Source: a virus
DNA: 37,592 nucleotides
Virus record (IMG/VR): IMGVR_UViG_3300042449_001113
Location: 1-37,592 of that record
Strand: one strand, 5' to 3'
Every line of letters starts with the position of its first letter. Positions within the stretch are counted from its first letter, which is position 1. This document shows positions 1-37,592 of the stretch, piece by piece. The position numbers and the translations under genes were made by a program. The notes under the pieces are model-generated. The model made no database searches. It saw only the letters and a list, made by a program, of their open reading frames with translations, and was not told the DNA's origin.

Positions 1-8
1 GCGGTCAT
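1..8 (-). CDS. Start of next tail gene (partial)
   Basis: The ATG at 8-6 overlaps the TGA of the peptidase gene in the ATGA pattern this phage uses repeatedly. Only the first codons lie in the window. By gene order in long-tailed phages the next gene after a DUF1833/NlpC pair is usually the large tail-tip host-specificity protein. That identity is inference from position only. Confidence 0.4.
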
Positions 9-427
9 GGGGCGACGGCTTTCGGGGTGGGCGCGTAGAAGCGCAGGTCGGGGTACAGCCGGGCCATCGCCGCCAGCCGCGTGACGCGCGGGCCGCCTGC
101 GCCGCCGGGGCCTGGGCCTTCCGTGTGTAGCAGGTCGCCGCCGGGCAGCAGCACGCCGCAGTGGCGCGGCAGGCCGACATCCCAGGCCATGAAACCGCAG
201 GCGCCGGGCAGCGGGCCGCACTCGCGCCATGCGGGGCCGAGCGCTGCGAAGCCGTCGGCCATGCCGCTGCCGATGGCCGGGCTCATGAGCAGCTCGACGC
301 CGACGACCTCGCGCCAGTAGAGGACGATCATGCCGAAGCAGTCGCAGGCCTGCCAGTCCGACCGCCAGCGCACGTAGCGCGGGCCGTCGATGCCCATGCA
401 GCGCTCGACGAAGGCGGCCGGCGTCAC
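5..427 (-). CDS. NlpC/P60-type tail assembly peptidase
   Basis: This 140-aa protein resembles the small NlpC/P60 cysteine peptidases encoded next to tail-tip genes, which cut peptidoglycan cross-bridges or help tail-tip assembly. The likely catalytic Cys is residue 30 in CDCFG, with His 89 in PRHCGV and His 101 in LLHTEG as the partner residues. The start is a GTG at 427 that overlaps the stop of the DUF1833 gene upstream, so the two are probably translationally coupled. The longer open frame upstream of this GTG is antisense-style, Arg-rich sequence and was not used. Family call is good, exact role is inferred. Confidence 0.8.
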   Translation of the reverse strand: MTPAAFVERCMGIDGPRYVRWRSDWQACDCFGMIVLYWREVVGVELLMSPAIGSGMADGFAALGPAWRECGPLPGACGFMAWDVGLPRHCGVLLPGGDLLHTEGPGPGGAGGPRVTRLAAMARLYPDLRFYAPTPKAVAP

Positions 428-912
428 ACCAGCTCCAGACCCGTGAACACCTCGGGCAGGTACACCGGCGCGCGGGCCGTGCGGCGCAGCCTGTCGAGCG
501 TGGCCGTGACCTGCACCGTGCTGCCGTTGAAGCTGACGCCGCCCTTGTCGTCGGCGTACAGCGTCCACGACCGCTTCGGCGCGTCGGTGTCCTGCAGCCA
601 CACGGCATAGGTCACCGTCACCGGCACGCGCGAGGCCGCGGCGCGGATCAGGCGCAGCTGCGTCTTGAAGGTGCGGCCGACCTGCTGGCGCGCAAAGCTG
701 ACGACCAGCTTCGGCTGCTCGCCAGGGGCCGGCACCGGCGGCCGAATTTCCATGGCGACCGGCGTGTAGCTCTGGCCGCCCAGCGTGACCGCCGCGAACT
801 CGTTGCGCACCAGGCGCACCGGCGCGCTGAACTCCGCGTGACTGAACACGATGGTCTCGAAGCGGGCCTCGACCGGCTTCTGCGCCCAGAAATTGCGCTC
901 GGTGATCGGCAT
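424..912 (-). CDS. DUF1833-type tail protein
   Basis: A 162-aa protein resembling the DUF1833 phage family. In several long-tailed phages this family sits between the distal tail proteins and an NlpC/P60 peptidase, exactly as here. The sequence is rich in beta-strand-forming segments and has no signal peptide or membrane segment. It begins 7 nt downstream of the stop of the beta-helix tail protein. No clear Shine-Dalgarno sequence is visible, which suggests coupling to the gene before it. It is probably a minor tail component near the baseplate. Confidence 0.75.
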   Translation of the reverse strand: MPITERNFWAQKPVEARFETIVFSHAEFSAPVRLVRNEFAAVTLGGQSYTPVAMEIRPPVPAPGEQPKLVVSFARQQVGRTFKTQLRLIRAAASRVPVTVTYAVWLQDTDAPKRSWTLYADDKGGVSFNGSTVQVTATLDRLRRTARAPVYLPEVFTGLELV

Positions 913-918
913 GGCGCG

Positions 919-3090
919 TCAGTCCAGCGTGCCGTTCCAGTCGTTGCTGGCCCGGTTGATGTCGCCGGTGCCGGCCGTGATCGCGGCGCTGGTGCCGCGG
1001 CTGGTGTTGTTGCGCGCACGGATCGTCGCGCCAGCCGCCGGGGCGAGGTTCTGCAGGATCGGGTGACTGCTTGCCGCGCCGATGAACTGGACGTCGTTGT
1101 TGTAGACGCCGACGCTCGATGCGGAAGGCGTCAGGCCGCCCACGCTGACCAGGCGGCCGTAGCTCTCGCCCACCGTGTCCTTGAGGCCGTACACGCCGGG
1201 CTGGCCGTCGTTGATCTCGTACACCACGCCGCCCGCGAGGTTCTGCCGGTAGTTCGTGCCGACCACGCTGCGGCAGTTCACGAAGGGCGAGTACGCGGCC
1301 TCGACCTTGCCGCCGAACACGAAGCGGCAGCTCGTGATGCCGATGAAGATGTTGCCGAAGGTCTCGGGGTTCGTCAGGCGCTGGAAGCCGCCGAAGCCCT
1401 GGTTCACAGCGGCGCCGGTCGGGTCGGCGATGGCCGTGTCGTCGGTGCTGGTGTTGCCGCTGGTGTCGCTGGTGTAGGCGACGCCGAACACGCCGTCCTG
1501 GCACTTGATGATGGTCGAGATGATGTCGGGGTCAAGGCCGCCCGGCGACCCGTCGGCCACGTACACCGCCTTCGGCCCAGTGACAGGGTCCGCGCTGCGG
1601 CGCCAGATGACCGTGTTGTTGTAGCTGCGGTTGTTGAAGCAGCGGTTGTAGCCGTCGGTGTTCGGGTTGGCCGGGTTCGGGTTGGCGCCGATGCGCATCA
1701 CGTCGTACATCGCGGCGCTGTCGTCGATGTAGTTGTCGTGGTAGCTGTTGTCGTAGACCGCGGCCGTCTTGCCCAGCGCGTCGAAGAGAGGGACCGCCCC
1801 GCCGGTGAACTGCCGCAGCGGGAAGATGCTGATCCAGCTCGCGTGGTGCACGCCGCCGATCGTTGGCAGGCCGAGGATCTTGTTGTGGTGCGCCGTGCAG
1901 TTGCGCGTCACGCCGGTGACGCCGTAGACCGAGAGCACCTCGTCGCTGGTCATGTGCGTCATGCGGTTGCCGTGGATCTCGATGTTCTCGGTGACCCACT
2001 CCTCGGCCTCGGCCAGCGTGGCAGCCACGTCGGCCGGCGCGGTGCTCTGCAGCGTGGCCAGCGGCAGGTTCGACAGCCGGAAGTTCCGCACCCAGATGCA
2101 GGCCCCGCCGTCGGGGCTGAAGCGCGTGCCGCCCGTGCCGTAGGCGCCCGTCACGTTGTCCAGGTCGCAGTCGACCACCTTGCCGTCGCGGCAGAGCGCG
2201 TAGAAGTCGATCAGCGACAGCACCGGGTAGGCGCGGCCCAGGCCATTGAGTGTGCGGATGGCCTTCAGGCGCAGGCCTTCGAAGCGGCTGCGGCGCGTGC
2301 CGGCGATGCCGATGCCGCCCATGTTGCGCTGCAGGCCGATGCGCAGCTCGAAGTCGGTATAGCTGCAGTCCTCGGCCGTTGCGGGGTTCCACAGCTGCGA
2401 GAAGTTGCGGTTCGTGATGACGAACTCGTTGCCGAAGGTCGCCGCCGCGTTGAACGGTTCTTCGGGCACCAGCACCGACAGGCCGCGCACGCCGCGGATG
2501 CGGTTGCAGCGGAAGCTCTTGTTGAACCGCAGCGCCCACGGCGGCAGGGCCAGCGTGTAGTTCCCGGCGTCGGCGTCGAAGGCGGCCTGCTCGAGCTGCG
2601 CTGTCACGTCCAGGCCCGTCTCGCCGGCCGTGAAGATGATGCTGTTATCCCAGCGCGATAGGAAGTAGCCCGACGGCCCAGGTGCTGGCGGTGGCGGCGC
2701 CGGTGGGGGCGGCGGCGCGATCAGCGGGCCGGTGCCCGTGCGCGAGACGATGCTCGCGCTGTAGCGCCAGAGTGCGCCGTCGCGCTGCCGGTCGAGCAGG
2801 CCCTCGGGCAGGAAGTTGCCGGTGATCTCGCGCAGGCCGGTCTCGGTGCGCAGCGGGATCGTGAACTCCAGCGTGCCGCGCTCGAGCGTGACCTCGACCC
2901 AGTTGATGAGCACCGCGGCGTCCGCCTCGCTGAGCAGCCACTCGACCGCGAAGACCGTCGGCGTGTCGGTGCCCGTGGGCTCGACGTAGGGCGTGCCGCG
3001 GCGCGGGCTGGCCATGCCGAAGGCGGCGCCCTTGCTGGTGCGCTTGGTGGCCAGCACGGTCGGCAGGCCGACGGGGTATGAGATGGGCAC
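919..3090 (-). CDS. Minor tail protein fused to a beta-helix (tailspike-like) domain
   Basis: 723 aa. Residues 1-120 look like a compact distal-tail protein. Residues 125-138 are a run dominated by proline, a flexible linker. The remaining roughly 580 residues have the Asn/Gly/Val-rich repeating pattern of a right-handed parallel beta-helix (pectate-lyase-like), as seen in phage tailspikes that bind or cut surface polysaccharide. The GTG at 3090 was chosen because a GGGAGG ribosome binding site lies just upstream, inside the end of the tape-measure gene, and the encoded MPISYPVG start looks like a real N-terminus. It may be a receptor-binding or depolymerase subunit; no catalytic residues were identified. 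Confidence 0.75.
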   Translation of the reverse strand: MPISYPVGLPTVLATKRTSKGAAFGMASPRRGTPYVEPTGTDTPTVFAVEWLLSEADAAVLINWVEVTLERGTLEFTIPLRTETGLREITGNFLPEGLLDRQRDGALWRYSASIVSRTGTGPLIAPPPPPAPPPPAPGPSGYFLSRWDNSIIFTAGETGLDVTAQLEQAAFDADAGNYTLALPPWALRFNKSFRCNRIRGVRGLSVLVPEEPFNAAATFGNEFVITNRNFSQLWNPATAEDCSYTDFELRIGLQRNMGGIGIAGTRRSRFEGLRLKAIRTLNGLGRAYPVLSLIDFYALCRDGKVVDCDLDNVTGAYGTGGTRFSPDGGACIWVRNFRLSNLPLATLQSTAPADVAATLAEAEEWVTENIEIHGNRMTHMTSDEVLSVYGVTGVTRNCTAHHNKILGLPTIGGVHHASWISIFPLRQFTGGAVPLFDALGKTAAVYDNSYHDNYIDDSAAMYDVMRIGANPNPANPNTDGYNRCFNNRSYNNTVIWRRSADPVTGPKAVYVADGSPGGLDPDIISTIIKCQDGVFGVAYTSDTSGNTSTDDTAIADPTGAAVNQGFGGFQRLTNPETFGNIFIGITSCRFVFGGKVEAAYSPFVNCRSVVGTNYRQNLAGGVVYEINDGQPGVYGLKDTVGESYGRLVSVGGLTPSASSVGVYNNDVQFIGAASSHPILQNLAPAAGATIRARNNTSRGTSAAITAGTGDINRASNDWNGTLD

Positions 3091-3092
3091 GG

Positions 3093-5768
3093 CTAGAACC
3101 TCCCTCGGACGTTGCTGCTGCCGGTGAGCGCGCCCCACACCTGGCCGCTGTTCTCCCGGAACTCGCCGGCGATCTCGGCCTTGGCGCGGCCGACGGCGAT
3201 GTCGACGGTGCGCTGCTGCTCGTTGACGCGGGCGGTCGTGCCTTCGGGTGCGCCGTAGACGTTGATCGTCCAGCCGCCGGAGCCGCCGCCCACCTCGTCA
3301 GCCGGGATCACCTGGCCGCCCTGCGTCGGCAGCATGTATTGCTTGCCGCCCGAGCCGACGAACATCTCGGGGGCGCCGGTCTCGTTGACGCGGTACATGC
3401 TGCCGGCCGACACGGGGCCGCCAAACTGGCGACCGCCGCCGTAGTTCGTGCCCTGCATCGTCGAGATGATGCTGCCCGTGGCTGCAGCGACGCTGGCCAT
3501 CGCGCCGATGTTCGCCGGGTACGGCAGCGCGGCGGCATTGGCGATGCCCTGCTGTATCTTGAGGATGGCGTCGGCGATGGCGAAGGCCTTCGAAGCGACG
3601 AACATCGCCTTGTAGATGCCGCTCTGCTCGCCCGCGAACTGCTTCGACAGGTCGGCCAGGCTGCCGAACAGGCTGCCGTAGGCGTTCAGCGCCTGCGACT
3701 GCAGGGAGAGGCGCTTCTGTTCTTGGCTGGCCAGAATCTCGGTGATGCGTGTCGCGGTGTCTTGTTCGAGCGCGACCTTGGCGGCTGCGTACAGGGCCAG
3801 GTTCCCCTGGTCGCGCTCGTACGCCTGCTGAAGAAGCTGGCTCTTGGTCTCAAGCTCGAGCTGCAGCCGCGCGATGGGGTCGTCGCCAGCGATCAGGCCG
3901 GCGGCGAACTCGCGGCCCTGCGCGCGCTGACGCTCGGTCTGCTCTGCGATCTGCGCCTCTTTGGACGCGCGCTCGTCGGCGATGCGAATGCGGTCGCTCT
4001 CGATCTGCGCGAGCTTCGCCTCGGCGGCGATCTGCTGCCGAATCTGCTCGAGCACGTCGTCGGCTGCCGCCTTCGTGCCCGGTGCCTTCTTGCTGCCCGG
4101 CGGTGGCGGCGGTGGCGGCGCGGCGGCAGGCGCCGACCCGACCAGGGCGGGGATGATGTCGTCGCCTCGGCCGCCGCCGCGCAGTTTCTCCAGGGCAAGC
4201 CGCGTGCGCAGCGCCGCGTCTTCCAGAGCCTTCACCCTGGCCTCGGCCTCGGCGATCTCTTCAGGGCTGCCAACACCGCCGTAAGTGCCCATCCGCAGAT
4301 TGGTCGGCGCGCGGCGCGCGGCAGGCAGTGCCTTTTCGATCTCGGCGAGCTGCTCCTTCAGGTCGCGCTCGGCCGCGCCGGAACTCTTCCGCGTAGCCGC
4401 CGCGATGCGCTCGGCCGACTGCTCCGTGATCTCAGCCGCCGTGCGCGCGCTGTCGGAGAGCTTGTCCCAGTTCAGGGCCAGCGTGGCGATGAGGCCGACC
4501 GCGATGCCGATGGGGCCGCCGACCGCGGCCAGGGCCGCTGTGAACACGCGGGCGGCCACCGTAGCGGCGCCGGCTGCCGCAGCCTTTGCGTACAGCGCGC
4601 CGGTGTACGCCACCAGTGCGGCGACACCGCGGCCCAGCATGAGTGCCGCCACGACCTGCAGCGCAGAGCCGAGCGCGGTGATCGCCGGGGCGCCATCGAT
4701 GAAGGCCTGCGCGATGGCTGTGATGGCCTTGGCGCCGGCCTCGGCCGCGGGCTTGATCTCGTCGCCCAGCTTGATGGCCGCCAGCTCAAGGGCGTTGTTC
4801 ATCTTCCGCACGGAAGCGTCGAACGTCGCCGTGTTGATTGATGCCTGCTCATACGCGGTCTGCGTGCCGGTGAGCTGGGCCGTCAGTTCGCGCACCTTGT
4901 CGGCGCTGCCGAGCAGGGCCTGCGCGGCGTTGACGTTCTCCAGGCCAAACAGCTTCGTCAGTTCGGTGCTGCTCAGGTTCTGGCGGTCAAGGTTTGCGAG
5001 TGCGCTGGCAAGGCCGTTGATGCTCGGTTTGAGCTTCTTGTCTGCCTCGTTCTCCAACTTCAGGATGACGTTGCGCAGCGCCGTGCCGGCCTCGCCGCCC
5101 TTGATGCCGCCTGCGGCCAGCGCCTGCAGGGCCGCGTTCGTTTCCTCGAATGACACGCGCGCCGCCGCCGCGCTGACCGCGCTGTTCTTGAGCGCGATGG
5201 CGGTGTCGCTGATTTCCGAGGCGCCGAACTTGGCGCCGGCGGCTAGGACGTTGACGAAGCGCGCGGCCTGATCGGCGCCCACCCCGAACTGGTTCAGGGC
5301 CAGCGTCACGGCCTCTGCCGCCGCGGGCAGTGCCATGCCGGACGCATCGGCCAGCGCGATGGCCTCCTTCGTCACGGCCGCCAGCGCGCCGCTCGTTTCG
5401 AGTAGCTCCGGCTTTGCCGACGCGATCAGCTTCATCGCTTCGACGACCTGGCCGGCGCTGGCCGTCGTGGTGCTGCCCAGCAGCTTTGCCTCGGCCGTCA
5501 GCTGCTGCAGGCTTTCGCCGGTAGCGCCCGTGATTGCCGACAGGTCAGCGACGGCCTTCTCGAACTGCCGCGCCGCGTTGATGCTGCCGCGCACGACGGC
5601 CTCGATGCTGAGCGCCGCCACGAGAGATGCGACGGCGCTGGCGACGTGGGTGAATGCACCCTCAAGGCGGCCGACAGCGCGTTCGGCGTCTCGCGCTTGC
5701 GAGATCAGCCTGCCGGTTTCTAGATCGGCCTCGTAGTAGACCGACCCGACTTTGAAGCCTTCAGCCAC
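3093..5768 (-). CDS. Tail tape measure protein (TP901-type)
   Basis: 891 aa. The N-terminal third matches the TP901/PhageMin_Tail tape-measure core, with the ISQARDAERAVGRLEGAF helix, an Ala-rich segment, then the GATGESLQQL and GGIKGGEAGTALRN regions. The middle has hydrophobic Ala/Gly-rich helices (about residues 330-450) that could enter the membrane at DNA ejection. A long charged coiled coil follows at about 560-700, with a poly-Pro stretch before it. The C-terminus contains Gly-rich segments including GGRQFGGPV, common at tape-measure ends. This protein sets tail length. Its start overlaps the gene upstream by 8 nt. Confidence 0.92.
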   Translation of the reverse strand: MAEGFKVGSVYYEADLETGRLISQARDAERAVGRLEGAFTHVASAVASLVAALSIEAVVRGSINAARQFEKAVADLSAITGATGESLQQLTAEAKLLGSTTTASAGQVVEAMKLIASAKPELLETSGALAAVTKEAIALADASGMALPAAAEAVTLALNQFGVGADQAARFVNVLAAGAKFGASEISDTAIALKNSAVSAAAARVSFEETNAALQALAAGGIKGGEAGTALRNVILKLENEADKKLKPSINGLASALANLDRQNLSSTELTKLFGLENVNAAQALLGSADKVRELTAQLTGTQTAYEQASINTATFDASVRKMNNALELAAIKLGDEIKPAAEAGAKAITAIAQAFIDGAPAITALGSALQVVAALMLGRGVAALVAYTGALYAKAAAAGAATVAARVFTAALAAVGGPIGIAVGLIATLALNWDKLSDSARTAAEITEQSAERIAAATRKSSGAAERDLKEQLAEIEKALPAARRAPTNLRMGTYGGVGSPEEIAEAEARVKALEDAALRTRLALEKLRGGGRGDDIIPALVGSAPAAAPPPPPPPGSKKAPGTKAAADDVLEQIRQQIAAEAKLAQIESDRIRIADERASKEAQIAEQTERQRAQGREFAAGLIAGDDPIARLQLELETKSQLLQQAYERDQGNLALYAAAKVALEQDTATRITEILASQEQKRLSLQSQALNAYGSLFGSLADLSKQFAGEQSGIYKAMFVASKAFAIADAILKIQQGIANAAALPYPANIGAMASVAAATGSIISTMQGTNYGGGRQFGGPVSAGSMYRVNETGAPEMFVGSGGKQYMLPTQGGQVIPADEVGGGSGGWTINVYGAPEGTTARVNEQQRTVDIAVGRAKAEIAGEFRENSGQVWGALTGSSNVRGRF

Positions 5769-6315
5769 CGCGCCGCTCCTTCAGCCGCTTCATCGCCGCC
5801 TCGTACTCGGCCCGGGTGGGCACGTTCTTGCCCTTTGCGCCTTCCTGCGGCGGGAACTTGACGGCCATGAGCTGCTGCAGCTCGGTCATGGACAGCGCCG
5901 CCGCCTCGTCGTGCGTCATGCCCAGGTGCACGCGGCCGAGGGCAATGAACTGCGAGGCGTCGAAGCGGCTGCTGTAACTGCCTCCGTTGCTGGCCGCGGC
6001 CGGGTCAGGCTTGCCGCAGACGCCGTGCTGCATGAGGTGCCGGGCAAGGATGATTTGCTCGGCGGCCGGCATCGCGCCGTCGTGTTCGCCGCGCTCATCG
6101 CGCCAGCCGATCAAATCGCTAGCGTCGTCCTGGTCACACAGCCAAGCCAAAACCTCGCCAGCCACACGCTCGGCACGCGGGCCGTGCAGCGCCGCGTACA
6201 CCTCGACGACGCCCTCCGGCGTGCCCAGCTCAGCGATGCGGCCAATGCTGGGCGTGAAGGTCCACTCGCGCCCGTCAGGCAGCTGCGCGCGGACGAAGCC
6301 GTGCTCGACCAGCAT
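5761..6315 (-). CDS. Probable tail assembly chaperone (DUF6246-like)
   Basis: 184 aa, located directly before the tape measure, the usual place of tail assembly chaperones. The N-terminal half (EWTFTPSIGRIAELGTPEG) resembles phage proteins of the DUF6246 type; the family name is from memory. The C-terminus is charged and Lys-rich. I saw no obvious slippery sequence that would make the two-product frameshift known from lambda G/GT. Function is inferred from position. Confidence 0.6.
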   Translation of the reverse strand: MLVEHGFVRAQLPDGREWTFTPSIGRIAELGTPEGVVEVYAALHGPRAERVAGEVLAWLCDQDDASDLIGWRDERGEHDGAMPAAEQIILARHLMQHGVCGKPDPAAASNGGSYSSRFDASQFIALGRVHLGMTHDEAAALSMTELQQLMAVKFPPQEGAKGKNVPTRAEYEAAMKRLKERRGG

Positions 6316-6333
6316 GCCCGGGGCGCAGGCCGG

Positions 6334-6678
6334 TCAGATGTTGAACAGCTGCACGACGCACAAGGCCGCGCCGGTCAGCGTCACCACGCCCTGGCAGTAG
6401 CTGCTGATGGTCGACAGCCGCACGGCGCGCGACAGGCCCGCGCCGACGATGATGTCGTAGCCACCCGCAACGCTGACGTTGCCCAGGCCCGGGACGGCCA
6501 CGGTCGTGCCGGCGTCGCCGTCGATCTTGAGCGTGAGCGAGCCGCCGGTCGGGTTGCGGATGACCAGCAGCTGCACGCGGCCCGGCGTGAAGGTGATCGT
6601 GTCGCTGGCGGTGAGCACAGTCAGCGGCGCGGCGAAGTCCGCATTGACGTTGGCTTCGATGCTTGCGATGGCGGGCAT
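6334..6678 (-). CDS. Small virion-type protein of unknown function
   Basis: 114 aa, almost entirely beta-strand-like (IASIEANVNADFAAPLTVL, then alternating Val/Thr segments), with no membrane segment. It lies between the tail tube gene and the chaperone-like gene. A good AGGAG site precedes the ATG. Small beta proteins here can be tail tube accessory or virion decoration proteins, but the sequence does not decide. Confidence 0.65.
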   Translation of the reverse strand: MPAIASIEANVNADFAAPLTVLTASDTITFTPGRVQLLVIRNPTGGSLTLKIDGDAGTTVAVPGLGNVSVAGGYDIIVGAGLSRAVRLSTISSYCQGVVTLTGAALCVVQLFNI

Positions 6679-6706
6679 GGTTCAGGCTCCTGAAGTGGTG
6701 CGGCGG

Positions 6707-7156
6707 TCAGGCCGGGGTGAAGGTGACGGCGCCGTTCGATTGCGCGCTCGTGCTCCAGGTGACAACGTCGTCGAAAGGCGACGCGCTCTCCCAGGCGCTG
6801 AAGATGAACGGGCCGACGGTCACGCCGTCCGGTGCGGTCTGGCGAATCCAGGCTTTCGGCTGGTTGCCCGTGCCGGCGCCCGGGTTGTAGATGTGCGCCT
6901 TCAGCTCGGCCTGGTTGTGCACGGCCTCGGTGTAGGCCACGCCGTCGCCCGAGAACTCGACCTGCTTGAAGGTCACGAGGTTTTGGCGCGTGTACTGCGC
7001 GCTCTTGTCGCCGGTGGCGTCGACCACGTCCCAGTTCACGTTCATGCCCTTGCCCCGCATCATCCCGAGGGTCTTGAAGACCAGGGAGCCGAGAACGGCG
7101 TTTTCGTCGCCGATGGCGAACTCGATCAGTACGTCGCGGCCGGTGTAGGCGGGCAT
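6707..7156 (-). CDS. Major tail tube protein
   Basis: 149 aa. The sequence pattern (TGRDVLIEFAIGDENA, then VVDATGDKSAQYT, then VEFSGDGVAYTEAVHNQA) matches the TP901-1-like tail tube family, whose rings stack to form the tube of long-tailed phages. It has an AGGAG ribosome binding site and sits between the tail terminator-like gene and the tape-measure block, as expected. Confidence 0.85.
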   Translation of the reverse strand: MPAYTGRDVLIEFAIGDENAVLGSLVFKTLGMMRGKGMNVNWDVVDATGDKSAQYTRQNLVTFKQVEFSGDGVAYTEAVHNQAELKAHIYNPGAGTGNQPKAWIRQTAPDGVTVGPFIFSAWESASPFDDVVTWSTSAQSNGAVTFTPA

Positions 7157-7174
7157 GGTCTCTCTCCTCTGCGG

Positions 7175-7540
7175 TCAGACAGGTGCGGTTTCGGTGATCG
7201 CCGCGATGGCGACCGAAGACAGGGGCCGCCCTTCGGCGGTGGTGGTGAAGCTGGGCTCGCCCGGGGCCAGGAACACCAGGCCGTCGGCGGGCTGGCGCAT
7301 GCGCTGGATGACTGCTTCGACAAGCGCCGCGGTTTGCGTGGCGTCGCCGTTCGGCAGGCCCATGAGGTCGAGCGTGAAAAGGGGGCGGCGCACGAGGTCG
7401 CCACTGCCGCCGCCGGCCGGGCGGATCACCGCGTAGCGCTTCTGTGCATCCGGTGCGCCGGCCACGCGGCCGAACGACAGCACGACGCCGGGCAACACCG
7501 GGCGGATGACATCGGCGATGCGCTCGGCGATGGCCGTCAC
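7175..7540 (-). CDS. Tail terminator / tail completion protein
   Basis: 121 aa. Its length, the alpha-beta composition and its place just before the tail tube gene fit a tail terminator (lambda gpU-type or DUF3168-like) that caps the tube and joins it to the head. The start is a GTG at 7540 sharing GTGA with the stop of the gene before it. Assigned mainly by gene order. Confidence 0.6.
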   Translation of the reverse strand: MTAIAERIADVIRPVLPGVVLSFGRVAGAPDAQKRYAVIRPAGGGSGDLVRRPLFTLDLMGLPNGDATQTAALVEAVIQRMRQPADGLVFLAPGEPSFTTTAEGRPLSSVAIAAITETAPV

Positions 7541-7938
7541 AGCCGCATCCCCCGGCGCAGGGCCTGCTCAACCAGCGGCTTCGCTTGCTCTGCGCCCTTG
7601 CGCAGGAACTCGGGCTCACCGGACGGGCCCCAGACGACGCCCTTGCCGCTAGGGCGGGGCGTGTTCGTGCCCAGCAGCGTGCCGGGCGCCTCGTGCACCG
7701 CGGCGGCGTACTCGGCGGTGTAGCCGATGCGGCCAGTCACGCGCGTGCCCTGCTGCTGAACGTCGCGGTACTGCGAGTTGATGAGGTTCGAGGTCTCGCG
7801 CGGCGTCATGCCCGCGGCCTCGCTGCCGATCGGGATCAACATCGTCAGCACCGTGCTCTGCGCGCGGGCCTGCGTCGCCGTCAGAAACTGCGGCATGCGG
7901 TTGACCACGCGAACACGGTTGCGATCCATGCCCGGCAT
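7537..7938 (-). CDS. Head-tail joining protein (HK97 gp10-like)
   Basis: About 130 aa, with a pattern close to the HK97 gp10 family: an N-terminal helical part, then GYTAEYAAAVHEAPG and a C-terminal EFLRKGAEQAKPLVEQAL helix. The annotated frame can begin at a GTG (7953), ATG 7938 or ATG 7929. No Shine-Dalgarno is visible for any of them. A TTCCTAGCAT motif ends right at 7938, and if it acts as a promoter -10 the ATG at 7929 would be the start of a leaderless message. 7938 is given as a compromise. Confidence 0.65.
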   Translation of the reverse strand: MPGMDRNRVRVVNRMPQFLTATQARAQSTVLTMLIPIGSEAAGMTPRETSNLINSQYRDVQQQGTRVTGRIGYTAEYAAAVHEAPGTLLGTNTPRPSGKGVVWGPSGEPEFLRKGAEQAKPLVEQALRRGMRL

Positions 7939-7971
7939 GCTAGGAAGGCCCACCGCGCGGGCCGCGCGCCG

Positions 7972-8340
7972 TCAGGTGGCGACGCGGAAGTCCGGCGCGC
8001 CTTCGGCCTTAAAGGTGTCGGCCCACGAGGCCACTGCCCGCACCTCCTGGGCGCCGGCCGCAAACGGGTCGGCCAGCTCAGACACGCCCACCAGCACCAT
8101 GTCGCCCTGCTTGATGTCGGGCAGTGAGGTGTAGATCAGCAGCCGCGACACGAACTCGTCGCCGCTGGCGCTGGCCATGCGGCGCGACTCTGCGGAGTGG
8201 TCGCACAGAAACTGCCCGGCGAGCGTGTATGTCGTCTGGCCGCTCCACTCGGCCGTGTCCGCCAGGCGCCAGAGCGTGGCGGTCTGGCGATATGACCAGC
8301 TGGATGCGGTGGTCGGCTGTGCGAGGTAGACGGCCGGCAT
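7972..8340 (-). CDS. Neck / head completion protein, unassigned
   Basis: 122 aa. It lies between the cysteine-peptidase-like gene and the gp10-like gene. The sequence is mixed, with a conserved-looking central CDHSAESRRMAS stretch, and no membrane segment. The position in the neck cluster suggests a connector or head completion factor. I cannot name a family. Confidence 0.55.
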   Translation of the reverse strand: MPAVYLAQPTTASSWSYRQTATLWRLADTAEWSGQTTYTLAGQFLCDHSAESRRMASASGDEFVSRLLIYTSLPDIKQGDMVLVGVSELADPFAAGAQEVRAVASWADTFKAEGAPDFRVAT

Positions 8341-8346
8341 GCTGCT

Positions 8347-8841
8347 TCAGGCGCCGGCTCGGCTGCCGAAGAACTCGGCCGTCACGTCGCGGCCGAAGGC
8401 GGGGCTCATGGTGATAGCGGCCAGTTGCGCCGGGCCGAAGGTCTGCGGGCTGCGCAGGAACGGCGTGGCCACCCATTCGCTGCAGAAGTAGCGCCGGCCC
8501 GCCTGGCGCGTGGGCAGCACGGTGGCCATGGCGCCCAGAAGGTCATAAGGCCAGCCCTCGGTTTCGTCGAGCAGGGCCAGCGCGCGCACCACGTCCCACT
8601 GCGGCACATCAGCGATGAGCCAGTGCCCCGGCTTGAGCGACACGCGCTTGGCTCGCACGCCGCCGTCGCGCAGGCTGCTGCTGGCGATGGTGACGGTGCC
8701 GTCGTCGTGCTCTTGCAGGATCGACTCGACGTGCGTCACCCGGCGGAAGTCACCCCGCTGCACGGCGCGCACGGCGGCCCAGCCCAGGCGGACATGCAGG
8801 CTATCGCCGCGGTGGGCGCCGATGTAGTGGGCGACGAGCAT
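8347..8841 (-). CDS. Permuted papain-like (YiiX/NlpC-type) cysteine peptidase or hydrolase
   Basis: 164 aa. His comes first (RVTHVESI, about residue 37) and Cys later (YFCSEWVA, about residue 123), the order of permuted NlpC/P60 enzymes of the YiiX/YebB group. The true start is the ATG at 8841 (MLVAHYIGAH), since sequence upstream in this frame is antisense-like and Arg-rich. It is encoded among connector genes rather than lysis genes. It may process a virion protein or act on a cell-envelope substrate during entry; this is not known. Confidence 0.7.
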   Translation of the reverse strand: MLVAHYIGAHRGDSLHVRLGWAAVRAVQRGDFRRVTHVESILQEHDDGTVTIASSSLRDGGVRAKRVSLKPGHWLIADVPQWDVVRALALLDETEGWPYDLLGAMATVLPTRQAGRRYFCSEWVATPFLRSPQTFGPAQLAAITMSPAFGRDVTAEFFGSRAGA

Positions 8842-8843
8842 GG

Positions 8844-9185
8844 TCAGGGCAGCGGCTGCAGCGGGTCGGTCTCGCCGTCGAGCAGGAGCTGACCCCGCCG
8901 GCAGATGGCGGTGATGCCCATCAGCATCTGCTGCACAGTCGTCGAGCCCGGGATCTGCGCGCCCGTGGCCGGGTTGACGTACCCGACCGGCTGCGTCGGC
9001 GCAGGCAACGGCAGCATCCGCACCTCGGGCCGGCCGTCGAGCAGCCGCACGGCGCCGCCTGCATCGACGATGGCGGTGCGCTCCTCGTAGGTCACGGTCG
9101 ATGTGCCGTCCTCGTGGTGATCGATGACGATCCTGCAAACCCGCGGGTAAGGCAGCCCCGAGGTCGTGTTGTAATTGCGCGGCAT
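8844..9185 (-). CDS. Hypothetical phage protein
   Basis: 113 aa, starting at ATG 9185 behind a clear AGGAGA site; an in-frame ATG at 9218 has no such site. The sequence has a beta-rich first half (RIVIDHHEDGTSTVTYEERT) and a Pro-rich middle. There is no known family I can assign. It is tightly packed before the peptidase-like gene. Confidence 0.6.
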   Translation of the reverse strand: MPRNYNTTSGLPYPRVCRIVIDHHEDGTSTVTYEERTAIVDAGGAVRLLDGRPEVRMLPLPAPTQPVGYVNPATGAQIPGSTTVQQMLMGITAICRRGQLLLDGETDPLQPLP

Positions 9186-9253
9186 GGTGTTCTCCTGGTT
9201 CAATGGGCGGTGAAGCACCGGAAACTGGCTCTTATGGTTCCGGCGCGATGTCC

Positions 9254-11395
9254 TTACACGGTCCGAGACAGCATGACCTTGACTTGGCCTGCGGCCACCG
9301 CCGTGGCGTCGGTGTCTGCCACGCCGCCGGTAATGGCGATGCCCAAGCCCAATGCAAAGCGGTAACCGTTGAAGCCTGGCGTGATCTCGACCGCCCCAGG
9401 AACGCCGGCCACTGCTGCAGGAACGGTGATAACCATTGCAGGAACATCGGACGCGAGAACCGGCGCGGTCGCTTTGTTGTACAGCTTCACAAATGCCGGA
9501 GTTGCGCCGATGTTTGTGGCGTAGAAAGCCTGCAGGCCACTGGAGCCCGTCAAAATCAAGGCGATGTTGGTAGATGCGAGACTGTTCAGGATGTAGGGCG
9601 TGGCCGGGGCAAGCGGCGTACCGGCGCTGGTGACAGCGGAGACGGTCGAAACGGTCGTGACGCCAGTGACGGAGGCAATCGTGCCCCCTTGCGGGACAAC
9701 AGGAACCGCGCCGGCCATGTCGCCGGCCGGGCGAGACAGCAGCTCAACACGCTCGCGCTGGAACTCGAACACCCGCACGAACGACACCCGAATGTCGGTG
9801 CGCTTGATGATCGCGCCGCCGCAGTTGGTGCTGGCGAAGTCCGCCGGAAGGGTGCGCTGACCCGGGAACGGCAAAACCAACGTCAGGAAAGTCGTGGCCT
9901 GGTTGGCGATCTTCCACGGGCCATCCATGCCGAGCGAAGTGCCTGTCAGGTCTGCCCGCATGCCGACCACGTTAACGAGGTCGCCGATAGAGCCAGCGGC
10001 CCATGTCGTGTTTCCGGTGATGACGAGTTGCCGCGTGCCGTCTGCCAGCGTGGACAAAACCGCAGACTGCGCAACCACCGCGCTGGCGCCCAGCGCAGAC
10101 ATCAGGTTACCACCCTGCACCTTGGCGACGTATCCGCCATAGCTGGTTGAGATAACGGCCGTACCGATGACAATCGTGAACGACGTAGCATCAATGACAG
10201 ACGCAACGCCCGTAGCTACCAGAAGGTTGGCGAAGTTGGTCTGATCGCGGATGCCGTAGACGACAACCGGATCACCAACAATAAACCCGTGCGGAACGTC
10301 GGTTGTAATCGTCGCGGTGGCGCTGGGGGTGGCTTTAACCGCTGAAACGATCTGCGCGGCAGGGACAGTCAGTGCCTTGTTGTTCGTGGCCCGAAAGCGC
10401 AGGCGGTAGTCATTAAGCGGGTCCGGGCAGACCTGCACGCGCAGCAACCGGTTGATCGACTGCGCAACAGTGTCGATGACTGTATCGGAACACTGGACGC
10501 GATCCGACTGGATGTTGTAGCGGTACTCCGTCGAAGGGGAGAAGCTGTACGTGTACGGCGTGTTGGGGGCAATTTGAGTCGAGGCCGTCGTCGCAATCGT
10601 GACGGAGTGGTTTCCCGCGACGGTTCCCGACGGAAGCACGTCGCCAGATTCGCTGCGGACGTAAAACGACGAGTTCGTAACGGTCGGGTTCTCGAAGATT
10701 TGCGAAACGCCGTTTTGCGCGCGGCCAAGTCGCTCTCGGAAATAGACAAACCCCTTCTCGCCGGATGGGTTCGCAATCGTCTGCGATGCGATAGTGCCAC
10801 CAGGCCCCGCAGTTACTGTGAACTGGGTCGGCGACGTAACAGTGGCGACAACCAAAGACGGATAGTTCGCTAACTCGTTTGCGCACCCAAAGATGCCGAT
10901 AGATCGGCCAGCGTACAGGCCGTGCGGTGCAACGGTGTCAACCGTCAACACCGACAGCGCTTGAGTGATCGACGCGATGGCAATGTCGGGCACATCGGGA
11001 AGCGACGGCAGCGTATCGACAAACTCGACCGCCATCTCCTGGCCGAGCGTGCGCTGTGACATCGACAGGCCGATCGACGCCTCAATCGGCATCTTGACGG
11101 TGTCAAGCGACGTGACGACCGTCTCTGTTCCGGCCTGCAGCGGGTCTTTGCTGATGACGAGGTACGAAGCGGCTGCTGCGTTGCCGTCCACGAACACCAG
11201 GTCGCCGCTGCCGCGCGACTCGACCCAGCGGCCACCGTTCACGGGGTCATAGGTCTCGAACGCATCGCGTAACGTGGCGACGTTGCCGGCGCCCATGAGC
11301 GTCATGGAAACGCCGTCATAGCTGTACGGCCCGCGGCCGGTCGTGCGGTCATACCAGCCGGCGCCGGTGAATTCAAACCCTTGCGGAATCGTCAT
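9254..11395 (-). CDS. Large repeat-containing virion protein
   Basis: 713 aa, the third largest protein here and unusual for the neck region. It contains at least two related segments of about 45 residues (about 155-200 and 360-410), each with a PHG...G.....G pattern, then LVVATV or LLVATG, then a T.FT.V end, and a probable third divergent copy. Such repeats occur in phage adhesin-like or decoration proteins. Base composition looks lower in GC than its neighbours, suggesting later acquisition. It has an AGGA site before the ATG. It could be a head- or neck-attached fibre; a strong call is not possible. Confidence 0.7.
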   Translation of the reverse strand: MTIPQGFEFTGAGWYDRTTGRGPYSYDGVSMTLMGAGNVATLRDAFETYDPVNGGRWVESRGSGDLVFVDGNAAAASYLVISKDPLQAGTETVVTSLDTVKMPIEASIGLSMSQRTLGQEMAVEFVDTLPSLPDVPDIAIASITQALSVLTVDTVAPHGLYAGRSIGIFGCANELANYPSLVVATVTSPTQFTVTAGPGGTIASQTIANPSGEKGFVYFRERLGRAQNGVSQIFENPTVTNSSFYVRSESGDVLPSGTVAGNHSVTIATTASTQIAPNTPYTYSFSPSTEYRYNIQSDRVQCSDTVIDTVAQSINRLLRVQVCPDPLNDYRLRFRATNNKALTVPAAQIVSAVKATPSATATITTDVPHGFIVGDPVVVYGIRDQTNFANLLVATGVASVIDATSFTIVIGTAVISTSYGGYVAKVQGGNLMSALGASAVVAQSAVLSTLADGTRQLVITGNTTWAAGSIGDLVNVVGMRADLTGTSLGMDGPWKIANQATTFLTLVLPFPGQRTLPADFASTNCGGAIIKRTDIRVSFVRVFEFQRERVELLSRPAGDMAGAVPVVPQGGTIASVTGVTTVSTVSAVTSAGTPLAPATPYILNSLASTNIALILTGSSGLQAFYATNIGATPAFVKLYNKATAPVLASDVPAMVITVPAAVAGVPGAVEITPGFNGYRFALGLGIAITGGVADTDATAVAAGQVKVMLSRTV

Positions 11396-11477
11396 GGTCG
11401 GGTGTCCTGTTTGGTGATGTCTGGCAGGGTCAGCCGCGGCGCCTGGTGCTGGTGTGCGCTGTCACGCGGGCGGCGCC

Positions 11478-11843
11478 CTAGACCACGAGGAGAAGCGTCG
11501 AATTGGCCGGGTCGGCCCCGACAAGCGCGGCCGTGATGCCGGCTGTGTCCAGGCCGGACAGGCTGCGCCGCAGTGCCGTGATGGCGTTGTCGGCGTTCTT
11601 AAAGCTGCGCGAGGCCCCCGATGGGGCGCCCTGCGACTGGATGCGGCGCGCGCTGTCGGCGCCGGCAACGATGGCCACGGCCATGGCCTGAATGCGCACG
11701 ATGGTCGCGGCGCTGTAGCCCGCGGTCACCATGGCCGGCTCAAGCGCGGCCACGTCGTCGACTGCGGCGTGAACGACGAAGCTCGGCACCGTGATGCCGA
11801 GGGCTTCGTCGAGGTAGGCCGTCGCCTGCGCGAGCGTGAGCAT
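11478..11843 (-). CDS. Head-tail connector protein (DUF7370-like)
   Basis: 121 aa with the helical pattern of small adaptor proteins: an ATAYLDEALGITVPSF start, a middle VRIQAMAVAIVAGADSARRI helix and the motif APSGASRSFKN. That motif is familiar from the DUF7370 phage connector family (name from memory). It follows the capsid genes, the usual position of the first adaptor on the portal. Confidence 0.7.
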   Translation of the reverse strand: MLTLAQATAYLDEALGITVPSFVVHAAVDDVAALEPAMVTAGYSAATIVRIQAMAVAIVAGADSARRIQSQGAPSGASRSFKNADNAITALRRSLSGLDTAGITAALVGADPANSTLLLVV

Positions 11844-11867
11844 GGCGGGCGACGGCGGTGCGCGGGC

Positions 11868-12128
11868 TCAGCCGGCGGCGGCCTTGGCCTTCTTGCCGGC
11901 GGGGTTCACCACGGGCTCACCCTCGGGCGCCTTGACGGACTCGACGGTTAGCTCAGCCGGGGCGACTGCGACCGGCCACGACGACACCGCCTCGGCATCG
12001 TCGGCAGCCGGCGTGCACTTGCCCGCAGCCCAGGCCGGGATGGCGTCCAGGCCCGGGAAGTCGACCACGTGGCCCGGCACCGTGCCAGCGGGCCACGGCG
12101 CTTTTAGGTGGGTGACGGTGACCTTCAC
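11868..12128 (-). CDS. Small capsid-adjacent protein
   Basis: 86 aa, starting at a GTG 2 nt after the capsid stop and so probably translated by coupling. It reads KVTVTHLKAPWPAG then Pro/Ala-rich sequence with a Lys-rich end. Similar short acidic/Pro-rich proteins often lie between capsid and adaptor genes in phages, function unknown. Confidence 0.6.
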   Translation of the reverse strand: MKVTVTHLKAPWPAGTVPGHVVDFPGLDAIPAWAAGKCTPAADDAEAVSSWPVAVAPAELTVESVKAPEGEPVVNPAGKKAKAAAG

Positions 12129-12130
12129 GA

Positions 12131-13138
12131 TCAGCTGGCCGTCAGGTGCGCGAACGGGGCGCGGCCGTCGAAGTCCGTGCGGAACTGCGGCGCCACGACG
12201 GCCATCACGTCGAAGACGTAGTCGTCCTCGGGGTTCTGGCGCACCTTCGGGCGGGTCGTCATCGGCATGGCCGACAGGATCGAGCCCCAATTGCCATCGG
12301 CCAGGCCGGCGATGCCGAGGATGTTGTCGGCAGGCACGCGACCGCAGGGGATGATGTCGGCGATCTGCTCGATCTCGCGCAGGCGGGCCAGGATGGTCTT
12401 CGGGTAGCCCGCGGCGAACTCGTTGATCGAGGCGTACACCCAATCGCTGTAGTTCAGGAACACGGTGATGCGGCCGAAGGCGTTGTCGCCCACGCACGCG
12501 TCGACCAGCTGGCGGAAGGCCGTCAGCCAGTTGGCACCGGTGGCCGTGCTGTTCAGGTCGAAGCCGTGGGTCGCGGTGTTGCGCTGCGGGTGGTTGCGCA
12601 GGCCGAAGACCTGCGAGCCGCCGACAACGGTGCTGGCGTCGCCGTTCAGCACCATGTCTTCAAGCTTCTCGGCCACCTTGCGCTGGTGGTTGGCGATGGT
12701 CTCGACATCGAGGCCGACGCCGCCCTTGCGCACGACGGCCATCTGGCGCCAGCCCATGCGGGCCGCCGACGAGATGACCGGCACGGGGGTGCCGACGTAC
12801 TTCACCTGCGCTTGGTCAGCAATCTGGCCGTTGCGGCCGTCCATGGAGACGGTGACCGCGCCGCTGTCGCTGATCTGCGGGAAGTAGCTGATCAGGTCGC
12901 CGACGCCCATCGGCGTGGTGTTCGCGCGGGCCAGCGTGTTGAAGACGGCCAGCACGTCGCGCTGGATCTGCACGGCCCTGGTGTCGATGCGGCGCCAGGC
13001 GTCGATGTCGACGCCCGAGGCGTTGCCAGCGAACTGCATGTCGGCGACGTGGTTCGCGGCCATGGCCACCTGGCGCTGGTTGAAACCGGCGCGCGCCGCG
13101 TTGATGGCGGCGATCTGTTCTTCGGTGTAGCGAAGCAT
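12131..13138 (-). CDS. Major capsid protein (HK97-fold, DUF6260-like)
   Basis: 335 aa. The sequence pattern (YTEEQIAAINAARAGFNQRQ, later VYASINEFAAGYPKTIL and PEDDYVFDVMAVV) fits the HK97-fold capsid group related to encapsulin-like and DUF6260 proteins. It follows the protease-scaffold and decoration-like genes, the canonical order. A GGGAGA site precedes the ATG. No long N-terminal delta domain is evident, consistent with a separate scaffold being supplied by the protease gene. Confidence 0.85.
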   Translation of the reverse strand: MLRYTEEQIAAINAARAGFNQRQVAMAANHVADMQFAGNASGVDIDAWRRIDTRAVQIQRDVLAVFNTLARANTTPMGVGDLISYFPQISDSGAVTVSMDGRNGQIADQAQVKYVGTPVPVISSAARMGWRQMAVVRKGGVGLDVETIANHQRKVAEKLEDMVLNGDASTVVGGSQVFGLRNHPQRNTATHGFDLNSTATGANWLTAFRQLVDACVGDNAFGRITVFLNYSDWVYASINEFAAGYPKTILARLREIEQIADIIPCGRVPADNILGIAGLADGNWGSILSAMPMTTRPKVRQNPEDDYVFDVMAVVAPQFRTDFDGRAPFAHLTAS

Positions 13139-13152
13139 GGTCTGTTCTCCCG

Positions 13153-13605
13153 TCAGGCCTTGGCGTAGTAAATGGCGATCTCGACCTCGATCAGGTCGCC
13201 GGCAGCGCGTGCGCCGGCCTCCCGGGCGAAGGCGATCACACGGTTGGTCGACGCGGCGGCCACAGCCCGGCCGGCGGCGCCCACGGTCAGCTCCTGACCG
13301 TAGGTGTAGGTCGCGGCGGCCACGGCCACCAAGTAGCGCTGACCCGGCTCCAGGATGTAGGCGACGCCCGTGTCGCCCGAGGCATACGCGGTCTTCAGCG
13401 GGTCGGTCGCGTCGAGCTGGGCCGTGCTGTAGAAGTCACGGTCGGCCAGCAGGCGCAGGAACGTCGTGCCCGGCGCGGTGGCTTGCGCAAACTGCGTCGC
13501 GCTCTCGGTGACGAACGTGCACGGCAGCAGCGCAGCCGCGCAGACGCGGGCGTCGGTCGTGACGGGCTGGCGGCCGTTCGGGCCTTTGTAGACGGTGCGG
13601 CTCAT
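13153..13605 (-). CDS. Head decoration-like protein
   Basis: 150 aa, between the protease-scaffold gene and the capsid gene. Its Ala/Thr-rich beta pattern (LTVGAAGRAVAAASTNRVIAF region) resembles DUF2190/head-stabilising proteins that bind the capsid surface. It is preceded by AGGAGA. The assignment rests on position plus composition. Confidence 0.65.
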   Translation of the reverse strand: MSRTVYKGPNGRQPVTTDARVCAAALLPCTFVTESATQFAQATAPGTTFLRLLADRDFYSTAQLDATDPLKTAYASGDTGVAYILEPGQRYLVAVAAATYTYGQELTVGAAGRAVAAASTNRVIAFAREAGARAAGDLIEVEIAIYYAKA

Positions 13606-13627
13606 GAGCGCTTCTCCTTCGTTCGGT

Positions 13628-14047
13628 TCAGCGCTTGCCGGCGCCGTCGGCGGCGTCGATCAGCGCGTTGAAGTCATAGCTGGCGAACTCGGCGCCGGCC
13701 GTGGTGGTCGCGGCGGCACTGCCCGGCAGCACCGGCGCAGCGGTCGTGCCGTTGGCCTTCAGCTCCTTGCAGCGCTTCAGGCCCATGGCCTTGAAGTCGT
13801 CGGCGGTCAGGCCCTTGGCATTGGCGGCCAGCTCGGCGGCCAGCGTTGCCAGTTCGGCGGTTTCGGCCTGCTGCGCGTTGGCTTGCAGGGTCTGCAGCTG
13901 CGCGTTCGCGGCGGCCAGTTGCGCCTTCATCGGCGCCTCGGCGGAGGTGCGAACGTGCGCGTTGTAAGCGTCGACGAGCGCCTGATCGGTCAGCCCTTCG
14001 GTCGAGATGCCCGCGGCTCGCAGGGCGTTGACGATCATGTCCTTCAT
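13628..14047 (-). CDS. Possible internal scaffold product (nested start)
   Basis: In-frame ATG at 14047 inside the protease gene, with AGAGGGA placed 4 nt upstream, would yield 139 aa covering only the coiled-coil scaffold and C-terminal tail. Nested scaffold genes inside prohead proteases are established in lambda (C/Nu3). Here it is a prediction from the start signals only. Confidence 0.45.
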   Translation of the reverse strand: MKDMIVNALRAAGISTEGLTDQALVDAYNAHVRTSAEAPMKAQLAAANAQLQTLQANAQQAETAELATLAAELAANAKGLTADDFKAMGLKRCKELKANGTTAAPVLPGSAAATTTAGAEFASYDFNALIDAADGAGKR

Positions 14048-14971
14048 TGAATCCCTCTGCAGGTTGTTGACGGGCTCGTACTCGCGCTTCTCGCGCACCT
14101 CTTGAGCAGTCCCAGAAAATGCTACGGACGACCCATCCGAAGCCACGGTGTAGTCCTGGCGGTACATGCGGCCGTCACGGTCGGACCAGACGGCGTAGCG
14201 GGCGAAGACCTCGCGCACCCAGCCGCCTTCGGGAAGGGCCTTGTAGAGGCCCTCGCGGATCTGATCGAGGCTGAGTTCGTCCTCGTTGCCGAGCAGCTTG
14301 CGCAGCAGGCTCTCAGCCCATCCGGCGAAGCCCTCGCAGCGGCGGTCCAACGCTTCGTTGACGGTGACGGCTTCGACTTGTTCAGCCTCGCCGGCCGCGT
14401 TCAGGAACATGCCGACGCCCTGCTCTGGCGTGCCGGCGCCGCTCTCGTTCAGCAGGAAGGCCGAGTGGTCATAGACGATCTCGGTGGCGATGCGCTGGTA
14501 CTTCTTGCCCAGGCTCTCGCCGTTCGCGGTGATGGCCTTGCAGAAGAGGCCGGTGCTCACGTGGATCGGCTCGGCGTTGCTGCCGTTCATGGCCGCGTCG
14601 AGCCGATCGACCAGCTTCGCGCCGTCGGGGTGCGCCTTGGCCTGGGCCTCGTTGACGACCACGTCGTACAGCGTCCGGCCGCCTTCGTGGCGGACGTTGG
14701 TGCACACGGCGCCGGCGTAGCTGGTCAGCAGGGCGTTCCCGCTCAGCGCGCTGATGTAGCGGCCTGCGTCGTCCTTCGGGTGGCCGGCGGGGGCGGGCTT
14801 GCCTTCGAGGGACGGGGCGCCGGCTGCGAGCTGGTCGGCCATGTAGGCCATCCCATTCATCACGATGCCGTCGACGGCGCCGCAGACGTTGGCGACCGTG
14901 TACCGGCCGCCGGACTTCGAGACCGCGCCGGCGTTGACGGCCGACAGGACATGGACACGGGTGTGCTTCAT
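13628..14971 (-). CDS. Prohead protease-scaffold fusion (DUF2213-like)
   Basis: 447 aa. Residues 1-200 match the DUF2213 type of phage prohead protease: KSGGRYTVANVCGAVDGIV, a GHPKDDAGRYISA segment, then NAEPIHVSTGLF. The C-terminal 140 residues are Ala/Gln-rich coiled coil (AQLAAANAQLQTLQANAQQ) typical of scaffolding domains. An in-frame ATG at 14047 behind an AGAGGGA site could make the scaffold alone, like lambda Nu3. The main start has no Shine-Dalgarno; a GTTCCTAGCATCG motif lies 8 nt before it. Confidence 0.85.
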   Translation of the reverse strand: MKHTRVHVLSAVNAGAVSKSGGRYTVANVCGAVDGIVMNGMAYMADQLAAGAPSLEGKPAPAGHPKDDAGRYISALSGNALLTSYAGAVCTNVRHEGGRTLYDVVVNEAQAKAHPDGAKLVDRLDAAMNGSNAEPIHVSTGLFCKAITANGESLGKKYQRIATEIVYDHSAFLLNESGAGTPEQGVGMFLNAAGEAEQVEAVTVNEALDRRCEGFAGWAESLLRKLLGNEDELSLDQIREGLYKALPEGGWVREVFARYAVWSDRDGRMYRQDYTVASDGSSVAFSGTAQEVREKREYEPVNNLQRDSMKDMIVNALRAAGISTEGLTDQALVDAYNAHVRTSAEAPMKAQLAAANAQLQTLQANAQQAETAELATLAAELAANAKGLTADDFKAMGLKRCKELKANGTTAAPVLPGSAAATTTAGAEFASYDFNALIDAADGAGKR

Positions 14972-14979
14972 GCGGCGCG

Positions 14980-14992
14980 ATGCTAGGAACGG
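14980..14992 (-). promoter_or_regulatory. GTTCCTAGCATCG motif before protease gene
   Basis: On the minus strand GTTCCTAGCAT ends 8 nt before the ATG at 14971, and no Shine-Dalgarno intervenes. TAGCAT resembles a -10 box, which would place transcription start at or beside the ATG (leaderless). The same motif precedes the portal gene and the gp10-like gene. No good -35 box at 17 nt was seen, so an activator may be needed. Confidence 0.5.
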
Positions 14993-15013
14993 CCGCCCAT
15001 AGCACTGCCAAGG

Positions 15014-15029
15014 GTGACAGGAGAGTCAC
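15014..15029. promoter_or_regulatory. GTGAC-N6-GTCAC inverted repeat
   Basis: A perfect 5-bp-arm inverted repeat centred about 50 bp upstream of the protease ATG and about 40 bp upstream of its TAGCAT motif. That is the spacing expected for an activator or repressor half-site pair. Only one copy was noticed. Confidence 0.35.
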
Positions 15030-15278
15030 GCCTCGCCCGGCACTGCATGCAGTCATGGAAGCATGCAGGCCCAGCGCACCCAGGAGGCTGCGATTCGTCG
15101 GCGGCGGGCAGGCTGAAGTCACCCCGTAACCCGTCGTCTTGCGCGGTCCCTCGCAAACAGGCCGCACGGCGCGCGGTCAGGGTGAGCCGACCGGCCGGTC
15201 TTTGCGCGGTGTGGCCCGATGCAGGGCCGTGCTCGCTTTCGCCACGCTCGCGCGCCCGCTGGCGGCCGGAAACGAACA

Positions 15279-15354
15279 AGCCCTCAAGGCCATGCAGTTT
15301 CCGCGTGTGGAGCCGCGTCCCGTTGCCGGGTAAGACTGCATGAGCTTGAGGGCT
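15279..15354. repeat. 20-bp imperfect inverted repeat
   Basis: Arms at 15279-15298 and 15335-15354 pair at 18 of 20 positions around a 36-nt loop. As RNA either strand would fold into a long stem. It could be a regulatory RNA structure or a recombination/binding site; neighbouring sequence gives no further clue. Confidence 0.6.
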
Positions 15355-15413
15355 CGGTGCGATTGTCTGCCACGGCTCCACCCGTTGGCAAGCGCCATGC
15401 TACGAACAGGCGG

Positions 15414-15446
15414 AAAAAGGCCCCGGAGCCTTGCGACGCCGGGGCC
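15414..15446 (-). terminator. Rho-independent terminator
   Basis: Reading the minus strand, an 8-bp GC stem (GGCCCCGG / CCGGGGCC at 15446-15419) is followed by five T residues (15418-15414). It lies about 75 nt beyond the stop of the lipoprotein gene. It would end transcription from the terminase-portal-MuF side before the capsid operon, so the capsid genes would need their own promoter. Confidence 0.8.
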
Positions 15447-15521
15447 GAGGTGCCCATGCAGCGGGCAGGAGACAACAACGATGAACCGGCCACCCCTAGC
15501 CGGCATGGGCGATGCTACGGA

Positions 15522-16031
15522 TCAGCGGTAGCTGCCCACCACGGACCAGCGCACGGTGACGCTGTAGGCCCCCAGGCACCGGAAGTTGCCGACGGTGCAG
15601 ACAGCGCGGGGGAAGGCCTCGACCGCTAGCGTGCCGAGTCCTGGGCCTTCAGCCGGCCGGCAGATGCGGAACGGGATCGACAGCGTAGCGCCGGCAAGCC
15701 CCGAGGCCACGAACCTGGCGCGGCTGCCGCTCTGCTGCAGCGGTAGCCCGGCGGTGCCGACCGCGATCTCGACCGTGGCGTCGTGGAGAAGCGCCTGCGA
15801 CCATGTGCCATCGATGCAGGCCTCGCCGCTGAAGGGGCGCGCGGGCGTGAAGCCGCCGGCCGCGATCATCTGCGGGGACCACTGCGTCCGGCCGGTCGGC
15901 TCTTCCGGGATGCCCGAGCTTGAGGCCGTGGCCTGCCAGATAAGTTCGGGCGGGGGTTCGTTGCCGCCGCCGCCGCAGGCAGACAGCATGGCCAGGGCGG
16001 CGGGGATGAGCAGGGCGCGGGGTGTTTTCAT
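15522..16031 (-). CDS. Phage-encoded lipoprotein (probable moron)
   Basis: 169 aa with an N-terminal signal (MKTPRALLIPAALAML) and a lipobox LSAC, Cys 19 being the predicted lipid anchor, followed by a Gly-run linker. The mature part has four more Cys residues. Virion proteins do not carry such signals, so this is probably an accessory gene affecting the infected cell surface, for example superinfection exclusion. It sits alone between MuF and the head operon, with a terminator after it. TACGGT 8 nt before the ATG and no ribosome binding site suggest its own leaderless promoter. Confidence 0.75.
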   Translation of the reverse strand: MKTPRALLIPAALAMLSACGGGGNEPPPELIWQATASSSGIPEEPTGRTQWSPQMIAAGGFTPARPFSGEACIDGTWSQALLHDATVEIAVGTAGLPLQQSGSRARFVASGLAGATLSIPFRICRPAEGPGLGTLAVEAFPRAVCTVGNFRCLGAYSVTVRWSVVGSYR

Positions 16032-16085
16032 GACGCGCGACCGTAGCGGAACCCGCCGGCCGAGGCAATCCCCACGGAGGGCGCC

Positions 16086-18002
16086 CTACTTGCGGGCGGT
16101 CTTCTTCTGTTGCGCCTGCCAGCGGGCCAGCTCGGTGCGGCTGGTCTCCTTGGCGCGGTCGGTCAGCATCGGGCGGCCTTCGTCGTCGAGAAGCACCTCG
16201 GTGACGCTGCAGTGGCAATTCGACGCGACGATGTTGCTTCCTAGCATGAGCCCACTCCGCTCCTGCAGGTCGAACACATGCCCCTCGTAATGGCTCACCA
16301 CGACATCAACCACCTGATCGAACGCTGCAAGGCCGGCGAAACGCTGAAGAACATCGCCGACAGCATCGGGGCCTGTGATCGCACCGTCATGGAGGCGTTC
16401 CACCGCGTCGGGTTCCGGCCCCTGCAATGGGACCGCGAGCAGACCACCAAGGCCTGCCAGCCGTTGCACGCCGCCCACATGGCCGGGGAGTCGCTGCTGT
16501 CGATCAGCCAGCGCACCGGCATTGGCCGCAGCACCATCATCCGGGCCTTCAGACGCCTCGGGCTTCCCTGGCGGGATCGCAGCGAAGGGCAGCGCGCCCG
16601 GATGGCCCGGCTCGACGCCGACGCCCGCCGCGCGCATGTCGCTGGCGCCAACGCTGCCGCCAGGGTGCGCGACATCCCGATGGGCGAGAAGATCAAGCGC
16701 GCGGCGACGCGCAGCCGTCGTGTCGGGGCACACGAGCGCCAGCTGATCGAGGAGCTGGCCCGCGTCGGCGTCCATGCCGAACACCAGTTCCCGATCGGCC
16801 CTTACAACGTGGACTTGTGGGTCAACGAAGGCCGCGTCGCCGTGGAGATCTACGGGGCTCACCCGAGCCGTGCTCTGATGTCCACCCGCATCCACAAGCG
16901 CACGGAATACATCCTCGACGCGGGGCATAACCAGCTGACCGTGCAGCTGTCGCACCCGCGCGGCAAGTCCTTCGACCTGGCCGCGGTACGCGACAAGGTG
17001 ATCGCCTTCGCGGAGTTCTGCGGCCGGCACCATCCCGCGGGCGGTCAGCACGGGGTGATTCGCGGTAACGGCGAGTTCGTGGCCCGCAGCAGTCACCAGA
17101 CGCACGGCCGGCCCCTTGTAGTAGGACTGGATGCCCGCTGAGAAGCGGCCGGCCACGCGCGTGCCGGGCAGGAAGCAGCGGTAGATGTTCCCGTCGCGGC
17201 TGTAGAAGTCCCGCACCTCGGCGCTGCTGTACGTGCGGCCGTTGCGCACGGCGTGGGTCGGCCGCGTCGTCGGGATCAGCGCCGACTTCCACAGCAGGCC
17301 GATCTCCATGCCCAGGTTCTCAACGGCCCAGTCGCGCTCGTCTAGGCGTGTCATGCGCAGCGTGTCGGTGATGTCGGTCTGTGCGTACTGCTCAGCCCTT
17401 GCCCGCGAAACCCCCATGCGCTCTGCGATCTCCTTCGCCACCACGCGCGGGTTCTTCCCGTCGACCACGCCGCGACCGATGATCTGCGACAGCGCCGACT
17501 TCTCGCCGGCAGACAGCCCGGTCCAGTGCTCGTAGCTCTTGATCTGCGCCATCGCCACCCGGTTCTGAAAGCCCTGGCTCATGAGGGCCGAGCCGATGTC
17601 CCGCGACGCCGCGTAGGTGGCCGACAGCGCCGACAGGTTCGCCGCGCTCTGCGCCAGCCCAAGCTGTGCGGCCTCGGCGTCGATCTGCGCGTACCAATGC
17701 GTCCGGTAGCTGCCGCCGGCCACGGCCTCGATCCAGCGGTCGAAGGCCTCGCGTAACGCCTGTGTAACGGCGGCCAGTTCCTCGGGCGTCAGCGCGTACA
17801 CCGTCCGCGGCTGCGTGCTCTGGTCGTTCTGCGCCACCTCGCCGACGACCCGGATGCGCGCGAAGATGGCCAGCACCTCGGCCGCAAGCCCGGCCCAGCG
17901 CTGCCGGATCGCCCGGATCGCCCGGCGCTGAACAGGCCCGCTGCCGGTGCGGTCGGTCGTGTCGCCCGGGATGATGGGCGAGCGCGGGCGGATGCGGCTC
18001 AC
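16086..18002 (-). CDS. MuF-like head morphogenesis protein interrupted by an intein
   Basis: 638 aa in one open frame. Residues 1-275 are a MuF-type minor head protein (AEQYAQTDITDTLRMTRLDER core) and residues 596-638 are its end, beginning CHCSV, the conserved Cys-x-Cys motif of MuF. Between them, residues 276-595 form an intein (see separate entry). After splicing the protein would be 318 aa. MuF proteins sit at the portal, take part in head assembly and may be ejected with the DNA. The ATG overlaps the portal stop (ATGA). Confidence 0.88.
   Translation of the reverse strand: MSRIRPRSPIIPGDTTDRTGSGPVQRRAIRAIRQRWAGLAAEVLAIFARIRVVGEVAQNDQSTQPRTVYALTPEELAAVTQALREAFDRWIEAVAGGSYRTHWYAQIDAEAAQLGLAQSAANLSALSATYAASRDIGSALMSQGFQNRVAMAQIKSYEHWTGLSAGEKSALSQIIGRGVVDGKNPRVVAKEIAERMGVSRARAEQYAQTDITDTLRMTRLDERDWAVENLGMEIGLLWKSALIPTTRPTHAVRNGRTYSSAEVRDFYSRDGNIYRCFLPGTRVAGRFSAGIQSYYKGPAVRLVTAAGHELAVTANHPVLTARGMVPAAELREGDHLVAYRGQVEGLAARVRQLHGQLVMPRVEDVFRALVDAGGHQSTARVSPVDLHGDAAFVDPQVHVVRADRELVFGMDADAGQLLDQLALVCPDTTAARRRALDLLAHRDVAHPGGSVGASDMRAAGVGVEPGHPGALPFAAIPPGKPEASEGPDDGAAANAGALADRQQRLPGHVGGVQRLAGLGGLLAVPLQGPEPDAVERLHDGAITGPDAVGDVLQRFAGLAAFDQVVDVVVSHYEGHVFDLQERSGLMLGSNIVASNCHCSVTEVLLDDEGRPMLTDRAKETSRTELARWQAQQKKTARK
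16238..16248 (+). promoter_or_regulatory. TTCCTAGCATG motif upstream of the antisense endonuclease
   Basis: The TTCCTAGCAT sequence that precedes several minus-strand late genes also occurs here on the plus strand, about 30 nt before the endonuclease ATG. It could drive that gene. It also encodes part of the intein C-terminal block, so coincidence is possible. Confidence 0.3.
16278..17141 (+). CDS. Vsr-like homing endonuclease encoded antisense inside the intein
   Basis: 287 aa, entirely inside the intein DNA but on the opposite strand. Residues about 21-48 and 70-97 are two helix-turn-helix segments (ETLKNIADSIG and ESLLSISQRTG). Residues about 150-230 resemble the very-short-patch-repair nuclease fold: Glu 153, Gln 170, Asp 179 in YNVDLW, Glu 190 in VAVEIYG, His 195, Arg 204. 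Nucleases of this type (EDxHD) are known with inteins. The last 40 codons overlap the Hint N-terminal coding region on the other strand, so that DNA codes both ways. It likely cuts intein-free MuF genes to spread the intein. ATG 16290 is an alternative start; neither has a strong ribosome site. Confidence 0.8.
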   Translation: MPLVMAHHDINHLIERCKAGETLKNIADSIGACDRTVMEAFHRVGFRPLQWDREQTTKACQPLHAAHMAGESLLSISQRTGIGRSTIIRAFRRLGLPWRDRSEGQRARMARLDADARRAHVAGANAAARVRDIPMGEKIKRAATRSRRVGAHERQLIEELARVGVHAEHQFPIGPYNVDLWVNEGRVAVEIYGAHPSRALMSTRIHKRTEYILDAGHNQLTVQLSHPRGKSFDLAAVRDKVIAFAEFCGRHHPAGGQHGVIRGNGEFVARSSHQTHGRPLVVGLDAR

Positions 18003-19381
18003 GGCTGCGGCGGCAGCGCGCCCGGGTCGCCCTCGTCGTCGGCGGGATCACCCTCGCCCGGCATGTCGTCAAGCTCTGGATTGGGCTCAAAGTCCACGAC
18101 GCCTCGCAACTCGTTTCCGTCAAAGAGCGGAGTACCTGTCGTCTCGGCGTAAGCCTTGTTCGCTTGCGTGTACTGCACCAGCAACGCGGCTTTGTCTTTC
18201 TCGCCCATCGCATCCAGCGGCGCCCACTCGACCTCGAAGTCCGACGCCTCGACGATGCCGCACGCCTGCAGCCGGCGGATCACCGCGGTCACGGCGCCGG
18301 TGAGCAGGTTGCGCTGGCGCGACTTGCACCGGGCGTTGTCGGCCTTCTTGTCTTCGTCGCTGGCCAGTCGGCCGGTCTGCTGACCGAACAGGATGGTGAA
18401 CGGGATGCCGACGGCCGCCGCGAAGGTGTTCGCCGCGATCTCCCAGGCGCCGCGCGGGTCGTGCATCTGCGTCTGCAGAATCTCGGCCTTGACGCCCTGG
18501 CCAACGATGGCCCGGTCGACGTTCTCGTGCAGGCCGTGCACGCGGTCGTTCATCGCCTCGCGCACGTCGTCGGGAGTCACGGCTGCGCCCGGGGTTTTGG
18601 GCGCGACCAGCTTCGTCGGGTCGGCATCCTTGTCGAAGATGAACGACATGCGGCCGGCGCTGTTCTTCAGGTAGCTCTCGGCCGATCCGCCGCTGACCTT
18701 CTCTAGGTCGACCAGGGCATTGAACCCGGGCTGCAGCAGCGGGATGCCGTCGAAGAAGTCATCCCCGACGGCGCCCTCGGCCAGGATCAGGACGCGGCTC
18801 GGGTGCACGTCGACCCACTGCTCGGGCTTGCCCTGCGTGTCCTGGCGGTCGCTGGTGCGCATGCGGTACTGCCACATGGTCGGCTGGCCGAACGTGTCGC
18901 TGGCGCTGTCGCTGTCCCAGCCCACCACCTTCAGCTGGTGCTCATACACCGGCACCAAGTCGACCAGCCGCGACGCCCTCATCAGCGGCTCGCGCAGCTG
19001 CTTCCCGTCGGCCACGCGCAGGATGAGGCCGGCGTAGCGGCCGACCATGTTGCGCCGGTCCCAATCCTGCAGCTTCGGCCACGCGCTGACCTTTTCGATG
19101 ATGCCCTGCAGCCGGGTCTCCCAGGGCGTCTCGGCGTCGCTGGCCTTCAGCTTGACCCGGGGCCATTCCTGCCAGCAGCGGTCGAGCACGTGGTGCACGG
19201 CGCGGAAGGCCGGGCCGCCGCGCAGGTAGGCGGCGAGCAGGCGCTCGGGCGTCAGCGTCTCGGGATACCCGAACTGCGCCCAGGCCCGCGGGCGCTTCTC
19301 GTCGAGCGAGCCGTACAGCAGCGATTCGCGCGACCGCACGAGCGCGCGCAGGTCGTCGGCGTTGATGGTTAGCTCGGGCAT
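17999..19381 (-). CDS. Portal protein (DUF1073-type)
   Basis: 460 aa matching the DUF1073 portal family in length, composition and order (between large terminase and MuF). Recognisable parts include GGPAFRAVHHVLDRCWQEWP, a central GSAESYLKNSAG and the IPFTILFGQQTGRLASDEDK segment. The C-terminus is acidic and Pro-rich. The portal forms the ring through which DNA is packaged. No Shine-Dalgarno precedes the ATG; a CGTTCCTAGCATCGG motif lies 9 nt upstream. Confidence 0.88.
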   Translation of the reverse strand: MPELTINADDLRALVRSRESLLYGSLDEKRPRAWAQFGYPETLTPERLLAAYLRGGPAFRAVHHVLDRCWQEWPRVKLKASDAETPWETRLQGIIEKVSAWPKLQDWDRRNMVGRYAGLILRVADGKQLREPLMRASRLVDLVPVYEHQLKVVGWDSDSASDTFGQPTMWQYRMRTSDRQDTQGKPEQWVDVHPSRVLILAEGAVGDDFFDGIPLLQPGFNALVDLEKVSGGSAESYLKNSAGRMSFIFDKDADPTKLVAPKTPGAAVTPDDVREAMNDRVHGLHENVDRAIVGQGVKAEILQTQMHDPRGAWEIAANTFAAAVGIPFTILFGQQTGRLASDEDKKADNARCKSRQRNLLTGAVTAVIRRLQACGIVEASDFEVEWAPLDAMGEKDKAALLVQYTQANKAYAETTGTPLFDGNELRGVVDFEPNPELDDMPGEGDPADDEGDPGALPPQP

Positions 19382-19389
19382 AGGGGGCC

Positions 19390-19400
19390 GATGCTAGGAA
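19390..19400 (-). promoter_or_regulatory. TTCCTAGCATCG motif before portal gene
   Basis: Second copy of the motif found before the protease gene, in the 27-bp gap between the large terminase stop and the portal ATG. TAGCAT ends 9 nt before the ATG. If it is a -10 box the portal message would be almost leaderless. Confidence 0.45.
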
Positions 19401-19408
19401 CGAGGCGC

Positions 19409-20827
19409 CTAGAACACCATCGACCGCGCCTCGGGCTCAAGCAGCACCGCAAACCCGCGCGAGGCCGCATCCACCTGGTCGGAGTACAGGCCATTCGGAA
19501 ACGTGCGCAGCTCGTCTGTGAAGTCCCGGTTCCACGCGCCGCGCAGCATCACCGCGTTGCCGGCGTTCACTTGGCTGGCCAGCGGCCGAGCCCGCACGGT
19601 CTTCTCCCCGCTTTCCGTGCTGAAGTGACACTCGTGGCCGAGCAGCAGCGCCGCGAACCCGGCGACCTGGGTCTTGCCGGCCTGCCCGGGGTCTTGCGGC
19701 AGGCTCTGCAGGATGCCCTTTCCGTCCTGCTGCGCGGTGGCCTTGATGAAGGCATCCCGCTTGTGCACGGCGAACTGTTCGCGGCGCGCGTCGGCGAACA
19801 CGACGCGGCCGTCCTCTAGTAGCCCAACCTTCACGCCGGCCGTGTAGCTGCCGGCGCCTTCCGTCGCGCCCAAGTCCCAGCCGCGGCACCAGCGGATGCG
19901 CCCGGCGGGCAGGGCGTCAATCACGCCGATCATGTCGGGCTGGAACTCCTCACCCCCGGGCGGCGCCGGCCGCTGCTGCAGCTGCCCGGCCACGGCGTAG
20001 GCGCCCATCACCTTCTTGTCGCGGTCGACCACGGCGCGCGGAAACCGGGCCGGAAACAGCAGCTCACCCACCTCCGTGCGCGGGTCGACGAAGCCGATGC
20101 TAGTGGCCTTGCGCGGCGCTTCCCATTCCATCGGCAGGCACAAGTGCTCATAGCCGAGATCGCGCGCCAGGATCAGGCCGCTGATGTCGGCCTCATGCAG
20201 GCGCTGCATCGTGATGACGATGGCGCTGCGGTCGGGGTTGTTCAGCCGGGTCGGTAGCGTCTCGGAAAACACCCGCTCGGCCTCGGCCAGTGCCGCCTTG
20301 CTGTGCGCGTCCTCCACGCTGTGCGGGTCATCCCAGGCCACGCGGTCGCCGCGCCGGCCGGTCATTGACTTGACGGCGCACGACTGCCGCCAGCCGGTGC
20401 GCTCGTTCTCGAAGTAGGTCTTCTCGTTCTGATCACCCGTGAAGGCCAGCGGCCACAGCCCCTGAAACCACTCCGACTGGATCAGCCGGCGCATGCGCAG
20501 GTTGTCGCGCGTGGCGAGCGTGGCCTCGTGGCTGGCGCCTATGAAGCGCTGGTGCGCCAGGCCCCGCGGCCCCCACTCCCAGGCCGGCCACAGCACGCCG
20601 GTCATCAGCGACTTCATCGTGCCGGGCGGGATGTTGATCAGCAGCCGCGTGATCTGGCCGGCCGTCACCGCCTCCAGATGCTCGGCCATCGCGTCGATGT
20701 GCCAGCCGTGCACGTAGGGCTGGCCCGGCTCGAGCACGGACCAGGCGCGGCGGATGAACGTGACGAGGCTGCGCTTGCAGGCCTCGCGTTCGATCGCCAG
20801 CCAGTCAGCCTCGGCGAGCTGCAGCAT
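19409..20827 (-). CDS. Terminase large subunit
   Basis: 472 aa. The ATPase has a variant Walker A NIPPGTMKS (residues 65-73) and a Walker B ending in Asp 166-Asp 167 (VAWDD). The C-terminal nuclease begins at GWDLGATEG with Asp 318 as a metal ligand. This enzyme cuts and pumps DNA into the prohead. It overlaps the small subunit gene by 23 nt, as many terminase pairs do. Confidence 0.93.
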   Translation of the reverse strand: MLQLAEADWLAIEREACKRSLVTFIRRAWSVLEPGQPYVHGWHIDAMAEHLEAVTAGQITRLLINIPPGTMKSLMTGVLWPAWEWGPRGLAHQRFIGASHEATLATRDNLRMRRLIQSEWFQGLWPLAFTGDQNEKTYFENERTGWRQSCAVKSMTGRRGDRVAWDDPHSVEDAHSKAALAEAERVFSETLPTRLNNPDRSAIVITMQRLHEADISGLILARDLGYEHLCLPMEWEAPRKATSIGFVDPRTEVGELLFPARFPRAVVDRDKKVMGAYAVAGQLQQRPAPPGGEEFQPDMIGVIDALPAGRIRWCRGWDLGATEGAGSYTAGVKVGLLEDGRVVFADARREQFAVHKRDAFIKATAQQDGKGILQSLPQDPGQAGKTQVAGFAALLLGHECHFSTESGEKTVRARPLASQVNAGNAVMLRGAWNRDFTDELRTFPNGLYSDQVDAASRGFAVLLEPEARSMVF

Positions 20828-21272
20828 CGCGGGCGGCGAGCAGTTCCTGCAGGGTCTGCGTCGAAAGGCCCGACGGATCGAGCGCGCCGGGCACCAGCGG
20901 CGTGCCGCCCTTGCCGAACAGCTCGCGCTTCTCCGGCGCGTCCAGGCCGAGCAGCTTCGCCCGGCGCTCGCCGATCTTCAGCACCCGGTCGACCGCGGCC
21001 GCCTCGCCCTTGCGCGCCCGCGGCCACAGGCCCTGCAGCATGCCGTCCAGGCGCGACAGCTCCTCCGACCGCAACTCGTCGGCGTTGGCCGTGACCTGCG
21101 CGCGGCACTCGGCCAGGCCCGCCTGCACAAGCCGGTGCGCCTGCGACTTCTTCAGGCCCAGCTGCGCGCCGATGGCCTCGTAGCCCAGGCCGGCGCGGCG
21201 CAGCTCCAGCGCCTGCCGCTGGTGCTCCAGGCCCCGGGCGGCGCGGGCGGCATTGGTGGTGTTGAGCGGCAT
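20805..21272 (-). CDS. Terminase small subunit
   Basis: 155 aa. An N-terminal helix-turn-helix (LGYEAIGAQLGLKKSQAHRLV, about residues 29-49) fits DNA recognition at the packaging site, followed by a helical oligomerisation region (RLDGMLQGLWPRA, VDRVLKIGERRAKLLGL). Position directly before the large subunit supports the call. Confidence 0.85.
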   Translation of the reverse strand: MPLNTTNAARAARGLEHQRQALELRRAGLGYEAIGAQLGLKKSQAHRLVQAGLAECRAQVTANADELRSEELSRLDGMLQGLWPRARKGEAAAVDRVLKIGERRAKLLGLDAPEKRELFGKGGTPLVPGALDPSGLSTQTLQELLAARDAAARRG

Positions 21273-21274
21273 GC

Positions 21275-21973
21275 TCAGCCGCCTTCCGGTGAATGGAGCG
21301 CGCGGGTCGGAGTTGAACCGCCCAGCGCCGGGGGGTGCCCGGCGTCCTGCCCTTTCGCGCGCTTGGGGTATGGCTTCGCCAGTGGCGCGATTTTCTCACG
21401 CATGGCGGAATCTAGTGGCATGAAGTAGCGGTGTTTGACCCCGGCGACCACCCGCGCCGCGTTCGGATCTACGTTTGCCCAAAGCCAGGGGATTGACTGC
21501 CCCCCCTTGCCGTATCTCGAATGCAGCGTCTTTGGGTGCACGTTGATGCCGTTCACGCGATAGGCGTGCGTTTCGGCCCCGCCCAAATACATCCAACCAC
21601 CGGCCTGATATATACCCCCATGATGGCCCTGCGCGGCATCCGCGAACGAAACCACGGCCCGGACTCCCGGGCACTGCGCGCGAAGGAACCGCAGCGCAAT
21701 CGCCACGATTCGAGACACCGGCCACTGATGCGAACGCAACGCAACGCGCGTGAGTTCGCAAATCTCGGTGCCGGCCAATCCGTAGGGCGAGCCGATTTCC
21801 GGCGTTGCACCTTGACCGAACAGGACCACGCCGACGAAATCGCCGCCTTCCCAGGCGCCGACACGGACGCACTTAAACACCGGCACGCACCCGCTGTAAT
21901 GCCACCGCGTGCACGCATACCGCGCAGCTTCAGCGGTCGCCCAATCAATCCGCAGGACAGGCTTAGAACTCAT
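21275..21973 (-). CDS. Mom-like DNA modification protein
   Basis: 232 aa resembling the Mom family of phage Mu, a GNAT-fold-related protein that adds a methylcarbamoyl group to adenine and shields phage DNA from restriction. Supporting features are ARYACTRWHYSG near the N-terminus, GVVLFGQGATPEIG, CELTRVAL and SFADAAQGHHGGIYQAGGW. It lies just before the terminase genes and just after a ParB-like gene. Modification would help the phage escape host restriction; activity is inferred from family. Confidence 0.75.
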   Translation of the reverse strand: MSSKPVLRIDWATAEAARYACTRWHYSGCVPVFKCVRVGAWEGGDFVGVVLFGQGATPEIGSPYGLAGTEICELTRVALRSHQWPVSRIVAIALRFLRAQCPGVRAVVSFADAAQGHHGGIYQAGGWMYLGGAETHAYRVNGINVHPKTLHSRYGKGGQSIPWLWANVDPNAARVVAGVKHRYFMPLDSAMREKIAPLAKPYPKRAKGQDAGHPPALGGSTPTRALHSPEGG

Positions 21974-22481
21974 GGCCGCAGCTCGGGCAGACGGTCGGGT
22001 TTTTCTGGTCGAGCCGGCTCTGGTCCTCTTCGGTGCCTGGCTCGAAGTTCGGAGCCTCGTTTTTCAATGATGCCAGCAGCGCCTGCAGCCCCGCGTCGTC
22101 GGCCGTCAGCCCGTCGAGCACCTGCGCCAGCATGTCGTCGTCGCGCCCGGCCATGCCCCCGATGGGGTCTATCGCCGCCAGCACCAGCCGCTCCTCGTCC
22201 TCCGACAGGTCGACGTACAGCACCGGCAGCGTCGGCTCGCTGCGGCGCAGCGCCAGGGCCACCCGCGCATGCCCGTCGACCACGTGCCCGGTGCGCCGGT
22301 TGACGATCACCCGTTGCACCCACCCGACCTGCTTCAGCAAGCCCTCCAGCGCGTCGACCTGCTCCTTCGGATGCACGCGCCAGTTCAGCGGGTTGGCCAG
22401 CAGCTGATCCGGCGCTTCCTCGCCCTCGCCGACGATGCGGCTGCGGAATGCCGACGGCGCGGCGGTCTTTCCCTTACCCAT
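21963..22481 (-). CDS. ParB-like N-terminal domain protein with zinc ribbon end
   Basis: 172 aa. It has the ParB/sulfiredoxin-like signature: NPLNWRVHPKEQ, then VIVNRRTGHVVDGHARVALA. It ends in CPSCGHEF, half of a zinc-ribbon. In other phages this domain is often fused to a DNA methyltransferase, but no methylase domain is present here. It overlaps the Mom-like gene by 11 nt, suggesting a joint role in DNA modification or in choosing targets. Confidence 0.75.
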   Translation of the reverse strand: MGKGKTAAPSAFRSRIVGEGEEAPDQLLANPLNWRVHPKEQVDALEGLLKQVGWVQRVIVNRRTGHVVDGHARVALALRRSEPTLPVLYVDLSEDEERLVLAAIDPIGGMAGRDDDMLAQVLDGLTADDAGLQALLASLKNEAPNFEPGTEEDQSRLDQKNPTVCPSCGHEF

Positions 22482-22489
22482 GTGTTCCC

Positions 22490-23008
22490 CTAGTCATCGA
22501 AACTCTCTCCATCGAACTGGCGCACCTTCTTCCCGCGCGTGCGGACCTTCGCCGTCGGCTTCGGCGGCCTCTGCTTCGCCCGCCTGACCCGCTCGCGTTC
22601 CTGCCACTCTGCCGTTTCCTCCGGCCGCTGCCGGATCACCCGGAGCGTGCCGTCGGCGTAGCTGCGCTCGACACGGTACGGAGCGGGCTCGAACTGCTCG
22701 GCCGTGCCGAACCGGCCGCGCTTGAGCGATTGCACCGTGGCGGCTAGGCCGAAGATGCTCGACACGGCCACGGTCTGAACCGGCGGCGCGTCGGCAGCCG
22801 ACACGATGCGGTGCACCGGCGCCGGCTCGGCCAGGTCGTCGCGGTCCAGCTCCCGCAGCGGCGCGCGGATCGGCAGCTGCAGCAGGCAGGCGAGCGCCTG
22901 CACGGCCAACCGCCAGGGCCTGGCCGGCTTCGGGCGTGGTGAAGCGGGCGGCGCCGTCGGGATCGGCAGGTCGGTGAACAGCAGCATCTGGTCGGCTGGG
23001 GGGGTCAT
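22490..23008 (-). CDS. Hypothetical phage protein
   Basis: 172 aa with a Pro-rich N-terminus (IPTAPPASPRPKPARP) and a strongly basic C-terminal third (RERVRRAKQRPPKPTAKVRTRGKKV). It may bind nucleic acid through that tail. No family recognised. Confidence 0.65.
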   Translation of the reverse strand: MTPPADQMLLFTDLPIPTAPPASPRPKPARPWRLAVQALACLLQLPIRAPLRELDRDDLAEPAPVHRIVSAADAPPVQTVAVSSIFGLAATVQSLKRGRFGTAEQFEPAPYRVERSYADGTLRVIRQRPEETAEWQERERVRRAKQRPPKPTAKVRTRGKKVRQFDGESFDD

Positions 23009-23229
23009 CCGGTGGGGGTTGATCGGGTCTTCGCGTCCCAGAGAAGCTTCATCGTCACGCGCAGCCGGTCGGCTGCGTCCTTGCCGCGGCGCTGCTCGAC
23101 GGCTTCAAGGTGGGTGCGGCGCTCGTTCAGCGTCGGCAGGGCGGCGATCGCGCGGGCCTCACACTCGTGCCGCCAGTGCTCCGAGGTGCTGTCGACCTCG
23201 CGGCCGTCGAGTAGGAGGACGAGGGGCAT
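23005..23229 (-). CDS. Small phage protein (DUF7696-like)
   Basis: 74 aa with the HECEARAIAALPTLNERRTH and VEQRRGKDAADRLR pattern seen in small phage proteins of the DUF7696 type (name from memory). The ATG overlaps the stop of the gene before it in the ATGA pattern. Function unknown. Confidence 0.65.
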   Translation of the reverse strand: MPLVLLLDGREVDSTSEHWRHECEARAIAALPTLNERRTHLEAVEQRRGKDAADRLRVTMKLLWDAKTRSTPTG

Positions 23230-23492
23230 CAGGCCGGGCCATCGGCGTCGCCGCGGCTGCTCGTGTTGTCGGCAAACGGCTCCAGGCGCAGCATGAACTG
23301 AACCTGCGCCAGCCGGTCGGCCGCGCCTTCGACGGGGCCGGCTTCCACGATCAAGCGACCTTGCTCGTCAACGGGCAGCACAGTCAGCTCTAGGCGCGGC
23401 GGCTCTGATGCGTCGAGCGTCAGCACGGCGCGCTGCGTGTACTTCGGTAGACCCAGCGCCCTTGCCAGCGCCATCGTCAGCTCTGTTGCCAT
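23229..23492 (-). CDS. Hypothetical phage protein
   Basis: 87 aa, starting at ATG 23492 (MATELTMALARALG). Middle residues form beta strands (RAVLTLDASEPPRLELTVLP). Ends on an ATGA overlap. Located in a run of small genes between RusA and the modification genes. No function assigned. Confidence 0.6.
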   Translation of the reverse strand: MATELTMALARALGLPKYTQRAVLTLDASEPPRLELTVLPVDEQGRLIVEAGPVEGAADRLAQVQFMLRLEPFADNTSSRGDADGPA

Positions 23493-23494
23493 AG

Positions 23495-23647
23495 TCAGGC
23501 CTCCACGCGCTTGATGCGCCAAGTAACCCCGGCCACCGTGAACACCTCCCCCACGCGAGCCAGGAACGGCGCCGACTGCGGGCCGCGGTAGCTTAGGCGC
23601 ATCTCGGCCCAGCGGCCTCGGCCTACGGGCACGGCGACGATGGTCAC
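23495..23647 (-). CDS. Small hypothetical protein
   Basis: 50 aa from a GTG at 23647 that shares GTGA with the RusA stop. Sequence is beta-like (FLARVGEVFTVAGVTWRIKRV). The longer frame upstream lies inside the RusA gene and was not used. Confidence 0.55.
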   Translation of the reverse strand: MTIVAVPVGRGRWAEMRLSYRGPQSAPFLARVGEVFTVAGVTWRIKRVEA

Positions 23648-24114
23648 GCGGCCAGCCCCAGCAGGATGGCCGCGACCTCGCGCTTCCACACACGCACGCG
23701 CACCCCAGGCACCGGCAGCGCGTCAGGGTCTTCGCCGGGGAACACCTTCGCCAGCCGCGCGTACTCAACGACGCGGGCATCGTCAGCCCACAGGCCGGCG
23801 TCGCTGATCGCGTCCTCGGTGCTGCGCGCCAGCTTCGACAGGTCCGGCTTCTTGTCCGGCCAGGTCTGCCGGCGCTTCGGGGCGCTGGCAGGCTTCGGCA
23901 GCGTGAAGACCATGCTCACCACGAGCGGGCCGTCGAGCGGGGCCATGCCGGCGAACTGCTGGCGCACCGCTTCGGCCGCAGCCTTCACGTCCATGCGCCA
24001 TGGCTTGACCTTCTTCGACGACTCGACCATGAGGCCGCGGCCGGTCTTGGTCGTGCCGACGAACTTCTTCGAGCCCTGCGGGGCAGGGTTTCCCGTCACG
24101 GTGAACTCGATCAT
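23644..24114 (-). CDS. RusA-like Holliday junction resolvase
   Basis: 156 aa. It begins MIEFTVTGNPAPQGSKKF, the typical RusA opening, continues with LVVSMVFTLPKPASAPKRR and PDLSKLARSTEDAISDAG (the Asp-rich catalytic region), then LWADDARVVEY. RusA-type enzymes resolve branched DNA produced by replication and recombination before packaging. It is embedded in the replication block. Confidence 0.88.
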   Translation of the reverse strand: MIEFTVTGNPAPQGSKKFVGTTKTGRGLMVESSKKVKPWRMDVKAAAEAVRQQFAGMAPLDGPLVVSMVFTLPKPASAPKRRQTWPDKKPDLSKLARSTEDAISDAGLWADDARVVEYARLAKVFPGEDPDALPVPGVRVRVWKREVAAILLGLAA

Positions 24115-24326
24115 CGGGGCATGTCCTTCGGGGTTGCGAACGTCTCGGCGAAGCGCACGCGGCGCTCGCAGGCGTCGAGCACATGGCGCTGGCCGCCGGT
24201 CAGGCGCATGCCCGAGGCCTCCAGCGCGCGCAGGCGCAGCGCCTGCTGGTAGGCCTGCGACACGTCGATCCCGCCCGTGTCCAGGGCCTCGCGACGCATG
24301 TCGACCATGGCTTCGTGGTCGGTCAT
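24111..24326 (-). CDS. Small hypothetical protein
   Basis: 71 aa, helical and rich in Arg and Met, between RusA and the helicase with ATGA overlaps at both ends. No family recognised. Confidence 0.6.
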   Translation of the reverse strand: MTDHEAMVDMRREALDTGGIDVSQAYQQALRLRALEASGMRLTGGQRHVLDACERRVRFAETFATPKDMPR

Positions 24327-25246
24327 TCGGCCCCCAGCACGTAGGGCTCGGCCGGGCCGGCTTCGTTCACGAAGCGCAACGAGGGCTCGTCAAACCACAG
24401 CCGAATGCGGCCTTCCCACTGCCCGTTGCGCTGCTTCTCGACCGTCACCAGGGCGTCAGCCTCGCCCGACTTCGCCATGTTCGCCTGGCTCATCTCCTGC
24501 TGCTTCGGCTTGTTCGCCCAAACGGTGACGACGTTGTGGCACTGGTCCGAGATCGCCGCCGACCCGCGCAGCTCGTACTTCGTCGGCGGCTTTGACTCGT
24601 CGCCGCTCTGCGGCTTGCGGCAGTGCGTCACGAGGTGGATGTGCAGCCCAAACTCCTGCGCGCTGCGCACAAGGTCGGTAACGAACTGCTTCTGCTCGTC
24701 GAGGTGTTCCTCGCTGGCGCAGACCATCATCATGCTGTCGACGACGACCTGCGTGCCCTTCAGCTCCTCGGCGAAGTAGCGCAGCACAGCCAGCAACTGC
24801 GCCGGCTTGATGCGGCCCATGTGGTCGAACATCCAGAGCCGGCCGTCGGTCCAGGCGTTGAACCGCTCAAGCGTCACCAGGGCCGGCTTCTCGACCGCGA
24901 AACACTGCCGGGCCATGCGCGCCAGTGTGTCGGCCGGGCTCATCTCGAAGCTGCAGATCAGCACCCGCTCGCGCTGGAAGCACAGGTCGAGCGCGACCTG
25001 GCCGGTGAACATCGACTTGCGGTGGCCGTTGTAGCCAGCCCATGCCGTGACCTCGCCGGGCCGGAACTCCAAGCGCTGGCCCAGCTTCGTGGAGATCATC
25101 TTCGGCTGCCGCGCGCCGGGCTCCTTCGGCAGGAACTTGGCCGCCAGCAGGTCGGCAAAGCTGCTCGCCGGCCGCACCTTCACGCGGGCCTCGGTGTCCC
25201 TCGCGTAAGCGGCAAAGTCGAAGTCGTCGGGCAGTAGCTCAGCCAT
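24323..25246 (-). CDS. DnaB/Twinkle-like replicative helicase
   Basis: 307 aa. The RecA-like core has a variant Walker A GYNGHRKS (71-78), with His-Arg instead of the usual Gly pair, a VLICSFEM strand with EMSP, a Walker B GTQVVVDSMMM (about 164-174), then HIHLVTHCRKP and GSAAISDQCHNVV (sensor region). There is no N-terminal primase or DnaB N-domain, so it is a minimal helicase that probably relies on the DUF1376 protein upstream for loading. Confidence 0.85.
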   Translation of the reverse strand: MAELLPDDFDFAAYARDTEARVKVRPASSFADLLAAKFLPKEPGARQPKMISTKLGQRLEFRPGEVTAWAGYNGHRKSMFTGQVALDLCFQRERVLICSFEMSPADTLARMARQCFAVEKPALVTLERFNAWTDGRLWMFDHMGRIKPAQLLAVLRYFAEELKGTQVVVDSMMMVCASEEHLDEQKQFVTDLVRSAQEFGLHIHLVTHCRKPQSGDESKPPTKYELRGSAAISDQCHNVVTVWANKPKQQEMSQANMAKSGEADALVTVEKQRNGQWEGRIRLWFDEPSLRFVNEAGPAEPYVLGAE

Positions 25247-25607
25247 GCGCGGGCTCCAGTGCCGCGATGCGGCGGGTCAGCTCGTTGATGTCGCCACCGG
25301 CGTACAGCGGCAGGGTGTCGCGCAGCGTTGACCGGTCGGTGGCGTAGCCCAGCACCACCAGGGCGCCGGCACGTTCGGCCGCGGTGCACCAGGCGGTCAC
25401 GTCGGCGCCGCTGTGCGCAGGCCCGGCCACCACCACCCGAAGGCCCACCAATAACCGTAGGTCGGCGGTCTCGGGGCGGTCCAACGGACCCGGCATCAGC
25501 CACGCCTCATCGGCACGCTGGCCCGGCCGCTCGTGCAACGACAGCACCACGCTCGACGGCATGCGGCGGCGCATCCGCAGGGCGATCAGCTCGGCTGCGC
25601 CCCTCAT
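25239..25607 (-). CDS. Hypothetical early protein
   Basis: 122 aa from ATG 25607, overlapping the stop of the replication protein (ATGA). It reads like an alpha/beta Rossmann-like protein (RLLVGLRVVVAGPAHSG, RAGALVVLGYATDRS). Possibly a nucleotide- or nucleoside-related protein, but no family is certain. Confidence 0.55.
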   Translation of the reverse strand: MRGAAELIALRMRRRMPSSVVLSLHERPGQRADEAWLMPGPLDRPETADLRLLVGLRVVVAGPAHSGADVTAWCTAAERAGALVVLGYATDRSTLRDTLPLYAGGDINELTRRIAALEPAHG

Positions 25608-26314
25608 TCGGCCCCCGCGAAGATGTCCGAGCCCGACACAGCGGCCAGCGGGGCATCCTCCCAGCGCCGACCGTTCAGCCAAGAGGCAGGCATCGGGATG
25701 AACTGCCCGCCGTCTTTCGTCCACTGCTCGGTCGTGGCCTGAAGGGCTATCGCGGCCAGCAACGCGGCCTGTAGGGCGTCGTCAGCACGAAGCCGGGCAT
25801 AGGCCTTGATCGCGGCGCCTTTGGCCTGCTTCCGTGGGTAAGCGGACCAGAACGCATCGAACCCGGGCGGGAACTCCGACACCTGCCCCCGCTTGCGGGG
25901 GTTAGGGGGTTCTTTATGGTGTCTGGTGTCTGGTGTCTGGAGAGCATTGCCTTCGCTATGCGTTCGCATTGCGTCCGGTGATGCGTTCGCATTGCGTCCG
26001 GACTGCGACCACCGTGCATCGGCTGATGCCTTCGCTTTGCGCTGCTTGTCCTGATACCGCGCTATCTCGGCATCCGCCCGCTTCTGGTGGTACTGCCCGT
26101 CGCGCAGCTCGAAGAACTCGCTCAGCACCTGAGCGACGGCCCGGCGCTGCCCCGGCGTGGACGCCTTGGCCAGCCGGTACTGCTGCCCCTCAGCGATGGC
26201 CTTCTCGTGGTGGTAGTAGGCCCGCAGCAGGCGCGTATAGGCCATGTCCTCATCCCAGGTCAGGTGCCCGGTGGCGGCGGCCCAATCGCCGAGGTGGTGC
26301 TCGTAGTAGTTCAC
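25604..26314 (-). CDS. DUF1376 / YdaU-like replication initiator
   Basis: 236 aa starting at a GTG at 26314 that shares GTGA with the stop upstream. The opening NYYEHHLGDWAAATGHLTWDED and LLRAYYHHEKAI pattern is characteristic of the DUF1376/YdaU family. A repetitive basic linker follows, then a C-terminal FDAFWSAYPRKQAKGAAIKAY domain of the phage O/DnaT-like type. It would bind the origin and bring in the helicase encoded next. The phage origin may lie in or near this gene. Confidence 0.82.
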   Translation of the reverse strand: MNYYEHHLGDWAAATGHLTWDEDMAYTRLLRAYYHHEKAIAEGQQYRLAKASTPGQRRAVAQVLSEFFELRDGQYHQKRADAEIARYQDKQRKAKASADARWSQSGRNANASPDAMRTHSEGNALQTPDTRHHKEPPNPRKRGQVSEFPPGFDAFWSAYPRKQAKGAAIKAYARLRADDALQAALLAAIALQATTEQWTKDGGQFIPMPASWLNGRRWEDAPLAAVSGSDIFAGAE

Positions 26315-26937
26315 GCGGCCCGACTCCCCGCCGCAGCCTGCGCCCAAGGCCTCGCGTCCCCTGGACTCAGCTTGCTCACGTACCCCTTCGGCAGCTCGCT
26401 CACCGTGTACCGCTGGTCGGCGCACGTCGGCACGACAGTCACGCGGGTGCTGGCCGTGATGACGCCCTCAACCCGCGGCGGCTTGTCCATCGGCTCGATT
26501 CGCCGTGCGTTGCTCCCCGGCTTGCGCAGCAGCGTCAGCGCCGGCCCGCGGCTTGAGCCCAGCGGGTCGAGCATGTCGTGCAGGCGAGGGAACGTCGGCG
26601 CCTGGCTCGCCACCTTGGCAGCGGCGGAAGGCTTGACGACGGCGCGCGTGCCCACCCCTTGCCCGGCAGCAAAGGCCTCGGCGTGGTGCTTGTTGACAAA
26701 CGCCCGGATGCTGGGCTTACCAGCGCCGCTGCCGCGCGTGTAGCTGGCGCTGATGAGCTCGCCAGCGCGCACCATGTGGCCTATGAGCACGCCCACGGCT
26801 TCGCGGTCGGCGTAGCTATACAAACGATCCTTGATAAGCACCTTGCTGGCGCCGATGGGCGTGGCCGCTTGCGTCAGGATCAAGGCGCGGATTTCGTCGT
26901 CGCAGTAGCGACGCTCGTTGCGGTCGCGCTCAGGCAT
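26311..26937 (-). CDS. Putative DNA-binding early protein
   Basis: 208 aa. Residues about 15-70 look like a winged helix (EIRALILTQAATPIGASKVL, YADREAVGVLIGHMVRAGEL). The rest is basic and of low complexity. It comes directly before the replication initiator. It may regulate early genes or assist replication. Confidence 0.6.
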   Translation of the reverse strand: MPERDRNERRYCDDEIRALILTQAATPIGASKVLIKDRLYSYADREAVGVLIGHMVRAGELISASYTRGSGAGKPSIRAFVNKHHAEAFAAGQGVGTRAVVKPSAAAKVASQAPTFPRLHDMLDPLGSSRGPALTLLRKPGSNARRIEPMDKPPRVEGVITASTRVTVVPTCADQRYTVSELPKGYVSKLSPGDARPWAQAAAGSRAA

Positions 26938-27142
26938 CAGGGTGTCCTACCGCGCAAGTGGTGCGCGCTGTGTTTGTTCCCATCCCCCAAGACGGCTGAC
27001 AAGCTAGGGGGTGCGCTCCGGCGCGTCGAGGCGCCAAACTCCAGACATGCGCTCGAACCTTCGTCGGCAACACCCAGCGGCAGCCGTAGCTGCGGCGGCG
27101 CTTGGCGACCAGGCGGGCGCGGGATGCGAACCAGGGGCGCAT
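26930..27142 (-). CDS. Small Arg-rich hypothetical protein
   Basis: 70 aa, ATG placed immediately after the TAA of the gene before it, with an 8-nt overlap at its end. Very basic and with three Cys residues. It fills what would otherwise be a 200-bp gap in a tightly packed operon. No family recognised and composition alone could make this frame, so confidence is modest. Confidence 0.45.
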   Translation of the reverse strand: MRPWFASRARLVAKRRRSYGCRWVLPTKVRAHVWSLAPRRAGAHPLACQPSWGMGTNTARTTCAVGHPDA

Positions 27143-27439
27143 TTAGACAGCCTCACTTTCTTCGAGCCAGCGGCTTGCTTCGGGATGCGCCCACAAACAC
27201 GCCTGCCGCTCGTAGGGCGTCGGCTCGCGCCAAGGCAGCGCCTGCTCGGATGCGTCATTCAGGCCCGGGAATGCATACCAAACGCCTGGAAACAGGATGT
27301 CGCGGCTGTCTGGCACGGGCTCCCATGCGTCGACCTGCAAGGTGCGATCGTGCTCGGGCAGGATGCTCGTGCCGCGCCAGTCGCGCACGTACAGGCCGCG
27401 CTCCTGGGGTCTGATGCTGGGGTGTTTAAAAGGGCGCAT
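27143..27439 (-). CDS. Hypothetical early protein
   Basis: 98 aa rich in Trp, Pro and aromatic residues (DILFPGVWYAFPGLND, PWREPTPYERQACLW). Its ATG directly follows the stop of the gene before it. It has no membrane segment. Early small proteins of this sort often inhibit host functions, but nothing in the sequence shows that. Confidence 0.6.
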   Translation of the reverse strand: MRPFKHPSIRPQERGLYVRDWRGTSILPEHDRTLQVDAWEPVPDSRDILFPGVWYAFPGLNDASEQALPWREPTPYERQACLWAHPEASRWLEESEAV

Positions 27440-27640
27440 TCAGTCGCCCTCCCGAATCGCCAGCCGGCCAGCGGTATCGGGCGCGAACCCCATCGCCACC
27501 AGCGCGGCACGAAAGCTGTCTACAGCATGATCCAAAGAGCCATCACCGTTGACCGTGACGCTGGCGTGCGGGTTCTCGCGCCCGTGCGGATAGCGGCCGG
27601 TCACCACGACGGTAATAGCGTGGGTTCGGGTGTCGTCCAT
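27440..27640 (-). CDS. Small hypothetical early protein
   Basis: 66 aa, coupled to the regulator by a TGATG overlap. Beta-strand-like start (HAITVVVTGRYP), acidic end. No family recognised. Confidence 0.6.
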   Translation of the reverse strand: MDDTRTHAITVVVTGRYPHGRENPHASVTVNGDGSLDHAVDSFRAALVAMGFAPDTAGRLAIREGD

Positions 27641-27897
27641 CAGGCCACCTGCCGCGCGGGTTCGGGCTGGGCGGGTGCAGTGCGCAGCACGCTCCAGTCG
27701 ATGTCCGGCCTAAGTTCTTCGCACCGGACAGCGCCCGCCGTTTCCCGCTCGATGGCGGGGCAGTGCTCGGCCGGCACTTGGCGGGCGTTCTCGTTCGCGG
27801 TCCACTGGCTCACCAGCACGCGGTTCACGCCGATCTTCTCGGCCAGCGCCGCAGCAGTGCCGCGGGGATTGGCGTTCAGGTAGGTTTTCAGGTCCAT
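27640..27897 (-). CDS. Cro-like regulator of the YdaS family
   Basis: 85 aa. It matches YdaS/Cro-like proteins: GTAAALAEKIGVNRVLVSQW (helix-turn-helix, about residues 13-32), VPAEHCPAIERETAGAVRCEELRPD. It is the first gene of the minus-strand operon. The ATG at 27897 was chosen over 27906 because the -10 box TACGAT (27910-27905) puts transcription start at about 27898-27897, giving a leaderless message. Its promoter overlaps a copy of the 13-bp operator, so it probably represses itself and the opposite promoter. No CI-type partner is present in the window. Confidence 0.8.
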   Translation of the reverse strand: MDLKTYLNANPRGTAAALAEKIGVNRVLVSQWTANENARQVPAEHCPAIERETAGAVRCEELRPDIDWSVLRTAPAQPEPARQVA

Positions 27898-27904
27898 GCC
27901 GCGC

Positions 27905-27933
27905 ATCGTAGCACAGCGCTAACCGGCCTGCAA
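27905..27933 (-). promoter_or_regulatory. Promoter of the minus-strand early operon
   Basis: Minus-strand -35 TTGCAG (27933-27928), 17-nt spacer, -10 TACGAT (27910-27905). The spacer overlaps the operator copy at 27909-27921. It serves the YdaS-like gene and the replication genes behind it. Confidence 0.7.
27909..27921. promoter_or_regulatory. Operator copy 1 (one mismatch)
   Basis: TAGCA-CAG-CGCTA, which differs by one base in the left arm from the perfect TAGCG-N3-CGCTA seen twice further right. It overlaps the -10 and spacer of the minus-strand promoter. Confidence 0.65.
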
Positions 27934-27982
27934 GCACTGTCAGAACGAGTTAGGGGGGGCGGGAAGACCCGCGGAAAGAAAG

Positions 27983-27995
27983 TAGCGCACCGCTA
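27983..27995. promoter_or_regulatory. Operator copy 2
   Basis: Perfect TAGCG-CAC-CGCTA, directly upstream of the plus-strand -35 box. Confidence 0.7.
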
Positions 27996-28024
27996 TTGAC
28001 TGAGAATTAGCGCGCCGCTACAGT
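27996..28024 (+). promoter_or_regulatory. Promoter of the plus-strand early operon
   Basis: TTGACT (27996-28001), 17-nt spacer and TACAGT (28019-28024), close to the sigma-70 consensus. Operator copies 2 and 3 flank the -35 and cover the spacer up to the -10, so a bound regulator would block it. It should drive the recombination genes and read on into the cassette array. Confidence 0.8.
28008..28020. promoter_or_regulatory. Operator copy 3
   Basis: Perfect TAGCG-CGC-CGCTA overlapping the plus-strand -10 box. Copies 2 and 3 are 25 bp apart centre to centre, more than two helical turns, so two dimers could bind on roughly the same face. Confidence 0.7.
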
Positions 28025-28080
28025 TCATCCCATCGGCCCATGACAAACCTCATCCGAGGCGGGCCGGAAAGGACAAGGCA

Positions 28081-28515
28081 ATGAACGGTTACGCGATCTT
28101 CGGCCGCCCGCCAGTGTTCGGCGGCTGCAGCGCCAGCAGCGACCTCGCGGCCCACCTGGCCAGCGAAGACGCCGCCGAGGCCCGCGCCGAGCACGTTGAG
28201 AGCCAGATCGACGACGCGATCGACGCGATGCTCGACGGCACAAAGCTGACCGACCTGACGGTCCCGCTGTTCGATGCGATGAAGGTGCGCAAGGCCCAGC
28301 CGTCAATGGCCGAGCTTTTGAGCGACGACGGCGGCAGCATCGACACGTTCGACGACTGGCTCCGCATCCTCATGCGCGCCCCGCTTGAGCAACTGCCGTT
28401 TGTGGCGCTGAACTTCCGCGCGTGGGCTCGCAACGTTCTGCGCGAGAACGCCGACAGCGTGGGCGTCACCGAACTGGCCGAGAAGATGGCCGCCGAGATG
28501 AGGGCCGGGCTGTGA
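28081..28515 (+). CDS. Hypothetical early protein
   Basis: 144 aa, first gene of the plus operon, with AAGGA-like sequence before the ATG. The protein is acidic and helical (SQIDDAIDAMLDGTKLTDL, VTELAEKMAAEMRAGL). No helix-turn-helix or enzyme motif is visible. By position it may take over host functions or control early expression. Confidence 0.65.
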   Translation: MNGYAIFGRPPVFGGCSASSDLAAHLASEDAAEARAEHVESQIDDAIDAMLDGTKLTDLTVPLFDAMKVRKAQPSMAELLSDDGGSIDTFDDWLRILMRAPLEQLPFVALNFRAWARNVLRENADSVGVTELAEKMAAEMRAGL

Positions 28516-28748
28516 GCGGCCCGGTGATCGTGGCCAGCGTCCGCCCGGCGATGACTGTCGAGCAGCAACTGCTGGCCGAGCTTAAGGCCGCTCACAGGCT
28601 GCTGGTGGTTGCCCTGGGCTGCATGACGCCGGACGGCAAGGCGCAGTTTGCGCGCCGCGCCGAGATCATGGGCCTGGGCACCGATGGCGCCACCCGCCAC
28701 CACGAGCGCGAGGCGGTCATCGCGCGGGCTGAGGGGCGCGCCGCATGA
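28512..28748 (+). CDS. Small hypothetical protein
   Basis: 78 aa from a GTG at 28512 sharing GTGA with the stop upstream. Helical with QQLLAELKAAHRLLVVALG. No family recognised. Confidence 0.55.
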   Translation: MSGPVIVASVRPAMTVEQQLLAELKAAHRLLVVALGCMTPDGKAQFARRAEIMGLGTDGATRHHEREAVIARAEGRAA

Positions 28749-28912
28749 AGCGCACTCCCCTGCGCCGCCTGAACCCGTCCCGCCGCCTCATGCGCGACTA
28801 CGCGACGGCCTGGACCGCCACCAACTTCGGGCGCCTCATTGAGCGCGCTGTGTGCATCGCTGGCGTGTGCGCTATCGGCGTGATGCTGGCTCGGGCTTGT
28901 GTGCCTGTTTAA
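28745..28912 (+). CDS. Small membrane protein
   Basis: 55 aa (MKRTPLRRLNPSRRL start) with a basic N-terminus and one hydrophobic segment (VCIAGVCAIGVMLARACV, about residues 37-54) followed by the TAA. The ATG shares ATGA with the gene before it. A single-pass inner-membrane protein of unknown role. Confidence 0.5.
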   Translation: MKRTPLRRLNPSRRLMRDYATAWTATNFGRLIERAVCIAGVCAIGVMLARACVPV

Positions 28913-28921
28913 GGAGAGACC

Positions 28922-29014
28922 ATGACGCGAATTTTCTTCATCTGTGCCCCGTTCTTCATTTGGCGGTTCGAGTGCTTCGACACGCTGTCGAGCGTGCTGC
29001 GGGGGCTGCTGTGA
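28922..29014 (+). CDS. Very small hydrophobic protein
   Basis: 30 aa beginning MTRIFFICAPFFIWRF, with GGAGA just upstream and a GTGA overlap with the next gene. The size is near the limit of recognition; the ribosome site and tight packing are the support. Confidence 0.4.
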   Translation: MTRIFFICAPFFIWRFECFDTLSSVLRGLL

Positions 29015-29229
29015 AGTGGCCCGCCGATGACATCGGCCGCACCATGTGGGCATCGCCGCGCCGCTGCAGTGGCGACAGCTGCCACCAGTGCCGCGCCGAA
29101 TGCAAAACGCCCGAGGCGTGCCAGCTTCCAGAGTCGGCTGACACGTTCCTGTCGGCGTACTCGCGATCGCTGCTGTCAGCGCTGCTGGTGCTGGTGTGCG
29201 CGGTCGTCGTGGTGGTGTTGTCGCTGTGA
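29011..29229 (+). CDS. Small Cys-rich membrane protein
   Basis: 72 aa from a GTG at 29011. The middle holds a Cys cluster (CSGDSCHQCRAEC) that could bind metal, and the last 20 residues are a strong hydrophobic helix (LLSALLVLVCAVVVVVLSL), making a C-terminal membrane anchor. Its stop overlaps the exonuclease start. Confidence 0.5.
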   Translation: MKWPADDIGRTMWASPRRCSGDSCHQCRAECKTPEACQLPESADTFLSAYSRSLLSALLVLVCAVVVVVLSL

Positions 29230-30128
29230 ACGCGCCGCGCGAGCTTCGTCTCGGCCTCGTGCGCGACATGCCGGCCGAGGAATACCACGCTACCCAGGCC
29301 ATGAGCGCGGGCGGCCTGAAGCGCATGCGGCAGAGCCCGGCGCACTTCTTCGGCCAGGTGATGGACCCGGCGAAGCCGCCCGAGAAGGACAGCAAGGCCA
29401 AGGCCAACGGCACGTTGACCCATTGCCTTCTGCTGGAGCCGCACGAGTTCGACGCCCGCTTTGCCGTGGTCCCCGAGGACGTTCCCTATTCGCGCCCCAG
29501 CAGCCGCCAGCGCAAGGCCGCGAAGCCCTCGGAAGGCACGGTCGCGGCCATCGCGTGGTGGGACGCTTTCGACGCTGCGAACGCCGGCAAGATCATCGTC
29601 GAGCCAGACGCGCTGGCTGCCGCGAAGGCCCAGGCCGCCGCAGTGCGCGCCGTGCCAGACCTGGCCGCCCTGCTGGCTGAAGGCTACGGCGAGGCCTCGT
29701 GCTTCTGGATCGACGAGGAAACCGGCGAGCTGTGCAAGTGCCGGCCCGACTGGACGAGCCCTGCCGGTGACGGCGTGATCCTGACCGACGGCAAGACCTG
29801 CCGCGACGCGAGCCCCGAGGGCTTCGGTCGCGCGATCTGGAATCTGGGCTACCACCTGGCCGCAGCGTGGTACTCCGACGGCTTCGAGAAGGCCACCGGC
29901 CAGCGCGTGCACGGCTTCGTGTTCGCCGCCGTTGAGTCCGACTGGCCGCACGTCGCCATGCCCTACATGCTGGGCGACGACGTGCTGGCGGCTGCGCGCC
30001 GAGAGAACCGGCGCCTGCTGAACCGATACGCCGAGTGCAAGCGCACCGGCGTGTGGCCGGGCTACGGCTCGGCCGTGCAGCTCATCAACCTGCCCAAGTG
30101 GGCGAACCTGGAAAGCAACGAGCAATGA
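29226..30128 (+). CDS. RecE-like exonuclease (PD-(D/E)XK fold)
   Basis: 300 aa from a GTG at 29226. The pattern MPAEEYHATQAMSAGGLKRM, GTLTHCLLLEP (His 66), CRPDW (Asp 175), LTDGKTC (Asp 188, Lys 190) and GYHLAAAWYSDGF matches exonuclease VIII/DUF3799-type phage nucleases. Such enzymes chew 5' ends to make single-strand tails for annealing. The following gene would be its annealing partner. Confidence 0.85.
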   Translation: MNAPRELRLGLVRDMPAEEYHATQAMSAGGLKRMRQSPAHFFGQVMDPAKPPEKDSKAKANGTLTHCLLLEPHEFDARFAVVPEDVPYSRPSSRQRKAAKPSEGTVAAIAWWDAFDAANAGKIIVEPDALAAAKAQAAAVRAVPDLAALLAEGYGEASCFWIDEETGELCKCRPDWTSPAGDGVILTDGKTCRDASPEGFGRAIWNLGYHLAAAWYSDGFEKATGQRVHGFVFAAVESDWPHVAMPYMLGDDVLAAARRENRRLLNRYAECKRTGVWPGYGSAVQLINLPKWANLESNEQ

Positions 30129-31081
30129 ACGAGATCGTCGAGTCACCCTTCGCCGCGACGCGCGGCGCCGTCGCGCCGCACGACAGCGCCGGGTCGCGCC
30201 AGAACCAGAGCCGCGAGCTCGCCGAGACGCAGACCAAGTACCTGATGGCCGAGCGCTTCCCGCGCAACGAAGTCGCGGCCATGGACAAGATCCTGAACGC
30301 CTTCAGCCGGCGCACGCTGGCCGAGAAGGCGCAGTATCAGTTCGCACGCGGCGGCAGCGACGTGGCCGGCCCCAGCATCCGCGCGGCCGAGGCCATCGCG
30401 CAGCAGTGGGGCAACATGGACAGCGGCTGGCGCGAGCAGCAGCGCGGCGTCGACGCGGGCGGCGTGCCCTACAGCGAGGTCGAGGCCTTCTGCGTCGATC
30501 TGCAGAGCCGCAACTCCAAGCGGCTGACCTTCATCGTGCGGCACTGGCGCGACACGAAGCAGGGCGGCTACAAGCTCAAGGACGAGCGCGACATCTACGA
30601 GCTGTGCGCGAACCAGGCCCAGCGCCGCCTGCGCGCGTGCATCCTGGCGTCGATCCCCGGCGACGTGACCGAGGCCGCGATGCAGCAGGCTGAGGCGACG
30701 CTGAGGGCCAGCGCCGACACCAGCCCCGAGGCGATGGTCAAGATGCTGGAAGCCTTTGCGCCGTTCAGCGTTACGAAGGAGCACATCGAAAAGCGCATTC
30801 AGCGCCGGTTGGACAGTATCACGCCGGCCCAAGTCGTGAGCCTGAAGCGCATCTACGCCAGCCTGCGCGACGACATGAGCACGCCGGGCGAGTGGTTCGA
30901 GATGGGCGACGCGCCGCCGCCGGCCGACGCCACGGGCAGCCTGGACAAGGTGCGGCAGGCCACGGCCGCGAAGAAGACGGCCACGAAGCCAGCTGCAGCG
31001 CCTGAGCCGGCCCCGGCACCACCTCCCGCAGCCGACCCCTCGGATGAGGGCTTCGGCGACCTAGCGGACCCGCAGCCGTGA
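30125..31081 (+). CDS. Single-strand annealing-type recombination protein
   Basis: 318 aa overlapping the exonuclease stop (ATGA). The core (PRNEVAAMDKILNAFSRRTL, QYQFARGGSDVAGPSIRAAE, DIYELCANQAQRRLRACIL, KRIQRRLDSITPAQVVSLK) matches a phage protein family paired with RecE-like nucleases and used as a RecT analogue. The C-terminal 60 residues are a Pro/Ala-rich acidic tail, common for binding to single-strand-binding protein. Role is inferred from the partner gene. Confidence 0.78.
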   Translation: MNEIVESPFAATRGAVAPHDSAGSRQNQSRELAETQTKYLMAERFPRNEVAAMDKILNAFSRRTLAEKAQYQFARGGSDVAGPSIRAAEAIAQQWGNMDSGWREQQRGVDAGGVPYSEVEAFCVDLQSRNSKRLTFIVRHWRDTKQGGYKLKDERDIYELCANQAQRRLRACILASIPGDVTEAAMQQAEATLRASADTSPEAMVKMLEAFAPFSVTKEHIEKRIQRRLDSITPAQVVSLKRIYASLRDDMSTPGEWFEMGDAPPPADATGSLDKVRQATAAKKTATKPAAAPEPAPAPPPAADPSDEGFGDLADPQP

Positions 31082-31088
31082 GCGCAGC

Positions 31089-31340
31089 ATGAACGGCAAC
31101 CCACAAGGCAAGCGAGCCCCATTCGTCGGCCGCCGCCAGGCTGCAGCGCTGCGCTACATCGCCCGGCGCAAGACACCGCCGACGCGCTCAGAGATTGGCC
31201 GTCACCTTGGCATCACGCGCGTGTCGGCGCATCTGCTGGTGGACAAGCTGGTGTCCGCGCAACTGCTGGCGCGTGATGGTCTGGGCTGGCGGAATCTTCG
31301 GGTGACAGAGAGCGGGCGCACGATGGTGGGGACGGCATGA
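31089..31340 (+). CDS. Winged-helix DNA-binding protein
   Basis: 83 aa with a clear winged-helix motif (TRSEIGRHLGITRVSAHLLVDKLVSAQLL, split here into TRSEIGRHLGITRVSAH and LLVDKLVSAQLL), similar to the LexA DNA-binding domain. There is no peptidase domain. It may regulate the operon. It ends on ATGA shared with the next gene, whose 3' part is the first cassette. Confidence 0.65.
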   Translation: MNGNPQGKRAPFVGRRQAAALRYIARRKTPPTRSEIGRHLGITRVSAHLLVDKLVSAQLLARDGLGWRNLRVTESGRTMVGTA

Positions 31341-31747
31341 GCACACAAGACGCAATCCGCCAAGCGCTGCGCGAGCTTGCCGCGCTGTCGACCGGTGAGC
31401 CTTCGTTAGCGGAGAGCAGCATCGAGAGAATCGAGAGCGTGCTGCGCGCAGCACTATGCGCCGACGAAGATCGGATCGGCTCGCACGCGGGGTTAGGCCT
31501 GGCGCCGGAGCGCGCAGGGCAGCCGCGTTTTTACACGGCAACGGGACCAGTGCCCGCAGCCGGGCATTGGTACAGCCCCGCAGCAGTGCGCGAGCTGCTG
31601 GCCGCAGAGCGCGAGCGGTGGCAGCGCATCGCCGCCAACGCGCAGGCGATGACGACCGGATGCGTTGACAAACTCGACTACTTCGAGGTGCCGTCGCACC
31701 TGATGGCAGCGCTGGCGCTGGCGCTGGATGAAGGGCCTAACGAGTAG
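31337..31747 (+). CDS. Phage gene fused in frame to cassette unit 0
   Basis: 136 aa. The first about 51 codons (ending ADEDRIGSHAG) belong to phage backbone sequence. From GTTAGGC at 31492 the frame runs into a cassette, giving LGLAPERAGQPRFY and the YSPAAVRELLAAERERW pattern found in other small phage proteins. The stop TAG lies in the collapsed attC at 31735-31753. The cassette part has no start of its own. So the protein is either a chimera created by insertion, or the backbone part is itself the leader region of a lost attC/attI site. Confidence 0.6.
   Translation: MSTQDAIRQALRELAALSTGEPSLAESSIERIESVLRAALCADEDRIGSHAGLGLAPERAGQPRFYTATGPVPAAGHWYSPAAVRELLAAERERWQRIAANAQAMTTGCVDKLDYFEVPSHLMAALALALDEGPNE
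31492..31498 (+). repeat. Left edge of cassette array (R' only)
   Basis: GTTAGGC marks the array's left border. It is preceded by GCACGCGGG, loosely like the GAGCGAGGG before other R' boxes, but no matching left arm (RYYYAAC plus L'' box) was found within 150 bp upstream. It may be an attI-like or secondary integration site. Confidence 0.6.
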
Positions 31748-31753
31748 TTAGGC
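31735..31753 (+). repeat. Collapsed attC (19 bp)
   Basis: GCCTAAC-GAGTA-GTTAGGC: both outer boxes are intact but the inner L boxes and the loop are gone. Probably a deletion or recombination derivative of a full attC, and expected to be poor as a recombination site. Confidence 0.75.
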
Positions 31754-31770
31754 GTCTGTTGGAGGATGAG

Positions 31771-31974
31771 ATGAAAGAACGAGTGCTGAAGAACGAGGCT
31801 GACTTTGTGCAGTGGAAAGAAGACTGCATTGCGCACAGCGACACCGCAGAACCGCCCACAAAGTACCCATGCTTGGCGCGCACCTTTGTGAGCGACTGGA
31901 ACTATCAAGAGGAAACGGCGGAGTACCTGTACCGCGAAGATATTGCGGCGCTGCTGGCCGAGATGGACGCCTAA
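31771..31974 (+). CDS. Cassette 1 protein, unknown
   Basis: 67 aa from ATG 31771, 6 nt after GGAGG; a TTG 12 nt upstream is in frame but has no ribosome site. Acidic, with aromatic residues (DFVQWKEDC, DWNYQEETAEYLYRED). Its TAA stop lies inside the R'' box of the attC that follows. Possibly a small interaction or inhibitor protein; no family recognised. Confidence 0.6.
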   Translation: MKERVLKNEADFVQWKEDCIAHSDTAEPPTKYPCLARTFVSDWNYQEETAEYLYREDIAALLAEMDA

Positions 31975-32088
31975 CGCTAAAGCTGAACCGCCCCAAGGGG
32001 CCGAGAGGAACGGACGATGACAACGGAACACACGAGCACAGACCAAGCCGCCCAGCCCCTTGGGGTCGGTTCGAGCGAGGGGTTAGGC
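31969..32088 (+). repeat. attC site 2 (120 bp) carrying a start signal
   Basis: R'' GCCTAAC, L'' about AGCTGAACC, L' about GGTTCGAGCG, R' GTTAGGC; the outer arms pair as a bottom-strand hairpin. The loop contains a GAGG ribosome site and the ATG at 32017 that starts the next cassette's gene. Confidence 0.9.
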
Positions 32089-32565
32089 CCACTCGCGCAA
32101 CCGTCGAATGACAAGCTGCGCGCGGCCCTAGAAGACGCTCGCGCAGAGGACGAAGGCGACACGTTACGTGACGACGCTAAGCAGGCGCTTTGGGCGTTGC
32201 GTGAGCGACGGTCTACTTGGTTTGACGTGGACGAACTGGAGTTGCGCAAACAGATTGACGTTTTCTTTGGGCGAGGCGCGTGGCACGAAACATGGGTGAT
32301 GAACAGTCAGCGCCGACTATGTGAACAATACGGCGCCGCTGTGTTTGGCGACCTGGGGCCAGGTGCCCGCGGCCATGTATGGGCTACGTGGAATGATGGC
32401 GCAAGAATGCGATTCCACATCACGACGCCGCTTCGGGAATTGCATCAGATGCTGTCAGCAGCGCGTAATCATGGCGGCGTTGATGACGACCTGCGAGACC
32501 TGATGACTGAGGTTTACGGGCCTAACGTTCGAGCTAACCGGCCCAGCGGGGCCGAACAGGAGTAG
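32017..32565 (+). CDS. Cassette 2 protein, start supplied by attC
   Basis: 182 aa. The first 24 codons are attC sequence (through GSSEGLG), then cassette sequence begins. No other usable start exists in the cassette part before the middle of the protein. The cargo is acidic at first, then ELRKQIDVFFGRGAWHETW and RMRFHITTPLRELHQMLSA. No family recognised. The stop lies inside the next attC. Confidence 0.6.
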   Translation: MTTEHTSTDQAAQPLGVGSSEGLGPLAQPSNDKLRAALEDARAEDEGDTLRDDAKQALWALRERRSTWFDVDELELRKQIDVFFGRGAWHETWVMNSQRRLCEQYGAAVFGDLGPGARGHVWATWNDGARMRFHITTPLRELHQMLSAARNHGGVDDDLRDLMTEVYGPNVRANRPSGAEQE

Positions 32566-32622
32566 ACGATGCGAGACGATGTAGCCGGCCCCGATGGGTC
32601 CGCGTTGAGCGAGGAGTTAGGC
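32520..32622 (+). repeat. attC site 3 (103 bp) carrying a start signal
   Basis: R'' GCCTAAC then GTTCGAGCTAACCGG; right arm TTGAGCGAGGAGTTAGGC. The inner arms GGCCCAGCGGGGCCG and CGGCCCCGATGG can also pair. AGGAG and ATG 32569 in the loop start the next gene. Confidence 0.9.
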
Positions 32623-32868
32623 CCGCTGCCGCAGCCTGCAATGTTGCGCGGGGTCGATGAGGACTACTACACCGCCGAGCAAATGCGCGCCTACGGAGCG
32701 CAAGAGCGCGCCGCAGAGCGCGAGCGGTGCTCGACGCTGCCACGCCTGCCGACACCGCGACTGCTGGCAAGTGGAACCATTGCCGGCAAGCGCATTGAGC
32801 TGCACGGCTGGCACACCGAGGACATTGAAATCTGGCAGCGCCAGCACGGCCTGAAGTTCGGGGCCTAA
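32569..32868 (+). CDS. Cassette 3 protein, start supplied by attC
   Basis: 99 aa. The first 16 or so codons come from the attC (ending SEELG), then DEDYYTAEQMRAYGAQERAAERERC, a pattern seen in many small phage proteins of unknown role, and a C-terminal GWHTEDIEIWQRQHG. An ATG at about 32641 lies in the cassette but has no ribosome site. The TAA stop is in the R'' box of attC 4. Confidence 0.6.
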   Translation: MRDDVAGPDGSALSEELGPLPQPAMLRGVDEDYYTAEQMRAYGAQERAAERERCSTLPRLPTPRLLASGTIAGKRIELHGWHTEDIEIWQRQHGLKFGA

Positions 32869-32914
32869 CGCCCGAGTTCAGCCGCCGTAGGTCGGCTGGA
32901 ATGAGGGGTTAGGT
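32863..32914 (+). repeat. attC site 4 (52 bp)
   Basis: The shortest full site: GCCTAAC, AGTTCAGCCG, 5-nt loop, CGGCTGGAAT, GTTAGGT. Its outer boxes do not match each other (C/T change), but GTTAGGT matches ACCTAAC at the far end of the following cassette. Confidence 0.9.
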
Positions 32915-32954
32915 GCCTGCCCCAACAAAGGCACCATTGTTGGAGAACCAAGGA

Positions 32955-33371
32955 ATGAAGACTTCGATTGCTACGATGATTGCCGCCACTGCGGCGCTGG
33001 TCCTTGCCGCGTGCGGCAATGATGTGAGCTTCGACACGCTGGAGACGGCGCGGAAGCAGGCCAAGGAGAACGCCGAGTTCAACGCTCGGGCCTGGCGCTC
33101 GCAATTGCCAGCGATGGCCGAACTGAGTCTGATCAGCCGAGGCGACAGCACGCAAGCGCCGGCATGCCCCCAAGGCGACGGCTGGGCAACGATTGACGTG
33201 GTGGACCCGAAGACGGCCGGAGTTCGCGTGAAGCTGAAGTGCAGCACGGTCAGCGACAGCGTGGGCTGCCGCGCTGACGCCGACTTCAAGGCCAGCCCGT
33301 TTGCTAACGAGGACGGGCGCTGCCAAAGCACCGACAAGGTGCCGCACCCTCTGCCGAAGATCGCCAAATGA
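32955..33371 (+). CDS. Cassette 4 lipoprotein
   Basis: 138 aa with a signal peptide (MKTSIATMIAATAALVL) and lipobox LAAC (Cys 20). The mature part is soluble, with Cys residues that may pair (ACPQGDG, LKCSTV, VGCRAD, GRCQST). GGAGA precedes the ATG. It probably reaches the cell surface or periplasm and might change surface recognition or block a second phage. The next small gene overlaps its stop. Confidence 0.7.
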   Translation: MKTSIATMIAATAALVLAACGNDVSFDTLETARKQAKENAEFNARAWRSQLPAMAELSLISRGDSTQAPACPQGDGWATIDVVDPKTAGVRVKLKCSTVSDSVGCRADADFKASPFANEDGRCQSTDKVPHPLPKIAK

Positions 33372-33508
33372 GCACGGTTGGCATCTTTGCTGGGCGCGGG
33401 GATGTCATCCTGTCGATGGGTCTCGCGCTCATCTTCGGGGTGTGGGTCGGGTGGCAGTTGCGCGGGCTGCTGGAGCGCCTTCGGCGGCGCCGCGCTGGGG
33501 GCACCTAA
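33368..33508 (+). CDS. Cassette 4 small membrane protein
   Basis: 46 aa, sharing ATGA with the lipoprotein stop. One hydrophobic segment (VILSMGLALIFGVWVGWQL) followed by a very basic tail (LERLRRRRAGG) puts the C-terminus in the cytoplasm. Its TAA lies in the R'' box of attC 5. The pair forms a two-gene cassette, perhaps an envelope protein and its partner. Confidence 0.6.
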   Translation: MSTVGIFAGRGDVILSMGLALIFGVWVGWQLRGLLERLRRRRAGGT

Positions 33509-33557
33509 CGTCTGAGGTAAGCGGCCGTACTCGGTCCGCTTGACCGAGAGGTTAGAG
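33503..33557 (+). repeat. attC site 5 (55 bp)
   Basis: ACCTAAC, GAGGTAAGCGG, loop, CCGCTTGACC, then GTTAGAG. The R' box GTTAGAG is unusual and is matched only by CTCTAAC at the far end of cassette 5. Confidence 0.9.
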
Positions 33558-33586
33558 CGCATCCGCGCACAACAGGAGCAACGAAG

Positions 33587-34102
33587 ATGGGCAGAGAAGT
33601 GAGGCGCGTGCCGGCCGACTGGCAACACCCGAAGCACTGGACTGGCGGCGTGCACGGCCCGGAAGAGCGCTACAAGCCGCTGTTTCCCGGCGAGCGCTAC
33701 CAGCCGCGCGTGGACGAGTGGGACGAAGAGTGCGCCAAGTGGAAGGCCGGCTGGCGCCCTGACCATTGCACCGACCCAGAGAGTCGCGCTATGTGCTACG
33801 AGCAATGGGCCGGCCAGCGCCCGCACCGCGACGACTACATGCCGAACTGGCCCACCGAGCAGCGCACGCATCTGATGATGTACGAGGACACCAGCGAAGG
33901 CACGCCGATCAGCCCGGCCTTCTCCACGCCAGAAGAACTGGCGCGGTGGCTGGTGGACAACAGGGCCAGCGCGTTCGGCGGCCAGGGCGCGAGCTACGAA
34001 GTGTGGCTGCGGGTGGCGCGAGGCGGCTTCGCGGTCGGGATGGTCATGACGGTGCATGAGGACGGCACGAAGACCATGCAGAGCGGTGTTGATGCGCTCT
34101 AA
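33587..34102 (+). CDS. Cassette 5 protein, phage hypothetical type
   Basis: 171 aa starting MGREVRRVPADWQHPKHW behind AGGAG. This is a pattern I recognise from hypothetical proteins of many phages, with GERYQPRVDEWDEE and THLMMYEDTSEGTPISPAF. It ends in a beta-rich domain (SYEVWLRVARGGFAVGMV). The function is unknown. Its presence shows that phage-type genes have been packed as cassettes. Confidence 0.7.
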   Translation: MGREVRRVPADWQHPKHWTGGVHGPEERYKPLFPGERYQPRVDEWDEECAKWKAGWRPDHCTDPESRAMCYEQWAGQRPHRDDYMPNWPTEQRTHLMMYEDTSEGTPISPAFSTPEELARWLVDNRASAFGGQGASYEVWLRVARGGFAVGMVMTVHEDGTKTMQSGVDAL

Positions 34103-34225
34103 CGTTCGAGCTAAGCTGCCCGCGGAGGAAGCCGATGACCGGCCGCGCAGGGACGATGGCAACGCAAGCCCGGAGCGGCCGGGCATTGGCTGCCGTAGCG
34201 GGTCAGCTTGAGCGAGGGGTTAGGC
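34097..34225 (+). repeat. attC site 6 (129 bp)
   Basis: The longest site: CTCTAAC, GTTCGAGCTAAGCTGCCCGC ... GCGGGTCAGCTTGAGCG, GTTAGGC, long imperfect stem. The loop has GGAGG and an ATG at 34135 that opens a 32-codon frame across the recombination point. Confidence 0.9.
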
Positions 34226-34233
34226 CGCCCTAA
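34135..34233 (+). CDS. Short frame started inside attC 6
   Basis: 32 codons from ATG 34135, 6 nt after GGAGG, reading MTGRAGTMATQ and crossing the R' box at 34219, then stopping three codons later just before the cassette 6 gene. It may be a leader peptide or an idle start signal that would extend a different cassette after reshuffling. Confidence 0.3.
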   Translation: MTGRAGTMATQARSGRALAAVAGQLERGVRPP

Positions 34234-34250
34234 CCGAAGCGAGAAAAACC

Positions 34251-34541
34251 ATGAAAGTGAAACCGGAAATAGTCGCTTACATCGTGCGTCCGTGGATTCG
34301 CGCCGAGGACATTGGCCGCCCTGTAACGGTGTTGCGGCGCGGGATTCGCGGGCAAAGTGTGACCACGCGGAATGGCGGCATCTCGCTCTGTGATGGTCCT
34401 GGCGAAAGCACGGGGTGGCTGTGCGATGCGCACGGCGGCAAGTTCCCGTGCTTTATTGCAGAGGAATGCCTGCGCCCGCTGGGCGGCGACAGCGCCGACA
34501 CATACGAGCCCGCCAATGCTGGAATGCCACAGGCGGCCTAA
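34251..34541 (+). CDS. Cassette 6 protein, unknown
   Basis: 96 aa (MKVKPEIVAYIVRPWIR start), a compact beta-rich protein with three Cys residues (SLCDG, WLCDAHG, EECL). No strong ribosome site (GCGAG before the ATG). The TAA is in the R'' box of the next attC. Confidence 0.6.
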   Translation: MKVKPEIVAYIVRPWIRAEDIGRPVTVLRRGIRGQSVTTRNGGISLCDGPGESTGWLCDAHGGKFPCFIAEECLRPLGGDSADTYEPANAGMPQAA

Positions 34542-34595
34542 CGTTGGAGCTAAGCGGGCCGCCGAAGGCGGGTTAGCTTGAGCGAGTAGTTATGC
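34536..34595 (+). repeat. attC site 7 (60 bp)
   Basis: GCCTAAC, GTTGGAGCTAAGCGGGC ... GTTAGCTTGAGCG, GTTATGC. Its R' box GTTATGC is unusual and matches GCATAAC at the end of cassette 7. Confidence 0.9.
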
Positions 34596-34627
34596 AGCGC
34601 CTGGTGGCGCACAACGGGAGATTAAAG

Positions 34628-34951
34628 ATGATGGGACGTAGCGAACTTTGCGCATGGCTGCGCGCCAAAAGCAGCGGCGACTATCGACCAGCGGCTGAAG
34701 CGGCTGACGAGATAGAACACTTGGCCGAAGCAAAAGACAGCCACTTTGCGCAGGCAATGGCGAACGGGGAGAAGGCCCGCGAGTACCGCGACGAAGCCGC
34801 CGCGCTGCGCAAGGACGCCGAGCGCTACCGCAAGCTGCGCGACAAGGGCGCCGCCCTGGGCTTGCGCGGCATTTTCAACCTGCTGCCCGGCGAGTGGAAC
34901 GAAGCGATTGATGCTGCGGCGCCAGAAGACCCGGCTGTTGGCGCTGCATAA
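34628..34951 (+). CDS. Cassette 7 coiled-coil protein
   Basis: 107 aa from ATG 34628 behind GGGAG; an upstream ATG at 34592 overlaps the R' box and lacks a ribosome site. Helical and charged throughout (REYRDEAAALRKDAERYRKLRDKG), like many small phage coiled-coil proteins. Its TAA is in the R'' box GCATAAC. No function known. Confidence 0.6.
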   Translation: MMGRSELCAWLRAKSSGDYRPAAEAADEIEHLAEAKDSHFAQAMANGEKAREYRDEAAALRKDAERYRKLRDKGAALGLRGIFNLLPGEWNEAIDAAAPEDPAVGAA

Positions 34952-35015
34952 CGTTGCAAATAAGCTGCCCACGGAGGCGCAGCCGTAGTGGGTCAGCTTG
35001 ATTTGCGTGTTAGGG
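34946..35015 (+). repeat. attC site 8 (70 bp)
   Basis: GCATAAC, AAATAAGCTGCCCAC ... GTGGGTCAGCTTGATTTGCG, GTTAGGG. The stem AAGCTG/CAGCTT is well preserved although the outer boxes belong to different cassettes. Confidence 0.9.
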
Positions 35016-35061
35016 CGCTGGTGCCGAAGCGTGACCATGTTTGCGTGTTACAAAATAGTTG

Positions 35062-35089
35062 TTGACGCTGGCGTTTGTTGTGCTACAGT
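35062..35089 (+). promoter_or_regulatory. Internal promoter of cassette 8
   Basis: TTGACG (35062-35067), 16-nt spacer, TACAGT (35084-35089), in a locally AT-rich stretch at the start of the cassette. It would let this three-gene cassette be expressed wherever it lands. Confidence 0.65.
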
Positions 35090-35124
35090 AACTACATCGC
35101 AACACGCAACCCGGAGCAAGCAAC

Positions 35125-35259
35125 ATGACCATCGCCACCAAGACCATCAAGTTCCTCGGCAAACGCATGACGTTCTTCCAAGTGTGCCAAGGCGCCGAGG
35201 TTGTCCAAGTCTGCGAAACCGAAGCGCAAGCCAAGCAGTGGATCGAGGCCAACAAGTGA
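35125..35259 (+). CDS. Cassette 8 gene A, small unknown protein
   Basis: 44 aa (MTIATKTIKFLGKRMTFFQV start), basic, with two Cys residues, GGAG upstream. It ends on GTGA shared with gene B. No family recognised. Confidence 0.55.
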   Translation: MTIATKTIKFLGKRMTFFQVCQGAEVVQVCETEAQAKQWIEANK

Positions 35260-35534
35260 GCGCAAGGGCGGAAGCCCTTGCCGCCATGCAGGCGCGGCTT
35301 GCGTCTGCTGGACTTGGGCATGAGTCGATCTCTGTCTTTGGCGCCGTGCGCTGCAATGTGCATGTGCGCTGTGTTGGCCGCGATACTGCCGACAAGTGGG
35401 CGCGGCTGCTTGGCGCAGTCTTCAAAGACGCGAAGGTTTACGTCGGCGCGCACGAATGGCCTGCGGCTGAGAACAAGGGCACCTGCTTGCGGCCCACAAA
35501 GCGGCGCGGTTACTTGGTGGCGGTGACCGCATGA
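35256..35534 (+). CDS. Cassette 8 gene B, unknown protein
   Basis: 92 aa from a GTG at 35256. The sequence is alpha/beta (ISVFGAVRCNVHVRCVGRDTADKW, AVFKDAKVYVGAHEW). It overlaps both neighbours by 4 nt, which strongly suggests that the three genes work together. No family recognised. Confidence 0.6.
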   Translation: MSARAEALAAMQARLASAGLGHESISVFGAVRCNVHVRCVGRDTADKWARLLGAVFKDAKVYVGAHEWPAAENKGTCLRPTKRRGYLVAVTA

Positions 35535-35713
35535 CCCCCCCCAACAAAGGCGGGCGCCCACCCGCCCCGCCAGCCCTGCGCCGCGTGAACGTCCCCGTGC
35601 GCCTGCCCGCGTGGCTTGTCGAGTGGATGGCAGCGCAGCCCGACACGCCCGCAGCGCTGATCGAGGCCGCACTGCTGAAGGCGCACAAACTGCGCCCGCC
35701 GCGTGCGCCCTAA
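35531..35713 (+). CDS. Cassette 8 gene C, possible ribbon-helix-helix protein
   Basis: 60 aa. After a Pro-rich start it reads RRVNVPVRLPAWLVEWMAAQPDTPAALIEAALLKAH, which fits a short beta strand followed by two helices, as in CopG/Arc-like DNA-binding proteins. It might control the cassette 8 promoter. Its TAA is in the R'' box CCCTAAC. Confidence 0.5.
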   Translation: MTPPNKGGRPPAPPALRRVNVPVRLPAWLVEWMAAQPDTPAALIEAALLKAHKLRPPRAP

Positions 35714-35807
35714 CGTTCGAGCTAAGCTGCCGTGAACGGCGCTGAGGCTTGGACGAAGCGAGAAAACGTGGCCGCCGTTCGCGGTCAGCTTGAGCGAGGG
35801 GTTAGCC
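35708..35807 (+). repeat. attC site 9 (100 bp)
   Basis: CCCTAAC, GTTCGAGCTAAGCTGCCGTG ... GCGGTCAGCTTGAGCG, GTTAGCC. The inner arms around GAACGGC and GCCGTTC extend the stem. GTTAGCC pairs with GGCTAAC at the end of cassette 9. Confidence 0.9.
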
Positions 35808-35822
35808 CTCATGAGGTGAAGC

Positions 35823-36080
35823 ATGAAAGTAAAGGAACTGATGGCAGCGCTGGCCGAAGCCGACCCCGAGGCGGACGTGATTTTGCAGAAGGATGCCGAA
35901 GAGAACGGCTACTCACCGCTGGCGGGTGCCGACCTGAACGCGGTGTACGTGCCAGACAGCACATGGAGCGGTGACGTGTACTCGATGGATTGGACCGCCG
36001 ACGATGCGTGCATGACGGCCGCTGAGTGGTCCGAGATGCAGGCTAAGCCGCGCTGCGTGGTGCTGCACCCTGTGAACTGA
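35823..36080 (+). CDS. Cassette 9 protein, small phage type
   Basis: 85 aa starting MKVKELMAALAEADPEADVIL, the same pattern as small phage and plasmid proteins that begin with a KELIEAL-type helix followed by a beta strand. GAGGTG lies before the ATG. Function unknown. Stop TGA is 2 nt before the next attC. Confidence 0.65.
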   Translation: MKVKELMAALAEADPEADVILQKDAEENGYSPLAGADLNAVYVPDSTWSGDVYSMDWTADDACMTAAEWSEMQAKPRCVVLHPVN

Positions 36081-36081
36081 G

Positions 36082-36184
36082 GGCTAACGTTCGAGCTAAC
36101 CGCGCCAATGACGGCGCTACAGGAGCATGAAGATGGAACAAAGCAACCCGCCGGCATTGGTCCGGTTGAGCGAGGGGGTTAGGC
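36082..36184 (+). repeat. attC site 10 (103 bp) carrying a start signal
   Basis: GGCTAAC, GTTCGAGCTAACCGCGCC ... TTGGTCCGGTTGAGCG, GTTAGGC. CAGGAGC and ATG 36127 in the loop begin the next gene. Confidence 0.9.
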
Positions 36185-36417
36185 CGCCCGCCGGGTGGTC
36201 TGAGTGCTGCACTTGCGGCCACCGCTGGCGAACAGGTCAGCACGGCGGCCACAGTTGCGCCGAGAAGTTGCGCGAAGAACTTGACATCACCGACAAGCTG
36301 TTGGCCGAGCGTGAGCGCGTGTTGCGAGCCATACCGGAGTGCCCGGAGCATGGCGCCGGATGCGTGCCGCATGCACTGGAATGGATTGAGCGCGCAAAGG
36401 CGGCCTTAGCGGCCTAA
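36127..36417 (+). CDS. Cassette 10 protein, start supplied by attC
   Basis: 96 aa. The first 18 codons are attC sequence (through LSEGV). The cassette part contains a CCTCGHRW motif and later HGGHSC, possible zinc ligands, then a coiled coil (REELDITDKLLAERERVL) and a second Cys/His cluster (ECPEHGAGCVPHALEW). No Met codon exists in the cassette part, so the attC start is essential. TAA is in the R'' box. Confidence 0.65.
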   Translation: MKMEQSNPPALVRLSEGVRPPAGWSECCTCGHRWRTGQHGGHSCAEKLREELDITDKLLAERERVLRAIPECPEHGAGCVPHALEWIERAKAALAA

Positions 36418-36498
36418 CGTTCGAGCTAAGTTGCCCGCCGCTGGGTAGCTCGAACACCACGCCCGCTGTTGCGGGTCAACTTGAGCGAGGGGTTAGCC
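36412..36498 (+). repeat. attC site 11 (87 bp)
   Basis: GCCTAAC, GTTCGAGCTAAGTTGCCCGC ... GCGGGTCAACTTGAGCG, GTTAGCC. GTTAGCC pairs with GGCTAAC at the far end of the RNA ligase cassette. Confidence 0.9.
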
Positions 36499-36528
36499 GC
36501 CCCTAGCCGAAGCAAGAAGGAAGACCGA

Positions 36529-37083
36529 ATGAAGAAGACCCTGAGCCTGTTTCAGCGCAACTACGATGGCGACCGCCTGGTGCGCGACGAACTCGTGCCC
36601 GGTGCCGAGTGGGTGGCCGCTGGCGAGGGCGTGGCGACGCGCAAGCTGGACGGAACCTGCTGCATGTGGCGCGACGGCAAGCTGTGGAAGCGCCACGAAC
36701 TGAAGGCGGGCAAGGTTGCGCCGGTCGGCTTTGAGGCTGCGCAAGAGCCCGACAGCGTGACCGGCGATGTGCCGGGCTGGGTGCCGGTGGGCGAAGGCCC
36801 GGATGACGCGCGGCACCGCGAAGCGCTGGCCGCGGCTGGCGGCACGCTGCCGGACGGCACTTACGAGCTGTGCGGCCCGAAGGTGCAGAAGAACCCCGAG
36901 GGCTACGCATCGCATGTGCTAATGCGCCACGGGGCCGAAGTGCTGACCGACTGCCCGCGCACGTTCGATGCGCTGCGCGAGTACCTGCACGGGCGCGACA
37001 TCGAGGGCGTTGTGTGGCACCACCCTGATGGGCGGCTGGTGAAGATCAAGGGCAAGGACTTCGGCCTGCGGCGCGGCGAGTGA
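36529..37083 (+). CDS. Cassette 11 RNA ligase (DUF5565-type)
   Basis: 184 aa from ATG 36529 behind AAGGA. The nucleotidyltransferase motif I is RKLDGTC, with Lys 39 as the predicted adenylylated residue. A YELCGPK region follows, then motif IV EGVVWHHPDGR and motif V VKIKGKDF. This order and length match the small RNA ligases of the DUF5565 group. In phages such ligases can mend tRNAs cut by host defence nucleases, so this may be an anti-defence cargo. The ligase activity is a family prediction; the defence role is inference. Confidence 0.85.
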   Translation: MKKTLSLFQRNYDGDRLVRDELVPGAEWVAAGEGVATRKLDGTCCMWRDGKLWKRHELKAGKVAPVGFEAAQEPDSVTGDVPGWVPVGEGPDDARHREALAAAGGTLPDGTYELCGPKVQKNPEGYASHVLMRHGAEVLTDCPRTFDALREYLHGRDIEGVVWHHPDGRLVKIKGKDFGLRRGE

Positions 37084-37090
37084 GGCGGGC

Positions 37091-37190
37091 GGCTAACGGT
37101 TGAGGAAAGCTGCGCCCCACGGCGCTGGTGCGCTGACGAAGCGCGATAGAGCTGCCGCCGTGGGGTGTCAGCTTGTGCGAAGTGTTAGGC
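37091..37190 (+). repeat. attC site 12 (100 bp)
   Basis: GGCTAAC, GAGGAAAGCTGCGCCCCACGG ... CCGTGGGGTGTCAGCTTGTGCG, GTTAGGC. The CCCCACGG/CCGTGGGG arms give it one of the strongest stems in the array. Confidence 0.9.
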
Positions 37191-37215
37191 GCGCGGCGCC
37201 GAAGCGAGGAAGCGT

Positions 37216-37461
37216 ATGAAGATCAAAACCAACCAATACGGCTGGAACTCTGAGGGCAAGGTATCTACGTGGGTAGACAACGAGATTTCCGACGTGCGGA
37301 ATGACGGAGAACTTGAGCGCGCACGCGCAATCGCGGTGGCTTGCTCTGAAGCCTTTGGACGCTTGGTTGAGGTGCTCGCCGAGAAAGGCGTTTTGTCCGC
37401 GCCCGAGGTTTACCGCGTGGCGAAGGGCTACCACAACGATAGCGCGACGTTTGAGGGCTGA
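37216..37461 (+). CDS. Cassette 12 protein, unknown
   Basis: 81 aa (MKIKTNQYGWNSEGKVSTW start). Mostly helical after residue 30 (ARAIAVACSEAFGRLVEVLAEKG). Lower GC than the phage backbone. It ends 4 nt before the half attC. No family recognised. Confidence 0.6.
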   Translation: MKIKTNQYGWNSEGKVSTWVDNEISDVRNDGELERARAIAVACSEAFGRLVEVLAEKGVLSAPEVYRVAKGYHNDSATFEG

Positions 37462-37465
37462 ACGC

Positions 37466-37472
37466 GCCTAAC
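37466..37472 (+). repeat. Right edge of array: half attC
   Basis: GCCTAAC followed by TGAGCTATAG. It pairs with the GTTAGGC at the left of cassette 12, but no L' and R' boxes follow before the window ends, so the last attC appears truncated here or its right arm lies beyond 37592. Confidence 0.6.
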
Positions 37473-37502
37473 TGAGCTATAGCCAATCCCTGCAAGCTCT
37501 GC

Positions 37503-37592
37503 ATGTACCGCAAACCATCCCCCAAGCGCCAGGCCGCCCACGCGCGCAAGCTCGAAGCTCTGCGCCGTGGCCGCGACCGGGCGAACGCCAGC
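37503..37592 (+). CDS. Partial basic protein at window end
   Basis: 30 codons from ATG 37503 (MYRKPSPKRQAAHARKLEAL), strongly basic, running off the window. It resembles the start of small phage or plasmid proteins with a conserved basic head. It is likely the first backbone gene after the array. Confidence 0.45.
   Translation, partial: MYRKPSPKRQAAHARKLEALRRGRDRANAS

Follow-up and report, generated by a model that had tools for sequence, protein, structure and literature searches.

Reversed gene cassettes in an integron-type array of a phage genome and a probable integron lineage of tailed phages

Introduction

Integrons are a bacterial gene-capture system. Because an integron cassette derives from a circular molecule, complementarity links its own start and end and not the two arms of one attC; the attC site is itself asymmetric, an extra base in one of its arms setting the strand that recombines.

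Bouvier et al. (2009; PMC2727003) called the discrimination between the two attC strands essential for ensuring that a captured gene is expressed. In the sections considered here, Qi et al. (2023; PMC9892861) describe phages that carry integrons and CALINs, as well as phage-borne attC sites that are functional with IntI1 in E. coli. The array analysed in this study is located in the window (the whole 37,592-base stretch of DNA examined); it resembles bacterial integrons in its attC sites and differs from them in the strand of its genes.

Methods

The covariance model R1 was derived from alignment A3, with 40 attC sites of 19 bacterial loci (chromosomes and MAGs) and without the window sites, and was used with filters off to search the window for attC. 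The attC strand was assigned using a strand profile trained on 132 attC sites of 24 bacterial loci, which were left out locus by locus; the fold energies of single sites failed to decide attC polarity and were left unused. Arrays were located using a strand-neutral detector, which returned no chain of at least three sites in 0.97 Mb of shuffled sequence.

Relatives of the window were retrieved using the RecT-like protein as query, and viral contigs were scanned using an alignment of phage IntIs, which gave 179 relatives and 80 loci that were kept. A quick tree was made of 152 IntIs, and a careful tree of 63 IntI rows taken from the main viral clade and from the bacterial side.

Results

attC sites and cassette units

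The features of the array and its left flank are as follows.

29196..30128, plus strand: exonuclease VIII-like gene of the left flank (phrog_412, E 7.6e-86)
30128..31081, plus strand: RecT-like gene adjoining the exonuclease gene, conserved left neighbour of arrays (phrog_3657; 33 viral relatives)
31089..31340, plus strand: small winged-helix (MarR-like) gene, the last before the array (PF12802, E 5.3e-7)
31492..31498, minus strand: left half site, a worn attC of which the right arm and the R box GTTAGGC are left; distal end of the array
31735..31753, minus strand: collapsed attC with its two R boxes at a distance of 5 bases (covariance model E 0.12)
31969..32088, minus strand: attC with internal start codon at 32017 leading into ORF 32017-32565 (E 3.1e-8)
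32520..32622, minus strand: attC with internal start codon at 32569 leading into ORF 32569-32868 (E 4.2e-9)
32863..32914, minus strand: attC, cassette with ORFs 32955-33371 and 33368-33508 (E 6.8e-9)
33503..33557, minus strand: attC, cassette with ORF 33587-34102 (E 7.6e-10)
34097..34225, minus strand: attC, cassette with ORF 34251-34541 (E 6.3e-6 at 34100-34225)
34536..34595, minus strand: attC, cassette with ORF 34628-34951 (E 1e-7)
34946..35015, minus strand: attC, cassette with ORFs 35125-35259 and 35531-35713 (E 2e-7)
35708..35807, minus strand: attC, cassette with ORF 35823-36080 (E 1.8e-9)
36082..36184, minus strand: attC with internal start codon at 36127 leading into ORF 36127-36417 (E 3.5e-5)
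36412..36498, minus strand: attC, cassette with the RNA ligase gene (E 2.1e-9)
36529..37083, plus strand: phage RNA ligase, cassette gene (phrog_14301, E 4.5e-73, 182 of 186 positions)
37091..37190, minus strand: attC of the last cassette, with ORF 37216-37461 (E 1.6e-6)
37466..37472, minus strand: right R box GTTAGGC, attI-side end of the array, from which L240 equals L238 rightward and carries other cassettes leftward

The first-pass annotation, made from the letters alone, had described eleven complete attC-like sites of 52-129 bp, one collapsed and one half site among 13 gene units of one orientation, and had suggested a covariance-model search as a check. Model R1 recovered exactly 11 attC sites in the 37,592-base window searched on both strands (E 7.6e-10 to 3.5e-5), which coincide with the proposed sites in 11 of 11 cases and lie without exception on the minus strand in the attC sense, and thereby supports an integron-type array. 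The lengths and the single gene direction were likewise correct, the collapsed site at 31735-31753 gave a weak match, and the model found no attC elsewhere in the 37.6-kb window. The array is bounded by the R boxes at 31492-31498 and 37466-37472, between which lie 13 cassettes, equal in number to the gene units first proposed. Each cassette holds one or two short genes, all in a single direction, as in an integron cassette array, and with at least two attC sites and no intI the window belongs with the CALINs.

A functional assignment was obtained for one cassette of the window only, that of the RNA ligase; most of the cassette genes had none in PHROGs, Pfam and PADLOC, and Rfam gave zero matches in the window. 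The RecT-like call derives from the position beside the exonuclease gene, as phrog_3657 carries no named function in PHROGs. A promoter-like TTGACG/TACAGT pair is found near 35062, in the cassette of the attC at 34946-35015, and the ORF 31337-31747 spans the left half site.

The ends of the cassettes were also compared by a test that uses no attC model. Across the 13 cassettes, cassette starts matched their own ends at 96 nucleotides, against 32 nucleotides (12 sites) for the opposite arm of the same site, and none of 200,000 permutations attained the value of 96. R box matches that pair the two ends of one cassette, rather than ends of neighbouring cassettes, are characteristic of circular cassettes produced by an integrase. 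The attC polarity and the extra-base asymmetry are both retained in the window sites.

Gene direction relative to the attC strand

In the leave-one-locus-out trials the strand profile assigned the correct strand to 132 of 132 bacterial attC sites, and it scored an aadA1-type site at 54.9 vs. 25.9. A class 1 integron carried by phage P1 served as an outside control, and there the covariance model assigned the attC sites to the same strand as the annotated resistance genes preceding them. Both methods agree that all complete attC sites of the window are on the minus strand; the cassette genes are on the plus strand, a direction fixed by the RNA ligase homology (E 4.5e-73), and the window thereby departs from the bacterial rule that gene and attC share a strand. 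The array of one orientation that was first described thus stands with respect to its genes, but that the attC sites occupy the opposite strand had been missed.

The same departure was seen in the viral loci taken together, which were taken as the top matches from a database scan, include near-duplicates and do not form a random sample. Gene and attC were on the same strand in 80 of 90 bacterial cassettes (opposite in 10 of 90) and in 15 of 90 viral ones (opposite in 75 of 90; Fisher p 8e-24), where 27 viral and 18 bacterial ambiguous cassettes were omitted and many of the viral gene directions were taken from a GC-frame caller. Nine of the 15 viral exceptions come from a single record, L134, with an IntI of bacterial type, and upon its removal 74 of 80 viral cassettes were of the opposite-strand kind. 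L134 has the appearance of a host integron inside a provirus record, and another record, L077, that of a plasmid.

Sites in which a Shine-Dalgarno-like sequence and a start codon lead from the attC into the gene were more frequent among viral attC sites (32/124) than among bacterial ones when these are read with the geometry of the viral sites (9/132; p 3e-5); in the window such start codons are located at 32017, 32569, and 36127. These codons fit the format of the phage cassette, an attC followed by its gene, where a bacterial cassette has a gene followed by its attC. Given the reversed polarity, the worn left half site marks the distal end of the array, and the attI-side junction is the right half site. 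The right arm of the left half site is part of a complete attC in L003 (3666-3761), and this complete site and the polarity together overturned the idea that the half site was a fresh insertion at a secondary site.

Integrases and attI sites of related phages

Genes for IntI were found in the relatives L005, L070, and L071. The complete IntIs of L071, L072, L073, and L074 scored 417-448 bits with TIGR02249 (cut-off 265), and that of L005, though cut by the contig end, still passed with 268.7 bits. Such complete integrons of related phages had been missed by the first-pass annotation. Where the order of a locus is visible, the early genes come first and are followed by cassettes, attI and intI, in many cases by a phage tyrosine or serine integrase, and then by lysis and tail genes, in place of which terminase and portal follow in L139. 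Of 25 viral loci with a detectable array (near-duplicates included), 23 have cassette genes co-directional with intI, compared with an opposed direction in 20 of 24 bacterial loci. In the IntI-bearing loci examined, 107 of 109 attC hits and the respective intI occupy opposite strands, which is also the bacterial arrangement. The geometry of attC and intI is kept, and only the genes are reversed. No array of at least three sites was seen in 62 of 87 viral IntI loci.

Upstream of intI, at the usual place of attI, many phages share a conserved junction of the form YAAC, then TTNAATTCGACGACACC..CTGTC..TAAC. An attI-like motif was present upstream of IntI in 51 of 76 viral and 16 of 75 bacterial loci, and in 56 of 3340 random windows. 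The right junction of the window reads GCCTAAC then TGAGCTATAGCC; it has the R box but not the attI sequence of the IntI-bearing phages. Because the window phage has neither an IntI nor the phage attI sequence at this junction, its array may no longer be active.

In the quick tree, 51 viral rows and 3 rows from bacterial records formed one clade (SH-aLRT 98), and most of the remaining viral IntI rows fell in a second, mixed group. In the careful tree 33 main-clade rows, 31 viral and 2 from bacterial contigs, were separated from the rest by a branch with a support of 100/96, and a single change of the orientation label was seen. One of the two from bacterial contigs, the IntI of Thiobacillus denitrificans RG, adjoins a phage integrase and what reads as the chromosomal gltX, neighbors that make it look prophage-borne. 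The L071 IntI was 56% identical to the closest bacterial IntIs and 72-74% identical to its nearest phage relatives. As judged from these trees, the predicted phage IntIs form a clade apart from the bacterial ones. As first suggested, an integrase would have to act on the array in trans, but a host origin is not required, since relatives carry an IntI of the phage lineage.

Cassette turnover and competing routes

Another check suggested at first was a comparison of related phages, and this revealed different cassettes at the same place: arrays with differing content lie behind the RecT-like gene in L003 (97% identity), L005 (89%), and L010 (86%). The cassette ORF 33587-34102 is common to the window and the distant relative G010 (79% amino acid identity). 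From the right R box onward L240 and L238 share 5,472 identical bases, and to the left of it L240 carries other cassettes, in which the match to the window is confined to attC arms. This difference could stem from homologous recombination that ended by chance at the R box. In L005 two cassette genes match the Pfam model N6_N4_Mtase and three more have a DPPY or DPPW motif; such methyltransferase cassettes in relatives suggest a putative role in counter-defence.

The phage's own RecE/RecT-like recombination between similar arrays, with the attC sites serving as homology and not as integrase substrates, would swap cassettes as well. The exonuclease and RecT-like genes next to the array, the likeness of the attC arms across cassettes and the missing IntI of the window phage agree with this route, yet we regard it as unlikely, since the R box match joins the two ends of each cassette and not neighbors, the attC polarity and extra base have been preserved, and relatives keep intI and attI beside the array. 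An ordinary CALIN, that is, a piece of a host chromosomal integron captured once by a phage and now drifting as cargo, would be in line with a genome without IntI, with the phage CALINs already known (Qi et al., 2023) and with the similarity of the window attC sequences to those of bacterial chromosomes. We consider a single capture quite improbable, as the genes are reversed relative to attC, unlike those of host cassettes, several relatives hold other cassettes behind the same gene, one cassette encodes a phage-type RNA ligase, and L240 differs by whole cassettes on an identical flank.

Location in the phage genome

The window, a virus record, encodes terminase, portal, head, tape measure, helicase, repressor, and exonuclease. 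The left junction of the array is repeated at 99.99-100% identity in L001 and L002, contigs from two other metagenomes. L238, from another metagenome, matches the final 3,425 bases of the window at 100% identity. Its next 5,219 bases carry small ORFs, one gene of endolysin type and one tail gene, and its end again matches the window, at the first 127 bases (100% identity). Because contigs of different samples overlap in this way, the phage genome probably closes at approximately 42.8 kb around the array. G010 shows the same order, with the array behind recombination genes and followed by genes for tail, head, and portal.

Neither the window nor L238-L240 encodes an IntI or any other tyrosine recombinase, in accordance with the initial statement that the window lacks an integrase; an IntI just to the right of the window had been expected and was ruled out by the lysis genes that L238 has there. 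The terminases of the closest phage isolates are only 44-49% identical, and the host is therefore not fixed.

That the array is an assembler-made chimera of host and phage, or a host integron beside a prophage, is vanishingly improbable unless a single artefact is common to all of these assemblies: although the window, itself a metagenome contig, stops 120 bp beyond the array, contigs of other metagenomes repeat both junctions and run on into lysis and tail genes (L001 and L002 on the left; L238, L239, and L240 on the right), and phage genes flank the G010 array on both sides. The window array is confirmed as a true array of integron cassettes, and it resides in a phage genome.

Discussion

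We consider it very probable that the window array belongs to a phage-adapted kind of integron, with reversed cassettes that would be swapped as whole units by an IntI acting in trans. Since the format places the attC before the gene, the cassette genes are co-directional with the phage early operon, and they would be read along it rightward, from the recombination genes to the lysis genes. The attC sites retain the polarity required by the integron integrase despite the reversal of the genes. Cassettes would be gained and lost as single units at R boxes, and they would be expected to enter at the right end, the place of attI and then intI in related phages. As the window phage has no IntI, swaps need one in trans or another route; the most likely source would be the phage-lineage IntI of a co-infecting or resident relative, and otherwise that of a host integron. 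The cassettes would act as an exchangeable set of small early genes. We infer the role of IntI in making the swaps, the source of the integrase, expression from the early operon and a benefit to the phage.

In a wider reading, tailed phages probably have an integron lineage of their own, with a separate IntI clade, their own attI and a separate pool of back-to-front cassettes. This would probably constitute a modular bank from which small early and counter-defence genes are swapped among phages, those without IntI being served in trans. If so, phages themselves run an integron-type gene capture with cassettes reversed to suit phage transcription, which would help to explain the exact-unit exchange of tiny early phage genes without assigned function. 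The cargo of phage integrons includes DNA methyltransferases, and the reversed cassettes break the accepted link between the choice of the attC strand and gene expression.

Comparison with known systems

Like the window, the phages of Qi et al. (2023) carry attC arrays without IntI, and methyltransferase cassettes also occur there; the sections of that paper considered here describe prophages whose integrons resemble those of hosts, and phage isolates with short CALINs (PMC9892861). Within these sections there is no report of a phage IntI lineage, a phage attI family or a reversal of gene and attC, and the record of the window is not among the phages discussed. Virus Rctr41k (KX853513) is likewise a phage record; it has genes for an IntI and for methyltransferases, and attC-like sites that form a chain. 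Its IntI falls outside the main phage clade (41% identical to that of L071), and its attC-like sites are located after intI and gave no match with the covariance model. A limited search of the open-licence literature found no report of reversed phage cassettes or of a phage IntI lineage.

The attC sites of class 1 mobile integrons (phage P1, MH445380) are recognised by the same covariance model, but unlike the window these have the usual polarity of gene then attC on one strand. The sedentary chromosomal integrons of Beta- and Gammaproteobacteria are alike in attC structure and sequence (one covariance model fits both), R boxes, own-end complementarity, the position of attI beside intI, and attC polarity relative to intI. 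They are unlike the phage loci in that their cassette genes run away from intI and on the attC strand, whereas those of the phages run towards intI and on the opposite strand, and in that the phage IntIs appear as a separate clade. Three points are new here: cassettes of phages have a reversed format, phage IntIs form a clade that has its own attI, and cassettes are replaced exactly on an identical flank.

Cassette cargo and the right junction

The sequence cAcaaaatagttgttgac, followed by a promoter-like pair, was common to two different cassettes, one in the window array (at approximately 35062) and one in contig L240 (at approximately 7550), which carries other cassettes to the left of its right R box. 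Judged from this sequence pattern, some phage cassettes may carry a promoter of their own. At the right junction of the window array the minus strand of positions 37472-37492 reads GGCTATAGCTCAGTTAGGC, which is similar to the start of a tRNA gene; no tRNA was predicted at these positions by ARAGORN.

In the arrays of two relatives of the window phage the following cargo was observed:

L005, 14998-15072, minus strand: tRNA-Arg (CCT) gene within an array cassette, antisense relative to the remaining cassette genes
L010, 5196-5945, plus strand: cassette gene, queuine tRNA-ribosyltransferase-like (phrog_887, E-value 1e-65)

Intein in the head protein gene

Outside the array, the window phage contains two overlapping features:

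16086-18002, minus strand: Mu-F-like head protein gene containing an intein (PF14890, E-value 7e-6)
16278-17141, plus strand: 287-aa ORF within the head protein gene, on the opposite strand

The ORF has weak matches to HTH and DUF559 (Vsr-like) and could possibly represent a homing endonuclease that is encoded antisense to its own intein.

Integrases and arrays in other records

In L079 (10001-10423) the phage-type IntI lacks its middle, the start being fused to the catalytic end, and a second tyrosine recombinase adjoins the shortened gene; the state of this IntI is one of integrase decay. In virus Rctr41k (KX853513, 4680-9434) an IntI is followed by five long attC-like sites in a chain, together with which methyltransferase genes are also present.

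The provirus record L134 (IMG isolate record 2834908352) has a bacterial-type IntI at its end and 14 attC sites in the usual polarity of bacterial integrons (gene and attC on one strand). Its array is probably a host integron that was swept into the provirus call.
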